Shown here: positions 1 through 64,000 of the stretch, piece after piece
How the letters are laid out: each line of letters opens with the position of its first letter
Numbering within the stretch: position 1 is the stretch's first letter
Assembly (NCBI RefSeq): GCF_900112175.1
Contig: NZ_FOYT01000001.1
Location: 1 to 64,000 of the forward strand
DNA length: 64,000 nt
Reading direction: 5' to 3'
Origin: Halogeometricum rufum
GTDB taxonomy: Archaea > Halobacteriota > Halobacteria > Halobacteriales > Haloferacaceae
The notes under the pieces: model-generated
The model's input: only the letters and a program-made list of their open reading frames with translations
What the model was told of the DNA's origin: nothing
Database searches by the model: none
Program-made: the position numbers and the translations under genes

Positions 1-458
1 GCGGCCGACGTGTCGGCGGTGGGGTCGAGGGCGTTCGGAGAGTGGCGCGCCGGGAGTGTCCCGGGGCGCCCCGCGTATTTCTACGAATGGCAGGGGAACA
101 TAAAAGGCCGTCGAACCGGCGGCGCTTCGTCATGCGGTTTCATACCTTCGTGGCCGCCCTGCCGCGAGGGCTCACGCGGGCGAGGGAAGTGACGCGTCGC
201 TCAGCGGTCGAGTGCACGGAGATGTCGCGCGGTCGGAGGCCGGTCGCTCATCCCTCGCGTCTCACGTCGGGTCGGACCGGGTGGTAGCCGCGCGAGTGAG
301 TCTCGTCAGGGGACGGCCAAAGCCGTGTCGGATGCGTGCGGACGAACCCCCTCGGCGGCCACCGACGCACGTCGCGTGGTCGGACGGTGCTGAACGGGCG
401 GGACTGCGACGAGTCTCGCCTCTCGCGTGCGCGAAGAAAACGTCGGCGTCGTCCGGAC
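1..458. other. Gene-free left edge
   Basis: No open frame in this stretch has a convincing protein composition, start signal or recognisable motif. It is GC-rich, lies downstream of the MC1 gene, and shows one short A-rich patch near 98-106. I see no tRNA T-loop and no strong hairpin followed by a T-run. A gene running off the left edge of the window cannot be excluded. Confidence 0.5.
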
Positions 459-773
459 CTACTCCTCGATGTGTTCTATCCCCTGTTTCGAGACGTTTCC
501 TTTCGTGATGTCCCCCTCCATCCAGTCCGGTTTGTCGTCGGGGGCGTTGTCCACCCACGCCCACGCGTGGAAGATGTGTACCTTGTCGGTCCCCTTCTCG
601 CGGAGCCGAATCTCTGTTGCGTGTTCCCGGGCCTCGTCCTCGGAACCGTGCGGGTCGAGTCGTCGGGCGGCCTTCAGGGCGGCTTGGCGGGGCATGCTTC
701 CGGAGAAGACACTCGACTCCGTGCCGTCCTCCTCACGCAGTACGAAGTTCCGCTTACCGTCCTCGCGTACCAT
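459..773 (-). CDS. Non-histone chromosomal protein MC1
   Basis: A 104-residue basic/acidic protein of the archaeal MC1 family, a small monomeric protein that binds and sharply bends DNA and helps organise the nucleoid. The family pattern is visible: an N-terminal RNFVLR strand with an ESSVFSG turn, a central basic helix (PRQAALKAARRL), a REHATEIRLREKGTDKVHIF strand pair, then a Trp-rich segment (HAWAWVDN) ending near KPDWM. The length matches MC1 (about 90-105 residues). I chose the start at 773 because GGAGGTCA sits about 8 bases upstream as a Shine-Dalgarno site. A TATA-like TTAAATATAT at about 812-822 would start transcription near 791, which excludes the ATG at 794. It is divergent from the next gene. 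Confidence 0.9.
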   Translation of the reverse strand: MVREDGKRNFVLREEDGTESSVFSGSMPRQAALKAARRLDPHGSEDEAREHATEIRLREKGTDKVHIFHAWAWVDNAPDDKPDWMEGDITKGNVSKQGIEHIEE

Positions 774-811
774 GGTTTGTGACCTCCATGGCAACCGAAC
801 ACATGGTCCGG

Positions 812-822
812 CTTAAATATAT
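812..822 (-). promoter_or_regulatory. TATA box of the MC1 gene
   Basis: AT-only stretch TTAAATATAT in GC-rich surroundings, about 45 bases before the MC1 start codon at 773. Transcription would begin near 791 and leave a short 5' UTR carrying the GGAGGTCA ribosome-binding site. Strand and role are inferred from spacing. Confidence 0.55.
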
Positions 823-927
823 CGGCGAAAAATGGGGGGCGGCGGCGAGGTGCTTATAAAGAATCGCTCAGTCTGCGGTGCGTCCGTTCCGATTCGAAGA
901 ACGACCGACACCGAGCGCACCAGCGCC

Positions 928-951
928 GTTTGTTTACAGGTTTGTTTACAG
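928..951 (+). repeat. Tandem 12-bp direct repeat in promoter region
   Basis: The 12-mer GTTTGTTTACAG occurs twice in immediate succession (928-939 and 940-951). It lies about 28 bases upstream of a TATA-like GTATATCC (979-986) that precedes the gene starting at 1017. The AT-rich, exactly tandem arrangement just upstream of a TATA box would suit a regulator or BRE-proximal binding site. Function is inferred. Confidence 0.6.
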
Positions 952-1016
952 ACTTGAGAACGGGTAGACAACACTTATGTATATCCTACGGCGAAGCATC
1001 GAACAGAGAGACCCCG

Positions 1017-1214
1017 ATGGTCCGGAAAAAGAAGCTCAGCCCGAGTGGCGCGAAAGACGAGAACGGCGAGTACCACAACGTCCACGTGAACCTCCACGAG
1101 GACGAACTCGCCGTCGCCGGAATGGAGATTGGCGACGAGGTGTTCGTTCGAGTCCGCGACGGCAAGATCATCATCCAGAAGGCCGACCCCGACGAAGTCG
1201 AACACGACTTCTGA
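1017..1214 (+). CDS. Small AbrB-like swapped-hairpin protein
   Basis: A 65-residue acidic protein. The N-terminus is basic (MVRKKKLSPSG). The rest alternates short strands (YHNVHVNLHEDEL, GDEVFVRVRDGKIIIQKA), a pattern seen in SpoVT/AbrB-type swapped-hairpin DNA-binding domains and in antitoxin-like small archaeal proteins. The gene ends 9 bases before pyrD, so the two are probably cotranscribed. The start at 1017 fits the TATA-like element at 979-986 and excludes an upstream in-frame ATG at 930, which would add a non-conserved-looking leader. The AbrB assignment is by pattern only; a conserved haloarchaeal protein of unknown role is the safe reading. Confidence 0.7.
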   Translation: MVRKKKLSPSGAKDENGEYHNVHVNLHEDELAVAGMEIGDEVFVRVRDGKIIIQKADPDEVEHDF

Positions 1215-1223
1215 CCGCGCCAG

Positions 1224-2333
1224 ATGGAGCGACCCGTCTCGGACGACAGACGCACCGCACAGCGGCCATCACCTCTGCGCGGTCTCTATCGACTCTTCAA
1301 GCCCGTACTGTTCTCGTTACCGCCGGAGACGGCGCACGGACTCGTCCACCGCGGACTGCGTGCCGTCCAGCACACGCCCGTCGCCGACGCCCTCGCCGCG
1401 CGGTGTCGCGTGGCGGACGACAGACTCCGCACGGAGGCGTTCGGCGTCTCCTTCGACAACCCCATCGGCGTCGCCGCCGGGTTCGACAAGAACGCCGAGG
1501 TGCCCGACGTTCTCGGCGCACTCGGCTTCGGTCACGTCGAAGTCGGCGGCGTGACGGCGCGGGCGCAGGACGGGAACCCCCGCCCGCGGATGTTCCGCCT
1601 GCCCGAGGACCGGGCCATCGTCAACCGGATGGGGCTGAACAACGAGGGCGCGGACGCCGTCGGCGCGCGCCTCGCCGCGGGGCCGCGTCCCGAGATACCC
1701 GTCGGCGTCAACCTCGCCCTCTCGGAGTCGGCCACGCCGGCCGACGCGCCCGAGGACTACCGCTACACCTACGAGCGAGTGGCCGAACACGCCGACTACG
1801 TCGCGGTCAACGTCTCCTGTCCGAACAGCGAGGGGTTCCGCGACCTGCAGAACCGCGACTCGCTGGAGGCTATCCTCGGTGAACTCGTCGACGCCGGCGC
1901 CGACCCCCTGCTGGTGAAACTGTCGCCGGACCTCCCGGCTCCCGCCGTCGAGGACGCCCTCGACGTCGTCGCCGAGTACGGCCTTGACGGCGTCGTCGCC
2001 ACCAACACCACCACCGACCGTCCGTCGGGACTGCGGAATCCGAACCGGGCGGAACGCGGCGGACTGTCGGGCGCACCCATCGAGGACCGCGCCACCGAGA
2101 TGGTCCGCTTCGTCGCCGAGCGAACGGACGTGCCCGTCGTCGGCGTCGGCGGCGTCTCCTCGGCCGAGGGGGCCTACGCGAAGATTCGCGCCGGGGCGAG
2201 CCTCGTCCAACTGTACACCGGCCTCGTCTTCGAGGGACCGACGCTCGCGCACGACATCAACGAGGGACTGCTGGAACTCCTCGACCGCGACGGCTTCGAC
2301 TCGGTGGACGAGGCCGTCGGCGCGGACCTGTAA
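1224..2333 (+). CDS. pyrD: Dihydroorotate dehydrogenase (quinone), class 2
   Basis: Oxidises dihydroorotate to orotate in de novo pyrimidine synthesis with FMN and passes electrons to membrane quinone. The 369-residue length and the N-terminal helical extension (LYRLFKPVLFSLPPETAH, about residues 20-37) mark the membrane-associated class 2 type. FMN-barrel motifs follow in order: GVAAGFDKNAEV, EVGGVTARAQDGNPRPRMFRL, NRMGLNN, VGVNL, VNVSCPNS, LLVKLSPD, ATNTT, GGLSGAPI, VGVGGV and LYTGLVFEGP. The position that holds the catalytic Ser in studied class 2 enzymes (SSPNT) is Cys199 here, as in class 1 enzymes. It lies downstream of a small AbrB-like gene, 9 bases away. Confidence 0.93.
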   Translation: MERPVSDDRRTAQRPSPLRGLYRLFKPVLFSLPPETAHGLVHRGLRAVQHTPVADALAARCRVADDRLRTEAFGVSFDNPIGVAAGFDKNAEVPDVLGALGFGHVEVGGVTARAQDGNPRPRMFRLPEDRAIVNRMGLNNEGADAVGARLAAGPRPEIPVGVNLALSESATPADAPEDYRYTYERVAEHADYVAVNVSCPNSEGFRDLQNRDSLEAILGELVDAGADPLLVKLSPDLPAPAVEDALDVVAEYGLDGVVATNTTTDRPSGLRNPNRAERGGLSGAPIEDRATEMVRFVAERTDVPVVGVGGVSSAEGAYAKIRAGASLVQLYTGLVFEGPTLAHDINEGLLELLDRDGFDSVDEAVGADL

Positions 2334-2389
2334 CCGGGCGTCCGACGGCGGACCGTAACCTGTTTGTCTCCCGACTCGTTCGCACGACT

Positions 2390-3670
2390 GTGCGTCGTCC
2401 CTCCACGCCGCGACTCGGACTCCTCGCGATTCTCGGGTCCAACGCCGTCGCACCGCTCGGTGTCCTGTTTCTCGGGTGGTCCACGACGGTTCTCCTCGCC
2501 GTCTTCGCCGTCGAAGTCGTCGCCGTCCTCTGCTGGTCGCTCGTGAAGATACCGTTCGCGCGGAAGCGCCCGAACGACGGCGTCGAGGACGACAGTCGGC
2601 TGTTCGGCCCGTTCCATGGCAAGCGCGGCAGCGTGACGCTCCCCGGACCGGTACCGCCGCTCTACCCGCGAAACCTCCTGCCGCTACTCGTCGCCGCGGC
2701 GTTTCTCGCACCGCTGGAACTCGGTCTCGTCCTCGGCCTGTTCGGACTCGCCGACCCGACGGTCACGGACGAGATGGTCGGGCGCATCGCCCTCGGCGGG
2801 GTGGGCGTGTTCGTCGGCCACGGCGTCGAGACGGCGAGCGACTACTTCCACGACGAGGGGTACAGACACCACTCGCCGCGGTCGGCGTTCTCGCCCGCGT
2901 TCAGACAGTTCTTCGCCGTCGGCGCGCTCCTGTTTCTCGCCGGGGCGGTGACGGCCGTCGGCACCGAGGCCCTCGTGACAGTCGTCGTCGTCGGGAAGTT
3001 CGCGCACGACCTCCGGACGTATCAGGTCGAACACGACCCGGAGAAGCGCGGACTGTTCGCCCGCCTGTTCGGGAGCGCGGAGACGGAGATAGCTCCCGTT
3101 CCGGTCGCCGTCCCCGCCGAGTCTCCGGCCTACCGGACGCGCCCCGGTCGTCTCGTGACCGGCTTCGACGCCGTCTACCGCGGCGTCAGGTACACCGTCA
3201 CGAGTGCCGTCCTGTATCTCTACGTCCTCGTCGGGGCGGCGGTGTTCGTCGGCGCGCCGCAACTCGCCGTGTACCCGCTCGTCCTCGCGAGTGCGTTCGC
3301 GGCGCTGAGAGCGCTCTCCCGCTACGTCCGGGTCGGGACGGTCGAGTATCGCTGCTACGGCGACGTACTCGTCGTCTACGACACCGTCTTGGACGAACCG
3401 CAGGCCCGCCTCGAACGCGGGGCCGTGACCGGCGTCGCCGTCCGGACGGACGTCGTCGACCGACTGTTCGGGACGCGGACCGTCACCTTCGACGCGGCCA
3501 CGGACGACGCCACGGCGGTTCGACTCACGGCACCCGACCCCGACGAGGTCGAAGACGACGCGAACGCGAACCGCCCGCTGACGCTCCCGCACGTCGAGGA
3601 CGCGGCGGCCGTCGCCGAGGCGTTCGGCGTCGGGTGGCAGTTCGAACGCGACGTAGGCGGGACCGACTGA
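2390..3670 (+). CDS. Membrane protein, DUF6498-like N-terminus with PH-like C-terminal domain
   Basis: A 426-residue integral membrane protein with a GTG start. Hydrophobic helices lie at about residues 10-52, 98-122, 132-145, 172-200 and 270-310. The first part resembles the haloarchaeal DUF6498 family (short helices, FGPFHGKRG loop, VGHGVETASDYF motif). After the last helix pair the chain becomes a soluble beta-rich segment (VEYRCYGDVLVVYDTVLDEPQARL, then VDRLFGTRTVTFD) typical of bacterial/archaeal PH-like domains that bring membrane proteins together. The function is not known. It is 56 bases downstream of pyrD on the same strand, and there is no sign of a shared pathway. Confidence 0.75.
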   Translation: MRRPSTPRLGLLAILGSNAVAPLGVLFLGWSTTVLLAVFAVEVVAVLCWSLVKIPFARKRPNDGVEDDSRLFGPFHGKRGSVTLPGPVPPLYPRNLLPLLVAAAFLAPLELGLVLGLFGLADPTVTDEMVGRIALGGVGVFVGHGVETASDYFHDEGYRHHSPRSAFSPAFRQFFAVGALLFLAGAVTAVGTEALVTVVVVGKFAHDLRTYQVEHDPEKRGLFARLFGSAETEIAPVPVAVPAESPAYRTRPGRLVTGFDAVYRGVRYTVTSAVLYLYVLVGAAVFVGAPQLAVYPLVLASAFAALRALSRYVRVGTVEYRCYGDVLVVYDTVLDEPQARLERGAVTGVAVRTDVVDRLFGTRTVTFDAATDDATAVRLTAPDPDEVEDDANANRPLTLPHVEDAAAVAEAFGVGWQFERDVGGTD

Positions 3671-3770
3671 CCGCGGCGGCCGGCGGCGACGGCCACCGCA
3701 TCCGGGGCGTCTGCGGCCGCGACCGACCGCGGCCACCACCGTTATCGACGCGCCCGCAGACCACACGACC

Positions 3771-3977
3771 GTGCCAGACCTCGGCAACCCCGCCGGATTC
3801 GACCTCGCGACCGTTCTGACCGGGTCAGGACTCACACTCCTGCTGTCTGCCGGTATCGTCCGATACGGCGACCGATTCCAGTACACCGCCGCGGAACTGT
3901 ACGGCATCGGCGGTGCCGCCCTCGTCGCCCTCGGCGTCCTGTTCGGACTCGTCCTCGTGGTGATGGGTCACCGGTAG
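3771..3977 (+). CDS. Small two-helix membrane protein
   Basis: A 68-residue protein with a GTG start and two predicted membrane segments (about residues 13-29 and 43-65) joined by a short polar loop (RYGDRFQYTAAEL). It has no recognisable enzyme motif. It lies 100 bases after the larger membrane protein on the same strand and ends 46 bases before the convergent valS stop. The function is unknown. Confidence 0.65.
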   Translation: MPDLGNPAGFDLATVLTGSGLTLLLSAGIVRYGDRFQYTAAELYGIGGAALVALGVLFGLVLVVMGHR

Positions 3978-4023
3978 CGACGGAGAAAAGGAGAGAAGGC
4001 GAGTCGTCGGAGTCGTCGCCGCT

Positions 4024-6681
4024 TCAGTCGCCGTGACGGACGATGACGACGGCGTCGCCCGCTTCGAGCATGTCGCCCTCGCCGGTGTACCTGCGCTCTT
4101 CCTCGATGGTGAACATCTCCGGGTCGAGTTCGACGCCCGCGGCGTGGAGTTCGCCGTCGACCACCTCGTACTCCTCGGCTTCGAGGGCGGCCTCGATGTC
4201 GGGCACCTGCGCGCCGAACTCCGGCCCGACCAGCGAGTAGTCGAGGTCGACGCCGGTGACGACCGACTCTATCTGCGGTTCCTCGTCCAGCGTCTCCAGT
4301 TCCTCGACGTGCATGACGCCGCTGACGTCCGCCTCGAAGCCGCGAACGTCGCCGTACACCTGCACCAGGTCGACCGGCGCGTTCATCGACAGTTGGTTGT
4401 CGCTCTTGTACTTGCGGAGGGCCCCGACGACGGCCATCGCCGTCTCGCCCGCCGCGAAGTCGGCGTCGAGTCCGAGCGGTTCGGGCCACGCCGTCCCGTG
4501 GACGCTCTCGTCGCCGTGCATCTCGCGCCACAGTTCCTCGGTGACGTGTGCGAGGACGGGCGCGAACAGTTTGAGGAAGCGACGGTGCGCCGTCCGGAGC
4601 GTGTAGGCCGCGGAGGCGTCGCCGCCGTCGCGGACGCGCTGTTTGGCGATTTCGAGGTAGTCGTCGCAGAACGTGTTCCAGAAGAAGCTCCGCAGGTCGT
4701 CGCGGGCCTTCGAGAACTCGCGGGTCTCCAGTTTCTCGGTGACGTGCTGAATCTCCCGGTCCAAAGAGGCCAGAAGCCACCGGTCGATGGCGCGCAACTC
4801 GTCGTGGTCGAACGTCTCGGGGGCGTCGTCGGTGAGGCTATCGACCAGTTTCGAGGCGTTCCACAGTTTCCGGAGGAGTTTCTCGCCCGCGCGGAGGCCC
4901 TTCTCGGAGTAGGGCAGGTCGTCGCCGACGGCCGACCCCGCGGCCCAGTAGCGCGCGGCGTCGACGGGGTACTTCGACATGACCTCGTCCGGCGAGACGA
5001 CGTTGCCCTTCGACTTCGACATCTTCTCGCGGTTCTCGTCCAGGACCATCCCGTTTATCATCACGCTGTCGAACGGCACCTCGCCGGTGTGCTCGTAGCA
5101 CTTGACGACGGTGTGGAACAGCCAGAAGGAGATGATGTCGTGGCCCTGCGGGCGCATATCGAACGAGTAGAGTTCCTCGCGGTCCAGCGTGGTCTCGCCG
5201 CTCTCGGCGTCCCAATCCCACCCGGCGTTGATGAGGGGCGTGAGCGACGAGGTGGCCCACGTGTCGAACACGTCGTCCTCGGGGACGAACTCGTCGTGGC
5301 CGCACTCGGGGCAGGCGTCGACGGGCGGGTCGTCGCTCAGGGGGTCCACCGGCAGGTCCTCGCGGTCGGCGACGACGACGTGTTCGCAGTCGCCGCAGTA
5401 CCAGACGGGGAACGGGATGCCGGAGGAACGCTGCCGGGAGATGGACCAGTCCCACTGGAGCCCCTCGATCCAGTTCTTGTACCGCGTGAACATCTTCTCG
5501 GGGTACCAGTCCATCTCGCGGCCGGCTTCGAGGTACTCGTCGGTCTTGTCCAGCAGTTCGACGTACCACTGGTCTTTGACGAGGAACTCGACGCTCGTCC
5601 CGCAGCGTTCGTGGACGTTCACCGTGTGGGTGATGGCGCGGCGGTCCAGCAGTGCGCCCGCGTCGTCGAGGTCAGCGACGATTTCCTCGCGCGCCGCCTC
5701 CGAGGACAGACCTTCGTACTCGCCCGCGACGTCGGTCAGGGTGCCGGACTCGTCGATGGCGATGCGGAGGTCCAGGTCGTGCGCCTGGTACCACTCGATG
5801 TCGGTCTGGTCGCCGAACGTACAGCACATGACGATGCCGGACCCCGTCTCCAGGTCCACGCGTTCGTCCTCGATGATGGGCACCTCCTGTCCGAACAGCG
5901 GAATCCGCGCCTCCTCGCCGACGAGATGCTGGTTCGAGTCGTCGTCGGGGTGGACGAAGACGGCGACGCACGCGGGGAGCAGTTCCGGGCGCGTCGTGGA
6001 GATGACGAACTCCTCCTGGCTGTCGTCGGACTCCGTCCGACTGTCCGAGGAACTCCGTTCCTCGCTGTCCACGACTTCGAAGGCGATGTCGTGGAAGTGG
6101 CTGTCCTGTTCGTCGTCCTCGGTCTCGACCTGCGAGATGGCCGTCTCGCACTCGGGACACCAGATGGCCGGGGCGCGCTGGCGGTACTCGCGACCCTCGT
6201 CGTACAGTTCGACGAACGAGAGCTGCGAGATGCGCTGGACCTCCGGCGAGATGGTCTGGTACGTCTGCTCCCAGTCGATGGAGATGCCGAGGTTCTGCAT
6301 CTTCTCGGTGAACTCGGCCTCGTAGCGTTCGCACACCTCGCGGCACATCTGTTGGAACTCGCGCCGGTCGTAGTCCTGATGGCGAACGTCGAGTTCCTCC
6401 TCGGTCAGTCGCTCCGAGGCGATGCCGTTGTCGTCGAAGCCGAACGGGAAGAACACCTCCTTTCCGCGCATCCGCTCGAACCGAGCGACGAAGTCCTGCA
6501 GCGTGAAGCCGTAGGCGTGGCCCCAGTGGAGACTCCCCGAAACCGTCGGCGGCGGCGAGTCGATGGAGAAGGCGGTGTCGGCGTCTACGGCGCTGTCGTC
6601 GTACGCGTACGTGTCCTCCTCGACCCACCTGTCTTGCCACTTCGCTTCGACCGTCTCGGGGTCGTATTCTCCGCTCGGCAT
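4024..6681 (-). CDS. valS: Valyl-tRNA synthetase
   Basis: Charges tRNA-Val with valine; class I synthetase with an editing domain. The 885-residue length fits archaeal ValS. Visible motifs are the HIGH-type HWGH at residues 52-55 and KMSKS at about 553-557, with the editing-domain motif STTRPEL in between. Two Cys pairs (CPEC near 175 and CGDC...CPEC in the 420-450 region) suggest Zn ribbons. An acidic, serine-rich insertion at about residues 207-224 precedes STTRPEL and probably forms a surface loop. The C-terminal anticodon-binding helices and tail follow. The TATA-like GTTAAG at about 6710-6716 places transcription a few bases before the start. It lies 164 bases downstream of the metB-type gene. 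Confidence 0.96.
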   Translation of the reverse strand: MPSGEYDPETVEAKWQDRWVEEDTYAYDDSAVDADTAFSIDSPPPTVSGSLHWGHAYGFTLQDFVARFERMRGKEVFFPFGFDDNGIASERLTEEELDVRHQDYDRREFQQMCREVCERYEAEFTEKMQNLGISIDWEQTYQTISPEVQRISQLSFVELYDEGREYRQRAPAIWCPECETAISQVETEDDEQDSHFHDIAFEVVDSEERSSSDSRTESDDSQEEFVISTTRPELLPACVAVFVHPDDDSNQHLVGEEARIPLFGQEVPIIEDERVDLETGSGIVMCCTFGDQTDIEWYQAHDLDLRIAIDESGTLTDVAGEYEGLSSEAAREEIVADLDDAGALLDRRAITHTVNVHERCGTSVEFLVKDQWYVELLDKTDEYLEAGREMDWYPEKMFTRYKNWIEGLQWDWSISRQRSSGIPFPVWYCGDCEHVVVADREDLPVDPLSDDPPVDACPECGHDEFVPEDDVFDTWATSSLTPLINAGWDWDAESGETTLDREELYSFDMRPQGHDIISFWLFHTVVKCYEHTGEVPFDSVMINGMVLDENREKMSKSKGNVVSPDEVMSKYPVDAARYWAAGSAVGDDLPYSEKGLRAGEKLLRKLWNASKLVDSLTDDAPETFDHDELRAIDRWLLASLDREIQHVTEKLETREFSKARDDLRSFFWNTFCDDYLEIAKQRVRDGGDASAAYTLRTAHRRFLKLFAPVLAHVTEELWREMHGDESVHGTAWPEPLGLDADFAAGETAMAVVGALRKYKSDNQLSMNAPVDLVQVYGDVRGFEADVSGVMHVEELETLDEEPQIESVVTGVDLDYSLVGPEFGAQVPDIEAALEAEEYEVVDGELHAAGVELDPEMFTIEEERRYTGEGDMLEAGDAVVIVRHGD

Positions 6682-6845
6682 TGATAGGAAAGTGTACCAC
6701 CGGAAGGCGTGTTAAGTCACTCGATTGGTCGGGGGAGACGCCCCGAGCGTGCCGCCTGCGCCGACGGCCGGGACGGCGGACGCGGCGGTGACCGCGCGAC
6801 CGGAGCGACGGACGGTGTGCCCGAGAAGACGGACGGCGTGGCCGG

Positions 6846-8051
6846 TCAGACGGCGTCGAGCGCGTTCGAGAGGTCCGCGAGCAGGTCCGCCTCGTGTTCG
6901 ACGCCGACGGAGATGCGGAGGAGGCTGTCGGAGATGCCGAGCGAGTCGCGTTCGGTCTGCGAGAGCGGCGAGTGCGTCATCGACGCCGGGTGCTCGACGA
7001 GCGACTCGACCCCGCCCAGACTGACCGCCAGCGGGAAGTGGTCGAGAGCGGCGACGAACCGCGCGACCCCGTCGAGGTCCGTCCCCAACTCGACGGAGAG
7101 GACCCCGCCGTAGCCCGACATCTGCCGGGAGGCGAGTTCGTGTTGCGGGTGCGACGCCAGCCCGGGGTAGTGGACGGCTTCGACGGCCGAGTGGTCGGCG
7201 AGGAACTCGGCGACGGCCTGCGCGTTCGAGGCGTGCTTCTCCATCCGGAGCGGGAGCGTCTTCAGGCCGCGGAGGGTGAGGTAGGCGTCGAACGGCGCGA
7301 GCATGTTGCCCATCCCGACGCGTTGGAGGAACTGCACCTCCTCGAAGTACGCCTCGTCGTTCGTCGCGAGTGCGCCGCCGATGGAGTCCGAGTGCCCGTT
7401 GAGGTACTTCGTCGTCGAGTGGACGACCACGTCCGCGCCGAGTTCGAGCGGTCGCTGGAACTGCGGCCCGACGAACGTGTTGTCGACGCCGAGCGTCGCC
7501 CCGTACTCCTCGGCGACGGCGGCGACGGCCTCCACGTCGCAGAGTCGCAGCAGCGGGTTCGTCGGCGTCTCCATCCACACCAGCGACGTCTCCTCGCGCA
7601 TCGCCGCCTCGACTTCCGCCGTATCACGCGCGTCCACGAACGTGGTCTCGACGCCGAGTCGATCCTCGAAGTAGCGCGTGAGCATCGACCTCGTACCGCC
7701 GTAGAGGTCCTCGAACGCGACGACGTGGTCGCCGGGTTCGACGGCCGCCGAGATGGCCGTCACGATGGCGGCCGTCCCGGAGGCGAACGCCAGCGCGTCG
7801 TCGGCGCCGCACAGCGCCGCGAGACGGTGTTCCAGCGCGTTCCGCGTCGGGTTCGAAAGCCGCGAGTAGAGATACTCGCCCGCGTCCGGGTCGAGCGTCT
7901 CCAGCGACGCATCGGGGTCTATCTCCGGCACCGCGTACGTCGAGGAGAGGTGGATGGGGACGGCCACGTCTTCGACGCCCGGGGCGGGTCGTTGCCCTCG
8001 TTCGCCGTAGGTCACGGCCAGCGTCTCGAATCGCTCGTCAGAATCGTTCAT
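6846..8051 (-). CDS. metB: Cystathionine gamma-synthase/lyase family PLP enzyme
   Basis: A 401-residue fold-type I pyridoxal-phosphate enzyme of the Cys/Met metabolism family that makes or cleaves cystathionine-type thioethers in the cytoplasm. Key motifs are YSRLSNPTRNALE (substrate/PLP loop), FASGTAA (phosphate binding), METPTNP, VDNTF, and the PLP lysine K215 in HSTTKYLNGHSD. Near the C-terminus SLGGVESLVEHP is the family's substrate-binding signature. Sequence alone does not separate gamma-synthase from gamma-lyase or O-acetylhomoserine sulfhydrylase, so the symbol is provisional. A TTTAGTAC element near 8083-8090 could be its TATA box. The next gene downstream is valS. Confidence 0.88.
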   Translation of the reverse strand: MNDSDERFETLAVTYGERGQRPAPGVEDVAVPIHLSSTYAVPEIDPDASLETLDPDAGEYLYSRLSNPTRNALEHRLAALCGADDALAFASGTAAIVTAISAAVEPGDHVVAFEDLYGGTRSMLTRYFEDRLGVETTFVDARDTAEVEAAMREETSLVWMETPTNPLLRLCDVEAVAAVAEEYGATLGVDNTFVGPQFQRPLELGADVVVHSTTKYLNGHSDSIGGALATNDEAYFEEVQFLQRVGMGNMLAPFDAYLTLRGLKTLPLRMEKHASNAQAVAEFLADHSAVEAVHYPGLASHPQHELASRQMSGYGGVLSVELGTDLDGVARFVAALDHFPLAVSLGGVESLVEHPASMTHSPLSQTERDSLGISDSLLRISVGVEHEADLLADLSNALDAV

Positions 8052-8232
8052 GAAAGATACCGCGCCGACGGCGTACTAAACATTTCGATGATTTCGAGAA
8101 AAATACTTGAAGATAATTTTGCCTCGCGTACGATTAGCTTGGGTTATTTTTCTCGGCCGCCGTCGGCACCGTAGTGGCACCGCGGCCGGCGAGCAGACGG
8201 CAAACGGTGCGAGACGACGAGACGCCGCCGGT
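8052..8232. other. AT-rich intergenic region between pheT and metB-type gene
   Basis: This 181-base stretch has an AT-rich core (about 8080-8155) in otherwise GC-rich DNA. On the minus strand it carries a T-run at about 8098-8103, a plausible U-tract terminator for the pheST transcript, followed by the TATA-like element of the downstream metB-type gene. No ORF is supported here. Confidence 0.45.
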
Positions 8233-9966
8233 CTACCGCAGTGCGTCGAGGTCGAACTCGAACGCCGCGACGGGCAGTTCCAGGTCGTGTTCGACCAGCA
8301 CCGCAGGGTGAATCTCGCCGACGACGCCCACGTCCGCGCCGTCGACGACGACGCTGGCGACGCGGCCGTCGATGAACGACGGGTGGTCGGTGGCGGGCGT
8401 CTCCAGTTCGACGCCGAAGTCGCGGCAGAGCGTCTGGAGACGGGCCTTCGCGTCCTCGAAGGTGGCGTCGTGACGGGCGAGGACGCCGGCGACGTGCCGC
8501 CGTTCGGCGACGCGCGTGTTCACCGAGTCGTCGCGTTCGGCGACCAATCCGATTTCGGCGAGGTCCTGCGGGTACGCGCGGTGGGTGTTGTTCTCCAGGA
8601 CCATCAGCAGGGAGGGGAGCGCCCACGTGCGGAGGATGGTGTAGTCCTCGCTGTACGGGCCGGTTATCTCCGCGGCGTCGCCGCCGCCGAGAACCGAACG
8701 TCCGGGTTCGACGCGCATCCGGTCGTACACCTCCGCCTCGCTGGTCATGTGGAAGTTCAGCATGTCCTCGAAGCCGAGTCCCACGAGGGAGTTGCGGGCC
8801 GCGTCCTCCAGTCGGGAGCGTTCGTGGCGGCCGCCGACCGTCCCCACGTTCGGATAGCGCGGTTCGAGTTCGTTGAAGCCGTACGCGCGTCCCACGTCGT
8901 CGATGAGGTCCAACGGGTGGAGCACGTCCACGCGGTACGGCGGAATCGACACCTCGTAGACCACGTCGTCGCTTTCGGCGTCCGCGTCGGCACCGTCGTC
9001 CGCGTTCGCGTCGAGGCCGGACCGTTCGAACAGGTCCACCACCTCGCGCGGTTCGAGGTCGACGCCGAGCATCGTCTCGATGCGGTCGTGCGAGACGTGC
9101 TTCGTGTCCACCTCGAAGTCCGGCCGGACGAGAGAGCCCGACTCGTACTCGACTTCGACCTCCTCGATGGTCGCGCCGCGCGCGTCGAGGGCGTAGCAGA
9201 CGATGTTGCACATCCGGTCGATGGTCCACTGGTCGGTCCCCGTGAGTTCGACGAGCAGTTCGCGGGACTCGGTGGACACCTCGGTCCGGCGGCCGTTGAT
9301 GACCGGCGGGAACGAGAACAGGCCGAGTTCGTCGTATATCGCCGGGTAGCGGTCGTACTCCGAGACGAGGTCGGCGTACGTCTGACCCGTCTGGTGGCGT
9401 TCGAGGACCTCGGCGGGCGTCATCTCCGCGTCGGCGTCGAGGGGGACGAACGTGTCGCCGTCGGGGTCGACGCCGGTGTAGGTGATGGAGTTGCCGCCCG
9501 ACTCCTCGGTGAGCACCTCGCCCTTCAGCATCGTCAGGTCGTGGATGCCGATTGCGCCCTTCGCGCGCTTGCGGCCCATCGTCGCGTGCAGTTTCTCCTG
9601 CAGTTGGATGAGCGAGTCGAGGGCGTCCTCGTCCAGGTCGACCCCGCGGATTATCGCGCCGGTGACGTACGGCCGTTGGTCCGGCACGTCCTCGTCCACG
9701 ACGAACGTGAAGTCGGGGTCGTTCGTCTTCGGGACGTAGACGCCGCGGGAGTCGCCGTACTGGTAGCGGAGCGACCGCGCGACGCCCTCCACGGAGAGCC
9801 TGTCGAGTCGGTCGGGGCCGAACTCCAGTTGGAACGCCCCCTCCTCGGTCTCGCCTTCGAACTCCAGTCCGAGGGCGAACAGGTCCTCCTTGAACTCCTC
9901 GTCGGACTTCTCGTCGTGCCCGGTCAGGTCGCGCAGTTCGTCGGGGTGAACGTCGACGACGGGCAT
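8233..9966 (-). CDS. pheT: Phenylalanyl-tRNA synthetase beta subunit
   Basis: Large structural and editing subunit of the (alpha-beta)2 phenylalanine-tRNA ligase, 577 residues, the usual archaeal length. The start MPVVDVHPDEL at 9966 overlaps the last base of the pheS stop (TAATG), which indicates translational coupling. Visible landmarks are the HTTxG-like B-domain segment with QEKLHATMGRKRAKGAIGIHDL (B3/B4 region), the B5 segment beginning near YALDARGATIEEVEV, and the class II-like catalytic-core remnant (VEVSIPPYRVDVLHPLDLIDDVGRAYG as YEVSIPPYR...). It has no ferredoxin-like C-terminal domain, as expected for archaea. Longer in-frame extensions upstream lie inside pheS and are spurious. 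Confidence 0.95.
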   Translation of the reverse strand: MPVVDVHPDELRDLTGHDEKSDEEFKEDLFALGLEFEGETEEGAFQLEFGPDRLDRLSVEGVARSLRYQYGDSRGVYVPKTNDPDFTFVVDEDVPDQRPYVTGAIIRGVDLDEDALDSLIQLQEKLHATMGRKRAKGAIGIHDLTMLKGEVLTEESGGNSITYTGVDPDGDTFVPLDADAEMTPAEVLERHQTGQTYADLVSEYDRYPAIYDELGLFSFPPVINGRRTEVSTESRELLVELTGTDQWTIDRMCNIVCYALDARGATIEEVEVEYESGSLVRPDFEVDTKHVSHDRIETMLGVDLEPREVVDLFERSGLDANADDGADADAESDDVVYEVSIPPYRVDVLHPLDLIDDVGRAYGFNELEPRYPNVGTVGGRHERSRLEDAARNSLVGLGFEDMLNFHMTSEAEVYDRMRVEPGRSVLGGGDAAEITGPYSEDYTILRTWALPSLLMVLENNTHRAYPQDLAEIGLVAERDDSVNTRVAERRHVAGVLARHDATFEDAKARLQTLCRDFGVELETPATDHPSFIDGRVASVVVDGADVGVVGEIHPAVLVEHDLELPVAAFEFDLDALR

Positions 9967-11471
9967 TATCGGAGCACCTCCGTCTCGCGGAGCAGTTCGA
10001 GGTCGGACATCGTCCCGTGCACGTCGCGTATGTCGTCGAAGCCGTACATGAGCATCAGCAGGCGTTCCAGCGCGAGGCCCCACGCCATCACGTCGCAGTC
10101 GACGCCCAGCGGTTCGAGCACCTCGTCGCGGAACATACCCGAGTTCCCTATCTCTATCAGTTCGCCCGTCTCGGGGTGCCGTCCGAACAGTTCGAACGAC
10201 GGCTCCGTGTAGGGGTTGTAGTGCGGCTTGAACTGGATGTCCGTGATGCCGAACTGCGCGTAGAACTCCTCGAAGGTGCCCATCAGGTCGCGCACCGAGA
10301 GGTCGTCGGCCATCACCCAGCCCTCTATCTGGTAGAACTCCAGCAGGTGGGTCGGGTCCAGCGTGTCGTTGCGGTACACCTTCTCGACGGAGAAGTACCG
10401 CTGCGGCGGTTCCAACTCGCCGACTTCGTGCCCCGAGAGGTAGCGCATCGACAGCGAGGTGGTGTGTCCCCGGAGGGCGATGGCGCGGGCGAAGTCCTCG
10501 GACCACGGCGAGTGGTAGCCGTCGCCGTCCGGGCCGACGCCGTTCCGGTGGGCGTCCTCGACCCGGTCGACCAGGTCCTCGGGCACCTCCTCGATGGGCG
10601 GCACGTCGAGGGCGAACCGGTCCCAGTGGGTCCGCGCCGGGTGGTCCTGCGGCATGAACAGGCAGTCGTTGATCCAGAAGTCCGCGTCGGCGTGCGGTCC
10701 CTCCATCTCCTGAAAGCCCATGCCGACGAGCACGTCCTTCACTCGGTCCGCGGTCTGTCGGAGGATGTGCGTCTTGCCGCCGCGCGCGTCGGGCGCGTCG
10801 GCCTCGACGTTGTACTCGGTGAACTCGACGTCCTGCCACTCGCCGGAGGTGAGCATCTCGGGGGTGAGGCGGTCCACCGTCTCCGCCGCCTCGACGCCCT
10901 CCATGAGGAGGGTGACGCCCGCATCGGTGAGGGTGACCGAGCGGACCGTCTCCTCGTGGCGTTCGACGAGGTTGCGCGAGACGAGTTGGTCGAGTGTGTC
11001 CTCGTCGTCGACCGTCTCGCCGTCCGCGAGGGCGGCCAGGGCGACGGACTCGGCGTCGCTCTCGGCGTCCGCGTCGCCGTCGGCGGCGAGTTCGCCGCCG
11101 TCGATGTCGCCGTAGCCCTTCCGGCCGAAGTTCGCGAGGGCGATATCCACCTCGGGGCCGCCCAGTCCGGCGGCGCCGATGACCTGCCCCATCGGAACCG
11201 GGTCGTCCGTCGCGCCCGCCTCGACGGCGGCGCGGTAGAGTCGCACCTCGGGGAGATCGGACTCGACGTACTCGCGGCCCTCCTCGGTGAGTTCGTGCGT
11301 CACCGCCTCCGCCTCCTCGACGGCGACGTAGCCCTCGTCGCGCAGTTCGAAGGCGGCCTGCGTCACCGTCTCGGGTTTCAGTCCCGTCTCGTCGGCGAGT
11401 TCGCCGACGGTCGTTGCGTCCGTCGCACTCGCGGCGTTCAACACCGCGACCTGTGATTCGGGTAGTTTCAT
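9966..11471 (-). CDS. pheS: Phenylalanyl-tRNA synthetase alpha subunit
   Basis: Catalytic subunit of phenylalanine-tRNA ligase (class II), 501 residues. The N-terminal about 150 residues form winged-helix repeats (VGELADETGLKPETVTQAAFEL, then QVIGAAGL) that bind tRNA in the archaeal/eukaryotic type; a short acidic linker follows near 150. The catalytic core shows motif 1 around HPARTHWDRF, motif 2 in EKVYRNDTLDPTHLLEF, and motif 3 in GLALERLLMLMYG. The start at 11471 gives the canonical MKLPESQ N-terminus. No TATA-like element lies about 27 bases upstream, so transcription probably starts far upstream, near the Phe-rich leader ORF at 11720-11806. It is cotranscribed with pheT. Confidence 0.95.
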   Translation of the reverse strand: MKLPESQVAVLNAASATDATTVGELADETGLKPETVTQAAFELRDEGYVAVEEAEAVTHELTEEGREYVESDLPEVRLYRAAVEAGATDDPVPMGQVIGAAGLGGPEVDIALANFGRKGYGDIDGGELAADGDADAESDAESVALAALADGETVDDEDTLDQLVSRNLVERHEETVRSVTLTDAGVTLLMEGVEAAETVDRLTPEMLTSGEWQDVEFTEYNVEADAPDARGGKTHILRQTADRVKDVLVGMGFQEMEGPHADADFWINDCLFMPQDHPARTHWDRFALDVPPIEEVPEDLVDRVEDAHRNGVGPDGDGYHSPWSEDFARAIALRGHTTSLSMRYLSGHEVGELEPPQRYFSVEKVYRNDTLDPTHLLEFYQIEGWVMADDLSVRDLMGTFEEFYAQFGITDIQFKPHYNPYTEPSFELFGRHPETGELIEIGNSGMFRDEVLEPLGVDCDVMAWGLALERLLMLMYGFDDIRDVHGTMSDLELLRETEVLR

Positions 11472-11535
11472 TTCGTGTTCGCGTCGGTCGTTGTCGCGTC
11501 TACCGGCCGAAGGCCAGTTAGCAGTTCCGAAGCGC

Positions 11536-11553
11536 GCGAGCGAGACCGCTCGC
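11536..11553 (-). promoter_or_regulatory. Second hairpin in pheST leader
   Basis: Perfect 6-bp stem (GCGAGC/GCTCGC) with a 6-base loop, about 65 bases before the pheS start. One arm can alternatively pair with the 3' arm of the large upstream hairpin. It is not followed by a T-run, so it is not an obvious intrinsic terminator. The role is inferred. Confidence 0.35.
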
Positions 11554-11640
11554 ACGGGGCCGGTTCGGGCGGTTTCGTCGCCGGCGGCCGTCGGGACGGC
11601 GTGTGCCGCGCCGACACCCGGCGACGAGTCCGCCGCCCTC

Positions 11641-11720
11641 ACGAGCGCGATTGCATCGGTGCGACGGTGGTCGCCGCCGTCGCGGCAGCGACCCCGGCGC
11701 GAGACGACAATCGCGCTCGT
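11641..11720 (-). promoter_or_regulatory. Nested hairpin in pheST leader
   Basis: A perfect 13-bp inverted repeat (11708-11720 with 11641-11653; arm ACGAGCGCGATTG and its complement) encloses a perfectly paired 11-bp hairpin with one G-U pair and a CGA loop (11669-11693). In the transcript the 5' arm begins at the final A of the leader-peptide stop codon (11720-11722). A ribosome finishing the leader peptide would therefore occupy the arm, while one stalled on the Phe codons would leave it free. The 3' arm can also pair over 6 bases with a downstream 6-bp hairpin at 11536-11553. The pairings are read directly from sequence; the switching role is inferred. Confidence 0.65.
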
Positions 11721-11806
11721 CAGTCGACCCCGAAGAAGAAGCCGAACCCGTCGGTTGCGGTCGGTTCGGACGCGACGCCTCCGCCGTCGGTGGGTCCGGT
11801 CGGCAT
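11720..11806 (-). CDS. Phe-rich leader peptide upstream of pheST
   Basis: A 28-codon ORF on the pheS strand, 249 bases before the pheS start. It ends GFGFFFGVD-stop, with Phe at residues 21, 23, 24 and 25, all TTC codons. It begins with ATG. A T-rich stretch (TTTTG, 11831-11835) sits 27 bases upstream, the spacing of a haloarchaeal TATA box for a leaderless mRNA, so the ORF would be at the very 5' end of the pheS transcript. The stop codon opens the large hairpin at 11641-11720. The layout parallels leader peptides of bacterial phe operons, where ribosome stalling on Phe codons senses charged tRNA-Phe. Translation and regulatory role are unproven. Confidence 0.6.
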   Translation of the reverse strand: MPTGPTDGGGVASEPTATDGFGFFFGVD

Positions 11807-12055
11807 GGTCCCAACGAGCGAGTCGCGGGACAAAACGGTTCCGACTCCGTGCGACGGCGTAGCACGTCCGACGCGCGCCGTCGACGTTCGACGCCCCGCG
11901 TCGGTCTTCGACGCCGCGCGCCCCCGGCCCGCAGCTTCATGTCTGCCGCCGGACATCGATACACCGGGATGAGTGTGCCACGTCCGACTCGCTGGCCGCG
12001 ACGCACCGGAGCGACAGAGTCGCCGTCTCGACCGACCGTCCGGAGGGGTCGATAG

Positions 12056-12463
12056 ATGCTCGAACTCGAACCCCTCCTGCTGCAGGGGGGCGGTCCGAGT
12101 CGGTCGCTGGGCGGCGCGATATTCGTCTTCGTCGTCAACCTCCTCATCGGTGCCGTCGGTATCCACACCGGCGCGCGCCTCATCATCGACAGAGACGTGG
12201 GCTACGGGCGCGCGGTGTTCACCGCCTTCGTCGGTGCCCTCGTCTGGGCCGTCGTCGCGTTCTTCCTCGGGTGGATTCCGCTCCTCGGCCCGATACTCGC
12301 GCTCGCCGCGTGGATAGGGGTCATCAACTGGCAGTACCCCGGCGGCTGGCTGGCGGCGGCGACCATCGGCGGCGTCGCGTGGCTGGTGGCCGCCCTCGTC
12401 CTCTACGCCCTCGCGGCGCTGGGACTGTTCAGGTTCGCGGCGTTCGGCATCCCCGGCGTCTGA
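12056..12463 (+). CDS. Four-helix membrane protein, unknown function
   Basis: A 135-residue hydrophobic protein with membrane segments at about residues 20-40, 50-70, 74-90 and 98-128, and a conserved-looking GARLIIDRDVGYGRAV loop between helices 1 and 2. The start at 12056 is supported by GGAGGGG about 8-14 bases upstream. It is divergent from the pheST leader, with 249 bases between the two starts. I do not recognise a named family; similar small membrane proteins are common in haloarchaea. Confidence 0.7.
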   Translation: MLELEPLLLQGGGPSRSLGGAIFVFVVNLLIGAVGIHTGARLIIDRDVGYGRAVFTAFVGALVWAVVAFFLGWIPLLGPILALAAWIGVINWQYPGGWLAAATIGGVAWLVAALVLYALAALGLFRFAAFGIPGV

Positions 12464-12549
12464 CGCGGCACCGCCGCCGGGGCGGACGGCCCGTCGCGCC
12501 GACCGAGACGGCCGTGCGCTTTATTCGCGCACCGTCCTCAGCACCGGAC

Positions 12550-12807
12550 ATGGTCAGCAAGACGCTCAACGCGGAGAAACTCACGCGCGAAGAGGCCGCC
12601 AGCCGCCTGCGAGCGCTCGCGGACGCCATCGAGAGCGGCGGCGACGCGGACGTCAGCGTCGGCAACAAGCGGATACGGCTCAGCCCGCGGTCGTCGCTCG
12701 CCTACGAAATCGGCGTGCGCGAACGGTCGTCCATCCTCCGCGGGAGCAGAGAGAGCATCACCGTCACGATGGACTGGAAGGCCGCGTCCGGGCGACGGAG
12801 CGAGTAA
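12550..12807 (+). CDS. Amphi-Trp domain protein
   Basis: An 85-residue protein matching the haloarchaeal amphi-Trp domain pattern: an N-terminal helix (LTREEAASRLRALADAIESGG), two strand segments (ADVSVGNKRIRLSP, SLAYEIGVRERS), and a terminal ITVTMDWK strand whose Trp gives the family its name. The biochemical role is unknown. A TATA-like TTTATT at 12520-12525 lies about 28 bases before the ATG, so the mRNA is probably leaderless. That also excludes longer in-frame starts upstream that run through the preceding gene. Confidence 0.75.
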   Translation: MVSKTLNAEKLTREEAASRLRALADAIESGGDADVSVGNKRIRLSPRSSLAYEIGVRERSSILRGSRESITVTMDWKAASGRRSE

Positions 12808-12843
12808 CCGTCCGGTCCGGCGTGACGGCGACGGGCGGCCCCC

Positions 12844-13992
12844 TCACGCCACGTTCTGTTCGACCAGTCCCTCGTCGTCGGCCTCGAACCGGTCCAGCGA
12901 CAGCGCAGAGACGTCGACGTGCGAGGCCGCGCCGTCGAGACACAACTCGGCGACGCACCGGCCCGTCGCGGGGGCGTGCTGGAAGCCGTGGCCGGAGAAC
13001 CCCGCGGCGACGACGAACCCCGGCGCCACCTCGTCCACGACGGCGTGGTGGTCGGGCGTGACGGCGTACAGGCCGGCCCACCCGTTCCGGACGCGCGTCT
13101 CGGGACCGAAGTAGCGCGCCACGTCCGCCGCGCGTTCGACCGCCTCGGCCGTCCACGCCAAATCGGGCGACTCCGAGAAGTCGTCGGGGTCCACGTCCGG
13201 GTCCTCGTCGGCGAAGTGGCCGCCGACGAGGGCCGTCCCCTCGCGTTCGGGGCGGAAGTATGCCCCCCTGTCGAGGTCGATGGTGAGCGGGACGGACTCG
13301 GGGAGGAGGCGTTCGGGTTCGACGACGGCGGCCTGTCGGCGGCGCGGCGCGACGGGGAGCGCCACGTCGGCGAGGCGGCCGACGCGTCTGGCCCACGCGC
13401 CGGCGGCGTTGACGACGGCGTCGGCCGCGAACGTCTCCGCGGGCGTCTCGACGCGCCAGCCGTCGCCCTCGCGGTCCAGGCCCGTGACCGGCGTCTTCGT
13501 CCGCACGTCCACGCCCGCCTCGTCGACGGCCCGCGAGTAGCCCTGCACCGCCGAGTGCGGGTCGGCGACGCCGTCGTCCGGGCAGTACGTCGCCGCGACG
13601 AACTCGTCGGCGCGGAGTTCCGGACAGACTTCGGTCGCCTCCGCGGGCGAGAGCAGTCGGCTGGGGACGCCGCGAGCCGTCTGCATCTCGACGTTCGACT
13701 CGAAGTCGGCGGCCGTCGACGCCTCGCGCGCGAGGAACAGGTAGCCGTTCCGCCGGTAGTCGATGTCGACGCCGAACCGCTCCTCGAACGACTCCCAGAC
13801 GGGGACGCTGGCGACGGAGAGGTCGACGTTCACGGGCGTGGAAAACTGCATCCGAATCCCGCCGGCGGCCCGGCCGGTGCTGCCCCCGCCGAGTGTGCCG
13901 GCCTCGCAGAGCGTCACGTCCGCGCCGCGTTCGGCGAGTGCGTGGGCGGACGACAGTCCGACGACGCCCCCGCCGACGATGACGACGTGCAT
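12844..13992 (-). CDS. FAD-dependent oxidoreductase (DAO/sarcosine oxidase-like)
   Basis: A 382-residue flavoenzyme of the D-amino-acid oxidase superfamily. It begins at once with the FAD-binding MHVVIVGGGVVGLSSAHAL dinucleotide fold, then GGGSTGRAAGGI, the VNAAGAWA strand, and C-terminal GGHF, WAGLYAVTPDHHAVV and GFSGHGFQHAPATG, which close the FAD site. Likely substrates are secondary or N-methylated amino acids. It is divergent from an ornithine-cyclodeaminase-like gene, and since both can act on amino or imino acids the pair may serve one catabolic route; that is an inference from position only. The start at 13992 puts the Rossmann motif at residue 3. Confidence 0.82.
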   Translation of the reverse strand: MHVVIVGGGVVGLSSAHALAERGADVTLCEAGTLGGGSTGRAAGGIRMQFSTPVNVDLSVASVPVWESFEERFGVDIDYRRNGYLFLAREASTAADFESNVEMQTARGVPSRLLSPAEATEVCPELRADEFVAATYCPDDGVADPHSAVQGYSRAVDEAGVDVRTKTPVTGLDREGDGWRVETPAETFAADAVVNAAGAWARRVGRLADVALPVAPRRRQAAVVEPERLLPESVPLTIDLDRGAYFRPEREGTALVGGHFADEDPDVDPDDFSESPDLAWTAEAVERAADVARYFGPETRVRNGWAGLYAVTPDHHAVVDEVAPGFVVAAGFSGHGFQHAPATGRCVAELCLDGAASHVDVSALSLDRFEADDEGLVEQNVA

Positions 13993-14104
13993 GGTCCCGC
14001 TTCGATTGCGGTGGGTATGAATGTCACCCACGGTAGCTGGCGACGAGCGAGCCCCTCGCCGCGCAGGCGGAAGAACGATTCGCCTCCGCGTCGAACGGGG
14101 AGAC

Positions 14105-15073
14105 ATGACCGACGTACGCGTCCTCTCGGACGAACGGGTCGCCTCGTTGCTCTCCCTGCCGGACCTCCTGCCCGAGATAGAGCGGGCGTTCGTGAAACAG
14201 GGCCGCGGCGAGGTCGAACGGCCGCCGCGGCCGCACTACTCAGTCGGGGCGGAGACGCCCGGCACCGCGCTGACGATGCCCGCCTACGTCCACGGCGACC
14301 CGACGTACGCGACGAAACTCGCCGCCGTCCACGAGTCGAACGCCGAGAAGGGACTGCCGACCGTGAACGCGCAGATTGCCGTCACGGACGCCGAGACGGG
14401 ACTCCCCCTCGCCTACCTCGCCGGCACTCGCGTGACGAACGCGCGGACGGGGTGTATCGGCGGTCTGGCGGCGCGGGAACTCGCCGACGCCCCCGTCCGA
14501 CTGGGCGTGTTCGGCGCGGGCGCGCAGGCGCGGTGGCAGACGCGCGCCGTCGCGGCGGCGACGGACCTCGAACGGGTGCGAATCTACTCCCCGTCGGACT
14601 CCCGCGAGGCGTGCGCCGCGGACCTGCGCGCGCGACTGCCGGACGTGGACGTGTCGGCCGTCGACTCGCCGGACGAGGTGCTGGCGGGGTCGAACGTCGT
14701 CGTGACGGCGACGACCAGCACCGAACCGGTGTTCGACGGCGACCGACTGGAGACGGGGACGCTCGTCGTCGCCGTCGGCGCGTTCACCCCGGAGATGCGC
14801 GAACTCGACGGGGTGACCGTCCGCCGCGCGAGTCGCCTGTTCGCCGACGTGCCCGAGGAGGCCGTCGAGACGGGCGACTTCGCCGAGGCGGGCGTGGAGG
14901 CGACGGACCTGACGCCGTTCTCGGACGTGTTCGAGGCGGGGACGGGCCGCGAGAACGACGGCGAGATAGTCGTCGTCGAGAGCGTCGGGTCGGCGGTGCT
15001 GGACGCGGTGACGGCCGGCCACCTGTACGAGGCGGCCGAAGAAGCGGACGCGGGAACGGTCGTCGAACTGTAA
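14105..15073 (+). CDS. Ornithine cyclodeaminase / mu-crystallin family protein
   Basis: A 322-residue NAD(P)-dependent enzyme of the ornithine cyclodeaminase, archaeal alanine dehydrogenase and imine reductase family. Signatures visible are YATKLAAVHESNAEKGLPTV (substrate lysine region), GTRVTNARTG (conserved Arg), the Rossmann motif LGVFGAGAQARWQTRAV, VVVTATTSTEPVF, and GTLVVAVGAFTPEMRELD. Which amino acid it acts on cannot be told from sequence; archaeal alanine dehydrogenase is an equal possibility. The start at 14105 follows GGGGAGAC; an earlier in-frame start at 14021 would add a Gly/Arg-rich leader and is unlikely. It ends 6 bases from the convergent trpS stop. Confidence 0.82.
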   Translation: MTDVRVLSDERVASLLSLPDLLPEIERAFVKQGRGEVERPPRPHYSVGAETPGTALTMPAYVHGDPTYATKLAAVHESNAEKGLPTVNAQIAVTDAETGLPLAYLAGTRVTNARTGCIGGLAARELADAPVRLGVFGAGAQARWQTRAVAAATDLERVRIYSPSDSREACAADLRARLPDVDVSAVDSPDEVLAGSNVVVTATTSTEPVFDGDRLETGTLVVAVGAFTPEMRELDGVTVRRASRLFADVPEEAVETGDFAEAGVEATDLTPFSDVFEAGTGRENDGEIVVVESVGSAVLDAVTAGHLYEAAEEADAGTVVEL

Positions 15074-15079
15074 CCCGAG

Positions 15080-16696
15080 TCAGTCGTCGCCGGGGGCGAC
15101 GCCGCGGCGGCCCGACTCGGTGGAGATGTCGAGTTCGTCCAGCAGTTCCTCCATCTCCGCGCGCTTCTCCTGGTGGTCTGCGAGGAACTCCCGCATCAGT
15201 TCGGCGGCCTGCTCCTTGCACCCGCCACAGAGGCGTTCGCCGCCGACGCACTCGTCGTACACCTCCTTGGCGAACTCGTCGTCGTCGCCGGCCAGCAGGT
15301 AGGCGTACAGTTCGTAGACGGGGCACTTGTCCGCCTCGCCGCCGAGTTCGCGCTGTTTCTCGGCCGTCTCGCGCCCGCCCGTCGTCGCGGACTTCACCTT
15401 GTCGTAGCCCTCCTCGGGGTCGTCCAACAGGGAGATGTGACTCGCCGGAACCGACGAGGACATCTTCCCGCCCGTCAGCCCGGTCATGAACCGGTGGTAG
15501 ACCGAGGAGGGGTGGACGAAGCCGTAGCCGCCGTGGTCGACTTCCACCTCGCGGGCGAGTTCGTCGGCGTCGGCGAACGACAGGTCGAAGGCGTCGATGT
15601 GCTCGTCGTAGCGGCGTTTCTCGCCGTCGATTGCCTCCACGAGGGCGTCGAACGCCGCGTCGGTGGCGTTGGCGTCGAGGAAGCGGACGCGCCGGCGGAG
15701 GGGTTCCATCCCGGCGTTCGTCAGTTTCTCGACGGCGCTCTCGCGGACGTCCTCGGCGACGACGACGCCGAGTGCGTCGAGGTTCGCCTCCGAGAGCCAC
15801 TCGCCCGCCTCCTCACAGCGCGGCGTCTCGGGGTCCTCGGCGAACGCCTCGCGGTCCTCGTAGGCGGCGGCGACGAGCGAGCGTTCGGCGTCCGTCAGTT
15901 CGAAACTCGCGTACGCCTCGGTCACCTTGAAGAAGCGCATCCGGTCCGACAGGTCGCGGGCGAGGCGGACGTGCGGGTCCTGGTCGGGGCCGACGGGGAT
16001 GACCGTCGGTTTCGGCTCGTCCAGTTGGGGGTAGAGGATGTCCGCCATCTGCGTGACGACCGACTGCACGTGCGAGACGTTCGTACTGCCGTCGAAGCCG
16101 TAGATGGCCTCGAACTCCGAGTAGTTCGCCTTCGACCCGAGTTCGAAGGCGAGGTCCTGCAGTTCGCGGTTGTCGGACTGCCGGTAGAGTTCGCCCTCCT
16201 CGGGGTCGAATCCGAGTGCGAGCAGCGACAGCAGGTAGTCGCGCGCGTGTTCGTCTATCTCCTCCCACGTCATGCCGCGCGCGGAGTGGGCCTCCAGGTC
16301 GGCGATGAGACCGTACGCGTCGCCGCCCTGCTGCTGATGCCAGATTATCTCGTCGAAGACGAGTTTGTGGCCGATGTGGGGATCGCCGGTCGGCATGAAC
16401 CCCGAGAGGACCGCGAACGGGTCGCCGTCGCGCATCGCCTCGGCGACGGGCCGGTAGTCGCGGTGGCCGAAGATGACGCCGCGGCGCATCAGGTAGTGCG
16501 GGTCCGGAATCTCCGGGAGCACCTCGTCGAACTCCTCGATGCCGAACTCCTCGAACAGTTTGCGGTAGTCCGAGATTGTCGAGGAACCCCACGGGTCCAA
16601 GGCCACGTCGTCAGCTCCTTCCGCCGAGGTACCCCCGTCCGTGCGGGGGTCCTCGCGTCCCGACGCGTCCGTCTCGGTGTCGTGGTCTCGTGTCAT
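15080..16696 (-). CDS. trpS: Tryptophanyl-tRNA synthetase
   Basis: Class I synthetase charging tRNA-Trp, 538 residues and thus of the longer archaeal type. It shows the HIGH-like GDPHIGHKLV near residue 107, GADQ-like PVGPDQDPHVRLARDL, and the KMSKS equivalent GGKMSSSVPASH near 410. An acidic, low-complexity N-terminal tail of about 30 residues precedes the core. A C-terminal segment contains CVGGERLCGGCKEQA, a possible Zn site. Its ATG overlaps the endA stop by 4 bases (16693-16696), so endA-trpS form a translationally coupled operon. That is a reasonable link because haloarchaeal tRNA-Trp has an intron removed by EndA (established knowledge). Confidence 0.95.
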   Translation of the reverse strand: MTRDHDTETDASGREDPRTDGGTSAEGADDVALDPWGSSTISDYRKLFEEFGIEEFDEVLPEIPDPHYLMRRGVIFGHRDYRPVAEAMRDGDPFAVLSGFMPTGDPHIGHKLVFDEIIWHQQQGGDAYGLIADLEAHSARGMTWEEIDEHARDYLLSLLALGFDPEEGELYRQSDNRELQDLAFELGSKANYSEFEAIYGFDGSTNVSHVQSVVTQMADILYPQLDEPKPTVIPVGPDQDPHVRLARDLSDRMRFFKVTEAYASFELTDAERSLVAAAYEDREAFAEDPETPRCEEAGEWLSEANLDALGVVVAEDVRESAVEKLTNAGMEPLRRRVRFLDANATDAAFDALVEAIDGEKRRYDEHIDAFDLSFADADELAREVEVDHGGYGFVHPSSVYHRFMTGLTGGKMSSSVPASHISLLDDPEEGYDKVKSATTGGRETAEKQRELGGEADKCPVYELYAYLLAGDDDEFAKEVYDECVGGERLCGGCKEQAAELMREFLADHQEKRAEMEELLDELDISTESGRRGVAPGDD

Positions 16697-17715
16697 GGGG
16701 TGAGTCGGGCTACCGAAAGCCAGTCTATTCCACCGTTGGCGTCGGTGAGCGCAAAAACCATTCGTTTCCGCACCCCGCCGGAGAGCCGCACGTCCAAGGA
16801 GAGGTCGCGGGGCAGGAACGCGTGGTCGGGCGCGACGACGCGCACGAGGTCCGCGGAGTGGCTCAGGTCCGACACCGTCTCGAAGTCGGTGTAGACGCGG
16901 AAGTCCGCGCCGAACTTGAACCCGCTCTTGGGGACGGCGCCGGCGTCTCTGAGCGCCGCGTAGGCGTGGAGGCGGCGGTCGAATCGGCCGCCCTCCACGT
17001 CGCGGGCGAGCGCAACCACCTCGTCGGCCGCCACGTCGATGACGCCGCGGCGCGCGAGGTACGCGCCCTCGACGAGCGACAGTTGGAGCGGACCCTCCTC
17101 GGCGTTGCGGCCGAACAGTCGCTGCCCGTAGAAGCCGTGTTCGTACACCTCGTCGGGCGACTCGTAGCAGACCACCCGGTCGAGCAACAGGTCGGCGTCG
17201 AGTCCCGCCGGCGGAGCGTAGTCGTCGGTGCCGCTCACGTCCGGGTCGGCGTCGGTGTCGAAGTACGTCAGGTCGCCGTCCTCGTCGACGATGGCGAGGA
17301 CGACGTCGCCGAGAGAGGCGGCGGCGACGGGTTCCCGTTCGCCGGTGAGGCGGACGCGGTACTCCACGTCGCCGTCCGTCGGTCCCTTCCCGCGCGGGTA
17401 GACGACGAAGTCGACGCCGTCGGCGTCCTCGACGCCCGGCCAGTCCTCGCGCGCGGGCGAGAGGTAGAATCCCCTGTCCCTGAGGTCCTTGTAGACGACG
17501 AACTCCAGCACCGCGCCGGTCCGAACCAGGAACTCGCGGAAGTCCATCCCGTCGATGTCGTCGAGGTCACCGCGCGAGAGCAGGTGCGCCGCCTCGACCG
17601 GCGCGAGTTCGAGGCGGTTGCCGTCCAGCGGCCGGCCGTAGCCCCGAGCGTCGTAGAACCGCTGACGCGCGTCGTCCCCGACCCGAACGACGCCGTCGTG
17701 CAGTGTCGCGTCCAT
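16693..17715 (-). CDS. endA: tRNA-splicing endonuclease
   Basis: Cleaves the bulge-helix-bulge at intron-exon junctions of precursor tRNAs. At 340 residues it is the haloarchaeal fused form, with two tandem endonuclease repeats in one chain. The N-terminal repeat (GYGRPLDGNRLELAPVEAAHLL...) is degenerate; the C-terminal repeat (QLSLVEGAYLARRG...) carries the catalytic triad region: Tyr in FGADFRVY, His in VVAPDHAF and Lys in RKRMVFAL. I chose the start at 17715 (MDATLHDGVVRVG) because CCTATG lies about 27 bases upstream as a TATA-like element; 17742 is an in-frame alternative. It is the first gene of the endA-trpS operon. Confidence 0.92.
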   Translation of the reverse strand: MDATLHDGVVRVGDDARQRFYDARGYGRPLDGNRLELAPVEAAHLLSRGDLDDIDGMDFREFLVRTGAVLEFVVYKDLRDRGFYLSPAREDWPGVEDADGVDFVVYPRGKGPTDGDVEYRVRLTGEREPVAAASLGDVVLAIVDEDGDLTYFDTDADPDVSGTDDYAPPAGLDADLLLDRVVCYESPDEVYEHGFYGQRLFGRNAEEGPLQLSLVEGAYLARRGVIDVAADEVVALARDVEGGRFDRRLHAYAALRDAGAVPKSGFKFGADFRVYTDFETVSDLSHSADLVRVVAPDHAFLPRDLSLDVRLSGGVRKRMVFALTDANGGIDWLSVARLTP

Positions 17716-17850
17716 GTTGAGGAACGCGCCCGGCGTGGACATAGGGGCTACGATGCGGTGGCGTGGGTGCGAGAACGGACCGCGGAAGCTCCGGCACGGC
17801 GGGCCAGCGGACGGGGGCAGTTCTATCCCCGCGACGACCCATACAGCGGT

Positions 17851-18096
17851 ATGGAAGACCACCGGGCGACGTTCGAAATCGACTCGAAGACCGACGCGCA
17901 CGCCGTCGAACGACTGCTGGACCGCCTGTACGATTCGGTTCGAGAGGAGTCGCGGACGGTTCGCATGAACACGGAGGACTCGACGGCGACGCTGGCCGAG
18001 TTCGAGAGCGTCCGCGAGGCCGCCCGCCGTCCTCGGCCCGGCAGGCTGACCGTGGTCCTCGAACAGCGAGACGAACCGTTCGAGACGACCGACTGA
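17851..18096 (+). CDS. Small conserved hypothetical protein
   Basis: An 81-residue acidic protein with an alpha-beta pattern: strand (HRATFEIDSK), long helix (DAHAVERLLDRLYDSVREE), strand pair (SRTVRMNTE, STATLAEFESV), helix, and a terminal strand (GRLTVVLEQRDE). The layout recalls the KEOPS subunit Pcc1, but I see no specific signature and do not assign it. A TATA-like TTCTATCC (17821-17828) is about 27 bases before the ATG, which supports this start and a leaderless mRNA. It is divergent from endA. Confidence 0.65.
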   Translation: MEDHRATFEIDSKTDAHAVERLLDRLYDSVREESRTVRMNTEDSTATLAEFESVREAARRPRPGRLTVVLEQRDEPFETTD

Positions 18097-18177
18097 CCGG
18101 AACGACGCCGTACTCGGCCGCCCGCTCAGGCCGACCGACGGACGGCGAACACGCCCGTGAGGGGTGCGCTCGAACGC

Positions 18178-18918
18178 TCACCCGCCGAACGCCTCGCACG
18201 TCCCGTCGAGGCACCGCCGCCCGCGGGCCGTCTCGAACACGGGGAGTCCGCAGTCGCAGTCGGCGACGACGACGCCGGCGGGAATCGCGAACGCCGCCTC
18301 GCAGTCCGGGTACGCCGAACACCCGGCGAGGAGGCGGCCGCCGCGGCGGACGACGGAGAGGGGGGACTCGCAGTCCGGGCAGGTCCACTCGCCGTCGAAC
18401 CGGTCGCGGACGGCGTCGTCCAGCGACTCGCAGGCGCGGTCCACGCAGAGTTCGAAGGCGGCGCCGCACTCGGCGCGCATCCTCGGCAGGCCGCAGTCCT
18501 CGCACGTCTCCTCCAGCACCGTCGCCCCCGCGGGGAGTTTGTACGTCGCGTCGGAGTCGAGTCCGACGACGGCGCCGCCGACGCGGACGAGTGGTTCGCC
18601 CGTCCGCGGGTGCGACCCGACGGGGACGCCCGCCTCGGTGGCCGGGTACTCCGCCCGTCCGCTCGACTCGTGACTCCGGACGCGGAGCACCTGGTCGCCC
18701 GCGCGGGCGACGAGTCCGAACCCGGCGTCGTCCGTCTCGACCGTGAGCGAGTCGGGGCGGGTCAGCCACGACACGGGCTGGTAGCCGTCCGCGTCGTGGA
18801 CGAGGACGGTGCGGTCGGGTTTCACGACGACCACGACGCGTCCGCGCTGGGTACGGGCGCGCGAACCCTCGAACGTGGTCGTGCAGTCGCCGGCGAAGAC
18901 GCGAATCGTCTCTGGCAT
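18178..18918 (-). CDS. NucS N-terminal-like domain fused to C4 zinc ribbons
   Basis: A 246-residue protein. Residues 1-110 resemble the N-terminal DNA-binding half of endonuclease NucS (RVFAGDCTTTFEGSRARTQ, then GRVVVVVKPDRTVLVHDADGYQPVSW). Instead of the RecB-like nuclease half there are three Cys clusters of the topoisomerase C-terminal zinc-finger type: CEDCGLPRMRAECG...CVDRAC, CPDCESPL...CSAYPDCEAAF, and CDCGLP...CLDGTC. A single-strand or damaged-DNA binding role without cleavage is plausible but inferred. The start at 18918 begins MPETIRVF; the longer in-frame form lacks a sensible N-terminus. It is divergent from the HAD gene, with 75 bases between the starts. Confidence 0.78.
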   Translation of the reverse strand: MPETIRVFAGDCTTTFEGSRARTQRGRVVVVVKPDRTVLVHDADGYQPVSWLTRPDSLTVETDDAGFGLVARAGDQVLRVRSHESSGRAEYPATEAGVPVGSHPRTGEPLVRVGGAVVGLDSDATYKLPAGATVLEETCEDCGLPRMRAECGAAFELCVDRACESLDDAVRDRFDGEWTCPDCESPLSVVRRGGRLLAGCSAYPDCEAAFAIPAGVVVADCDCGLPVFETARGRRCLDGTCEAFGG

Positions 18919-18993
18919 GGGGTCGCTGGCCGCGCCCTGCGATAAAAACCGTCTCACGAAGACCTTTGAGTGATAGCGCCCCTTGAGGGAGGC

Positions 18994-19644
18994 ATGGACG
19001 TCCCCGACGACGCGGTGTTGTTCGACATGGACGGCGTGTTGGTCGACTCAGAGACGTACTGGCACCGGTTCGAGGACGACTGGGTGTACGCGGAGGCCAT
19101 CGAGTCCGGCGACCCCTCCCACGAGGAGGTGACGGGCATGAACTACCGCGAGATTCACGACTACCTCACCGCGGAGTACGGCACCACGGTGACCAAAGAG
19201 GAGTTCGTGGCGGCGTACGACGACCGCGCGCAGTCGCTGTACGGCGAGCAGGTCGAGTTGATGGACGGGGCGAACGACCTGTTCGACGCCATCCGCGCGG
19301 CCGGGCGGAAACTCGGCATCGTCTCCTCGGCGCCGCAGGCGTGGATCGGAATCGTCCGCGACCGGTTCGGGCTGGACCCCCTCGACCTGATTCTCAGCGC
19401 GGACGACATCGACGACCCGGGCAAGCCGGAACCGCACATCTACGAACACGCCGCGGCCGAACTCGGCCTCTCGCCGGGCGATTGCGTCGTCGTCGAGGAC
19501 TCCGTCCACGGCGTCGAGGCGGCCGCCCGGTCCGGCGCGTTCACCGTCGCCTACCGCTCGACGCACAACGCCGAGTTGGACCTCTCGCGGGCGGACGTGG
19601 TGGTCGACGGTCCCGAGGAACTGCGTCGGACACTCCTCGACTGA
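18994..19644 (+). CDS. HAD-superfamily hydrolase (beta-phosphoglucomutase-like)
   Basis: A 216-residue phosphatase-type enzyme of HAD subfamily I. Motif 1 is VLFDMDGVLVDSE (nucleophile Asp near residue 10), motif 2 IVSSAPQ, motif 3 the Lys in DPGKPEPHIY, and motif 4 CVVVEDSVHGVEAA. The cap domain after motif 1 is the helical C1 type found in beta-phosphoglucomutase and phosphoglycolate phosphatase. The substrate is unknown. The start at 18994 follows GGGAGGC. A weak T-rich element near 18964-18968 could be its TATA box. Confidence 0.85.
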   Translation: MDVPDDAVLFDMDGVLVDSETYWHRFEDDWVYAEAIESGDPSHEEVTGMNYREIHDYLTAEYGTTVTKEEFVAAYDDRAQSLYGEQVELMDGANDLFDAIRAAGRKLGIVSSAPQAWIGIVRDRFGLDPLDLILSADDIDDPGKPEPHIYEHAAAELGLSPGDCVVVEDSVHGVEAAARSGAFTVAYRSTHNAELDLSRADVVVDGPEELRRTLLD

Positions 19645-19785
19645 GCGAGCGAGTGCGGTCGAGAACCGACGAGAGGCGACGAGAGCGCTCACTCCGATGC
19701 AGACGAGAGCCCGTAGCCGAGGCCAACCCCCCCGTTTCGCGTCGAGTAAACCCGGTGTTAGTTGCGAACGAGTCCGAGAGCGGTG

Positions 19786-22137
19786 TCAGTCCACGCGCAC
19801 GGTGCGCGTCTCCGTGACCGGGTGGAGGGGGTCGTCCGGGAACGTCACCTCGACGCGGTAGGTCACCTCGTCGGCGGGCGCGCCGAAGACGCCGACGTGG
19901 ACGCTCGTCTCGTCCGAGAGGTAGGTCCGCTTCGTCGTCATCTCCGCCTCGTTGTCCCCCGCGACGGCGGTCACGCGGACGCCCACGGCCGCGCCGCCCG
20001 CGCGGTTGCGGACGCGGACCTCGCACATCTGGTTCTCCCCCGTCGCGATGCTGTCGGGGAAGTCCCCCCAGACGATGTCGACGTCCGGGTGGGCGCGGGC
20101 GTTCTGCACCACCTGTCGCGCCACGCCGTCCGAGAGGCCCGCCCGCGTCAGTTCGGCGGTGCCGGCCTCGACCACGTCCCGCGGCGACCGGAGGCCGCCG
20201 GTGGCGAGTTTGCTCGCGCGGTTCGGCCCGATGCCGTCCACCGCGGTGAGGGCGACGGCGTCGCGGGAGACGCCGTGTTCGACCCGCGCCTCGACGCGGC
20301 GGGCGAGGTTCGCCGCGCGCGGCCCGGCGAAGGCGTCGAGGAACTCCCGGAGCGCCGAGAGCAGTCGGAGCGCGTTCTGCCGGATTATCCACGCGTCCGA
20401 GCGCAGGTCCGAGGGCGTGCTGTTCGACATCCCGGCGTGGAGGATGGCCAGCACCTTCCGCGGGCCGTCCTCCAGCGTCGTCTGGACGCCCGTGAGGACC
20501 GAGTCGACGGCGTCCACCTCCGACTGCCGGGCGGACACGTCGTGGAACTCCGCCGCTCCGGCGACCGCCTCCAGAATCGAGTCGTCGGTGATGGTGTCTC
20601 GCTCCGTGAGCGAGGCGAACCGGCGGGCGGTGTCGAGCCTGAGGTAGTACTTCGAGGCGAGGCGGCCGAGGCGCGTCGCCTCGATGGAGAGGTCCTCGCC
20701 CATCTCGACGAACCCGCGGGCGACGAGGGTTTCGAGCGTCTCGCGCACCCGGTCGCGGAGGCCGTCGAAGTCGTACCGGTCGGGCTTCGAGCGCGCGCGC
20801 TGGTAGTAGAACGTCGTCCGCAACCACGACATCACGTCCTCTAAGTCGCCGATGGTGCCCATCGCTATCTCGGCGTTGAGGTGGGAGTCGAGGTCCTCGG
20901 CGAGGCGGGACTCTATCTCCTTGCCCTCGCGGAGGAGTCGCCGGTACTTGTCGGCGTCCGAGCGGTCGCAGACGACCCAGCCGTACCCCACGTCGTCGTA
21001 GCCGGGGCGGCCCGCGCGCCCGAGCATCTGGAGGATGTCCAGCGGCGAGATGTCCACCTCGCCCTCCAGCGGGTCGTGGTACTTCGTGTCGCGGATGACG
21101 ACGCACCGCGCGGGGAGGTTGACGCCCCACGCCAGCGTCGAGGTGGAGAACAGGAGCTGAATCTTCCCCTGCTTGAACCACTCCTCGACCCTGTCGCGGT
21201 CGTCTTTCGCCAGTCCGGCGTGGTGGAAGCCGACGCCGTCGGGGACCGCCTTCCGCAACGAGTCGTTGCTGAGTTCCTTGGCCTCGTTGTGGAAGTCGTA
21301 GTCGCCGCGCGCGCCGATGGGGATGTCCCGCTTGCCGATTTCGTCGCGGGCCTTGCCGGCGGCGCGGACGGTGTCCTGTCTGGAGGAGACGAAGACGAGG
21401 GCCTGCCCGCCGTCGCGGATGTGTTCCTCCGAGAGGTCGAGCGCGCGGTAGAGCCGCCGGTACTTGTCCGCGAAGGAGTTCTCGCCGTGCGAGTACGTCT
21501 TCACGCCGGCGTGCAGGTCCACCGGGCGGTAGTCGTCGCCGAACTCGAACGTCGTCTCCGGCGGCGCGTCCAGCCAGTTGGCCACGTCCTCGATGTTCGG
21601 CATCGTCGCCGACAGGGCGACGACGCGCGGGTCGCAGATGCGGCGCAGGCGGGAGACGGTGACCTCGAGGACGCCGCCGCGGGTGTCCGAGTCGAGGAGG
21701 TGGACTTCGTCGATGACGCAGCAGTCCACGTCGGTGATGAACGAGTAGCGCGCGGACTCGTGCTTCCTGGTGGCGGAGTCCGTCTTCTCGGGCGTCATGA
21801 CGAGGATGTCGGCGCGTTCGGCGCGGCGGGGGTTCAGGTCGCGTTCGCCGGTGACGACGTAGACGGAGTAGCCGAGCGACTCGAAGCGTTCCCACTCGGA
21901 CTCCTTCTCGTTCGTGAGGGCGCGGAGGGGGGCGATGAACAGGGCGGTGCCGCCGTTGCGGAGGGCGCGGCAGATGGCCAACTCGGCCAGCGCCGTCTTC
22001 CCGCTGGCCGTCGGGGCGGCGGCGACGACGTTGTCGTCGCGGTCCAGGATGGCGGGCGCCGCCTCCCGTTGCATCCGGTTGAACTCGTCGAACCCGAAGG
22101 CGTCGGCGAACTCGGGGACGACCGATTCGACCTTCAC
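19786..22137 (-). CDS. Ski2/Hel308-family superfamily 2 helicase
   Basis: A 783-residue ATP-dependent nucleic-acid helicase. Motifs in order: Q-motif FNRMQREAAPAIL, Walker A APTASGKTALAEL, Ia APLRALTNEKESEW, II VIDEVHLL (DEVH), III ALSATMPN, IV FVSSRQDT, V LLFSTSTLAWGVNLPA, and VI QMLGRAGRPGYDD. A winged helix, a Sec63-like helical bundle and an HhH-type segment (VDGIGPNRASKL) follow, and the chain ends in a beta-rich Ig/FN3-like domain (residues about 690-783, ending VTETRTVRVD). The C-terminal beta domain recalls Sec63/Brr2-type helicases rather than classic Hel308. It probably works in DNA repair or RNA processing; the exact subfamily is unsure. Confidence 0.88.
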   Translation of the reverse strand: MKVESVVPEFADAFGFDEFNRMQREAAPAILDRDDNVVAAAPTASGKTALAELAICRALRNGGTALFIAPLRALTNEKESEWERFESLGYSVYVVTGERDLNPRRAERADILVMTPEKTDSATRKHESARYSFITDVDCCVIDEVHLLDSDTRGGVLEVTVSRLRRICDPRVVALSATMPNIEDVANWLDAPPETTFEFGDDYRPVDLHAGVKTYSHGENSFADKYRRLYRALDLSEEHIRDGGQALVFVSSRQDTVRAAGKARDEIGKRDIPIGARGDYDFHNEAKELSNDSLRKAVPDGVGFHHAGLAKDDRDRVEEWFKQGKIQLLFSTSTLAWGVNLPARCVVIRDTKYHDPLEGEVDISPLDILQMLGRAGRPGYDDVGYGWVVCDRSDADKYRRLLREGKEIESRLAEDLDSHLNAEIAMGTIGDLEDVMSWLRTTFYYQRARSKPDRYDFDGLRDRVRETLETLVARGFVEMGEDLSIEATRLGRLASKYYLRLDTARRFASLTERDTITDDSILEAVAGAAEFHDVSARQSEVDAVDSVLTGVQTTLEDGPRKVLAILHAGMSNSTPSDLRSDAWIIRQNALRLLSALREFLDAFAGPRAANLARRVEARVEHGVSRDAVALTAVDGIGPNRASKLATGGLRSPRDVVEAGTAELTRAGLSDGVARQVVQNARAHPDVDIVWGDFPDSIATGENQMCEVRVRNRAGGAAVGVRVTAVAGDNEAEMTTKRTYLSDETSVHVGVFGAPADEVTYRVEVTFPDDPLHPVTETRTVRVD

Positions 22138-22273
22138 GCGAGCGACCTCCGAGGCGACGCGACAGCGAGAGTCATACGCGACACCCGGTTCTACGGACTA
22201 AAAGGCGTTTCTCCACGCGGACGCGAGCGGTCCGACGGCTGCCTGTGACGCCGAAGTAAAAATGGAAGTCGCG

Positions 22274-22381
22274 TTACGCGACACCGATGGCGGCCGCGAC
22301 GAACGACCAGTCGGTGCCGGTCTTGGGCTCTTCTTTCTTCGATTCGGCTTTCGTTCGGTTACGGGGGTGCTTCCAGTTCAC
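22274..22381 (-). CDS. Possible 35-residue small protein
   Basis: Starts with GTG (MNWKHPRNRTKAESKKEEP) and ends TDWSFVAAAIGVA-stop. It has an unusually Lys/Arg-rich first half for a haloarchaeon and a hydrophobic tail. Third codon positions are mostly G or C, as in the neighbouring genes. The AT-rich run at about 22392-22416 upstream could supply a promoter. There are no homologues known to me and no clear ribosome-binding site. It could be a real microprotein or a chance ORF. Confidence 0.3.
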   Translation of the reverse strand: MNWKHPRNRTKAESKKEEPKTGTDWSFVAAAIGVA

Positions 22382-22524
22382 ACCGACGTTAGGATTTACT
22401 CGCTCTTGAGTATTTCGAATATGTGATACGTCTGTCACGGTCTTCGATGGTCGATGCGAAACAGTCGTGAGGGACTGTCGGTCCGAGAACGGAAGGAGAG
22501 ACCGTGAGAGACGGCGACGGTGCC

Positions 22525-22590
22525 GAGGACGGGACGGCGACGGGAGAAGCGAGGACGGGACGGCGACGGGGGGACCGAGGACGGGACGAG
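22525..22590 (+). repeat. 26-bp-period direct repeat (2.5 copies)
   Basis: Two exact copies of a 20-base GA/GC-rich block (22525-22544, 22551-22570), each starting GAGGACGGGACGG, are followed by a 14-base partial copy (22577-22590). The blocks are separated by 6-base spacers. They lie downstream of the Bat-type regulator gene. Confidence 0.6.
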
Positions 22591-22649
22591 CGAAAACGAG
22601 GGGTGGAGCGGAGACGGTCACAGACCGGGACAGCGACCGACAGTCGCCG

Positions 22650-23336
22650 TCACTGGAGTCGTTGCTTGGTCGGTTCGCCGAACGAGGACTCGCCCACTTC
22701 GAGCGTGCTCTCGAGGAGGTTCTTGTGACCGCGCCGGAGTCGTTCGGAGACGGCCTGCTGGGAGATGTCGAGTTCGGCGGCGAGGTCACCCATCGTGACG
22801 TTCCGCGGGACGTCGAAGTAGCCCTGTCCGAGAGCCGTCGTGAGGACTTCGTACTGGTCCCTCGACAGGCCGTACTGGCCGCGGCCGACCGACCCGTCGA
22901 GTTCGTAGATGTGCTTGATGGCGAACGTCAGGTCGCGTTCCTCGCAGAACTGCGCCGTCTCCGTGAGCGAGTCCCGGTCCGGGAGGAGGACCCGGAGTCG
23001 CCACGTGCCCCGCCCGCCGTGCATCTCGAGGACGGCCCCCTCCTCCTCCAAGAGGAGGTGAACGACGACGAGGATGTCCTCCGTCCACTCCATCCGGTAC
23101 AGTCGTTCGTCGCCCAGGTCGTCCACGAGGCGCCACGTCTCGACCGACGAGTCCGACGACAGCGACTCCTCGAACGCGTCCAACCCGTCGCCGGAGACGC
23201 GGACGTAGGGGACGACGGTGTTCTCGTTCGTCGCGGCGACGCGAATGACCTCCAGTTCGCCGTCGTCGAGGGCGGGTAGTGACTCGCCGAGTGCGAACTC
23301 GTCTGCGTCGAGTTCGACGGCCGCGATTGTGCTCAT
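22650..23336 (-). CDS. Bat-type HTH transcriptional regulator
   Basis: A 228-residue DNA-binding regulator of the haloarchaeal bacterio-opsin activator (HTH_10) class. The C-terminal about 60 residues carry the hallmark: LSRDQYEVLTTALGQGYFDVPRNVTMGDLAAELDISQQAVSERLRRGHKNLLESTL. The N-terminal about 150 residues form a beta-rich sensor domain (VIRVAATNENTVVPYVRV, ERLYRMEWTEDILVVVHLLLEEEGAVLEM) with no visible Cys or His cluster. The ligand and targets are unknown. The start MSTIAAVELDAD at 23336 is preferred over 23351; a TTTGATAC element lies about 30 bases upstream. It faces away from the AT-rich region before the trehalose genes. Confidence 0.87.
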   Translation of the reverse strand: MSTIAAVELDADEFALGESLPALDDGELEVIRVAATNENTVVPYVRVSGDGLDAFEESLSSDSSVETWRLVDDLGDERLYRMEWTEDILVVVHLLLEEEGAVLEMHGGRGTWRLRVLLPDRDSLTETAQFCEERDLTFAIKHIYELDGSVGRGQYGLSRDQYEVLTTALGQGYFDVPRNVTMGDLAAELDISQQAVSERLRRGHKNLLESTLEVGESSFGEPTKQRLQ

Positions 23337-23663
23337 CGTCTGAGAACGCATCCGCGACGAGTATCAAAGCGTCGGCCACCCGATACGGTCTAGATTCGGT
23401 CACGAACGGGCCGCCTCGCAGTCCCGGAATTCGTCGACGTATCGTCGCTATCTTTCATGATACATACACGTTTCAAACAGTCGTTTCTCGACGTGTGTGG
23501 CCTTCCCGAGATTGTATGTGGCAGCCGATAGTGTCGAAACCAGATATAATTTCGCCCCTTCTGTTATAAAATCCAAGAATATACAACCACAATCAAGTAC
23601 GGTGAGAGAGCCCATGTTTATTTCACCCCGATGGACCCCTACAAGAGACTCGACAGGGACCAG

Positions 23664-24092
23664 ATGCCCTGTCACTGGCACGTCGTACGCTCGGACGACG
23701 GCATCGGCTTTCGGCACCGCGAACGCGACGTGACAGTCGAAGCCGTCGAGGCGGACGGTCCCCACCGAGAGTTCTCGGGTCGGTGGCAGTTGCGGTTCCG
23801 ACACCGGGTCAACGAGGCGGAGTCGTGCCGAATCGTCGGGCACGTGACGAGCGAGTCCGAAGCGCTCGGCGCGCTGTTCTCGTGGATGGAGCGCATCAAC
23901 GCCGCCGTCGAGAACTCCGATTCGGCGCTGAACGTCGCCAGCATCGGCCGGCAGGTCGCGTCGGACGTGACCCCCCAGAGCAGCACGCACTGGACGGCGT
24001 CCGACCAGCCCGACGACGGCGGCCCCCGCGGCCCGGGCCCGAACGACCGGCGACTGCAGGGCGGCGGTTCGCCCGAACGGGTGCGGAGGTGA
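23664..24092 (+). CDS. Hypothetical protein upstream of otsA
   Basis: A 142-residue protein from this start. It opens MPCHWHVVRSDDGIGFRHRERD and has an alternating strand pattern (DVTVEAVEADG, RWQLRFRHRV, SCRIVGHV), a helix (ESEALGALFSWMERINAAVE), and a Gly/Pro-rich tail. I do not recognise the family. The start is uncertain: an ATG at 23631 is in frame, but the TATA-like TTTATTT at 23618-23624 would start transcription near 23646, so 23664 fits better. It ends 9 bases before otsA and shares its strand, so it belongs to the trehalose operon by position. Confidence 0.6.
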   Translation: MPCHWHVVRSDDGIGFRHRERDVTVEAVEADGPHREFSGRWQLRFRHRVNEAESCRIVGHVTSESEALGALFSWMERINAAVENSDSALNVASIGRQVASDVTPQSSTHWTASDQPDDGGPRGPGPNDRRLQGGGSPERVRR

Positions 24093-24101
24093 CAGGTGCT
24101 C

Positions 24102-25649
24102 ATGTCTGAGACCCCAGCGGAAGCCGTCGACGATTTCCGACCGAGCGCCGAGAACGAGATGGAACCGACGCGAGGGACGCGTCGGGCCGGCGGGACCGAA
24201 CGCGACCTCGTCGTCGTCTCGAACCGCGAACCGTACCAGCACGGGTACGACGCCGACGGCGGCGTCGTCGTCGACGAACCCGTCGGCGGACTGACCGCGG
24301 GACTCGACCCCGTGGTCCAGCGGACGGGCGGCGACTGGGTCGCGTGGGGCGACGGCGAGGCGGACGCCGTCGTCACCGACGAGGACGACTGCGTGGCGGT
24401 TCCGCCGGACGACGAACGGTACACGCTGCGCCGCGTCTGGCTGACCGACGACGAGGTGACGGACTACTACTACGGCTACAGCAACCGGGTCCTGTGGCCG
24501 CTCTGTCACGACCTGGTCGGCCGGGTCGAGGTCGAGCCGAGGTACTGGGAGACGTACGAGTCGGTCAACGAGTCGTTCGGCGAGGCGGCGGCCGAACGGG
24601 CGACCGAGGACTCGACCGTCTGGATACAGGACTACCACTTCTGCCTCGCGCCGAAGACGATTCGGGAGTCGCTACCCGAGGGCGCGAACACGGTCCAGTT
24701 CTGGCACATCCCGTGGCCGTCGTGGGAGACGTTCCGGGTCGTCCCCCACGCCGGGGAACTCGTCGAGGGACTGCTCGCGAACGACCTGCTCGGCTTCCAC
24801 GTCGAACGCTACCGGGACAACTTCCTCGACTGCGCCGCCGCCCTCGACGGGACGCGCGTGGACCGCGAGGCCGGCGTCGTCCACGTCGACGGCCGGACGG
24901 TCCGCGTCGGCGCGTTCCCGATGGGCGTCGACGCCGAGCGAATCGCCTCGACGGCGGCGAACTTCGACCAGCACGCGTGGGCGCACCTCGCCGGGACGTA
25001 CGGCATCGACCCCAACGTCGCCGTCGCCGTCGGCGTGGACCGCCTCGACTACACGAAGGGCATCCCCGAGCGAATCGGCGCGCTCGAACGCTTCTGGGAG
25101 GACCACCCCGAGTGGCGCGGCGAACTGACGTTCGTCCAGAAGTCGAGCCACAGTCGGTCGCGGATACCCGCCTACGAACGCATCGCCGAGGAGGTCACCG
25201 CGGCCGTCGACCGGGTGAACGACCGGTTCGGCACAGCGACGTGGCAGCCCATCGTCCACGTGGACGACCACCTCGACCAGCGCGAACTGTACGGGCTGTA
25301 CCGCCACAGCGACCTCGCACTCGTGAGCCCCCTCAAGGACGGGATGAACCTCGTCGCCAAGGAGTACGCCGCCGCGCAGGTCGACGACGACGGCGTCCTC
25401 CTCCTGAGCGAGTTCGCGGGCGCACACGAGGAACTCGACGAGGCGGTACAGATCAACCCGCACTCCCGCGACGGGTTCGCGACGGCCATCCACCGGGCGC
25501 TGTCGATGTCCACCGTCGAACGCCGCCGCCGGATGCGGTCGCTGCGCGAACGGGTCCGCGACAACGACCTGGACGCGTGGGTGACGGACGTCCTCGACGC
25601 CGCGAGTCGGGACCCCGAGGCGCTTCGGGCGGGTGGTCGCGATGTCTGA
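24102..25649 (+). CDS. otsA: Trehalose-6-phosphate synthase
   Basis: GT20 glycosyltransferase joining a nucleotide-activated glucose to glucose-6-phosphate; first step of trehalose synthesis, a compatible-solute pathway. 515 residues. An acidic N-terminal extension of about 35 residues precedes LVVVSNREPYQH. Then come GGLTAGLDPV, WIQDYHFCLAPKTIRE, FWHIPWPSWETF, GFHVERYRDNFL, the catalytic-site VGVDRLDYTKGI, and SPLKDGMNLVAKEYAA with the donor-binding Glu. The start at 24102 follows GGAGGTGA (24085-24092). Its last codons overlap otsB by 8 bases, a sign of translational coupling. Confidence 0.94.
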   Translation: MSETPAEAVDDFRPSAENEMEPTRGTRRAGGTERDLVVVSNREPYQHGYDADGGVVVDEPVGGLTAGLDPVVQRTGGDWVAWGDGEADAVVTDEDDCVAVPPDDERYTLRRVWLTDDEVTDYYYGYSNRVLWPLCHDLVGRVEVEPRYWETYESVNESFGEAAAERATEDSTVWIQDYHFCLAPKTIRESLPEGANTVQFWHIPWPSWETFRVVPHAGELVEGLLANDLLGFHVERYRDNFLDCAAALDGTRVDREAGVVHVDGRTVRVGAFPMGVDAERIASTAANFDQHAWAHLAGTYGIDPNVAVAVGVDRLDYTKGIPERIGALERFWEDHPEWRGELTFVQKSSHSRSRIPAYERIAEEVTAAVDRVNDRFGTATWQPIVHVDDHLDQRELYGLYRHSDLALVSPLKDGMNLVAKEYAAAQVDDDGVLLLSEFAGAHEELDEAVQINPHSRDGFATAIHRALSMSTVERRRRMRSLRERVRDNDLDAWVTDVLDAASRDPEALRAGGRDV

Positions 25650-26520
25650 GGCGCGGAGCGAGGCGCTGGACGCCGCGGTGGAGACGCTCGCGTCCCGCCT
25701 GCCCGAACGGGAGGAACTCCTCCTGTGTCTGGAGTTCGACGGGACGCTCGCAGTCCCGGGAGAGACCCCCGACGAGGCGACGGTTCGGCCGGAGATGCGC
25801 GCCGCGGTGGCGGAACTGCACAGTCGTCCGAGCGTCACCGTCGCGGTGACGAGCGGACGGCCACTCGACGACGTGCGGACGCGCGTCGACCTGCCGGGCG
25901 TGACCTACGCCGGCAACCACGGCCTCGAACTGCGCACCGAGGGCGTGCGGAACGTCCACCCGGTCGCGGAGACGTACCGGCCGGACGTGGACCACGTCTG
26001 CGAGGAACTCCGCGACGACTTCGCCGACGAGGCGAACGTCGCCGTCGAACACCGGGGGCAGACGCTGGCCGTCCACCACCGGCGCGTTCCCGACTCGCGC
26101 GTGCCCGCCGTCTGGAAGGCCGTCGCGCGCGCCGTCGGCGAGTTCGCCAGCGGGACGCTCGCGGTCCGCGAGGGCGCCGGCGAAGTCGAGGTCCGACCGG
26201 CCGTCGCGTGGGACAGGGGCAGCGTCGTCTCGTCGCTCCTGGACGAACGCGCCGCCTGTCTCCCCGTGTTCGTCGGCGACGCGCGGACGGACGAGGCGGG
26301 GTTCCGCGCGGTCGAACGCGACGGCGTCGGCGTCCGCGTCGGCGACGCCGAGGAACGGGCGACGGCGGCGACGGAGTTCGTCCGCGACGCCGACGAGGCG
26401 ACGGCGCTCGTGGAGTGGCTCTGTCGGACGGGCGTCGAGCGACTCGGCGCACCGGGACCGACGACGCAGCGAGGGCCGGCGGCCGGCGCGACGGGCGACC
26501 GGTCCACGAAGTCCGACTGA
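25642..26520 (+). CDS. otsB: Trehalose-6-phosphate phosphatase-like protein
   Basis: A 292-residue HAD-superfamily protein that by family and by overlap with otsA should dephosphorylate trehalose-6-phosphate. Motif 2 (VTSGRPLDDV) and motif 4 (VFVGDARTDEAGF) are intact, and YAGNHGLELR is the OtsB signature. Motif 1 reads CLEFDGTLAV: the first Asp, the phosphorylated nucleophile in this family, is Glu31, while the acid/base Asp33 is kept. Activity may be lost or changed. A low-complexity tail (about 30 residues) ends the protein. The start at 25642 (MSEARSE) is preferred over 25633. Confidence 0.85.
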   Translation: MSEARSEALDAAVETLASRLPEREELLLCLEFDGTLAVPGETPDEATVRPEMRAAVAELHSRPSVTVAVTSGRPLDDVRTRVDLPGVTYAGNHGLELRTEGVRNVHPVAETYRPDVDHVCEELRDDFADEANVAVEHRGQTLAVHHRRVPDSRVPAVWKAVARAVGEFASGTLAVREGAGEVEVRPAVAWDRGSVVSSLLDERAACLPVFVGDARTDEAGFRAVERDGVGVRVGDAEERATAATEFVRDADEATALVEWLCRTGVERLGAPGPTTQRGPAAGATGDRSTKSD

Positions 26521-26587
26521 CGGAACGCGGGCCGAGCGGGGTCCGAGTAATCCTCACGCTTTTCACCTCTCCGACGAAGAAGTTCGT

Positions 26588-27523
26588 ATGAGCGGCAGGC
26601 GGAAGCCCGACTGGTTGAAGATGCGCCCGCCGTCGGGGCGACGCTTCACGGACATCAAACAGACGCTGCGGGACCGCGACCTGCACACCGTCTGCGAGGA
26701 GGCGAACTGCCCGAACATGGGCGAGTGCTGGAGCGGCCGCGACGGCCCCGGCACGGCGACGTTCATGCTGATGGGCGACCGGTGTTCGCGCGGGTGTAAC
26801 TTCTGCGACGTGGAGACGGGCGGGATGGAACCGCTGGACCCCGAGGAACCCGCGAACGTCGCCAGCGCGGTGGCGGAAATCGGGCTGGACTACGTCGTCC
26901 TCACGTCCGTGGACCGCGACGACTTGCCGGACCAGGGGGCCGCGCACTTCGCGCAGACCATCCGCGAGATAAAGCGCCGCGACCCGAGCGTCCTCGTGGA
27001 GGTGCTCATCCCCGACTTCCAGGGCGACGAGGACGCCGTCCGGAAGATAATCGACGCCGACCCCGACGTCATCGCGCACAACATCGAGACGGTCGAACGC
27101 CTCCAGTGGCCCGTCCGCGACAGGCGGGCGAACTACGCGCAGTCGCTGTCCGTCCTCGAACAGGTGAAGCGCGAGTCGGACATCTACACGAAGACGAGCG
27201 TCATGCTCGGACTCGGCGAGTACGACCACGAGATATACCAGACGCTGTCGGACCTGCGCGAGGCGGACGTGGACGTGGTGACGCTGGGACAGTACCTCCA
27301 ACCGTCGCGGACGCACCTCGACGTGTTCGAGTACGTCCACCCCGACGCGTTCGAGACGTGGCGGCGGGTGGCCGAAGACGAACTGGACTTCCTCTACTGT
27401 GCGTCCGGCCCGATGGTCCGGTCGTCCTACAAGGCCGGCGAACTGTTCGTGGACGCCGTCGTCCGCGACGGCAAGTCGGTCGAACAGGCGCGCCGAGAGG
27501 CCCGGAGCGCGGCCGGCGACTGA
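26588..27523 (+). CDS. lipA: Lipoyl synthase
   Basis: Radical-SAM enzyme that inserts two sulfurs into protein-bound octanoate to make lipoate. 311 residues. The auxiliary cluster motif CEEANCPNMGEC, the radical-SAM motif CSRGCNFC, GQYLQPS, and the C-terminal VRSSYKAGE with the cluster-ligating Ser are all present. TATA-like CTTTTCAC at about 26558-26565 sits about 26 bases before the ATG. It lies just upstream of the 2-oxoacid dehydrogenase operon, whose E2 subunit carries the lipoyl group, so the genes are functionally linked though separated by a 272-base gap and a new promoter. Confidence 0.95.
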   Translation: MSGRRKPDWLKMRPPSGRRFTDIKQTLRDRDLHTVCEEANCPNMGECWSGRDGPGTATFMLMGDRCSRGCNFCDVETGGMEPLDPEEPANVASAVAEIGLDYVVLTSVDRDDLPDQGAAHFAQTIREIKRRDPSVLVEVLIPDFQGDEDAVRKIIDADPDVIAHNIETVERLQWPVRDRRANYAQSLSVLEQVKRESDIYTKTSVMLGLGEYDHEIYQTLSDLREADVDVVTLGQYLQPSRTHLDVFEYVHPDAFETWRRVAEDELDFLYCASGPMVRSSYKAGELFVDAVVRDGKSVEQARREARSAAGD

Positions 27524-27740
27524 CACCGTATCGCACGACCGCGGCGCGACGCGACGACCGGCGGCGGTATCCTGCCCCTAATTCTACACGTTCGTCCATT
27601 ATCGTCCACCGTCAGCCGCACATCGGGGATAAACGTCAGCGTTCTCGGCGTGAAAATTGACGGTTTCGATTTCTCGGGTGGGTGGTTTGAAACTCTGTCG
27701 CGTTGGTGGCAGTATTTCTGCCCATAGTAAACTATTTACG

Positions 27741-27795
27741 AAAACACTATACGCGGGGCGGGTGACCTGCGGAACATGAGAAGGTGGGTTCACCC
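27741..27795 (+). promoter_or_regulatory. Promoter and ribosome-binding site of the pdh operon
   Basis: A TATA-like CACTATAC at about 27745-27752 predicts transcription start near 27776. That leaves a roughly 20-base leader carrying GAGAAGGTGGG (27779-27789), a Shine-Dalgarno-like site before the ATG at 27796. The upstream 27700-27745 segment is AT-rich. Unlike most genes here, the operon is thus probably not leaderless. Confidence 0.5.
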
Positions 27796-28899
27796 ATGAG
27801 CGTACTGCAGCGAGACCCGCAGGACATGCTTCGCGTCATCGACGAAGACGGGAACCCGGTCGGCGACGTCCCCGACCTGAGCGACGAGGAGTTGGTGACG
27901 ATGTACCGGGAGATGTACCTGGCCCGCCACTTCGACACGCGGGCGGTGAGTCTCCAGCGACAGGGTCGGATGGGGACGTACCCGCCGTTGTCCGGACAGG
28001 AGGGGGCCCAGATAGGGAGCGCGTTCGCGTTGGACGAGGAGGACTGGATGTTCCCGAGTTACCGCGAACACGGCGCGGCCCTCCACCGCGGCCTCCCCCT
28101 GAAGCGGACCCTCCTCTACTGGATGGGCCACGAGAAGGGGAACCGCATCCCCGAGGACGTGAACATGTTCCCCGTCGCCGTCCCCATCGCGACGCAGGTG
28201 CTCCACGCGACGGGCGCGGGGTGGGCCAAGAAGTTGCAGAACGAGGACGAGGCCGTCCTCTGTTACTTCGGCGACGGCGCGACCAGCGAGGGCGACTTCC
28301 ACGAGGGGCTCAACTTCGCGGGCGTCTTCGACACGCCGAACGTGTTCTTCTGTAACAACAACCAGTGGGCCATCTCGGTCCCCAGAGAGCGACAGACGGC
28401 CGCGGAGACCATCGCGCAGAAGGCCGTCGCCTACGGCTTCGAGGGCGTGCAGGTGGACGGGATGGACCCCCTCGCCGTCTACGCCGCCACGCGGGCGGCC
28501 GTCGACAAGGCGAAGAATCCCGGCGAGGGCGAACGCCGGCCGACGCTCATCGAGGCGGTGCAGTACCGCTTCGGCGCGCACACCACGGCGGACGACCCGA
28601 GCGTCTACCGCGACGACGACGAGGTGGAGAAGTGGAAGGCGAAGGACCCGATTCCGCGACTGGAGACGTTCCTCCGGGAGACCGGCCGCCTCGACGACGA
28701 GGCGGTCGAGGCGATTCAGGCCGACGTGAAAGACCAGGTCGCAGAAGCAATCAAGGCAGCCGAGGCCGAACCCCGACCCGAACCGGACGAGATGTTCACG
28801 CACGTCTTCGCTGAGATGACGCCCGAGATAGAGGCGCAAGCCGAGGCGTTCGCGGAACTGTACGCGGAGTACGGCGACGAAGGGTTCCTCCGAGAGTAA
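27796..28899 (+). CDS. pdhA: 2-oxoacid dehydrogenase E1 component, alpha subunit
   Basis: Thiamine-diphosphate-dependent decarboxylase half of a 2-oxoacid dehydrogenase complex. 367 residues. It shows the TPP motif GDGATSEGDFHEGLNFAG...FCNNNQWAIS, the E1-alpha entry motif FPSYREHGAALHRG, and the loop RFGAHTTADDPSVYR. The substrate (pyruvate versus branched-chain 2-oxoacids) is not determined; haloarchaea usually oxidise pyruvate with a ferredoxin oxidoreductase, so the role of this complex is open. First gene of a four-gene operon; the start at 27796 is set by the ribosome-binding site, not the ATG at 27784. Confidence 0.93.
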   Translation: MSVLQRDPQDMLRVIDEDGNPVGDVPDLSDEELVTMYREMYLARHFDTRAVSLQRQGRMGTYPPLSGQEGAQIGSAFALDEEDWMFPSYREHGAALHRGLPLKRTLLYWMGHEKGNRIPEDVNMFPVAVPIATQVLHATGAGWAKKLQNEDEAVLCYFGDGATSEGDFHEGLNFAGVFDTPNVFFCNNNQWAISVPRERQTAAETIAQKAVAYGFEGVQVDGMDPLAVYAATRAAVDKAKNPGEGERRPTLIEAVQYRFGAHTTADDPSVYRDDDEVEKWKAKDPIPRLETFLRETGRLDDEAVEAIQADVKDQVAEAIKAAEAEPRPEPDEMFTHVFAEMTPEIEAQAEAFAELYAEYGDEGFLRE

Positions 28900-28902
28900 A
28901 CA

Positions 28903-29898
28903 ATGAGTCAGAGTCAACAGACGCAGAATCTCACGTTGGTACAGGCGGTACGGGACGGTCTCTACACCGAAATGAAAGCGGACGATAGCGTAGTCGTCAT
29001 GGGCGAGGACGTCGGCAAGAACGGCGGCGTCTTCCGCGCGACCGAGGGCCTCTGGGACGAGTTCGGCGACGACCGGGTCATCGACACCCCCCTCGCGGAG
29101 TCCGGCATCGCCGGGACGGCCATCGGCATGGCCGCGATGGGGATGCGACCGGTCGCGGAGATGCAGTTCTCCGGCTTCATGTACCCCGCGTTCGACCAGA
29201 TAGTGAGCCACGCGGCCCGCCTGCGCACCCGCAGTCGCGGCCGGTTCACCTGTCCCCTCGTCGTCCGCGCCCCCTACGGCGGCGGCATCCGCGCGCCGGA
29301 ACACCACTCGGAGTCCAAGGAGGCGTTCTACGTCCACGAGGCGGGCCTGAAAGTCGTCATGCCCTCCACGCCGTACGACACGAAGGGGCTCCTCATCTCG
29401 GCCATCCGCGACCCCGACCCGGTCATCTTCCTCGAACCGAAACTCATCTACCGCGCGTTCCGCGGCGACGTGCCCGAGGACGACTACGAGGTGCCCCTCG
29501 GCGAGGCGGCCGTCCGCCGCGAGGGGACGGACATCTCCGTCTACACCTACGGCGCGATGACCCGGCCGACCCTCGAAGCGGCCGAGAACCTCGACGAGGA
29601 GGGCGTCAGCGTCGAAGTCGTCGACCTGCGCACCGTCTCGCCGATGGACGAGGAGACCATCGTGGAGTCGTTCAAGAAGACGGGGCGCGGCGCCGTCGTC
29701 CACGAGGCGCCGAAGACGGGCGGCCTCGGCGCGGAGATAACCGCGACGATTCAGGAGGAAGCGCTGCTCCACCAGGAGGCACCCATCACGCGCATCGCGG
29801 GCTACGACGTGCCGTACCCCCTCTACGCCCTCGAAGACTACTACCTCCCGTCGGTCGCACGGGTCGAAGAAGGTATCCGCGACGCGGTGGAGTTCTGA
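28903..29898 (+). CDS. pdhB: 2-oxoacid dehydrogenase E1 component, beta subunit
   Basis: Partner of E1-alpha in the heterotetrameric TPP enzyme. 331 residues. The TPP-side motif VVMGEDVGKNGGVFRAT and the pyrimidine-binding VIDTPLAESGIAGTAIGMA are present, followed by EMQFSGFMYPAFDQI and GGGIRAPEHHSE, and by the C-terminal transketolase domain (VEVVDLRTVSPMDEETIV, GAVVHEAPKTGGLGAEI). It starts 4 bases after the pdhA stop. Confidence 0.95.
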   Translation: MSQSQQTQNLTLVQAVRDGLYTEMKADDSVVVMGEDVGKNGGVFRATEGLWDEFGDDRVIDTPLAESGIAGTAIGMAAMGMRPVAEMQFSGFMYPAFDQIVSHAARLRTRSRGRFTCPLVVRAPYGGGIRAPEHHSESKEAFYVHEAGLKVVMPSTPYDTKGLLISAIRDPDPVIFLEPKLIYRAFRGDVPEDDYEVPLGEAAVRREGTDISVYTYGAMTRPTLEAAENLDEEGVSVEVVDLRTVSPMDEETIVESFKKTGRGAVVHEAPKTGGLGAEITATIQEEALLHQEAPITRIAGYDVPYPLYALEDYYLPSVARVEEGIRDAVEF

Positions 29899-29901
29899 AC
29901 G

Positions 29902-31485
29902 ATGGCTACGAAGGAATTCAAACTGCCCGACGTGGGCGAGGGCGTCGCCGAGGGCGAACTCGTCACGTGGCACGTCTCCCCCGGCGACACGGTCACCGAG
30001 GACCAGGTGGTCGCGGAGGTGGAGACGGACAAGGCGCTGGTCGACGTTCCGTCGCCGTACGACGGGACGGTGAAGGAACTGCTCGCCGAGGAGGGCGAGA
30101 TGGTCCCCGTCGGCACCGTCATCATCACCTTCGACGTCGAAGGCGAGGGTGACGAGGCCGCCGCCGAGAGCGAGGCGGGCGACGGTACCGAGGCGAGCGC
30201 AGACGCCGAGGCGACCGACGAGGGCGCGACGGCCGAAGAGACGGCGGAGACGGAGACGTCGTCCGGCCGCGTGTTCGCGTCCCCGAGCGTCCGCAAACTC
30301 GCGCGCGAACTCGACGTGGACGTGGCCGCCGTCTCGGGCACGGGTCCGAGCGGCCGGGTGACCGAGTCCGACGTGCGCGCGGCCGCGGAGTCCGACGACG
30401 AGGCGGAGACGGGCGGGCCGCGGGAGGTGTCGTTCTCCGGCGAGTCGGCCGTCTCGAAGCGCGGCGACGCCGGCAACGGCGAAGTCTCGTCGGCCGCGTC
30501 GGCGTCGCAGTCGGCGGCCGGCCGGGAGAAGACGCTGGCCGCGCCCGCGACGCGGCGCGTCGCCCAGGAGGAGGGCGTGAACATCGACGACGTGCCGGCG
30601 ACCGAACGACGGGACGGCGAGGCGTTCGTCTCCGCCGCGGCCGTCCGGGAGTACGCCGAGGCCCAGCGCGCGGCACAGGAGGCCGACGCGGAGGCGCTTG
30701 CGGCCGAGGAGGGCGCCGGCGAGGCGGCCGAGGCGGCCGACGCGGAGACGGCGTCCGCCGCGACCGAATCCGCGGATGCGGCTCCCGCGGCCGGCGAACG
30801 CGTCCCCTACCGGGGCGTCCGCCGGGCCATCGGGAACCAGATGGAGACGTCGAAGTACACCGCCCCGCACGTCACGCACCACGACGAGGTGGACGTGACC
30901 GAGTTGGTCGAACTCCGCGAGGAACTGAAGCCCCTCGCCGAGGAACAGGGCGTCTCGCTCACGTACATGCCGTTCGTGATGAAGGCCGTCGTCGCGGCCC
31001 TGAAAGAGTTCCCGTTCATGAACTCCCAACTCGACGAGGAGAACGAGGAGATAGTGCTCCGCGAGGAGTACAACGTCGGCGTCGCCACCGCGACGGACGT
31101 CGGCCTGATGGTGCCCGTCGTCCACGGCGCGGACGGCAAGGGCCTGTTGGACCTCGCGCGCGAGATGAACGAGAAGGTGCAGAAGGCCCGCGAGCGGAAG
31201 ATATCCCCCGACGAGATGCAGGGCGGCACCTTCACCATCACCAACGTCGGGGGTATCGGCGGCGAGTACGCGACGCCCATCATCAACTACCCCGAGGTGG
31301 GTATCCTCGCTCTCGGTGCCATCAAGGAGAAACCCCGCGTCGTCGACGGCGACGTCGTCCCGCGGAAGGTGCTCACGCTGTCGCTATCGTTCGACCACCG
31401 CGTCGTCGACGGCGCGGTCGGTGCGCGATTCACGAACAAGGTCAGGGAGTACCTCGCGAACCCCAAACTCCTCATGCTCGAATAA
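29902..31485 (+). CDS. pdhC: Dihydrolipoamide acyltransferase (E2)
   Basis: Core of the 2-oxoacid dehydrogenase complex, 527 residues. The lipoyl domain (1-78) has the lipoylated Lys in ETDKALVDVPSPYDG. An acidic Ala/Glu linker follows. Two peripheral subunit-binding-like segments come next (FASPSVRKLARELDVDVAAV, about 128-160; APATRRVAQEEGVNIDDV, about 215-250), then another Ala/Glu linker, and the catalytic domain from about 300, ending SLSFDHRVVDGAVGARF with the active-site His and Asp. E2 proteins usually have one subunit-binding domain, so the second is notable. It starts 4 bases after pdhB and abuts lpdA. Confidence 0.95.
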   Translation: MATKEFKLPDVGEGVAEGELVTWHVSPGDTVTEDQVVAEVETDKALVDVPSPYDGTVKELLAEEGEMVPVGTVIITFDVEGEGDEAAAESEAGDGTEASADAEATDEGATAEETAETETSSGRVFASPSVRKLARELDVDVAAVSGTGPSGRVTESDVRAAAESDDEAETGGPREVSFSGESAVSKRGDAGNGEVSSAASASQSAAGREKTLAAPATRRVAQEEGVNIDDVPATERRDGEAFVSAAAVREYAEAQRAAQEADAEALAAEEGAGEAAEAADAETASAATESADAAPAAGERVPYRGVRRAIGNQMETSKYTAPHVTHHDEVDVTELVELREELKPLAEEQGVSLTYMPFVMKAVVAALKEFPFMNSQLDEENEEIVLREEYNVGVATATDVGLMVPVVHGADGKGLLDLAREMNEKVQKARERKISPDEMQGGTFTITNVGGIGGEYATPIINYPEVGILALGAIKEKPRVVDGDVVPRKVLTLSLSFDHRVVDGAVGARFTNKVREYLANPKLLMLE

Positions 31486-32913
31486 ATGGTCGTTGGAGAC
31501 ATCTCGACAGGAACTGAGGTACTGGTCGTCGGCGCGGGACCGGGCGGCTACGTCGCCGCCATCCGCGCGGCGCAACACGGACTGGACACGACGCTGGTGG
31601 AGAAGGACGCCTACGGCGGCACCTGCCTGAACCACGGCTGTATCCCCTCGAAGGCGTTCATCACCGCGTCGTCGCTGGCCCACGAGGCGGGCCACGCCGA
31701 GGAGATGGGCATCCACGCGAACCCCGCGGTGGACATGTCGCAGATGCGCAGTTGGAAGGACGACGTGGTGGACGGACTCACCGGCGGCGTCGAGAAACTG
31801 TGCAAGGCCAACGGCGTCAACCTCATCGAGGGGACGGCGCGGTTCAAGGACGACGGCGCGGTGCGCATCGAACACGGCGGCGAGGGGCAGGGCTCCGAAA
31901 CCGTCGAGTTCGAGCACTGCATCGTCGCCACAGGCTCTCGCCCGATACAGATTCCGGGGTTCGAGTTCGCCGACGACCCCATCTGGTCGTCGCGGGACGC
32001 ACTCGCGGCCGACTCGGTGCCGGACGAACTCGTCGTCGTCGGCGCGGGCTACATCGGCATGGAACTGTCGACGACGTTCGCGAAACTCGGCTCCGACGTG
32101 ACCGTCGTGGAGATGCTGGACGACGTGCTCCCGGGCTACGAGGACGACGTCGCCCGCGTCGTCCGCACGCACGCCGAGAGCCTCGGCATCGACTTCCACT
32201 TCGGCGAGGGCGCGAGCGGTTGGTCGCCCGACGGCGACGGCGTCGTCGTCGAGACGGAGACGGAGGACGGCGAGACGGCGTCGTACCACGCCGACAAGGT
32301 GCTCGTCGCCGTCGGCCGGTCGCCGGTCACCGACACCCTCGACGTGGCGAACGCCGGTCTGGAACCGAACGAGAACGGCTTCCTCGAGACGGACGACCGG
32401 ATGCGGACGGACGTCGAGCACATCTACGCCGTCGGCGACGTGGTGGCCGACTCGCCGATGCTGGCGCACGTCGGGTCGAAAGAGGGCATCGTCGCGGCCG
32501 AACACGTCGCGGGCGAACCCGCGGCCTACGACGCGCAGGCCGTCCCCGCCGCGGTGTTCACCGACCCCGAGATAGGGACGGTGGGCATGACCGAGGCGGA
32601 GGCCGAGGAGGCGGGCTTCACTCCCGCCGTCGGCCAGATGCCGTTCAACGCCTCCGGGCGCGCGATGACGACGGGCCACACCGACGGCTTCGTCCGCGTC
32701 GTCGCCGACGAGGACAGCGGCTTCGTCCTCGGGGGCCAGATAGTCGGCCCCGAAGCCTCGGAACTCGTCGCCGAACTCGCACTCGCCATCGAGATGGGCG
32801 CGACGCTCGAAGACGTGGCCGGCACCATCCACACCCACCCCACCCTCGCCGAGGCGGTCATGGAAGCCGCCGAGAACGCGCAGGGACAGGCGATTCACAC
32901 GCTGAACCGGTGA
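31486..32913 (+). CDS. lpdA: Dihydrolipoyl dehydrogenase (E3)
   Basis: FAD-dependent disulfide oxidoreductase that re-oxidises dihydrolipoamide with NAD+. 475 residues. It has the FAD fold VLVVGAGPGGYVAAIRAA, redox Cys pair in YGGTCLNHGCIPSKAF, NAD fold VVVGAGYIGMELSTTFAKLG, and YAVGDVV. The C-terminal dimer-interface catalytic His is in IHTHPTLAEA. It starts immediately after the pdhC stop with no gap, so the operon encodes a complete E1-E2-E3 complex. Confidence 0.96.
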   Translation: MVVGDISTGTEVLVVGAGPGGYVAAIRAAQHGLDTTLVEKDAYGGTCLNHGCIPSKAFITASSLAHEAGHAEEMGIHANPAVDMSQMRSWKDDVVDGLTGGVEKLCKANGVNLIEGTARFKDDGAVRIEHGGEGQGSETVEFEHCIVATGSRPIQIPGFEFADDPIWSSRDALAADSVPDELVVVGAGYIGMELSTTFAKLGSDVTVVEMLDDVLPGYEDDVARVVRTHAESLGIDFHFGEGASGWSPDGDGVVVETETEDGETASYHADKVLVAVGRSPVTDTLDVANAGLEPNENGFLETDDRMRTDVEHIYAVGDVVADSPMLAHVGSKEGIVAAEHVAGEPAAYDAQAVPAAVFTDPEIGTVGMTEAEAEEAGFTPAVGQMPFNASGRAMTTGHTDGFVRVVADEDSGFVLGGQIVGPEASELVAELALAIEMGATLEDVAGTIHTHPTLAEAVMEAAENAQGQAIHTLNR

Positions 32914-32996
32914 GCTAAGCCGCCGGGCAGCGCCCTCTGCTCTCCGCATCGAGGGCGACTAGAAGGCTATTTGTCGGATCGAGCGAATGTCGAAAC

Positions 32997-33512
32997 ATGG
33001 CACTTCTCGTCCCCTTCGACGGGTCGGAACTCGCGGCGGCGGCGCTCACGCGGGCGACGCAGTTCGGGTACGCCTTCGACGAGGACACCCTCGCGGTGAG
33101 CGTGATTCCCGACGGGAACGTCGAGTACGCCCGCGAGCGGGGGTGGCTCGACGCGGGCGAGGCGTTCGACCGAGAGACGGTGGTCTCGCGACTGCACGAA
33201 CGGGTGGCCGACCGCAGTCCGAGCGCCGACTTCCAGTACGAGGCGGTGGACCGCTACGCGACGCCGGGGACGATAGCGAACCGGCTTCGCAAGGTGGCCA
33301 GACGCGAGGAGGCGTCGATGGTGTTCGTCGGCAGCGAGAACGCCGGCCACATCGTCACGACTCTCAGTAGCGTCGGGAGCAGAGTCGCCGCGGACGGAGC
33401 GTACGACGTGGTGGTCGTCCGCCACCGCCAGCCCCGCGAAATCCCCGCGCTGTCGGCGGCCAGCGAGCACCGTACGTCGGAGCCGAGGGTCGACCGCTCC
33501 GACGAGGACTGA
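32997..33512 (+). CDS. UspA-family universal stress protein
   Basis: A 171-residue single-domain Usp fold. It opens with the family strand ALLVPFDGSELAAAALTRA, ends the core with ASMVFVGSENAGHIVTTLSSVGSRVAADGAYDVVVVRH, then a short polar tail. The nucleotide-binding GX2GX9GS signature is degenerate (VGSENAGHI...SVGS), so ATP binding is uncertain. TATA-like GGCTATTT (32966-32973) lies about 27 bases before the ATG, giving a leaderless mRNA separate from the pdh operon. Confidence 0.82.
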   Translation: MALLVPFDGSELAAAALTRATQFGYAFDEDTLAVSVIPDGNVEYARERGWLDAGEAFDRETVVSRLHERVADRSPSADFQYEAVDRYATPGTIANRLRKVARREEASMVFVGSENAGHIVTTLSSVGSRVAADGAYDVVVVRHRQPREIPALSAASEHRTSEPRVDRSDED

Positions 33513-33598
33513 CCGGGGCGTCCCGACCGGTCAGACGCCGGTATCGTCCGCGGGAGCGTCAACTATAGCTATTCTTTCGACGCGCGTACGGGGAGTGT

Positions 33599-34033
33599 AT
33601 GAGCAAGACACAGCAGCGAGCGGAGATAACCGGCCTGCGCATCGTCTCGCTGGTCGTCGACGACGTCGACGACGCCATCGAGTTCTACACGCAGACGCTC
33701 GGCTTCGAGGTGAAGGCGGACGACGACTTCGAGATGGACGGACAGGCGGGCCGGTGGGTCACGGTGGGTGTCCCCGAACAGGACGTCGAGATTTCGCTCG
33801 TCGAGGCCGAGGAACCGTACTACGACGAGAACACGCAGACGCTCCTGGAGTCGAAGCGCGGGACCGAGACGTGGTGGACGTTCCGGACGCCGGACTGCGA
33901 GGCGTCCGTCGCCGCCCTCCGGGACGCCGGCGTCGAAATCACGCAGGAACCGCGGACGTACCCGTGGGGCACCGAAGCGATGTTCGCGGACCCCTCCGGC
34001 AACCAGTTCAGCCTGTTCGAGTACGCCGAGTGA
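33599..34033 (+). CDS. VOC/glyoxalase-fold protein
   Basis: A 144-residue protein with the paired beta-alpha-beta-beta-beta modules of the vicinal-oxygen-chelate superfamily. Signatures are IVSLVVDDVDDAIEFYTQTLGFEVKADD, WVTVGVPEQDVEISLVEA, WWTFRTPDCEASVAALRDAGVEI, and FADPSGNQFSLFEY with the terminal metal-ligand Glu. Such proteins are metal-dependent lyases, dioxygenases or resistance proteins; the substrate is unknown. TATA-like CTATAGCTATTC (about 33563-33574) lies 25-36 bases upstream. Confidence 0.85.
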   Translation: MSKTQQRAEITGLRIVSLVVDDVDDAIEFYTQTLGFEVKADDDFEMDGQAGRWVTVGVPEQDVEISLVEAEEPYYDENTQTLLESKRGTETWWTFRTPDCEASVAALRDAGVEITQEPRTYPWGTEAMFADPSGNQFSLFEYAE

Positions 34034-34114
34034 ACCGTCACGGCCGCCGCGGTCACCCGGGTCCACCGCGGTCCCTTCGTCGCCGTCACTCCGTACTGTC
34101 TCACTCCAGCGTCA

Positions 34115-34331
34115 CCGTCACTCCAGCATCGCCTCAGTCTACCATCGCCGTCACTCCAGCATCGCCTCAGTCTACCATCGCCGTCACTCCAGCATCGCCT
34201 CAGTCTACCATCACCGTCACTCCAGCATCGCCTCAGTCTACCATCGCCGTCACTCCAGCATCGCCTCAGTCTACCATCGCCGTCACTCCAGCATCGCCTC
34301 AGTCTACCATCGCCGTCACTCCAGCATCGCC
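34115..34331 (+). repeat. 33-bp tandem repeat (minisatellite), 6.6 copies
   Basis: Six complete 33-base units (34115-34147, then every 33 bases to 34312) begin CCGTCACTCCAGCATCGCCT and end CTACCATCG. A 19-base partial seventh copy (34313-34331) follows. Units are identical except one G-to-A change at 34213. The partial copy contains the last codons and stop of the minus-strand gene that ends at 34316, so on the minus strand every unit repeats GCG ATG CTG GAG TGA. With no spacers it is not a CRISPR array. It probably arose by slippage or unequal crossover from the gene's 3' end. Confidence 0.9.
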
Positions 34332-35020
34332 GTCACCGCCGCGCGGACCTGCGACAGCCCGTTCTCCCGAAGCGCCCGCGGCAGCCGTCTTCGGCCGTTC
34401 TCGACCGCGTCTCTGAGCGCCGCCGTCGCCTCCCGTGAGACGCCTTCGCCGTGGCCGACGAGGACGCGTTCGGGGTCGTAGTCGAGGAGGAACCGGGGCG
34501 TCAGCAGTCGCTGGGTGAGTTACAGGCCGAGGCGTTCGTCGCCGACGGTGTAGGGCGAGGCGGTGCCGAGCGACTCCGGGACGTACAGCGTGTCGTCGGA
34601 CGGCCGGTGGGCGACGCCCTCCGACCAGCCCGGAAACGGCGCGAGTTCGCGGACGCGGAAGCCCGAGTCGCCGAGGCGGCCGTCGAACCGTTCGACGGGG
34701 GCGTCGACCCGGTCCGCGACGCGCGGGAGCCACCGCGGGATCGACACGGGAACGTCGTGGCGGGCGGCGAACGCGCCGGCGTCGCGGGCGTGGTACGCCG
34801 AGAGGACGGCCACGCCGGCGACCGAACCGAGTTCGGCGACGGCGTCGTCGATTCCGGCGGCGTCGAGCGGGTCGAACAGCCAGACGCCGCCGCCGTCGCC
34901 GACGACGGCGTGACTCGCCCTGCGCGCCGTCTCCCGCGGATGGGAGAGCCAACTCAACCCGCGGTCCCAGTCGGCGGCGACGACGAAGTCGGCCGACGGC
35001 GACCGGTCGTACATCGTCAT
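34316..35020 (-). pseudogene. MBL-fold-like gene interrupted by an in-frame stop
   Basis: A 235-codon frame broken by a TAA at 34520-34522. The first part (166 residues) opens MTMYDRSPSADFVVAADWDRG and shows an MBL-like beta-lactamase fold without the metal-binding HxHxDH (SAYHARDAG in its place) and with LYVPESLGTASPYTVGDERLGL just before the stop. After it the same frame continues with LLTPRFLLDYDPERVLVGHGEGV, the conserved C-terminal part of the fold, to a TGA at 34316. A single change (TAC to TAA) would explain the interruption. The start at 35020 fits a TTTTTAC TATA-like element about 27 bases upstream. It could be a truncated protein, a sequencing error or readthrough. Confidence 0.7.
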
Positions 35021-35171
35021 AGTTCGGCCGTCGACCGAGCGAGGTAAAAACGTGTCCCGAAGGGGCGAGAGTGCGTTCGGTGGGAGCGGTCTCTGCGGGC
35101 GGGAGACGGCGGGCGACGGAGGACGGGCGACGCTGCGGTCGGTGCCGCGCCCGCCGTCGTCCGCGTCGGCG

Positions 35172-35822
35172 CTACTGGTCGGACTTCGGCAGGATACTGT
35201 ACCCCTCGAACACCTTGCCGAGGCGGTACATCGAGGCGACGACGGCGTCGCAGGACGGTCGGACGGCCGGTTTCGGGACGAAGCCGACGGAGAGGCCGGC
35301 GACTTCGAGCATCGGCAGGTCGTTCGCGCCGTCGCCGACGGCGACGGTGCGGGAGAGTTTCACGCCGAGGTCGGCGGCCAGCGACTCCAGCGCCTCGTCC
35401 TTCGTCCCCTCGACGAGCGGTCCCTCCACCTCGCCGGTGAGACGCCCGCCCTCGACGGGGAGACGGTTGGCGACGATAGTGTCCACTTCGACGCCCTCCG
35501 CCTCCAGAGCGCGTTCGACGCCGCGTTCGAAGCCGCCGGTGAGGATGGCGACGTGGTGGCCGGCGTCCCGGAGGCGGGCGATGAGGTCCGCGGCGCCCGG
35601 CCGGAGGGTCACGTCACCGTACGCCTCCTCGGCGGACTCCTCGTCGAGTCCGTCGAGGAGGGCGGCGCGTTCGCGGAGGCTGTCGGCGTAGGAGATCTCG
35701 TCGTTCATCGCGCGGTCGGTGATGTCGGCCATCTCGTCGGCCACGTCCATCCGGCGGCCGAGGAGTACCGTCATCTCCGAGTCCGAGAGCGTTCCGTCGA
35801 AGTCGAAGGCCACGAGTCGCAT
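35172..35822 (-). CDS. serB: Phosphoserine phosphatase
   Basis: HAD enzyme that removes phosphate from phosphoserine, last step of serine synthesis. 216 residues. Motif 1 is VAFDFDGTLSDSE, motif 2 AILTGGFERGV, motif 3 the Lys in VEGTKDEAL, and motif 4 TVAVGDGANDLPMLEVAGLSVGF, the classic SerB pattern. It is divergent from serA (156 bases between starts), so both pathway genes share a control region. Other HAD phosphatases with a similar motif 4 exist, but serA next door makes SerB likely. Confidence 0.9.
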   Translation of the reverse strand: MRLVAFDFDGTLSDSEMTVLLGRRMDVADEMADITDRAMNDEISYADSLRERAALLDGLDEESAEEAYGDVTLRPGAADLIARLRDAGHHVAILTGGFERGVERALEAEGVEVDTIVANRLPVEGGRLTGEVEGPLVEGTKDEALESLAADLGVKLSRTVAVGDGANDLPMLEVAGLSVGFVPKPAVRPSCDAVVASMYRLGKVFEGYSILPKSDQ

Positions 35823-35978
35823 GTCCCCCACTTCGCTCCGCAGGGTTTGAAACCAACCCATCCAGTCGGACTCCGAACCGGCCCCGACGAGCGACCGGAG
35901 TGACGAACGTGAGCAGTTCACACAGCTAAAACCGCCGTCGAAGAAACCCTTAACCGCGGACATACGGTGGTTACGCGC

Positions 35979-37571
35979 ATGAAGGTACTCGTCACAGACC
36001 CCATCGACGATGCGGGTCTGGAACGCCTTCGTGAAGCGGGTCACGAAGTCGAGACTGCCTACGACGTAGCGGGCGATGCACTGTTGGACGCGGTGGCCGA
36101 CGCGAACGCACTCGTGGTCCGCTCCGGTACCGAGGTGACCGACGAGGTGTTCGAGGCCGCACCCGACCTCGTCATCGTCGGACGCGCCGGCATCGGCGTC
36201 GACAACATCGACATCGACGCCGCCACCGACCACGGTGTCATCGTCGCGAACGCGCCGGAGGGGAACGTCCGCGCCGCCGCCGAACACACGGTGGCGATGG
36301 CGTTCGCCGCCGCGCGGTCCATCCCGCAGGCGCACGCCCGACTCAAGACCGGCGAGTGGGCCAAGGGCGACTACCTCGGCACGGAACTGAACGCAAAGAC
36401 GCTGGGCATCGTCGGCCTCGGCCGCGTCGGGCAGGAGGTGGCCAAGCGACTCGACGGCATCGGCATGGACCTCGTGGCCTACGACCCCTACATCAGCGAG
36501 GAACGCGCCGACCGCCTCGGCGCGGAACTCGTCGAGTTCGAGGCGTGTCTCGAACGCGCTGACTTCCTGACGGTCCACACGCCGTTGACGCCCGAGACGA
36601 AGGACCTCATCTCGACCGAGGAGTTGGAACTGATGGGCGGCGGCTACCTCGTCAACTGCGCCCGCGGCGGCGTCGTGGACGAAGCGGCCCTCGCCGCGGC
36701 CGTCGAGAACGGGACGCTCGACGGGGCGGCCATCGACGTGTTCGCGGACGAACCGGTCTCGCCGGACAACCCGCTGTTGACCGTCGACGAAGTCGTCGTC
36801 ACGCCGCACCTCGGCGCGTCCACCGAGGCGGCACAGGAGAACGTCGCCACCTCAATCGCCGACCAGATAGACGCCGCGTTCCACGGCGAACCCGTGATGA
36901 ACGCGCTGAACGCGCCGTCGGTCGACAAGAGCGCGTTCCCGCGCATCCGCCCCTACATCGACCTGGCGGAGACGGCGGGCAAGATAGCCGCGCAACTGCT
37001 CGACGGCCGCATCTCCAAGGTCGAAGTCTCCTACGAGGGCGACATCGCCGAGGAGGAGGTGGAACTCGTCACCGCCTCCGCGCTGAAGGGCGTCTTCGAA
37101 CCGCTGGAGTGGCAGGTGAACGCGGTCAACGCGCCGAGCATCGCCGAGGAACGCGGCATCGACGTCACGGAGTCGAAGTCCCGACAGGCGGAGGACTTCC
37201 AGAGCCTCGTCACCGTCACCGTCGGCAACGACGAGAACTCGCTGTCCATCTGCGGCACCCTGTTCGCCGGGGACGACCCGCGCATCGTCCGCATCGACGG
37301 CTACCGCGTCGACGCCATCCCGCACGGCCAGATGCTCGTCGCCCGCAACTACGACAAGCCCGGCGTCATCGGCTTCATCGGCACCGTCCTCGGCGACAAC
37401 GACGTCAACATCGCGGGGATGTTCAACGCTCGTCGCCACGAGGAGGGCGGCGAGGCAATCACCGTCTACAACCTCGACGACCCCGTCCCGGACGCGGTCA
37501 GAGAGAAACTGCTGGCGGACGAACGCATCACCGACGTGAAGTACCTCACGCTGAACGGCACGGACGAGTAG
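35979..37571 (+). CDS. serA: D-3-phosphoglycerate dehydrogenase
   Basis: Oxidises 3-phosphoglycerate, first step of serine synthesis. 530 residues, the long form. The catalytic/NAD domain runs to about 310 (GRAGIGVDNIDIDAAT, NAD fold LGIVGLGRVGQEVAKRL, catalytic Arg in NCARGGVVDE, Glu in DEPVSPDNPLL, His in TPHLGAST). An allosteric substrate-binding domain follows (IRPYIDLAETAGKIAAQLLDG...). A C-terminal ACT domain (MLVARNYDKPGVIGFIGTVLGDNDVNIAGM) is typical of serine feedback. The start at 35979 is set by CTTAACC about 27 bases upstream. Confidence 0.96.
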   Translation: MKVLVTDPIDDAGLERLREAGHEVETAYDVAGDALLDAVADANALVVRSGTEVTDEVFEAAPDLVIVGRAGIGVDNIDIDAATDHGVIVANAPEGNVRAAAEHTVAMAFAAARSIPQAHARLKTGEWAKGDYLGTELNAKTLGIVGLGRVGQEVAKRLDGIGMDLVAYDPYISEERADRLGAELVEFEACLERADFLTVHTPLTPETKDLISTEELELMGGGYLVNCARGGVVDEAALAAAVENGTLDGAAIDVFADEPVSPDNPLLTVDEVVVTPHLGASTEAAQENVATSIADQIDAAFHGEPVMNALNAPSVDKSAFPRIRPYIDLAETAGKIAAQLLDGRISKVEVSYEGDIAEEEVELVTASALKGVFEPLEWQVNAVNAPSIAEERGIDVTESKSRQAEDFQSLVTVTVGNDENSLSICGTLFAGDDPRIVRIDGYRVDAIPHGQMLVARNYDKPGVIGFIGTVLGDNDVNIAGMFNARRHEEGGEAITVYNLDDPVPDAVREKLLADERITDVKYLTLNGTDE

Positions 37572-37622
37572 CGAACGGAGCGAGAACGAAGGACCGCTTT
37601 CGACTCGGTCGGACCGACGCCG

Positions 37623-38165
37623 TCAGAGACCCGACTGCCGCACCCACGCCTTGTAGCGCCGTCTGAGGCGCGTCCACTGCTCGTCGACCGTCTCGGCTAG
37701 CCGCCGGAAGACGGGCGTCGTGGATTCGGACGAGGCGCGCGACGCGGGCGGCGCCCGCGCGAGTTCTTCCGGCGACGGCGCTTCCGGTGACGGCGCTTCC
37801 GGCGACTGCGCTTCCGCCGACGCGGCGGCGTCCGGCGACGCGGCACCGTCCGCGTCGATGAGTCGCTCGTAGCGGTCGATGACGTCCTGTCGCTGGTCGC
37901 GCGTCTCCCGGAGCGTGCGGCGGAGTTCCTCGTTCTCGCGGCGTAACCGCGTCACTTCCTCTCTGAGTGACGACACGTTCCCGTGTCCGTCGGTCCGAGC
38001 GCTCAGTTCGTCTGTCCGAGCGCTCGGGTCACCGGTTCGCGCGTTCTGTTCGGCGTCTCCCGACGCGTCGCGGGGTTCGGTTCGCGACTCCTCGCGAACC
38101 GGGAACGTCCGCGACCCGTTCGACCCACCGCTCACCGTCCCGGTCGGCATCGTTGGCGAGGGCAT
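37623..38165 (-). CDS. Coiled-coil protein of unknown function
   Basis: A 180-residue low-complexity protein. A polar, Arg/Ser-rich N-terminus is followed by a clear heptad coiled coil at about 65-105 (SSLREEVTRLRRENEELRRTL), then a repetitive Ala/Ser/Pro/Glu linker containing SPEAP repeats, and a basic C-terminal helix (FRRLAETVDEQWTRLRRRYKAWV). No enzymatic motif is visible. The start is uncertain; 38165 (MPSPTMPTG) was chosen because an AT-rich TAACTT lies about 30 bases upstream. It is convergent with serA. Confidence 0.6.
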   Translation of the reverse strand: MPSPTMPTGTVSGGSNGSRTFPVREESRTEPRDASGDAEQNARTGDPSARTDELSARTDGHGNVSSLREEVTRLRRENEELRRTLRETRDQRQDVIDRYERLIDADGAASPDAAASAEAQSPEAPSPEAPSPEELARAPPASRASSESTTPVFRRLAETVDEQWTRLRRRYKAWVRQSGL

Positions 38166-38249
38166 GTCCGGGAGGAAGGACCGCGGCGGCAAGAAGTTAC
38201 GTCAGACCGGCGTCATTCACAGTTCAGAAGGCGTGAGAGTCGAGTTTTC

Positions 38250-39515
38250 TTACTCTGCGCCGATGTGCTCCAGCACCTGTTCCGTCGAGTTCGGCACGGG
38301 TTCGGGTTCGCCGCCCGCCTCGAACGCCGCGTCGGGGTCCTTCAGGAGGTGCCCGGTGGTGAGACAGACCACGTCCTCGTCGGCGGCGACGACGCCATCA
38401 CCGCGGAGTTTGCGGAGGCCGGCGACGGAGGCGGCGGAGGCGGGTTCGACGCCGATGCCCTCGCGCGCTAAGTCGCGTTGCGCCTCGGTTATCTCCTCGT
38501 CCGAGACGGCGACGGCCGTCCCGCCCGTCTCGCGGATGCCCGGGAGGGCTTTCGGGGCGTTGACCGGGTTGCCGATGCGGATGGCCGTCGCCCGCGTCTC
38601 CACCTCCTCCCAGCGCTTCGTGTCTGCCCACCCGTGCTCGATGGCCTCGACCATCGGAGCCGCGCCCTCGGCCTGCACGCCGGTGAGTTTCGGCACCTGT
38701 TCGGGGTCGAGCGACCCCGACTGGACGAGTTCGCGGAACGCCTTGTAGAGCGCCGAGGTGTTGCCCGCGTTGCCGACCGGCAGGACGATTCGGTCGGGGA
38801 AGCGGCCGTAGTCGTCGCGGAACTCCTCCAGAATCTCCAGCCCGATGGTCTTCTGTCCCTCCAGTCGGAACGGGTTGAGCGAGTTCAGGAGGTAGACCTC
38901 GCCGCGTTCGGCGAGGTCCTGCACGATGTCGAGACAGGAGTCGAAGTTGCCGTCGACTTCGAGGATGCGCGCGTCGTGGAGGGCGGCCTGTGCGATCTTC
39001 CCGGCGGCGACTTTGCCGGAGGGGAGCAGCACCAACGTCTCCATGCCGCCGCGGGCGCCGTAGGCGGCGAGGGCGGCGGAGGTGTTGCCGGTGGAGGCGC
39101 AGGCGAGGCGGCCCACGCCCAGTTCCTGCGCCACGCGGACGCCGACGGTCATGCCGCGGTCTTTGAAACTGCCCGTCGGGTTCATGCCCTCGTGCTTGAT
39201 GCGGAGGGTGTCGACGCCGATGTCCTCGCGGAGGCGGGGCGCCTCGTGGAGGGGCGTGTCGCCCTCGGGGAGACTCACGCCCTCCTCGAACGGGAGCGCC
39301 GCCCGGTAGCGCCAGACGCCGCGGCCCTGCCCTTCGAAGTCGTCCAGCGTCGGCGGGTCCGCGTAGCGCACTTCCAACAGGTGGCCGTGGTCGCTCGTGT
39401 ACCGAATCTCGTCGAACGGAGCGTACGCGTCGCCCGTCTCGATACACTCCAGCCACACGCCGTCGTCCGCGACGTCCGGGACGTCCGGCGCGGGAGCGGT
39501 GAGTTCGAGGCTCAT
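38250..39515 (-). CDS. thrC: Threonine synthase
   Basis: PLP enzyme converting O-phosphohomoserine to threonine. 421 residues, fold type II. The N-terminal ECIETGDAYAPFDEIRYTSDHGHLLEV resembles the Zn-less archaeal type. The PLP lysine lies in GMNPTGSFKDRGMTVGV, the phosphate-binding loop is STGNTSAALAAYGA, and VGNAGNTSALYKAFREL and the C-terminal VCLTTGHLLKDP follow. The start at 39515 (MSLELTAPAP) is supported by TTTTGCC about 28 bases upstream; longer in-frame starts are spurious. It is divergent from a Tat-lipoprotein gene. Confidence 0.94.
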   Translation of the reverse strand: MSLELTAPAPDVPDVADDGVWLECIETGDAYAPFDEIRYTSDHGHLLEVRYADPPTLDDFEGQGRGVWRYRAALPFEEGVSLPEGDTPLHEAPRLREDIGVDTLRIKHEGMNPTGSFKDRGMTVGVRVAQELGVGRLACASTGNTSAALAAYGARGGMETLVLLPSGKVAAGKIAQAALHDARILEVDGNFDSCLDIVQDLAERGEVYLLNSLNPFRLEGQKTIGLEILEEFRDDYGRFPDRIVLPVGNAGNTSALYKAFRELVQSGSLDPEQVPKLTGVQAEGAAPMVEAIEHGWADTKRWEEVETRATAIRIGNPVNAPKALPGIRETGGTAVAVSDEEITEAQRDLAREGIGVEPASAASVAGLRKLRGDGVVAADEDVVCLTTGHLLKDPDAAFEAGGEPEPVPNSTEQVLEHIGAE

Positions 39516-39615
39516 TGTCCGAAGCGAGACGTTCGGCGGGCAAAAGGGGGACGGTTCGGGCGCGTACTGCCGTCGGAACGAAAGCGACATGTCGGTCCAC
39601 CGCGAGTTTCCGCCG

Positions 39616-40803
39616 ATGCCCTCCATCTCGCGACGCGGCGTGCTCGCCGGACTGACCGCGGCGGCGACGACCGGTCTGGCGGGCTGTCTCGGCGACGACG
39701 GCGCCTTCCCCGACGGCGACTGGCCGATGCCGGGACGGACGCCGCAGAACGCGAGCGCCCTGCCGGAGACGACGCTGCCGAACGCGGTGACGGAGGCGTG
39801 GGCGGCGCCCGTCGGGTCGTACTGGCAGAGCGCACCCGTCGTCTACGACGGCGACGTGGCGGTGGCGACCGGGTCGGAACTCGCCACGTTCGACGCGGAC
39901 AGCGGCGACGAACGGATGACCCGGCCGCTGGACGCTGAGGTGTGCGCGAACCCGGCGTACGACGCCGCGACGGAGACGCTCGTCGTCCCGACGTACGACC
40001 ACGGAACCGACGGCGACGGCGGGTCCGTCTCCGCGCACGACGCGGCGTCCGGCGAGGAGCGCTGGTCGCTCGACGCGGGCGACGCTCGCCCGTACAGCGT
40101 CCGAATCGCCGACGGCGTGGCCTACGTCCGCACCTCGACGGCGTGTCTCGCGGTGGCGACGGGCGACGGCGCCGTCCGGTGGCGGCGCGACGACTTCGAA
40201 CCCGTCGCCTACGAGCAGTACAACGCCGGCGAGGACCTGAGCGCCAGCGTCGCACCGACCGTCGCGGGCGACACGGTGTACGTGACGGACGCCAACCGCG
40301 TTCGAGCGCTCGCCCGTGAGGACGGCCGGGAGCGCTGGCGGCTGTCGGCGCCGTTCGTCCTGTCCGCGCCCGCGTTCGACGACGACAGACTGTACGTCAG
40401 CGAGTACGCGGGCGACACCGCGGCGTTCGACGCCGACGGCGAGGAGGTGTGGCGCGCGCCCGTCAGCGGCGTGGCCGCCCCCTCGGCGGGGCCCGAGACG
40501 GTGTACGCGGTGGACGGCGAAATCGTCGCGCTGGACGCCGAGACGGGCGAGGAGCGGTGGCGGTGGGACCTGCGGGCCAGCACCGTGGACGCGACGCCGG
40601 TGGCGACGGCCGACGGCGTCCTCGCCGTCGGCAACCGGTCGGCGGCCCTGCGCGACCGGCGCCGGTTCGGCGGGTCGGGGAGTCGCGTCCGGTGGTCGCT
40701 GCCCGACCAGGTGTCGTACTTCGTCTCGCCGGCCGTCGGCGCCGGGCACCTGTTCGTCCTCGACCCGTTCCGGTCGCGACTCGTCGCGTACGAGTCGGCG
40801 TGA
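39616..40803 (+). CDS. Tat-exported PQQ-type beta-propeller lipoprotein
   Basis: A 395-residue protein. The N-terminus (SRRGVLAGLTAAATTGLAGCLG) holds a twin-Arg signal and a lipobox (LAGC), so it is exported folded and anchored as a lipoprotein. The mature part has repeated blades of about 40 residues with the PQQ-like signature: ATFDADSGDERM, SAHDAASGEERWSLDA, LAVATGDGAVRWRRD, RALAREDGRERWRL, AAFDADGEEVWRA, and VALDAETGEERWRWDL. It may be a scaffold protein rather than a quinoprotein. An in-frame ATG at 39589 is an alternative start. It is divergent from thrC. Confidence 0.85.
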   Translation: MPSISRRGVLAGLTAAATTGLAGCLGDDGAFPDGDWPMPGRTPQNASALPETTLPNAVTEAWAAPVGSYWQSAPVVYDGDVAVATGSELATFDADSGDERMTRPLDAEVCANPAYDAATETLVVPTYDHGTDGDGGSVSAHDAASGEERWSLDAGDARPYSVRIADGVAYVRTSTACLAVATGDGAVRWRRDDFEPVAYEQYNAGEDLSASVAPTVAGDTVYVTDANRVRALAREDGRERWRLSAPFVLSAPAFDDDRLYVSEYAGDTAAFDADGEEVWRAPVSGVAAPSAGPETVYAVDGEIVALDAETGEERWRWDLRASTVDATPVATADGVLAVGNRSAALRDRRRFGGSGSRVRWSLPDQVSYFVSPAVGAGHLFVLDPFRSRLVAYESA

Positions 40804-40869
40804 GGAGAGCGGCGGGACGGGTCGGAGACGGGAGCGACCCGCCGACGGCGACGGTGGCGGTGACGGCGG

Positions 40870-41241
40870 CTACTCGCCGCCGTAGTCGTCGATGCTGTCG
40901 TGGACCCGTTCGGCCCACTCGTCGAGTGCCTCGTGGAGCATCTCCTTGGCCTCCGGAAGCGGCGTGCCCGTGTACTGGTAGACGTAGCCGCCGGGGTCCA
41001 GCAGTCGGCGCTCCCGTCCGGCGAGTCCCTTCTCCATCAGCGTCGTCAGGGAGCGGTTGACGTTGCTCCGGTCCCTGTCGAGGATGTCCGCGAGTTCGGC
41101 CACGGTGCTGCCGGGGTTGTCGAGGAGGGTGAGGTACGTCCGACTCTCGTGTTCCTGCACCCCGAAGACGCACGCGAGTACGTGCTGGAAACTGGGGTCG
41201 TCCGTCTCGATGAGGTCCCCCATGTCTGGCGCGTCGCTCAT
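40870..41241 (-). CDS. Winged-helix transcriptional regulator (TrmB/MarR-like)
   Basis: A 123-residue DNA-binding protein. A winged helix-turn-helix spans about residues 33-85 (RTYLTLLDNPGSTVAELADILDRDRSNVNRSLTTLMEKGLAGRERRLLDPGGYVYQY), with a short C-terminal helix for dimerisation (EAKEMLHEALDEWAERVHDSI). No effector domain is visible, so it may sense redox state or metal through its single Cys (ACVFGV) or act only by its level. Targets are unknown. It is convergent with the PQQ lipoprotein gene. Confidence 0.83.
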   Translation of the reverse strand: MSDAPDMGDLIETDDPSFQHVLACVFGVQEHESRTYLTLLDNPGSTVAELADILDRDRSNVNRSLTTLMEKGLAGRERRLLDPGGYVYQYTGTPLPEAKEMLHEALDEWAERVHDSIDDYGGE

Positions 41242-41393
41242 ACGTCGTATAGTCCGCCCGGCCGATTAAAAGGACCCGCCACCGGTAACGGGCGCGCCGA
41301 CGCCGTGACGCGCGACGATGGACGCGTCGAATGCGGTAGATTCGACGAACGCGGCGGCCGCCCGAGTCGCGACGTCGACGGCTGTCGTTCGGT

Positions 41394-41633
41394 TCACTCG
41401 TCGCGGGCGTACCCCATCTTCAGGATGCAGTCGCGCATCCCCTCCTCGTCGGGGTGTTTGTGCAGCGTCGTCGGCGTGTCGCAGTAGAACGTCGTCCCGT
41501 CGTGGCGGAGCGACACCTCGTGGACCCCGCCCAGCATCTCGGCCTCCACGATGACGCGTCGGCCCTCGCGGAGCGCGTCGAGTATCTCGTCGGCCGTCAA
41601 CTCGCCGGACTTCGCACGAAGTGGCTCGGGCAT
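41394..41633 (-). CDS. Small conserved protein, unknown function
   Basis: A 79-residue protein with helix (TADEILDALREG) and strand (RVIVEAEMLGGVHEVSLRHDGTTFYCDTPTTLHKH) segments and two Cys residues (FYCDT, RDCIL). A strong TATA-like ATATTTATAG at about 41657-41666 lies about 29 bases upstream, supporting a real leaderless gene. No family is recognised. Confidence 0.65.
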   Translation of the reverse strand: MPEPLRAKSGELTADEILDALREGRRVIVEAEMLGGVHEVSLRHDGTTFYCDTPTTLHKHPDEEGMRDCILKMGYARDE

Positions 41634-41726
41634 CGGCCGTACCGAGGGGCGTCTCGATATTTATAGTACCGTTCGCTCGCGCGGCGAACGGGAAGCCGGG
41701 GGCGAAAGCGGAGACGACGCGCCCGG

Positions 41727-42389
41727 TCAGTCGCGGACCGTCGCCACCGCGAGAGCGAGGAACGCCACGAGGGCGAGGAGCAACGCGAGTCGCGCGCGGC
41801 CCGCGGGGACCGAGAGCGGTCCGAGGACGTACAGCGAGAGCGACGCGAGGGCGACGGCTCCGGCGACGACGGCGACGCTCCCGGCGGCGTGGACCGCCTC
41901 GCCGCGGCGCGTCTCCGCGTCGGTGCCGAGCGTCGCGCCCACGTCCACGGCGTTCTCCCCCACGTCCCAGACGAGGAGGGCGGCCCCGACAGTCGCCACC
42001 GTGACGACCGGCGCGGCGTCGGCGACGGCCGCCAGCAACGCCGCGAGGAACAGCAGACCGCTCCCGAGGGCGAACCCGCCCGCGGCGGGCGGGACGACCC
42101 CGCGTTCGACGAGGGTGGCGACGACGGCGACGACGGAGAGGACGACGAACAGCGTCCCCGCCGCGACGCCGAGGAGCGTCGCGCCGACGCCGTAGCCAGT
42201 CGCGAACGCCCACAGTACGGTCCCCTCGGAGAACAGGCCGGTGGCGGCCGAGGCGACGGGCGGAATCAGGCTCGCGACGAAGACGAGCGACCCGACGAGG
42301 AGGCCGCCCGCCGCGGACGACAGCGTCTCCGGCGGGTCCGACCCCAGCCAGAACAGGACGAGCGAGTGGGCCGCCTCGGCGACGAACAC
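41727..42389 (-). CDS. Multi-helix membrane protein, start unresolved
   Basis: From the GTG at 42389 the frame gives 220 residues with about seven hydrophobic segments. The same frame stays open and membrane-like upstream for about 60 codons (RPRSVWLLVAGTAALAGSD, then TLGDGVAFLLRSG) but has no start codon there. A different frame beginning with ATG at 42672 supplies a signal-like N-terminus (VRVAAVCVAVVAAVG) before losing coding character. The simplest reading is a frameshift near 42580-42605, so the gene may be longer than listed and broken. The function is unknown. Confidence 0.55.
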   Translation of the reverse strand: MFVAEAAHSLVLFWLGSDPPETLSSAAGGLLVGSLVFVASLIPPVASAATGLFSEGTVLWAFATGYGVGATLLGVAAGTLFVVLSVVAVVATLVERGVVPPAAGGFALGSGLLFLAALLAAVADAAPVVTVATVGAALLVWDVGENAVDVGATLGTDAETRRGEAVHAAGSVAVVAGAVALASLSLYVLGPLSVPAGRARLALLLALVAFLALAVATVRD

Positions 42390-42780
42390 CGCGAGCAGGA
42401 GCGCCGCGAGGAGGCCGAGCGGCCCGGTGACGACGCCGGAGCGGAGGAGGAACGCGACGCCGTCGCCGAGCGTCGAGAGCGAGGCGAGGAAGGCGTCGAA
42501 GGTCGCCCGCCCCCAGTCGGAACCGGCGAGGGCGGCGGTGCCGGCGACGAGGAGCCAGACGCTCCGGGGCCTCTGTTTCCTGCCGCCCGGGTTCGGAACC
42601 GACGGCGGCGACGACGGCGACGCACACGGCCGCGACGCGGACGGTAGTGCGGCCGTCGCCGCGCGGACGCATCCCTCGGTCGCGGAGCGACTGTCGAACC
42701 TGCGCGCGGTGGCGGCGTCGCTGGAAGGACGGTAAAGTGAAGAGGAAAAGAGAGCGGGGAGCGAACGCGGCCGGTCGCGG

Positions 42781-43467
42781 TCAGTTCGTCGTGTAGTTCG
42801 ACTCCGTCTTGGACTCGGGGGGTTCGACGCCCTCGGCCGCCTCGGCCGTCGTCGTCTCCTTCTCGATGTCCACGTGCCAGCGGTCCACCTCGTCGTCGTA
42901 CTCGCCGAGGCGACTGCTGACGTGCGACTTCAACTCGTCGTCGTTGACGTTCACCTCGAAGATGAACGTCACGTCGCCCTCACCGCGCGTGGACTTCTGG
43001 ATGTTCGCGCTGATGAGTTCGTTGTCGAAGTAGTACGGGGCGAGTTGGGTCATCACCTTCCGGTAGACGGTGTCTTCGACCTTCCGCAGGGCCTTTCGGC
43101 CGGCGGAGTCGGCCGCGCGGGCGACGTAGCCGATGGACTCGCTCCAGCGTTCGACGGCGCCGTCGCTGTCGCCCTCGTCCACCTTCTGGTACGACTCGGA
43201 CAGTTTCTCGCCGGCGGTCTGGAGGTCCTCGTTCGGGTCCTTCCCCGCCTTCTCGCCCTGTCCTTCGCCGACGCTGGCCTGCGCGGCCGTCTTCTCGTTG
43301 ACGTCCTCGTTCAGCCGTTCGTGCGCCTTGGGGCGCCACTCGTCCCACTCCTCGAAGGCGTCGCTGTCCACGCCCGCCTCGCGGAGGGCACGCGTGATAC
43401 GTTCGCCGTGCTCGACGACGTCACCCCACGACCCCCGCGTTTTGAAGCCGGAAACGCTCTCTTCCAT
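42781..43467 (-). CDS. DUF5828-like haloarchaeal protein
   Basis: A 228-residue acidic soluble protein. An N-terminal helical part (ESVSGFKTRGSWGDVVEHGERITRAL) is followed by a helical segment (LQTAGEKLSESYQKVDEGDSD) and a C-terminal alpha-beta segment (YRKVMTQLAPYYFDNELISANIQK, then VTFIFEVNVNDDELKSHVSSRL). The pattern matches a protein annotated in haloarchaea as DUF5828; the role is unknown. The tail is low-complexity. Confidence 0.7.
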   Translation of the reverse strand: MEESVSGFKTRGSWGDVVEHGERITRALREAGVDSDAFEEWDEWRPKAHERLNEDVNEKTAAQASVGEGQGEKAGKDPNEDLQTAGEKLSESYQKVDEGDSDGAVERWSESIGYVARAADSAGRKALRKVEDTVYRKVMTQLAPYYFDNELISANIQKSTRGEGDVTFIFEVNVNDDELKSHVSSRLGEYDDEVDRWHVDIEKETTTAEAAEGVEPPESKTESNYTTN

Positions 43468-43558
43468 CTCGATGGCAGGTCTAAGTCCGGAGGGCTATAA
43501 AACTCTACTTGCGTGTTGGTTCTCTGTCACACGTCGACGGGCGACACGAGACGCGTCG

Positions 43559-43774
43559 TCACCGACGGCCGTAGACCAACCGGGTGGCGGCGCCGTCGAG
43601 GCGCGAGACCAGTCGGGACGCCCACGCGGCGGGCGAGGTGGTCCGCAACTCGCGGTCGGACAGTTCGATTCGGTCCCCGTCGAACGGGTTCGACCCCTCG
43701 CTGCCGTCGTCTGCGGCGTCCACGACGGTGGACATCGCACACCGGCCGCAGGACTCGGTCTTCTTCCCGGACAT
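43559..43774 (-). CDS. Small hypothetical protein
   Basis: A 71-residue protein. The N-terminus has a Cys pair (ESCGRCAMS), the middle is polar (DGDRIELSDRELRTTSP), and a basic C-terminal helix follows (AWASRLVSRLDGAATRLVYGRR). No family is recognised. A TATA-like CTTTAGCC at about 43807-43816 allows a short leader. MSTVVDAA at 43735 is an alternative start that would drop the Cys pair. Confidence 0.5.
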   Translation of the reverse strand: MSGKKTESCGRCAMSTVVDAADDGSEGSNPFDGDRIELSDRELRTTSPAAWASRLVSRLDGAATRLVYGRR

Positions 43775-43869
43775 GAGTGCTGTTCACGTGCGGTTGGGTG
43801 GCTCGCGGCTAAAGTGTTGGGACGGCGTCGCACCGAGGCGCTTTTTTAGCCGTACTCGCTTGACCCGGT

Positions 43870-44256
43870 ATGGGATATCGTGTCGTGGACTGCGACGAGG
43901 TGGAGACGGTCGAGGACCGACCCTGCGAGATGCGACGGCTGTCGGCGGCGGCGGGGTTGGAGCACGTCGCCATCAACCGCTTCCGCGCGGCCCCCGGCGA
44001 GCAGGTGCCGCTGGCGTACCACTACCACGAGGAGCAGGAGGAGGCGTTCTACGTCCTCTCCGGCACGCTGTTCGTCGAGACGCCCGCGGAGACGTACGAG
44101 GTGCCGGCGGGGGACCTGTTCGCCGTCGACCCGAACAGCCCGCAGCGAGCGTACAACCCCGCGGACGCGACCGAGCCGGTGGAACTGCTCGCCGTCGGCG
44201 CACCCGCCGTCTCCGGCGACGCGGTGGCGTACGACCCGGAGGACGCGGCGGAATGA
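43870..44256 (+). CDS. Cupin-domain protein
   Basis: A 128-residue single-domain cupin. Cupin motif 1 is GEQVPLAYHYHEEQEEAFYVLSG (His-His-Glu metal ligands) and motif 2 is VPAGDLFAVDPNSPQRAYNP, where the usual His is replaced by Gln. The function is not determined; such proteins bind metals or small sugars. TATA-like TTTTTTAG (43839-43846) is about 27 bases upstream. It overlaps the next gene by 4 bases (ATGA), so both are translated together. Confidence 0.82.
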   Translation: MGYRVVDCDEVETVEDRPCEMRRLSAAAGLEHVAINRFRAAPGEQVPLAYHYHEEQEEAFYVLSGTLFVETPAETYEVPAGDLFAVDPNSPQRAYNPADATEPVELLAVGAPAVSGDAVAYDPEDAAE

Positions 44257-44891
44257 GCGAGGCGGCCGACGACGCCTTCGACCCGAAGGCCGCCGCCGAG
44301 GAGGCGGGCATCGACCTCTCGGACGTGCCCGACTGGGAGGACGAGTACCTCGACAGGGTGTCGGATCGACTGCTGTTCAACTACGACCTCGAACGCGGGC
44401 GGACGGTCGAGGGCGAGCGGTTCGACCTGTTCGGCGAGATGCGTATCGAGTCGGAGAAGCACTTCTTCCACCCGGCGCTGAACTACGCCAACCACGAGAG
44501 CCACGAGTTCCTGTTCGCCCGGCGCGTCGCCCACACCTCCGTCGGCGAACTGGAGCGACTGGTCGAACTCGCCCACGAACTGGCCGACGGCGACGACTGG
44601 TTCGTCGCCGACGAGGAACACTACGGCACGGACTTCACGTTCGTCGTCGTCGCCGACGAGATAGCCGACGACGTGCGGTCGTTCGTCGCCGACTTCTCCG
44701 ACCGCAACCTCATCAAGTTCGGCTACTACGGCCACTACGAGGTGAACCTCGCCGTCGTCGCCCCCGACGAGGAAGACAGCGTCGCGAGCGACGGCGCGGA
44801 CGTGGCGCAGGCGTTCACCCTCTGGGACGACGTGACCACGCCGAACCGCCGCGGCGTCGTCGCCCGCGTGCTGGACCGTCTGCGGCGCTGA
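44253..44891 (+). CDS. Conserved hypothetical protein coupled to cupin gene
   Basis: A 212-residue acidic soluble protein. The N-terminal helix is rich in Asp/Glu, then RVSDRLLFNYDLERGRTVEGERFDLFGEMRIESEKHFFHPALNYANHESHEFLFARRV is a distinctive, well-conserved-looking core. A C-terminal alpha-beta part (DFTFVVVADEIADDVRSFVADFSDRNLIKFGYYGHYEVNLAVVAP) follows. No catalytic signature is recognised. It overlaps the cupin gene by 4 bases. Confidence 0.7.
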   Translation: MSEAADDAFDPKAAAEEAGIDLSDVPDWEDEYLDRVSDRLLFNYDLERGRTVEGERFDLFGEMRIESEKHFFHPALNYANHESHEFLFARRVAHTSVGELERLVELAHELADGDDWFVADEEHYGTDFTFVVVADEIADDVRSFVADFSDRNLIKFGYYGHYEVNLAVVAPDEEDSVASDGADVAQAFTLWDDVTTPNRRGVVARVLDRLRR

Positions 44892-44928
44892 ACGACTTCT
44901 GAATCCGCCGTCGAAGAGCGATTTCCGA

Positions 44929-44950
44929 AGCGACGGTCTGAGCCGTCGCT
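44929..44950 (+). terminator. Possible bidirectional terminator hairpin
   Basis: A perfect 8-bp inverted repeat (AGCGACGG/CCGTCGCT) with a 6-base loop sits between the convergent stops at 44891 and 45021. It has no T-run, so termination is inferred only from position. Confidence 0.35.
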
Positions 44951-45020
44951 GGCGAACGGCGAAAGAGAGAGGAGGAGGGCTCGGGCGGCGGGTCTCGTCT
45001 GCCGTCGCGTCGGCGACGGC

Positions 45021-46847
45021 TCAGTCGTCGCCCGGCGAGAAGCCGCCTTCGCTGGGGTTCTCGCGGACGCGCTGGATGTTCCGATAGCCCATCACGACCA
45101 GCGACAGCGCCAGGTAGATGAGCACGAACGCGATGAGTATCTGGACGACCGCCGACACCATCGCGAACGTCGTCGCCTCGGCCATCCACGCGCTGTCGAG
45201 GAACTTCGCGTAGATGTTGTCGTGGATGGCGAGCCACAGCAGGCCGATGACGGTGATGGTCACCATGACGACCATCGGGCCGCCGGTGCTGACGAGCTGC
45301 TTGGACTCGCTCCAGTTGGCCAGCCACACCGTCGCGGTGAGCAGCGCGAGCGCGGCGAGCAGCTGGTTCGCGCCGCCGAACAGTTGCCACAGCGTCAGCC
45401 ACGACCCGCTCGTGATGAGGACGTACGCCGGGACGGCCTGCACGACGGCGTTCCCGTAGCGGTCCGCGGCGAACGACTCGACGGAGGACTCGGGCGTGCC
45501 GATTATCTCCTCCATCATGTACCGACCGAGGCGGACGGCCGTGTCCGTCGAGGTGAGGAGGAAGCTCACGAGGACGAGCGCCATGAACGGCCCCCCGAAC
45601 GAGGTGGGGATACCGAAGCTCGTCAGGATGATGCCGCCGCCCGTCGCGAACGTCGGCAGTGCGAGTCCGATGCCGCCGCCGACTTCGGGCGCGACGAGCG
45701 CGACGCTGATGAGCGCGACGGTGGCGAGGAGGCCCTCGCCGAGCATCCCGCCGTACCCGATGAGGCGCGCGTCGGACTCCTGATTGAGCTGCTTCGAAGT
45801 CGTCCCCGAAGAGACGAGCGAGTGGAAGCCGCTGATGGTCCCGCAGGCGATGGTGATGAAGAGCAGCGGGAACAGCGGCGCGCCGGAGCGGCCGATGAAG
45901 CCGTAGAACGGTTCGAGGTTGGTCACGAGCGGCTGGCTCGACGTTCCGAGGACGGTCCCGACGATGATGGCGAGCAGCGCCCCGCCGACGCCGGTGTACA
46001 GCAGGAACGACGAGAGGTAGTCGCGCGGTTGCAGGAGCACCCACACCGGAAGCGCGCTCGCGAGCGCACCGTAGAGGAGGATGATGGGCACCCACGCCGC
46101 GGTGTTCGCGCCGAGCGACCCGGCGGCCGGAATCCACGACCCGCTCCCGCTGAACAGGACGAACGTCGACGCGGGAGCGCGCGACGCCGGTTCGAACAGC
46201 GCGAGGGGGTACTGCGTCCCCACCCAGACGCCGACGAACATCGCGGTGACGAACGCCACCGTCCCCGGGATGAACGGGAGGTTCAGCTGGTACAGGTACG
46301 CCCCGAGCAGCACGGCCAGCCCGATGTATATCAGGCTCGCCGTGGCCGCCTCGGGGTAGGCGTTGAACACGATGGCGACCACGAGCGCGAACACCGCCAC
46401 GACGAGGATGATGGTCAGGAACGCGAACCACAACAGCATGTTCTTGCCGCGTTCGCCGACGTACTCGCCGATGATGTAGCCGATAGACTTCCCCTCGTGT
46501 CGGAGGCTGGCCGACAGCGAGACGAAGTCGTGGACGCTTCCCATCAGCGGGTTGCCGATGGCGATCCACGCCAAGGCGGGGACCCATCCCCAGACGACCC
46601 CCGCGGTTATCGGCCCCACGATGGGCGCTCCGCCCGCGATACTCGAATAGTGATGCCCGAGGAGTACCGGCTTCTTCGCCGGGACGTACTCCTGTCCGTC
46701 TTCGTACTTGTGGGCCGGTGTCGCACGACTGTCGTCGAGTTCGACGAACTGCGCGAGATATCTCGAATAGCCGAGATACCCCACCGAGAACAGCGCTAGC
46801 ACCGCCGCCACGAGCCAGATGACTTGTACCATGGTGTCGAGCCTCAT
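45021..46847 (-). CDS. cstA: Carbon starvation protein A family transporter
   Basis: A 608-residue integral membrane protein with about 16 hydrophobic segments, of the CstA/peptide-pyruvate uptake family. It shows the N-terminal YSRYLAQFVELDD, the GHHYSSIAGGAPIVGP loop and VWGWVPALAWIAIGNPLMGSVHDFVSL motif near 75-110 that define the family, and the C-terminal PAGLWQLFGGANQLLA-like segment (LWQLFGGANQLLAALALLT). TATA-like ATTAAGTC about 26 bases upstream supports the start at 46847; MVQVIW at 46832 is an alternative. In bacteria the family takes up pyruvate or peptides under carbon limitation. Confidence 0.92.
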   Translation of the reverse strand: MRLDTMVQVIWLVAAVLALFSVGYLGYSRYLAQFVELDDSRATPAHKYEDGQEYVPAKKPVLLGHHYSSIAGGAPIVGPITAGVVWGWVPALAWIAIGNPLMGSVHDFVSLSASLRHEGKSIGYIIGEYVGERGKNMLLWFAFLTIILVVAVFALVVAIVFNAYPEAATASLIYIGLAVLLGAYLYQLNLPFIPGTVAFVTAMFVGVWVGTQYPLALFEPASRAPASTFVLFSGSGSWIPAAGSLGANTAAWVPIILLYGALASALPVWVLLQPRDYLSSFLLYTGVGGALLAIIVGTVLGTSSQPLVTNLEPFYGFIGRSGAPLFPLLFITIACGTISGFHSLVSSGTTSKQLNQESDARLIGYGGMLGEGLLATVALISVALVAPEVGGGIGLALPTFATGGGIILTSFGIPTSFGGPFMALVLVSFLLTSTDTAVRLGRYMMEEIIGTPESSVESFAADRYGNAVVQAVPAYVLITSGSWLTLWQLFGGANQLLAALALLTATVWLANWSESKQLVSTGGPMVVMVTITVIGLLWLAIHDNIYAKFLDSAWMAEATTFAMVSAVVQILIAFVLIYLALSLVVMGYRNIQRVRENPSEGGFSPGDD

Positions 46848-47083
46848 TCTTGCTCATGGAAAACCGTGACTTAATGCTAACGATTGTTACGTTCGAAACC
46901 GCTCGGAGAGTCGCCTCTACCGCGAGAATTCGGCAAAATACGCTCGTTCTCGCCGGCCGGTTTGTGGGAGGTCGTCCACCAACTTCGCTGAATTGTTCCG
47001 ATTGTCCGAATTTCGCCGGAATAAAAGTCACGAGTCGTGCGGAGTCCCCCCAACGACGCCCGACGTGACCGCTTTTCGGGCAG

Positions 47084-48052
47084 TCAGGTTCGAGGTTCGA
47101 CGGCGACGTCGATGTCGAGTTCGTCGGCCACCTCCGCCAGGAAGTCGCCCTTCACCTCCGAGACGCGGGTGACGACTTCGGCGACGACCGGATAGTCGAA
47201 CGTCTCGTGGAGTTCCCGGAGGCGTTCGCGTTCGGTCTCGACTCTGTCTCGGAGGAAGCGCGCGCCGCGGCCCTCCTCGTGCGGTTCGGGTTCCGGGGTG
47301 AGGCGGTTGACCGCGAGGCCGCGAATCGTCAGGCCGTACTCCTCCAAGTCTTCGACGGCGCGGCGCGTCTCCCGGATGGAGAGTTCGTCGGGGTTGACGA
47401 CGAGGAAGAAGGCGGCGTCCTCCCGGAGCGTCTTCCCGGCGAACTCGAACCGCTCCTTCCGGGTTCGGAGTCGGTCGAGGATGGGGTCGCCCTCCATCAC
47501 GCGCCGGGGTTCGTTGTTGCCGATGGCCGCCTTCTCGTACAGGTCGATGGACTTCTCGCGCTTGTAGACGAGTCGGTCTATCCAGCCCTCCAGCAGTTCC
47601 GGAAGCGAGAGGAGGCGGAGGGTGCCGCCCGTCGGCGACGTGTCGAAGACGACCCGGTCGAACTCCTCGGCGGACCGCATCACCTCGATGAAGCGGTCCA
47701 TCAGGGCCGCCTCGTACGCCCCCGGCGTCTGGTGGGCCATCTCTATCTGCCGGTCTATCTCGTTGACCATCGCGGGACTCACCTGGTCGCCCATCGCCCG
47801 CTTGGTCTCCATCAGGTGCCGTTCCACCTCGGTGTCCGGGTCCACCTCCATCCCGTAGAGGTTCTCCTCGCCCTCGACCGCCCGCGGGTCGTCGTCGAAC
47901 TGCTGGTCGAACACGTCCGAGGTGCTGTGTGCGGGGTCCGTGGAGACGACGAGCGTTCGGAGGCCCTCGCGGGCGCACTTCAGCGCGTACGCCGACGACA
48001 TGGTGGTCTTGCCGACGCCGCCCTTACCGCCGAAGAAGACGAACTTGCGCAT
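47084..48052 (-). CDS. ArsA/Get3-family ATPase
   Basis: A 322-residue P-loop ATPase. The deviant Walker A is FFGGKGGVGKTTMSSAYAL, switch I region STDPAHSTSDVF, and switch II region VVFDTSPTGGTLRLLSLPELL. VVNPDELSIRETRRAVEDL and a short C-terminal domain follow. In archaea such proteins are homologues of Get3 (tail-anchored protein targeting) or of the arsenite pump ATPase; sequence alone does not decide. No arsR or arsB gene is nearby. Its start is 3 bases after the preceding small gene, so the two form an operon. Confidence 0.88.
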   Translation of the reverse strand: MRKFVFFGGKGGVGKTTMSSAYALKCAREGLRTLVVSTDPAHSTSDVFDQQFDDDPRAVEGEENLYGMEVDPDTEVERHLMETKRAMGDQVSPAMVNEIDRQIEMAHQTPGAYEAALMDRFIEVMRSAEEFDRVVFDTSPTGGTLRLLSLPELLEGWIDRLVYKREKSIDLYEKAAIGNNEPRRVMEGDPILDRLRTRKERFEFAGKTLREDAAFFLVVNPDELSIRETRRAVEDLEEYGLTIRGLAVNRLTPEPEPHEEGRGARFLRDRVETERERLRELHETFDYPVVAEVVTRVSEVKGDFLAEVADELDIDVAVEPRT

Positions 48053-48054
48053 CG

Positions 48055-48351
48055 TCAGAAGTGGTACTGGTGCCCCTTGCGTTCGAGAAGCGACCCGCGG
48101 TCCCACATCCGCCGTTCCCACGCCTCGAACTCGTCTTCGAGGTACGGCAGGAGTTCGGCGGTGTAGTAGGAGACGGGACTCGGGATGCCGAACGCCTCGG
48201 GGAAACACGCCAGCATGAACGCGTCCTCCTGGTCTTCGGCCTCCTGCTCTATCTTCTCGTACGCCGGGTGCGAGATGAGTCCGTGGTAGAACCCGCGAAG
48301 CCACTCCGCGACGGCCTCCCGGTACTCGGCGATTCGGTCCGCAAGTGTCAT
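48055..48351 (-). CDS. Small conserved protein in operon with ArsA/Get3-like ATPase
   Basis: A 98-residue helical protein (LADRIAEYREAVAEWLRGFYHGLISH, YEKIEQEAEDQEDAFMLACF, YTAELLPYLEDEFEAWERRMWDRGSLLE) ending in KGHQYHF. No transmembrane segment is visible. Its position directly before the ATPase suggests a partner of that protein; this is an inference from coupling only. Confidence 0.7.
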   Translation of the reverse strand: MTLADRIAEYREAVAEWLRGFYHGLISHPAYEKIEQEAEDQEDAFMLACFPEAFGIPSPVSYYTAELLPYLEDEFEAWERRMWDRGSLLERKGHQYHF

Positions 48352-48608
48352 TGATTCACGTACCCCCTCGGCCGCGGAAAAGGGTATCGCTCACGGACGA
48401 ACGCGCGGGTTCCGGGTCGTCCGCGCCGAAGACTGCCGGTCGTCTCGACGGCCTGGCAGTTCGGCGCGGAAGGGCCGGGCGCGACACACGGCCGGCGTTC
48501 GGGCGAGAGGCGGTCCGCGTTCCGGCCAACTACGCCGACTGTCGCGTCTGAACGAAGTTCACGGACGCCGCGACCGCCACTTTTGTCGTCGGGCCGTCAC
48601 GTCTGCGC

Positions 48609-50210
48609 ATGAGTTATCAGCGGTCGCTCGCGGTGGTCGCCGTCGTACTCCTCCTCGTCGTCGCCGGGTGCGCCGGCGCCCCCGGTGCGGCGACGGACGG
48701 GACGGGAGCGACGGCGCAGACGGACGCGCCGCAGGCGTCTCCGACGCCCGTTCGAGACACCGACTCGTCGACGCTGCGGACCGGGGCGGCGCGGAACGGG
48801 ACCGCGGCGAACCTCACCGGGGCGACGAACGGGACGCTCGAAGTGCACTTCGTCCACGTCGGGCAGTCGTCGAGTACGCTGCTCGTCGCGCCGAACGGCG
48901 AGACGCTCCTCGTCGACACCGGCGACTGGCGCGACGACGGCCGCCACGTCCTCCAGTACCTGCGGGCGAACGACGTCACCCGCATCGACCACCTCGTCAC
49001 CTCGCACGCGGACGCCGACCACGTGGGCGGGCACGCCGCCGTCGTCGAGTACTTCGAGACGGAGGCGGACGGCGTCGGCGCGGTGTACGACTCCGGCATC
49101 GTCTCGTCGTCCGAGACGTACGGCCGGTACCTCGACGCCGTCGAGGCGCACGACGTGCCGCTCTACCGGACGGGCGCGAACGACACGATTCCGTTCGGCG
49201 GCGTCGAGACGCGGGTGTTAGCGCCGCCGGCGGAACCGCTGGCAGACGGCCAGCGGAACGAGAACAGCGTCGTCCTCGCCGTCGAACACGGCGGGCACGA
49301 GTTCCTGTTCCCCGGCGACGGCGAGAACGAAGCCGAGTCGTACCTCGTCGGGCGTTACGGCGCGGCGCTCGATTCGACGGCGCTGGCTGCCGGCCACCAC
49401 GGGAGTCGGTCGAGTTCGAGCGAAGCGTTCCTCGACGCGACGGCGCCCCGCGTCGTCGTCGTCTCCAGCGCGTACGACTCGCAGTACGGCCACCCGCACG
49501 ACGAGACGCTCCGGCGACTCGCGAACCGGTCGGTTCCGACGTACTGGACGGGGACGCACGGCGACGTCGTCCTCCGGAGCGACGGCCGCAACCTGAGCGT
49601 CTGGACGCAGCGAAACGCGACGACGAACGCGACGCGACTCCGCTCCGCGCCGCCGGTCGAACCCGAGGCGAACGGGTCGGTGTCGTACCGCCGGTACTTC
49701 GTCGCCGCGAACGACAGCGAGGCGAACGAGTCGGTCGTCGGGACGCCGCAGACGGTGACGGCGATGCCGACGCCGACGCCGGAACAGACCGCGACGCCGA
49801 CTGCGACGCCGGTGCCGACTGCGGCGGTCACTTCGACGCCCGCGTCGCCCTCCACCGTGACGGATGCGCCCACAGCGGGGACGCTGTCGCTCGTCGAGGT
49901 GCACGCGGACGCGTCGGGCGACGAGTGGGACAACCTGAACGACGAGTACCTCGTCTTCACGAACGCGGGCGACGCCGCACTCGACCTCTCGGGGTGGACG
50001 GTGCGCGACGAGGCGGACCACACCTACCGGTTCCCGGACGGCGTCACGCTCGACCCGGGCGCGTCGGTGACGCTCCACACCGGGACCGGGACGGATAGCG
50101 CGACCGACCGCTACTGGGGGTCGGGCGCGCCCGTCTGGAACAACGGCGGCGACACCGTCGTCGTGACCGACGACGAGGGGACGGTCGTCCTCAGGGAGAC
50201 GTACTCGTGA
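48609..50210 (+). CDS. Secreted MBL-fold lipoprotein with C-terminal lamin-tail domain
   Basis: A 533-residue exported protein. A signal peptide with lipobox (VVAGCAG) anchors it. After a Thr/Ala-rich linker (to about 75) comes a ComEC/Rec2-like metallo-beta-lactamase domain: VHFVHVGQSSSTLLVAPNGETLLVDTGD, the metal motif TSHADADHVGGH, FLFPGDGE, and AAGHHGSRSSSS. A Thr/Pro-rich linker follows (about 375-415), then an Ig-like lamin-tail domain (SLVEVHADASGDEWDNLNDEYLVFTNAGD...LSGWTVRDE). ComEC MBL domains act as nucleases in DNA uptake; the free secreted form is thought to cleave nucleic acids. It overlaps a DUF3006 gene by 4 bases. Confidence 0.88.
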   Translation: MSYQRSLAVVAVVLLLVVAGCAGAPGAATDGTGATAQTDAPQASPTPVRDTDSSTLRTGAARNGTAANLTGATNGTLEVHFVHVGQSSSTLLVAPNGETLLVDTGDWRDDGRHVLQYLRANDVTRIDHLVTSHADADHVGGHAAVVEYFETEADGVGAVYDSGIVSSSETYGRYLDAVEAHDVPLYRTGANDTIPFGGVETRVLAPPAEPLADGQRNENSVVLAVEHGGHEFLFPGDGENEAESYLVGRYGAALDSTALAAGHHGSRSSSSEAFLDATAPRVVVVSSAYDSQYGHPHDETLRRLANRSVPTYWTGTHGDVVLRSDGRNLSVWTQRNATTNATRLRSAPPVEPEANGSVSYRRYFVAANDSEANESVVGTPQTVTAMPTPTPEQTATPTATPVPTAAVTSTPASPSTVTDAPTAGTLSLVEVHADASGDEWDNLNDEYLVFTNAGDAALDLSGWTVRDEADHTYRFPDGVTLDPGASVTLHTGTGTDSATDRYWGSGAPVWNNGGDTVVVTDDEGTVVLRETYS

Positions 50211-50521
50211 GCGACCGAACCTACGGCGCCGTCCTCGACCGGTTCGAGGACGAGCGCGCGGTGCTGCTGCTCGAAGCGGACGGTACGACGACGGACGAAC
50301 TCGTCGTCCCGACGGCGTTGCTCCCTCCCGAGGGTCGGCACCAGGACGCGCGGTTCACCGTCTCGGTTCGCGGGAGCGACCGGACCGAAATCGCGTACGA
50401 ACCGGCGGAGACGCGTCGGCGGCGCGAGTCGGCCCAGCGCCGGTTCGACCGGCTCTCGGAACCGCTCTCGTCGGACGACGGCGGCGGTGCGGGCGGCCGA
50501 GACGGCGACGAGGACGACTGA
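50207..50521 (+). CDS. DUF3006-like small protein
   Basis: A 104-residue protein (GTG start) with the DUF3006 pattern: an N-terminal beta segment (YGAVLDRFEDERAVLLLEADGTT), VVPTALLPPEGRHQDARFTVSV, and a helical, Arg-rich then acidic tail. DUF3006 proteins are often encoded next to MBL-domain genes, as here; they may bind or modulate the partner. It starts inside the preceding stop (GTGA overlap), so translation is coupled. Confidence 0.7.
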   Translation: MSDRTYGAVLDRFEDERAVLLLEADGTTTDELVVPTALLPPEGRHQDARFTVSVRGSDRTEIAYEPAETRRRRESAQRRFDRLSEPLSSDDGGGAGGRDGDEDD

Positions 50522-50595
50522 CCCCGTGTAGCGGCCGTCGCGTTCCGCGTCGGCGAGTCCGTGCGTTGATATACCGTGACGAACCAATCGCGGTT

Positions 50596-51948
50596 ATGGG
50601 TCTGGGCACGACGGACGCGACGCCGGTGACGGTTCTCAGCGGCAGTCTCGGCGCGGGGAAGACGACGCTCCTGAACCACATCCTCCGGAACGCCGGCGAC
50701 AGGGACATCGCCGTCCTCGTCAACGACATGGGCGAGTTGAACGTCGACGCCGAACTCGTCAGCGAGGAGTCGGAACTCTCCGTCGCCGACGGCACCGTCG
50801 CGGAACTGTCGAACGGGTGCATCTGCTGTGAACTCCGCGACGACCTCGAAACCGCGGTGGTCCGCCTCGCCCGCGAACGCGACTTCGACCACCTCGTCGT
50901 CGAACCCTCCGGCATCAGCGAACCCGCCCCGGTGGCCCGCCTGTTCACGGGCGGGTCGCCGGCGGCCGCGCAGTACGACGTGGACGCCGTCGTCGCCGTC
51001 GTGGACGCGCGCCTGTTCGCCGACACGTTCGACGGCGACGGCGCCCCCGAGAAGACGGTCGCCGAGGGCGGCGAAGGGGAACGGCGACCCCTCTCGGACC
51101 TCCTGGTCGAACAGGTGGAGTTCGCGGACGTCGTCGTCCTCAACAAGTGTGACCTCGTGACCGAGGCCGAACGCGCGCGGGTGGAGTCAGTCGTTCGCGC
51201 CCTCCGGCCGGACGCCGACGTCGTCGCCGCCGAGTACGGCGAGGTGCCGATAGACCGCCTCCTCGGCGTCGGCCTGTTCGACCCGCAGACCGCCGCCGAA
51301 CGCGCCGGCTGGAAGCGGGTGCTGGACGCCGAGGAATCGGCGGACGACGCCGACGGTGGGCACGGTCACGAGGCCGAGGACCGTGAATACGAGGGGCACG
51401 ACCACGAACACGGCGAACACGGCGGACACGCCGACCACGACCACCAGCACTCCCACCCCGAGGAGGAGTACGGCATCAACTCGTTCGTCTACCGCCGGCG
51501 GCGGCCGTTCCACCCCGGCAGAGTCGCCGCCGTCCTCGCGGACCTGCCCGACGCCGTCGTCCGTGCGAAGGGGTCGATGTGGGTCGCCGGCCGCGAGGAC
51601 GCACACCTCACCTACAGTCAGGCCGGCCCGTCGGCGTACGCCGAGGTCACCGGCCGGTGGGTGGCGAGTCTCCCCGAGTTCGAACAGGACGCCTACCGGC
51701 GGAACCGCTCGGACCTCGGGTTCCGGTGGGACGAGGAGTGGGGCGACAGGCGGACCGGACTGGTGTTCATCGGCCGAGACGTGGACGAGGAGTCGCTGAC
51801 GGCCGCCTTGGACGACGCGCTACTCACCGACGCGGAGATGGCCGCCGAGTGGGCGGCGTTCGAGAACCCGTTCCCCGAGGAACCCGGCGACCGGACGACG
51901 CTGGCGGAACCGACGCCGACGCCGGACTCGGGGCCCGTCCGGCGGTAG
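50596..51948 (+). CDS. COG0523 (CobW/ZNG1-type) GTPase
   Basis: A 450-residue metallochaperone GTPase. The P-loop SGSLGAGKTT (15-24), the Cys motif GCICCELRDDL (CICC at 75-78) that coordinates Zn in this family, ESG-like VVEPSGISEPAPV, and the G4 motif LNKCD are present. A His/Asp/Glu-rich linker of about 35 residues (near 255-290, with HDHEH, HADHDHQHSH) is likely metal-binding, and a C-terminal CobW domain follows (INSFVYRRRRPFHPGRVAAVL). Which metal or client is served is unknown. TATA-like GATATACC about 25 bases upstream supports the start at 50596. Confidence 0.9.
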   Translation: MGLGTTDATPVTVLSGSLGAGKTTLLNHILRNAGDRDIAVLVNDMGELNVDAELVSEESELSVADGTVAELSNGCICCELRDDLETAVVRLARERDFDHLVVEPSGISEPAPVARLFTGGSPAAAQYDVDAVVAVVDARLFADTFDGDGAPEKTVAEGGEGERRPLSDLLVEQVEFADVVVLNKCDLVTEAERARVESVVRALRPDADVVAAEYGEVPIDRLLGVGLFDPQTAAERAGWKRVLDAEESADDADGGHGHEAEDREYEGHDHEHGEHGGHADHDHQHSHPEEEYGINSFVYRRRRPFHPGRVAAVLADLPDAVVRAKGSMWVAGREDAHLTYSQAGPSAYAEVTGRWVASLPEFEQDAYRRNRSDLGFRWDEEWGDRRTGLVFIGRDVDEESLTAALDDALLTDAEMAAEWAAFENPFPEEPGDRTTLAEPTPTPDSGPVRR

Positions 51949-51985
51949 GGCACGTCGGGACGCATCGCGGCGCGTCGGAAACCCG

Positions 51986-52204
51986 TCAGCAGGCGCACCC
52001 GGTGGACCCGGGCGAACGTTCGAGGTCCATCTCGTCGCCGCAGTCGGGACACGCGGGAGCGTCGTCGCCGGCGTCCCGCGCGGGAACCCGTTCCGCGCAG
52101 TCGTGACACCAGTACGACCCCTGCACCTCACTCGTGCCGGTTCCGCGGTCCGGCGACTGCGTCGACGCCGCGAGCACGTCCTTGAGCGTGCCAATGATAC
52201 TCAT
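51986..52204 (-). CDS. Small zinc-ribbon protein
   Basis: A 72-residue protein with a hydrophobic/polar N-terminus (MSIIGTLKDVLAAS), then a two-Cys-pair zinc ribbon CHDCAERVP...CPDCGDEM, and a C-terminal GCAC. It lies 38 bases beyond the CobW-type GTPase stop, convergent. A role in metal handling is possible by context only. Confidence 0.7.
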   Translation of the reverse strand: MSIIGTLKDVLAASTQSPDRGTGTSEVQGSYWCHDCAERVPARDAGDDAPACPDCGDEMDLERSPGSTGCAC

Positions 52205-52334
52205 AGTCGTTCGTGATACTGTAGGGAGATAGTCGCCACCCGGTCGTGCGTCCACCGCGGACGACCGAAGCGAGGGAGCGACGCGTCGGCCGCGCGCCGC
52301 GACTCGGACACCGGTCGAAATCGGCGGTCGGACG

Positions 52335-52742
52335 TCAGACGTCGGCCGCGAGGGCGTCGAGGGCGCGTTCCAACTCGCCGCGGCGTTTCCACGCGGCGAC
52401 GCGGTCGGTCAGGGAGGCAAGCGGCAAGCCGAGACTGACGGCCGACCGCGCGGTGACGGTGACGCCGCCGTCGGCGGGTTCGACGGTCACCGTCGTCTCC
52501 ATCGCGTCGAACGGACCCGCCTCGCCCGCCTGTTCGTAGCGGAGTCCGTCCTCGCGCGTCCGGAAGCGGAGGGCGAACTCCACGCCGCGCGCGCCGACGA
52601 CGACGACAGTCTCCGCACCCTCGTCGTGGACCTCGCGCACGTCGAAACTCCCCTCGTAGGTGACCATCGCCTCGGGCGTGAGTCGCCGGAGGACGGTCGG
52701 CTTCGACCGCGGGACGAACTGCGACGCCGTCACCTCGTGCAT
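52335..52742 (-). CDS. SRPBCC-fold protein
   Basis: A 135-residue protein with the START/Bet v 1-like layout: N-terminal strand (VTASQFVPRSKPTVLRRLTP), a beta-meander (MVTYEGSFDVREV, VVVVGARGVEFALRFR, LRYEQAGEAGPFDAMETTVTVEP, GGVTVTARSAVSLGLP), then a long C-terminal helix (ASLTDRVAAWKRRGELERALDAL). The ligand is unknown. Confidence 0.75.
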   Translation of the reverse strand: MHEVTASQFVPRSKPTVLRRLTPEAMVTYEGSFDVREVHDEGAETVVVVGARGVEFALRFRTREDGLRYEQAGEAGPFDAMETTVTVEPADGGVTVTARSAVSLGLPLASLTDRVAAWKRRGELERALDALAADV

Positions 52743-52827
52743 ACACCGTCTGCCGTGACCGCCCGTGTATAGCTGACGACTCCGCCCGGCGTCGTGGGTG
52801 GGTCGAGAGCGAGCGTCGACGGCGCAG

Positions 52828-53043
52828 TTACCGAACGTCCGTGAGCGAGACGGCCGCCGACCGGTCCACCGTCAGCCACTCCGTCGCCATCCGGTGGTCT
52901 GCCGGCGAGAAGACAGTCAACTCGCGGGGGTTCGACGGGTCGCCGTACAGACACGCCAGTTCGAACTCCGGGGCGTCCTCCGGGCCGGCGTCGTTCGGCC
53001 CGGCGTCGTCGTTCGGTGCGGGGTCGGACGGGTCGGACGACAT
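52828..53043 (-). CDS. DUF7511-like small protein
   Basis: A 71-residue protein with a polar, Asp/Pro-rich N-terminal tail, then a compact core FELACLYGDPSNPRELTVFSP and the ending DHRMATEWLTVDRSAAVSLTDVR that matches the haloarchaeal DUF7511 domain. The function is unknown. It starts 3 bases after the stop of the next upstream gene, in an operon with a Cys-rich peptide. Confidence 0.7.
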   Translation of the reverse strand: MSSDPSDPAPNDDAGPNDAGPEDAPEFELACLYGDPSNPRELTVFSPADHRMATEWLTVDRSAAVSLTDVR

Positions 53044-53046
53044 CCG

Positions 53047-53184
53047 TCAGGCCGCCCGCTTCGCGCAGTTCGCGCACCGCTTCCGCCGCGTCGAGACGTA
53101 CTCCCCGCACTCCAGACAGCGGAACCGACTGCGTACGTACTCCGTGTGCGATTCGATACTCGTTCTTCCACCAGTTTCGGACAT
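53047..53184 (-). CDS. 45-residue zinc-binding peptide
   Basis: Starts MSETGGRTSIESHTEY and contains two Cys pairs (FRCLECGEYV and KRCANCAKRAA) that can form one Zn ribbon. A TATA-like CTATTAG at about 53207-53213 lies about 27 bases upstream, which supports this start. It is translated just before the DUF7511-like gene. Confidence 0.65.
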   Translation of the reverse strand: MSETGGRTSIESHTEYVRSRFRCLECGEYVSTRRKRCANCAKRAA

Positions 53185-53287
53185 ATACCATTCATACGCA
53201 CATCTACTAATAGATTTTTTGGACGCTGAATAGCCTTTTATCGTTATTCGTGATGAGACAGGCACATCTATCGGTGTTCCCGTGCGG

Positions 53288-53602
53288 TCAGACCAACGGC
53301 AGCAAGAGGAGGAGGAACAGGGCGAACAGGAGCAGTCCGCCGTACCACAGTCGGCGGAACCGGGCGTCCACCGGGCGTTCGCCGCGGAGGGAGGGGTCGA
53401 TCGTCCAGACGAAGCGATAGTAGGCTGCGACGCAGACGCCGGCGGCGACGAGGATGGAGAGCGGGACGCCGACGGCGAAGTCGACGCCGAGGGCGTCCAG
53501 ATACAGCGGGCCGAACGAGATGCACAGGAGGACCCCCAAGCCCGCGACGACCACGAACGGGACGGGGTCGACTAGGTCGCCGCGTCGGTTGCGGGGTCGC
53601 AT
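53288..53602 (-). CDS. Three-helix membrane protein, unknown function
   Basis: A 104-residue protein with hydrophobic segments at about 13-34, 40-60 and 85-104. Basic loops (RGDLVDP, PSLRGERPVDARFRRLWYGG) sit between them. No family is recognised. It lies head-to-head with a short membrane gene at 53661, 58 bases apart. Confidence 0.65.
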   Translation of the reverse strand: MRPRNRRGDLVDPVPFVVVAGLGVLLCISFGPLYLDALGVDFAVGVPLSILVAAGVCVAAYYRFVWTIDPSLRGERPVDARFRRLWYGGLLLFALFLLLLLPLV

Positions 53603-53660
53603 ACGGGTTCGTACGCCCGAATTACAAAGAATCTAAGTGCGGGAGGTCGAAGCGTCGTGT

Positions 53661-53849
53661 ATGGGAACTAGCCCCACGTCCCGCGGCGACCCGCGCGTGT
53701 TGTTCGCGATGAACCTCGTCCTCTCGTCGCTGTTCGCGGCCGTCGTCGTGTGGGGGCTGGACTTCATCGGGCTGTTGGAGTTGACGTTCGTGAACGTCGC
53801 GTCGTTAGCGCTCGTCCTGATGGCTGTCACGTACCTCGTGACGCGATGA
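53661..53849 (+). CDS. Short membrane protein, unknown function
   Basis: A 62-residue protein with a polar N-terminus (MGTSPTSRGDPRVLF) and two hydrophobic segments (about 16-34 and 40-58). TATA-like CTAAGT at about 53630-53637 supports the start at 53661 rather than 53637. It is divergent from the preceding gene and 143 bases before upp. Confidence 0.6.
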   Translation: MGTSPTSRGDPRVLFAMNLVLSSLFAAVVVWGLDFIGLLELTFVNVASLALVLMAVTYLVTR

Positions 53850-53992
53850 CGACGCGGTAACGACGCGGAGGGGTGCAGCGACCGAACGACAGTGGGACCG
53901 AGGCAGACTGCTTCGCGTGAACCTCCCGCACGAGTTTTCTCCGGCGGATTCATCGGCATTTATGTCGGTGGACGGCCCGCGTTTCGAACAAC

Positions 53993-54673
53993 ATGCCCAT
54001 CGAAGACCGAGACGACGCGTACCTCATCACGCACGCGCTGGCGAAAGACACCCTCCTCAGACTCCGGGACGTCGAGACCGAACAGGTGGCGTTCCGGAAG
54101 GGGCTGGTGAAACTCGGCCGTATCTGCGGGTACGAGATAATAGACGGCGTGATGGAGACGGAGTACGTCACCGTCCAGACGCCGCTGACCGAGACCACCG
54201 GCGAGCGCGTGAAGGGGCTCGACGACGTGGTCATCATCAACGTCCTGCGGGCGGCGACGCCGTTCGTGGAGGGGCTGCTGAAGGCGTTCCCGCGGGCGAA
54301 GCAGGGCGTCATCAGCGCCGGGCGCGACGAGGAGGCCGGGATGGACGAGGACGGCGAGTTCCCCATCACCATCGACTACGTGAAACTGCCCGAGATAACC
54401 GAGAAGGACACCGTCATCGTCGCCGACCCGATGCTGGCGACGGGGAGCACGATGTGCGCCGTCCTCGACCACGTGCTGGAGAGCACCGCGGCCGACCCGA
54501 CGGACCTGTTCGTCCTCTCGGCCGTCTCCGCGCCGGACGGCCTGCTCCGCGTCGGCGAGCAGTTCCCCGACGCCGACCTGCTCACCGTCGCCATCGACGA
54601 CTACCTCGACGACGACGGCTACATCGTCCCCGGACTCGGCGACGCGGGCGACCGGGCGTTCCGCACGAAGTAG
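53993..54673 (+). CDS. upp: Uracil phosphoribosyltransferase
   Basis: Salvages uracil with PRPP to UMP, 226 residues. Motifs are [48 protein letters not shown], the PRPP-binding [51 protein letters not shown], and the C-terminal [15 protein letters not shown] uracil-binding motif. TATA-like ATTTATG (53957-53963) gives a leader of a few bases. With pyrD in the window, both de novo and salvage routes to UMP are represented. Confidence 0.95.
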
Positions 54674-54819
54674 CGGCCCGTCACCTGCCCCCGCCCCCGG
54701 TTCTCACCTCACTCTCTCCGCTACCGCCCCTCCCGTCGCTCGGCCCCACCGCTCGTTCTCCGGTCCGACGCGTCGGTGGGGAACAACGACTATAGCGGCG
54801 GCCGATAGAGGTGGGACCG

Positions 54820-55023
54820 ATGAGCGACACCGACCCATGTGACGCGTGCGGAGAGCAGGTGACGGACGCCCTCGCGCGCACGGTCAGAGTCTCCGTGGAC
54901 CGCTCGGAAGTCGACAGCCAGCGACTCTGTCCGAACTGCTTCGCCGGATGGATCGAGCGCTACCGGACCGAGATGGCCTCCGGAGGGACGGGCGACGACG
55001 AGTCGGGCATCATCGTCGACTAG
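54820..55023 (+). CDS. Small zinc-ribbon protein
   Basis: A 67-residue protein with two Cys pairs (DPCDACGEQV near the N-terminus and QRLCPNCFAGW in the middle) separated by a strand-rich segment (TVRVSVDRSEV), a typical single Zn ribbon, and an acidic C-terminal tail. TATA-like CTATAGC about 27 bases upstream supports this start over 54811. The function is unknown. Confidence 0.7.
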   Translation: MSDTDPCDACGEQVTDALARTVRVSVDRSEVDSQRLCPNCFAGWIERYRTEMASGGTGDDESGIIVD

Positions 55024-55032
55024 TTCGGACCG

Positions 55033-55416
55033 TCAGTCGTCGCCGGGGAGCGGTCGGAGGAGACCGTACCAGCACCGGTAGCAGACGGTGCCTACGCCTC
55101 GTCCGAGCCAGAAGCCGTCGCCGAACGCCGCCGGGTCCGCTGACCGGCGGCGGAGCGCCCGTTCGACCCCGATTTCGCAGAGGCCGAGGAGGAAGCCGCG
55201 ACGGCGACGCGTCCGAATCCGCCAAGCGTCGCGGTCGTACAGCGAGAGGTGGACGACCTGACTCAGCGTGCCGGCCGCGAGGCCGGACAGAGCGTAGTCC
55301 CGGAGTTCGTCGCCCTCGTCGTGACGGCGCAGGACTCGTCTGAGCCACAGCGAGAAACCGAGCGTCGCCACGGCGACGGCCAGTTCGAGGCGGGCGCGAG
55401 TGCGTCGGGAGACCAT
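55033..55416 (-). CDS. Hypothetical protein
   Basis: A 127-residue, Arg-rich protein. It begins MVSRRTRARLELAVAVATLGFSLWL with one hydrophobic segment (about 11-26), has a middle YALSGLAAGTLSQVVHLSLY that could be a second, then mostly basic helices (RIRTRRRRGFLLGLCEIG), and ends in a Cys/Gly-rich part (GTVCYRCWYGLLRPLPGDD). No family is recognised. It is convergent with the preceding zinc-ribbon gene. Confidence 0.55.
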   Translation of the reverse strand: MVSRRTRARLELAVAVATLGFSLWLRRVLRRHDEGDELRDYALSGLAAGTLSQVVHLSLYDRDAWRIRTRRRRGFLLGLCEIGVERALRRRSADPAAFGDGFWLGRGVGTVCYRCWYGLLRPLPGDD

Positions 55417-55762
55417 GCGACCCGATACGGGGGATTCGCTCGTCAGTGTTGCGACGCGGGAGGCGGCGCGCCCGTCTCGCCTCACCTCAGAACCCCCTCG
55501 CTTCGGGTCGAACCTCGCCGCAGTCGGGCGGTCTCGTTTCGAACCGAACGAGTCGAAACGGACCACCGTCCCCGCTCCATGCGAAACGTACCCGTACCTA
55601 CCCGAACCGTCCGAACCCATCCGAACCGAGTCGTACGCGGGCCCGTTCGGTCTGAACCCCTTCGCTTCGCCTCGAAAACGAGTGACTACGGTTCGGTGCC
55701 GTGTCCGAAACGGGGGTGCGAAACGGCCCCCCGGAGCGGTCGGGAACGGTATATAGGGGTGG
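55417..55762. other. Intergenic region with inverted repeat and 10-bp-period repeats
   Basis: 346 bases without a supported gene. It contains a perfect 8-bp inverted repeat (55535-55542 with 55553-55560, arm CGTTTCGA, 10-base loop) and four consecutive 10-base blocks rich in CCGAACC/CCGTACC (55591-55630), giving a 10-base helical-phase pattern. A strong TATATA core lies at about 55749-55755, next to the S9 peptidase stop. It may contain a promoter or a non-coding RNA, but no ORF. Confidence 0.45.
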
Positions 55763-57859
55763 TTACCGGCCGGCGGCGTCCGCGTCGGCGTCGTCGCCAC
55801 CGCTCTCACCGTCGTCTCCACCGTCCTCGGCCGCCGAGAGGCCGTCGTCGCCGCGTTCGAGCGCTCTCGGTACGTCGTGATGGTCGGAGTAGCCGTCGAA
55901 CCACCGGACGGTGCGTTCGAGGCGGTCCACGACGTGTCCGGGTTCGCCCGAACGCGACAGTTCGTGGCCCTCGCGCGGGTAGCGCACCAGGCGCGTCTCG
56001 ACGCCGTTCTTCTTCATGAACAGGTAGAACATCTCGCCGTTGTTGACGGGGACGCGGAAGTCGTCGTCAGCGTGCATCACCAGCGTCGGCGTCGTCACGT
56101 CGTCGGCGTAGGCGACGGGCGACTGCTCCCAGAGGAACTCGGGCTCCTCCCACGGCGTCGTGTCGTAGTCGCCCTCGACGAGTTTGAACGCGTCCGTCGA
56201 CCCGTAGAACGACGCGAGGTCGAACACGCCGCGTTGGGCGACGGCGCCGTCGAAGAAGTCGGTGTGGCCGACGATCCAACCGGTCATGTACCCGCCGAAC
56301 GACCCGCCCGTGACGAACGCGTTCTCCTCGTCCACGTAGTCGCGTTCTGCGACCAGTTCGACGCCGTTCATCACGTCCGTCATCGTCACGTCGCCCCAGT
56401 CGGACTCGATGGCCATGCTGAACGCCTCGCCGTAGCCCGTGGACCCGCGCGGGTTCGACCAGAAGACGACGTAGCCGCGGGCCGCCAGCAGTTGGAACTC
56501 GTGCCACATCGTCCCCGACGCGGACCACATCGCGTGCGGGCCGCCGTGAATCTCGACCGCGAGGGGGTACGTCTCGTCCTCGCTGAAGTCCGGCGGCGTC
56601 AGCACCCAGCCCTGCACCTCGTCGCCGTCGGACTCGAACCACAGTTCCTCGGGTTCCTGCACGTCCACGTCGGCGAGGTAGTCGGCGTTCACCTCGGTCA
56701 GGCGCGTCTCCTCGCCGTCGGCGAACGCGAACACGTCGCCGCGGTGGTCCCACTCGCTCTTCGCGAGTGCGAGGACGGGCGCGTCGCCGTCCCCGCCGAC
56801 CGAGAACCCGGTGGCGTGGCCCTCGTCGGCGAGGAGTTCGGGGTCTGTCGAGGCATCTGCGGCCACGCGACGGGCGACGTAGTGACCCTCGTCGGGCGTG
56901 AGGAAGTAGACGTGCTCCTCCGACGGCCCCCACGCGAACCCGGCCGAGAGGTCGACGGTCCGGTCGAGGTTCTCCGTTGGGACGACCGTCTCGTCTCTCT
57001 CGGGGTCGTACACTTCGAGGTCCGTGCTCCGCATCGACAGGCGTTCTTCCGGCGTGCGGCCGTAGGCGACGCGGCCGTCCGAGGCCACGTCCATCACGAG
57101 TCCCCAGCAGGTCGTCCGCGTCACGTCGGTCAGGTCGCCGGTGGCGAGGTCCACCGACTGGATGTCGATGACGACGCTGTCGTCGGGTTCGACGTCGCCC
57201 TGCGGGTACTTCACGCCGACGTAGAGCGTGTCGTCGTCGCGCCACGCGGGCGCCACGTGGTCGAGTTCGCCGTCGGTGACGCGTTCGACGCGGCCGTCGT
57301 CGGCCTCGCCGTCGACGTGGGCGAGGTAGACGTGGTCGACCGTGCCGTCGCGGTAGCGTTCGTGCTGGCGGTACACCAGTCGGTCGACGACCCGCGGGTC
57401 GGGCGTCTCGCGTTCGTACTCCTCGTCCGGGAGGGCGACGTCGACGCCCGCCTCGCGTTCCGCCTCGGTCGTCGCCTGCTGGAAGGCGATGCGGGTGCCG
57501 TCGGGACTCCACTCGATGCCGGAGACGCCGCCGGGAACGTCGGTCACCCGTTCGGCCTCGCCGCCCGCCATCGGGAGGACCCACAACTGCGGTCGGTCGT
57601 CGTCCGCGCCGCGGGTGGAGACGAAGGCGAGTCGGTCGCCGGACGGACTCCACCGGGGCGCGGAGTCGACGCCCTCGCTGATGGTGAGTCGGCGCGGGTC
57701 GGCGCCGCCGTCGGTCGGGACGACGTACACCGTCTGTTCGTACGATTTCTCGTCCGTCGGCACCTTGCGGACGAACGCGACGCGCGTCCCGTCGGGAGAG
57801 ACCTGCGGGTCCTCGACCTGCACGATGTCGTGGTAGTCCGTCGCGGAGACCGGATTCAT
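55763..57859 (-). CDS. S9-family serine peptidase (acylaminoacyl/dipeptidyl peptidase type)
   Basis: A 698-residue protein. The N-terminal about 400 residues form beta-propeller repeats (VSPDGTRVAFVRKV, WSPSGDRLAFVST, WSPDGTRIAFQQAT, and others), followed by an alpha/beta hydrolase domain: LAVEIHGGPHAMW (oxyanion region), WSNPRGSTGYGEAF, nucleophile Ser520 in GGSFGGYMTGW, Asp in MHADDDFRVP, and His in YPREGHELSR. No signal peptide is evident, so it is probably cytoplasmic and cleaves oligopeptides. An acidic low-complexity tail of about 30 residues ends the chain. Confidence 0.94.
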   Translation of the reverse strand: MNPVSATDYHDIVQVEDPQVSPDGTRVAFVRKVPTDEKSYEQTVYVVPTDGGADPRRLTISEGVDSAPRWSPSGDRLAFVSTRGADDDRPQLWVLPMAGGEAERVTDVPGGVSGIEWSPDGTRIAFQQATTEAEREAGVDVALPDEEYERETPDPRVVDRLVYRQHERYRDGTVDHVYLAHVDGEADDGRVERVTDGELDHVAPAWRDDDTLYVGVKYPQGDVEPDDSVVIDIQSVDLATGDLTDVTRTTCWGLVMDVASDGRVAYGRTPEERLSMRSTDLEVYDPERDETVVPTENLDRTVDLSAGFAWGPSEEHVYFLTPDEGHYVARRVAADASTDPELLADEGHATGFSVGGDGDAPVLALAKSEWDHRGDVFAFADGEETRLTEVNADYLADVDVQEPEELWFESDGDEVQGWVLTPPDFSEDETYPLAVEIHGGPHAMWSASGTMWHEFQLLAARGYVVFWSNPRGSTGYGEAFSMAIESDWGDVTMTDVMNGVELVAERDYVDEENAFVTGGSFGGYMTGWIVGHTDFFDGAVAQRGVFDLASFYGSTDAFKLVEGDYDTTPWEEPEFLWEQSPVAYADDVTTPTLVMHADDDFRVPVNNGEMFYLFMKKNGVETRLVRYPREGHELSRSGEPGHVVDRLERTVRWFDGYSDHHDVPRALERGDDGLSAAEDGGDDGESGGDDADADAAGR

Positions 57860-57925
57860 GCCCCGGCTTTCGACACGTCCGGTGAAAGTGTTACGCCCAC
57901 CGGCGGAGACGGCCGCGAGGTCGCC

Positions 57926-59059
57926 TCAGAACCGGCCGACGCCGAACCGCTCGCACTCGGACGCACCGTCACCGCGCACCGCGTCGGCGACCAGTTTCCC
58001 GCTGTACGGACCCAACTGCAGGCCGGTCGGGCCGTGTCCCGTGCAGAGGTACGCGCCCGAGACGCCCGGAACCGGCCCGAGGACGGGCAGACCGTCGGGG
58101 GTCAGCGGCCGCAGACCGACGCGTTCCTCGCGCACCGCGGCGTCGGCGAGGCCGGGCGCGACGCGGACCACCTCTTCGAACACCTCCAGGAGTCCCTCGA
58201 CGGTGGTCTGCGGGGCGTAGCCCGCGCCGGTCTCTCGGGTCGCGCCGGCGACGACGCGCCCGTCGTCCCACGGCACCAGGTACTGCTCGCGGAACGCGCT
58301 GACGATGGGCCAGTCCTCGGTGTCGGCGGCGACGTCGAGGTGGACTATCTGCCCGCGTTGCGGTTCCACCGGCACCTCGACACCGAGTTGCGACGCGAAC
58401 GTCTTCGACCACGCGCCGCCGGCGACGACGACGTTCGCGGCGTCGATTCGCTGGCCGGATTCGAGTACGACGCCGCGGACGGTGTCGGCGGCGACGGAGA
58501 GCCGTTCCACGCTCGCCTCGCGCGTCCGGAGTCCGTGCGTCCGCCCCGCCCGCCGGAGTGCCCCCTCGAACTCGCGGCCGTCGACGCGCGCGGCGTCGTC
58601 GGAGCGGAACGCCCGTTTCGGCTCCGCCAGCGGCGGAAACGCCGCCTTCGCCGCCGCTGGGTCGAGTTCGTGAACCGTCCCCGGTTCGGGCGTCCCGAGT
58701 CGCGCCTGTCGGTCCCGGACGCGTTCCAGTGCCGCCTCGTAGGCGTCGACTTCGGCGTCGTTCAGGGCGGCGGTCAAGAGGTCACATTGCGTGTAGCCGT
58801 GCGGGCCGTCCTGCTCCCGTTCGAGGGCCGCGACCAACTCCTCGTAGTAGTCGACGGCCTCGACGGCGAACTCGACCCACGTCTCGTCGTCCCGGCTGGT
58901 CGTTCCCGGCGAGAGGATACCCGCGCCGGCGTCGGTGGCGCGGCCCTCGTCGCGGCGGTCCGCGAGAAGCGTCTCGACGCCCGCACGTGCGAGGTGGTAG
59001 GCCACGGACGACCCGACGATGCCGCCGCCGACCACGACTGCCTCGTATCGGTCGGTCAT
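57926..59059 (-). CDS. FAD-dependent oxidoreductase (DAO family)
   Basis: A 377-residue flavoenzyme of the glycine/D-amino-acid/sarcosine oxidase family. Motifs: AVVVGGGIVGSSVAYHLARAG at the N-terminus, DAGAGILSPGTTS, FRSDDAARVDGREFEGAL, VVVAGGAWSKTFA, EPQRGQIVHLD, GATRETGAGYAP, and the closing GLRPLTPDGLPVLGPVPGVSGAYLCTGHGPTGLQLGP. Substrate not determined. It starts at 59059 (MTDRYEAV). A second DAO-type gene (12844-13992) exists in this window, but the two are not near-identical. Confidence 0.85.
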   Translation of the reverse strand: MTDRYEAVVVGGGIVGSSVAYHLARAGVETLLADRRDEGRATDAGAGILSPGTTSRDDETWVEFAVEAVDYYEELVAALEREQDGPHGYTQCDLLTAALNDAEVDAYEAALERVRDRQARLGTPEPGTVHELDPAAAKAAFPPLAEPKRAFRSDDAARVDGREFEGALRRAGRTHGLRTREASVERLSVAADTVRGVVLESGQRIDAANVVVAGGAWSKTFASQLGVEVPVEPQRGQIVHLDVAADTEDWPIVSAFREQYLVPWDDGRVVAGATRETGAGYAPQTTVEGLLEVFEEVVRVAPGLADAAVREERVGLRPLTPDGLPVLGPVPGVSGAYLCTGHGPTGLQLGPYSGKLVADAVRGDGASECERFGVGRF

Positions 59060-59126
59060 GGTGCTGGGCACGGCGGCCCGCGGCGTGATACTGTCGGTGC
59101 CGGCGGTGCGGGTGGGCGAGTCGGAG

Positions 59127-59747
59127 TCACTCGATGTCGGCCCGACCGCTGGTCGCACTTCGAATCCGGTCGCGCAGGTCCGCGGCGTCCTCGACGGACG
59201 CGCGCACCGCGAACGACACGTCCGCCTCGTAGTCGGCGTCGAACTCGACGCCCGCGCTCTCCAACAGGCCGCGCACGGACCCCGAGTCGTCGTAGGCGAC
59301 GGTGACGGCGAACGTCTCGTGCGGCACCTCCTCGACGGTGCCGGCGTCGGCGACGGCGTCCTTCACGCCGCGGGAGTACGCGCGCGCGAGGCCGCCGACG
59401 CCGAGGTTGGTGCCGCCGTAGTAGCGCGTGACGACGGCGACGACGTTCCTGATGTCCTGTTGCACGAGGACGTTCAGCGCGGGCTTGCCCGACGACCCGG
59501 AGGGTTCGCCGTCGTCCGAGGAGTACTCGCGGAGCATGGTGCTCCCGCCGGACGATTCGCCCCCGGCCGGGACGCGGTAGGCGGGGACGTTGTGCGTCGC
59601 GTCGGGGTGTCGCGCCTCTATCTGCTCGACGAACGCCTCCGCCTCCGCGACGGTGTTCGCGCGGTCCACGTAGCCGACGAACTCCGAGCCGCGGACCTCG
59701 AAACTGGCCTCGCCGGGGCCGGCGACGGTGCGGTAGGCGTCGGTCAT
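59127..59747 (-). CDS. YigZ/IMPACT-family protein
   Basis: A 206-residue two-domain protein. The N-terminal IMPACT domain shows ASFEVRGSEFVGYVDRANTVAEAEAFVEQI, ATHNVPAYRV, SDDGEPSGSSGKPALNVL, and VVAVVTRYYGGTNLGVGGLARAYS; a small DUF1949-like C-terminal domain follows. Family members act in translation control or as fold chaperones; a specific activity is unknown. The start at 59747 (MTDAYRTVA) is preferred over 59774. Confidence 0.88.
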   Translation of the reverse strand: MTDAYRTVAGPGEASFEVRGSEFVGYVDRANTVAEAEAFVEQIEARHPDATHNVPAYRVPAGGESSGGSTMLREYSSDDGEPSGSSGKPALNVLVQQDIRNVVAVVTRYYGGTNLGVGGLARAYSRGVKDAVADAGTVEEVPHETFAVTVAYDDSGSVRGLLESAGVEFDADYEADVSFAVRASVEDAADLRDRIRSATSGRADIE

Positions 59748-59829
59748 GGACGAAGTTGGCGCGGGTTCGGTCAAAAGGGTTCGGTCGCGGCCGGGTCGGG
59801 TCGGGCCGGGGCGGGTCGACGAGGGGCCG

Positions 59830-60333
59830 TCAGGCGATGCTGATTCGCCGGACGAACGAGAGTTCCGAGAGTTCGTTCAGCAGGTCACCGGGCAGGGGTT
59901 CCTCCGTGACGAGGTAGAGTTTCGGGTCGTCGGTGAACTCGGGGTCCTCGCTGATGGTCTGGCGGATGGAGATGTCGTGGTCGGCGATGCGAGAGGTTAT
60001 CTCGGCGACGATACCGGGCGCGTCGGCGTCGGCCACTTCGACGGTCAGGACCGAGAGGTCCAGCACGGGCGCGAGGTCCATCAGGCTCGGAATCGACGAG
60101 ATGTTCTGGAAGATGCGGCGCAGGTCCTCGTCTTCGAGGATGGCGCTCGTCGTGGAGTCGACGACCCGGCGGTCGACGCCGATTTCGCGGGCGATGCCGG
60201 TGTTCGGTATCTCGATGCCGCCGGAGACGACGCGGCCCTCGTCGTTGACGGAGAACCCCCGTTCGAGGAGGAGGCGGATGACCGCCTGTTGGCTCGGACT
60301 CCCCTCGAACTTCCGCATTATCTCGTCGAACAT
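59830..60333 (-). CDS. HTH-ACT amino-acid-responsive regulator
   Basis: A 167-residue protein. The N-terminal about 80 residues form a winged helix (AVIRLLLERGFSVNDEGRVVSGGIEIPNTGIAREIGVDRRVVDSTTSAIL), and the C-terminal part is an ACT domain (VLTVEVADADAPGIVAEITSRIADHDISIRQTISEDPEF...LYLVTEEPLPGDLLNELS) that binds amino acids. It probably senses an amino acid; serA, thrC, hisB and pheST in the window are candidate targets but this is not shown. Confidence 0.85.
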   Translation of the reverse strand: MFDEIMRKFEGSPSQQAVIRLLLERGFSVNDEGRVVSGGIEIPNTGIAREIGVDRRVVDSTTSAILEDEDLRRIFQNISSIPSLMDLAPVLDLSVLTVEVADADAPGIVAEITSRIADHDISIRQTISEDPEFTDDPKLYLVTEEPLPGDLLNELSELSFVRRISIA

Positions 60334-60463
60334 TCCTCGCGGGGAGATAGACGCCGGGAGTCATTAATGCACACGTTCGACGCCGTTGCTCGCCGGACGC
60401 CGAAGCCGTCCCCCACTGACGCCGGCGGCAGGGTTTAACCGCGTTCCGAGAGACGACTCGCGT

Positions 60464-61387
60464 ATGCCCATGCGTCAACTGCGCACCTGCGACTTCTGCG
60501 GCGACGACGCCGCCGGAATCTACGAGGTCCTGCCCGCGGAACTGTCCCCGACGGAGGCCGAACAGCGTCGCGTCGTCCTCTGCGACGACTGCTTCGGCAC
60601 GCTCGAAACGGTCGTCAGCCCGCTTCTCGCCCGACTGGGTATCGAAGAGACCGGCGGCGACTCGGGCGCCGAACGACGGAGCGCCTCGCCCGAACCCGTC
60701 CCGGCGGCTTCGGAGTCGGACGAACGCGAGGGTGGAGAGCGACGAGAGCGCCCCCTCGACCCCGCGGCGACCGACCGGTCGACGGACGAGACGCAGACGA
60801 CGACTGCCGCCGGTGACGAGGGAGACGCCTACGTCGACGCCGAGACCCTCACCGGAGAGGACGCGGACGCAGCGACGACCGGCGCCGAGGACGGAGAATC
60901 CGCGGAGGCCGCCGCCGAGGACTACGAGGTGGAGGACGCCGCCGCGGACGCCGAGGAACCGCCCAGAGCGCACGCCGACGCGGACGACGCGCCCGGCGGC
61001 GACGACGCGTCCGACGGCGACGGGGACGCCACCGACGACGCGGACGCCGAAGTCGACGAGGAGGAACCGAACGCCGACTACGAGGTGGACGACCCGGACC
61101 GGAAGCAGGACGCCGAGGATCCGGCCGAGGACTACGAGGTCACCGAGGAGGAGACGGGCGAGGGGGGCGACGACGACGGCGCGGAGTCCGTCGGGTCGGA
61201 GCCGCCCAACTTCAGGAAGGTGATGCGCCTGTTGAACAACCGGGAGTTCCCGGTGGACAGAGCCGAGATAACTGACATCGCGAGCGGAGCCTACGACTTG
61301 GACCGGAGGCAGGTGGACGACATCATCGACCACGCGGTCCAGCGTGACGTGTTGGCCGAGGACGACGGCCAGTTGCGCAAGGCCTGA
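60464..61387 (+). CDS. Zn-finger / acidic linker / winged-helix protein
   Basis: A 307-residue protein in three parts. Residues about 1-50 hold two Cys pairs (CDFCGDDAAGIYEV and VVLCDDCFGTL), a treble-clef-like Zn site. Residues about 70-240 are a highly acidic, Ala/Asp/Glu-rich disordered linker with repeated YEV(D/E)D- and NADYEVDD-type blocks. The C-terminal about 60 residues form a winged helix (FRKVMRLLNNREFPVDRAEITDIASGAYDLDRRQVDDIIDHAV). It is probably a DNA-binding or scaffold protein; the family is not recognised. TATA-like GTTTAACC (60432-60439) supports the start at 60464. Confidence 0.7.
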   Translation: MPMRQLRTCDFCGDDAAGIYEVLPAELSPTEAEQRRVVLCDDCFGTLETVVSPLLARLGIEETGGDSGAERRSASPEPVPAASESDEREGGERRERPLDPAATDRSTDETQTTTAAGDEGDAYVDAETLTGEDADAATTGAEDGESAEAAAEDYEVEDAAADAEEPPRAHADADDAPGGDDASDGDGDATDDADAEVDEEEPNADYEVDDPDRKQDAEDPAEDYEVTEEETGEGGDDDGAESVGSEPPNFRKVMRLLNNREFPVDRAEITDIASGAYDLDRRQVDDIIDHAVQRDVLAEDDGQLRKA

Positions 61388-61459
61388 GCGCCCGGAGACC
61401 CGCGACGGGCGGCGTTCGCGGCGGGGCGGGCCGCACCCGCGTCGCCGCGGCGTGGGCGT

Positions 61460-62071
61460 TCAGAGTTCGCCTTTCGTGCTGGGCGTGTCGCTCCGGCGGG
61501 GGTCCACGCGGGTGGCGTCGTCGAGCGACCGGGCGAGCGCTTTGAACAGCGCTTCGACCTCGTGGTGGGCGTTGTCGCCGCGCACCTCCGCGTGGAGCGC
61601 CAGGCCGGCGTGCATCGCCAGCGAGTAACCGAAATGCCGCGCCATGTCGCTGGTGAAGTCGCCGATGGACTCCTGGGAGAACTCGCCGTCGAACGCGAAG
61701 TGCGGTCGTCCGCTCACGTCCACGACGACGCCCGCGACGGCCTCGTCCAGCGGAACCTGCCGGTCGGCGTAGCGGACGATGCCGCGCTTGTCGCCGAGGG
61801 CCTCCGCGAGGGCGTCGCCGAGGACGATGGCCACGTCTTCGACGGTGTGGTGGTCGTCGATGTGCAGGTCGCCGTCGCACTGAACCGTCAGGTCGAACAG
61901 GCCGTGCTTGGCGAACGCTTCGAGCATGTGGTCGAAGAAGCCGATGCCCGTGTCGACGGCGGCGTCGCCGTCGCCGTCTATCGTCAGCGTCACCTCGATG
62001 GTCGTCTCGGCCGTCTCGCGGGAGACGGCGGCCGTCCGCGACGTGGCGTCCGCGTCGGCGTCGTCGCTCAT
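61460..62071 (-). CDS. hisB: Imidazoleglycerol-phosphate dehydratase
   Basis: Histidine biosynthesis enzyme, 203 residues, monofunctional as in archaea. It shows the [16 protein letters not shown] motif, [29 protein letters not shown] (Mn-binding His/Asp/Glu), [10 protein letters not shown], and [21 protein letters not shown] near the C-terminus. No other his gene lies in the window. It has its own weak TATA-like GTGATACC about 25 bases upstream, so it may not be in an operon with the gene upstream. Confidence 0.96.
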
Positions 62072-62134
62072 ACTCGCGTGTCGGCGGCCGCCGGTATCAC
62101 GGTTGCGCTCTCGGCGACGAAAAAGGACGCTCGG

Positions 62135-62893
62135 TCACTGGGCGACGTACCCGCCGTCGACCGGCATCGGGACGCCGGTGACGAAGGACGCCTCGTCGGA
62201 GCAGAGCCACACCACCGCGGCGGCTATCTCCGACGGGTCGGCGGCGCGCTTCATCGCCTGGGGCGCGACGATTCCCTCCATGGCGGCGTCGTCGCCGCCC
62301 GTGAACCGCGAGACCATCGGCGTGTCGACGACGCCCGGACAGACGGCGTTGACGCGGATGCCGTCGTCGGCCACCTCGACGGCGACGGACTTCGTGAGTC
62401 CGACGACGCCGTGTTTCGAGGCGTAGTACGGGCTCAGGTCCGCCGCGCCGACGAGGCCCGCGATAGACGCCGTGTTGACGATGGCGCCGCCGCCGCGTTC
62501 GCGGAGCGCGGGAATCTCGTGTTTCGTGCAGAGGAACACCCCGCCGAGGTTGACGTCGACGACGCGCTTCCAGTCCTCGAACGACTGGTCGGTTATCGGC
62601 CCCGGCGTCCCCTCGATACCCGCGTTGTTGAACGCGACGTCGAGGCCGCCGAACGTCGAGACGACGTCGTCGACGAGGGCCTTCACGCTCTCCTCGTCGC
62701 TCACGTCGACCGCGAAGAACTCCGCCTCCCCGCCGGCCTCGGAGACGAGACGTACCGTCTCTTCGCCCCCTTCCTCGTCCAGGTCCGCGACGGCAACCGT
62801 CGCCCCGGCCTCGGCGAATCGAAGCGCCGTCGCCCGTCCGATACCCGACCCAGCGCCCGTCGCGAGCGCGACTTTACCGCTGATTCCGTCCAT
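62135..62893 (-). CDS. Short-chain dehydrogenase/reductase
   Basis: A 252-residue classical SDR. It has the cofactor motif ATGAGSGIGRATALRF, the Asp in VAVADLDEE that favours NAD, NNAGIEGTPGP, catalytic Ser in NTASIAGL, and YxxxK in YYASKHGVVG, with the end VDGGYVAQ. Typical substrates are alcohols, sugars or 3-oxoacyl groups. The start at 62893 was chosen; just upstream lies a 7-bp palindrome (62903-62920) that could be an operator. Confidence 0.87.
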   Translation of the reverse strand: MDGISGKVALATGAGSGIGRATALRFAEAGATVAVADLDEEGGEETVRLVSEAGGEAEFFAVDVSDEESVKALVDDVVSTFGGLDVAFNNAGIEGTPGPITDQSFEDWKRVVDVNLGGVFLCTKHEIPALRERGGGAIVNTASIAGLVGAADLSPYYASKHGVVGLTKSVAVEVADDGIRVNAVCPGVVDTPMVSRFTGGDDAAMEGIVAPQAMKRAADPSEIAAAVVWLCSDEASFVTGVPMPVDGGYVAQ

Positions 62894-62902
62894 TGAACTC
62901 AC

Positions 62903-62920
62903 CGGTGACGTTCGTCACCG
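62903..62920. promoter_or_regulatory. Palindrome between TATA region and start of the SDR gene
   Basis: Perfect 7-bp inverted repeat (CGGTGAC/GTCACCG, loop 4) located 10-27 bases before the ATG of the SDR gene, in the interval between a possible TATA-like CTAG element (62924-62927) and the start. Archaeal repressors often bind such sites. The binding protein is unknown. Confidence 0.4.
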
Positions 62921-63118
62921 CCGCTAGAAGGCGCCGGGATAGCATATCGATTCCGCAGAAATACCCGAGATACCCGTATATATGGCAGTTTTTCTCGGAT
63001 TGGGAGCCGAATCGTGCGTTCTTCTCGGTCGTCCGGTCGGGTCGTTACCTCGCCGCTCGCCGTCTGACGCTCGTCTGCCGGAGATTCATGGATGTCGGCT
63101 TCCGACGTAGGAGACACC

Positions 63119-63301
63119 ATGGGCGTGAAGGGAGCGGTACTGGCGCTGTACACGCTCGGACTCGGGTGCCTCCTCCTGTTCGAACAGTCGGGGACGGGGA
63201 CGGCACTCGGCGTCGCACTCATCGCACTCGTCTCGACTGCCGTCGTCGCGAAACTCACCGCGCGCGGCCCGACCGGCAGAAGCGGACGCCGCGACCTGTG
63301 A
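63119..63301 (+). CDS. Two-helix small membrane protein
   Basis: A 60-residue protein with two hydrophobic segments (about residues 5-20 and 26-45) and a basic C-terminus (ARGPTGRSGRRDL). The start at 63119 follows GGAGACACC. An ATG at 63092 is in frame but lacks any signal. The function is unknown. Confidence 0.55.
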   Translation: MGVKGAVLALYTLGLGCLLLFEQSGTGTALGVALIALVSTAVVAKLTARGPTGRSGRRDL

Positions 63302-63444
63302 CCGCGACACCGAGGGGTCGGAAGGCCGCCCGGTAGCGCGCCGCGAGTGCGTGGCGTGGAGAGGCGGCCACGCCCGCGTTTCGCCCGACTCGTCGCCCAC
63401 GCGTCCCGTTCTCGGTCGTCGTTCTCGCGTCCCCACGGTACCCC

Positions 63445-63999
63445 TCACGCCTCGCAGGGCACCGGGCGGGTGAACGCTATCCTGACGTCTTCGCTCTGGA
63501 CGACGACGCGGACCCTGTCGTCGCAGGCGACTGGCGTGAGGGTGGCCGTCGCCTCGTCGTCGACGACGACGCGGTCCGAGACGGTCCGTACGTCGCCGTC
63601 GCGGGTGCCTTCGACGCTCACCACGGCGACGAAGCCGCCGAGGTCGGGCACCCGGTTCGTGACGGTCACGAACAGCGTGCGCGCCGTCGGCGCGGCGGCC
63701 GGCAGCGACTCGCCGCTTCGACCGACGGCTCCGTTCGCCGCCGGCGTCCCGTTCCGAACGTCCGAGGCGACCCGCGTTCCGTTTGCGGCCGGCCGGGACC
63801 CGTTCGCCCGGACGCTGGCGTTTCCGGGACTGGGTCGCTCCCGTTCGAGACGCATCTCGACGCCCACGTACGCGCTCGCGTCCGAGGCGACGGTTCCGGT
63901 CACCCCACGGTCCGCCTGCGTCGCGCTCAGACTCCCCGTCGGTATCGCCGTCAGGACCACGATACCGGCGGCGACGAGGAGTATCCCCGCTCGCCTCAT
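63445..63999 (-). CDS. Secreted protein, unknown function
   Basis: A 184-residue protein whose start codon lies at the right edge of the window. It opens with a Sec-type signal (MRRAGILLVAAGIVVLTAIP, cleavable after TGSLSA) and a long Ala/Gly/Asn/Arg-rich segment, then a beta-rich domain (TARTLFVTVTNRVPDLGGFVAVVSVEGT...) with two Cys (VACDDRV, PVPCEA) that may form a disulfide. It may be cell-surface or extracellular. No family is recognised. Confidence 0.6.
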   Translation of the reverse strand: MRRAGILLVAAGIVVLTAIPTGSLSATQADRGVTGTVASDASAYVGVEMRLERERPSPGNASVRANGSRPAANGTRVASDVRNGTPAANGAVGRSGESLPAAAPTARTLFVTVTNRVPDLGGFVAVVSVEGTRDGDVRTVSDRVVVDDEATATLTPVACDDRVRVVVQSEDVRIAFTRPVPCEA

Positions 64000-64000
64000 C

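Follow-up and report, generated by a model that had tools for sequence, protein, structure and literature searches.

A conserved phenylalanine-codon leader upstream of haloarchaeal pheST as a probable tRNA-Phe-sensing attenuator

In Halogeometricum rufum, pheST is preceded on the same strand by a short ORF with a run of Phe codons near its end, two promoter-like elements and several predicted RNA hairpins (Table 1; positions are those of the window, the whole 64,000-nucleotide stretch of DNA that was analyzed). The ORF encodes MPTGPTDGGGVASEPTATDGFGFFFGVD, and 248 nt separate it from the pheS ATG (11471). A preliminary description had identified it as a 28-codon, Phe-rich leader and possible amino-acid-sensing attenuator. 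The ORF lies at the position and on the strand given there, and its conservation in related loci indicates that it is real.

Table 1. Features of the pheS upstream region in the window, in the order in which they would be transcribed.
Feature	Position	Strand	Sequence or detail	Basis
P1, BRE/TATA-like leader promoter	11831..11843	(-)	CGGAACCGTTTTG; AA at -34/-33 and TTTT at -29 to -26 from the leader ATG	position matrix of 74 leaders
Leader ORF	11720..11806	(-)	28 codons, ...GFGFFFGVD, TGA stop; probable leaderless start at the ATG	ORF call and conservation
Arm A of the in-ORF hairpin	11792..11800	(-)	ACCGGACCC; codons 3-5	pairing across leaders
Arm B of the in-ORF hairpin	11741..11749	(-)	GGGTTCGGC; codons G-F-G with the first Phe	pairing across leaders
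Phe-Phe-Phe codons, putative stall site	11732..11740	(-)	TTC TTC TTC	
Lineage-specific inserted hairpin	11641..11720	(-)	13-nt perfect arms ACGAGCGCGATTG (11720-11708) and CAATCGCGCTCGT (11653-11641)	absent in most loci
Conserved RNA element	11567..11638	(-)		covariation; covariance-model match 11643-11560
Element helix 1	11638-11633 with 11572-11567	(-)	GGGCGG with CCGCCC	
Element internal loop	11632-11629 and 11576-11573	(-)	CGGA / GAAA	
Element helix 2	11625-11618 with 11584-11577	(-)	GTCGCCGG with CCGGCGAC	
P2, promoter-like element upstream of pheS	11515..11529	(-)	CGGAACTGCTAACTG	conserved; kept in genomes without the leader
pheS, Phe-tRNA ligase alpha subunit	9966..11471	(-)	pheT next	ORF; PF01409

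A scan of genome contigs provided 80 pheS loci from approximately 25 haloarchaeal genera, or 81 with the window. When a leader was defined as an ATG-initiated ORF of 20-50 codons upstream of pheS with at least three Phe among its last 10 residues, one was present in 72 of the 81 upstream regions versus 0.08 expected by chance from first-order Markov sequences, though these loci share ancestry and the counts overstate their independence. The same ORF test for W, Y, H, I, L, M or C was negative in every pheS upstream region (0/81 each). The ORF and its Phe run recur across most haloarchaeal families, Halobacteriaceae included; no leader turned up in the methanogens and other Halobacteriota that were sampled, or in families f5 and f11. 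Both the leader and the conserved element that follows it are absent in several different groups, and these lineage losses suggest that the control is dispensable. One contig labelled Candidatus Pacearchaeota (locus L044) bears a haloarchaeal pheS with its leader and is probably misbinned.

The leader consensus at pheS loci is MAxE(S/P)...GFGFFFA(R), with the C-terminus as the best-conserved stretch of the peptide and an unconserved middle. The exact GFGFFF string occurs in 39 of 74 leaders. Within these, codon positions 1 and 2 are invariant, variation is confined to synonymous third positions, and the first Phe codon lacks even that, being TTC throughout. Tolerated variants include AFGPFF, GVGFFF, GSGFFF, GFDFFF, GFGFVF and GFGFEF.

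Transcription appears to begin at the leader. With 74 leaders aligned on their ATG, C is found at -37 in 92%, AA at -34/-33 in 95-96% and T at -28 in 97%, and the T-rich box at -29 to -26 has the spacing of leaderless haloarchaeal promoters. The window conforms, with GTTTTG at 11836-11831 and CGGAACC just before it, at leaderless-promoter distance from the ATG. The T-rich element that had been noticed at haloarchaeal TATA spacing in this one genome is therefore held at a fixed distance across the 74 leaders. By dRNA-seq in Haloferax volcanii, Babski et al. (2016; PMC4983044, Table 2) reported a 26-aa uORF (pI 5.9, 2772 Da) before pheS (HVO_2948), a pheS 5'-UTR of 150-250 nt and no additional transcription start site (TSS) at pheS itself, where P2 lies. 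That study describes its uORFs by length, pI and mass only and proposes neither amino-acid sensing nor conservation. Five of our six Haloferax leaders are 26 aa long, three of those with a pI of 5.94 (the H. volcanii sequence is outside this set), and the uORFs reported before HVO_2948 and before HVO_A0127, considered below, are very probably the same leaders as those found here.

The preliminary description had further proposed that the leader opens the pheST mRNA and that pheS itself has no promoter-like element at the spacing seen before the leader ATG. The first proposal is consistent with the H. volcanii start upstream of the uORF and with the fixed spacing of P1, but it has to accommodate P2, a second promoter-like element. 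P2 (consensus CGGAAC(C/T)G(C/T)TAAC) is conserved 35-58 nt before the pheS ATG in nearly all loci, including those where the leader was lost, and with P1-like spacing it would give pheS a 5'-UTR of roughly 7-20 nt. In sequence, pheS is thus not promoterless, although no start is listed there in the H. volcanii data. We read P2 as a basal or conditional promoter of pheS; its presence suggests that transcripts of pheS need not include the leader.

Two segments within the leader ORF form a hairpin (A:B) that is maintained by compensatory change. Codons 3-5 and the three codons that include the first Phe make a mean of 8.14 of 9 pairs, compared with approximately 4 at most other offsets and 5.4 at the best of them. 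This pairing beats all 5000 between-species shuffles (mean 7.47, maximum 7.72), 32 cells have changed on both sides versus 13.1 in shuffles, and all slid registers pair worse; the 4-nt AAAA spacer in the A:B alignment is artificial and unpaired. Compensated variants include TCCGAACCC/GGGTTCGGA (encoding SEP/GFG), CCCGAATCC/GGATTCGGG (PES/GFG), CTCGAACGC/GCGTTCGAG (LER/AFE) and ACCGACCCC/GGGGTCGGG (TDP/GVG), the last with Phe replaced by Val and Glu by Asp. The pairing also holds in most leaders of families beyond the first set, including one from a region of 46% GC. Conservation of the leader N-terminus, and of the G-F-G part of the peptide, is therefore attributable to RNA pairing rather than to the peptide. 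In the window genome, a later TCCGAACC (codons 13-15, 11770-11763) could substitute for arm A. Alternative pairing of arm B with GAAACC or P2 was, on inspection, only partial and inconsistent across lineages, and we do not claim it.

A second structure, the conserved element, follows the stop codon and is distinguished by an invariant internal loop in which YGGA lies opposite GAAA(C). Among 30 diverse sequences, 89% of cells in its helices are paired versus 66.7% after shuffling, double changes occur in 10 of 11 pairs, and the covariation score is 0.481, compared with 0.147 in shuffles and at most 0.197 in slid registers. A covariance model recovered the element in 70 of 74 leader-bearing loci versus none of the seven others, and in six further loci from other families. 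Six of those seven are truly leaderless; the remaining one, from H. pallidum, carries a variant of the element and a degenerate leader that starts with GTG. Relatedness among the loci inflates these counts too, but the joint absence of leader and element noted above affects several distinct groups. A covariance search of 24 genomes found no convincing second copy away from pheS; the weaker matches at other genes that we inspected look like coding sequence, lack leaders and are probably due to chance. We considered a K-turn for the YGGA/GAAAC loop and dropped that reading, as the loop has no 3-nt bulge.

The element keeps its register with the Phe codons more closely than with the stop codon: the last Phe codon lies 17.5 +/- 1.8 nt from YGGA, while the distance from the stop is looser (8.6 +/- 2.6 nt). 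Three genomes appear to depart from this register, the window, H. pallidum and Halogranum rubrum (the latter two being loci L003 and L015), each with an insert of 65-80 nt just past the leader that forms a hairpin unrelated to the other two. Collapsing the inserts restores the Phe-to-element spacing to 19, 20 and 19 nt, respectively. The hairpin nearest the window ORF, a perfect inverted repeat beside the stop, is therefore a lineage-specific insert outside the conserved element. The expectation that the hairpin beside the stop would recur in relatives thus fails for this perfect hairpin, which is missing in most species, and holds for the next one (11638-11567).

Our data suggest that the region acts in cis to regulate pheST in a translation-dependent way, probably as a haloarchaeal leader-peptide attenuator that senses tRNA-Phe; its putative parts are the stalling, the direction in which expression changes and the step at which the output is set. 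The attenuator reading of the preliminary description is supported by leader conservation, the H. volcanii TSS, the compensated A:B pairing and a covarying hairpin in register with the Phe codons. Two findings would have counted against it, a lack of conservation or a transcript start downstream of 11720; the ORF and its Phe run are instead conserved across most haloarchaeal families, and the published H. volcanii start lies upstream of the uORF. A leaderless mRNA would begin at the leader ATG, as the published TSS data indicate for H. volcanii and as is likely in the window. A ribosome would translate approximately 28 codons, open A:B and reach the Phe run. Were charged tRNA-Phe scarce, it would stall there, covering arm B and keeping A:B open, and the post-stop hairpin would be free to fold because helix 1 starts 11-12 nt past the last Phe codon. 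Were Phe-tRNA plentiful, a ribosome at the stop codon would, judging from the geometry, melt helix 1 and allow A:B to re-form.

A ribosome extends approximately 10 nt beyond its A-site codon. When that codon is for Phe, arm B would be covered and the leading edge would fall just short of helix 1; with the ribosome at the stop, helix 1 would be covered and arm B freed. Ribosome position would therefore choose which hairpin exists. On inspection, the two hairpins share no consistent, mutually exclusive base pairing, and only the position of the ribosome would make them exclusive. Bacterial synthetase attenuators suggest by analogy that the Phe-stalled state would correspond to high pheST expression and the stop-codon state to low expression; P2 may supply a basal level. 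No U-tract terminator was found in the leader-pheS interval at the 74 loci, where the longest T run is 3, making a classical intrinsic terminator unlikely. Most likely, transcription would either continue or end, or the leader RNA would be cleaved, with aCPSF1/FttA as a possible agent; control of decay or translation is also possible. Archaeal termination can be factor-dependent through aCPSF1/FttA (PMC8116511).

Alternatively, the nascent peptide could arrest translation, with GFGFFFAR itself stalling the ribosome, for instance in response to free Phe or the state of the ribosome, in place of uncharged tRNA-Phe acting at hungry codons. The frequency of exact GFGFFF and the conservation of the C-terminus are compatible with such an arrest peptide, yet we think it unlikely: variants are tolerated, Phe richness alone is common to the leaders, and RNA pairing accounts for the G-F-G part. 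Codon choice also points to the codons themselves, since TTT accounts for 22% of leader Phe codons versus 4.9% of pheS Phe codons (Fisher p = 2e-17), a 4.5-fold enrichment of this rare codon in the Phe run.

It is also quite improbable that the post-stop element is simply a binding site for PheRS (autoregulation) or another protein, merely exposed by the leader ORF. The invariant GGA/GAAAC internal loop, apparently specific to pheS, would suit a protein site, but this explanation leaves the Phe codons, their register with the element and the pairing inside the ORF unexplained. Protein binding at the element could instead act together with the attenuator.

The conservation of P2 and its retention where the leader was lost might indicate that the leader is a small-protein gene in its own right, placed by chance before a P2-driven pheS, and Babski et al. 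(PMC4983044) raise such a possibility for uORFs of long 5'-UTRs generally. We consider this very improbable, given that no H. volcanii TSS is listed at P2, the middle of the peptide is unconserved, the peptide ends follow RNA pairing and linkage to pheS spans approximately 25 genera. Moreover, in one Halobacteriaceae genome (G001, locus L274), the leader lies approximately 34 nt before the pheS ATG with no intervening P2; this locus, also without the element, is a natural minimal version of the arrangement. Lastly, taken alone, an ORF of 28 codons is nothing unusual in GC-rich DNA, but a chance ORF without function is already refuted by the conservation at 72 of 81 loci against 0.08 expected, the covariation and the published TSS.

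The attenuator reading gains breadth from a second tRNA ligase gene. At trpS2, which encodes a second Trp-tRNA ligase (upstream regions L134, L135 and L143-L172; the window genome is without trpS2), 25 of 33 loci have a leader containing two or more Trp codons, usually as WRW or WRWW, and most of the remainder keep the Trp codons behind a GTG or in a damaged frame. A covarying hairpin (95% paired, with 41 double changes versus 11.8 in shuffles) holds these codons in its loop, and beyond it come a second hairpin at the stop and a pyrimidine-rich tract. A 23-aa uORF is listed before H. volcanii trpS2 (HVO_A0127; PMC4983044, Table 2), and trpS2 leaders are likewise 23 aa long in the homologues closest to the query. 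Neither trpS1 in the window and relatives (no Trp leader) nor trpE, pheA and the tRNA-synt_2b-family synthetases (no convincing cognate-rich leader) show a similar arrangement. In H. volcanii, CRISPRi knock-down of endA lowers tRNA-Trp (log2 -2.7; PMC7714728). As a separate observation, a gene for a chorismate-binding enzyme matches both ends of contig C3 of genome G000 (4-408 and 368868-369311), as if a circular replicon had been cut inside the gene.

On balance, we favor, with some reservation, the broader view that leader-peptide attenuation of tRNA ligase genes (Phe at pheST, Trp at trpS2) is a general haloarchaeal system that evolved independently, operating through leaderless translation and archaeal factor-dependent termination or RNA cleavage rather than bacterial-type terminators. 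Amino-acid leader peptides are a textbook bacterial device. If this view is correct, transcription at these archaeal loci is controlled by where the ribosome stands. Conservation of one case across most of an archaeal class, together with the second case for Trp, would show that RNA polymerase or the mRNA receives information from the leading ribosome. This bears on the open question of archaeal transcription-translation coupling and could be addressed with a reporter in the genetically tractable Haloferax volcanii. A search of the open-access literature found no description of a leader-peptide attenuator in archaea, in line with the preliminary description, which knew of none for an archaeal synthetase operon; a review of archaeal transcription-translation coupling mentions neither attenuation nor leader peptides.

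Several known systems invite comparison. Like a T-box riboswitch, the region lies upstream of a tRNA ligase gene and contains a GG(U/C)GGA motif, but we rejected this assignment: the motif is UGGA or CGGA (C in 11 of 30), a misfit to the ACCA of tRNA-Phe, which needs UGGU, there is no Rfam match, and the region is built around an ORF. Close published counterparts in archaea are the uORFs in long 5'-UTRs of H. volcanii, 26 aa before pheS and 23 aa before trpS2 (Babski et al. 2016; PMC4983044). As in factor-dependent termination of the E. coli tnaC/Rho type, ribosome position in the leader would set the exposure of downstream RNA to a termination factor, which fits the missing U-tract; unlike that type, the haloarchaeal leader has a highly structured element after its stop, and aCPSF1/FttA is the putative archaeal counterpart of the factor.

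Bacterial Phe leader peptides, such as the pheM leader of E. coli pheST and the pheA leader (Rfam Phe_leader), are short ORFs rich in Phe codons at which the ribosome stalls. The haloarchaeal region shares with them a short Phe-rich ORF, before the same synthetase operon in the case of pheM, as well as flanking hairpins and probable stalling. It has a cognate-codon ORF upstream of the gene and conserved RNA structures positioned relative to the Phe codons, and lacks the intrinsic terminator with a U-tract of the classical bacterial attenuator. A cmscan of 11400-12000 returned no match to Phe_leader and one weak, unrelated match overall. The haloarchaeal leader differs further in its leaderless start and in having one hairpin inside the ORF and one GA-loop element after the stop. 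Leader-peptide attenuation is known from bacteria, and its probable archaeal form, with a leaderless start, no U-tract and new hairpins, appears to be new.
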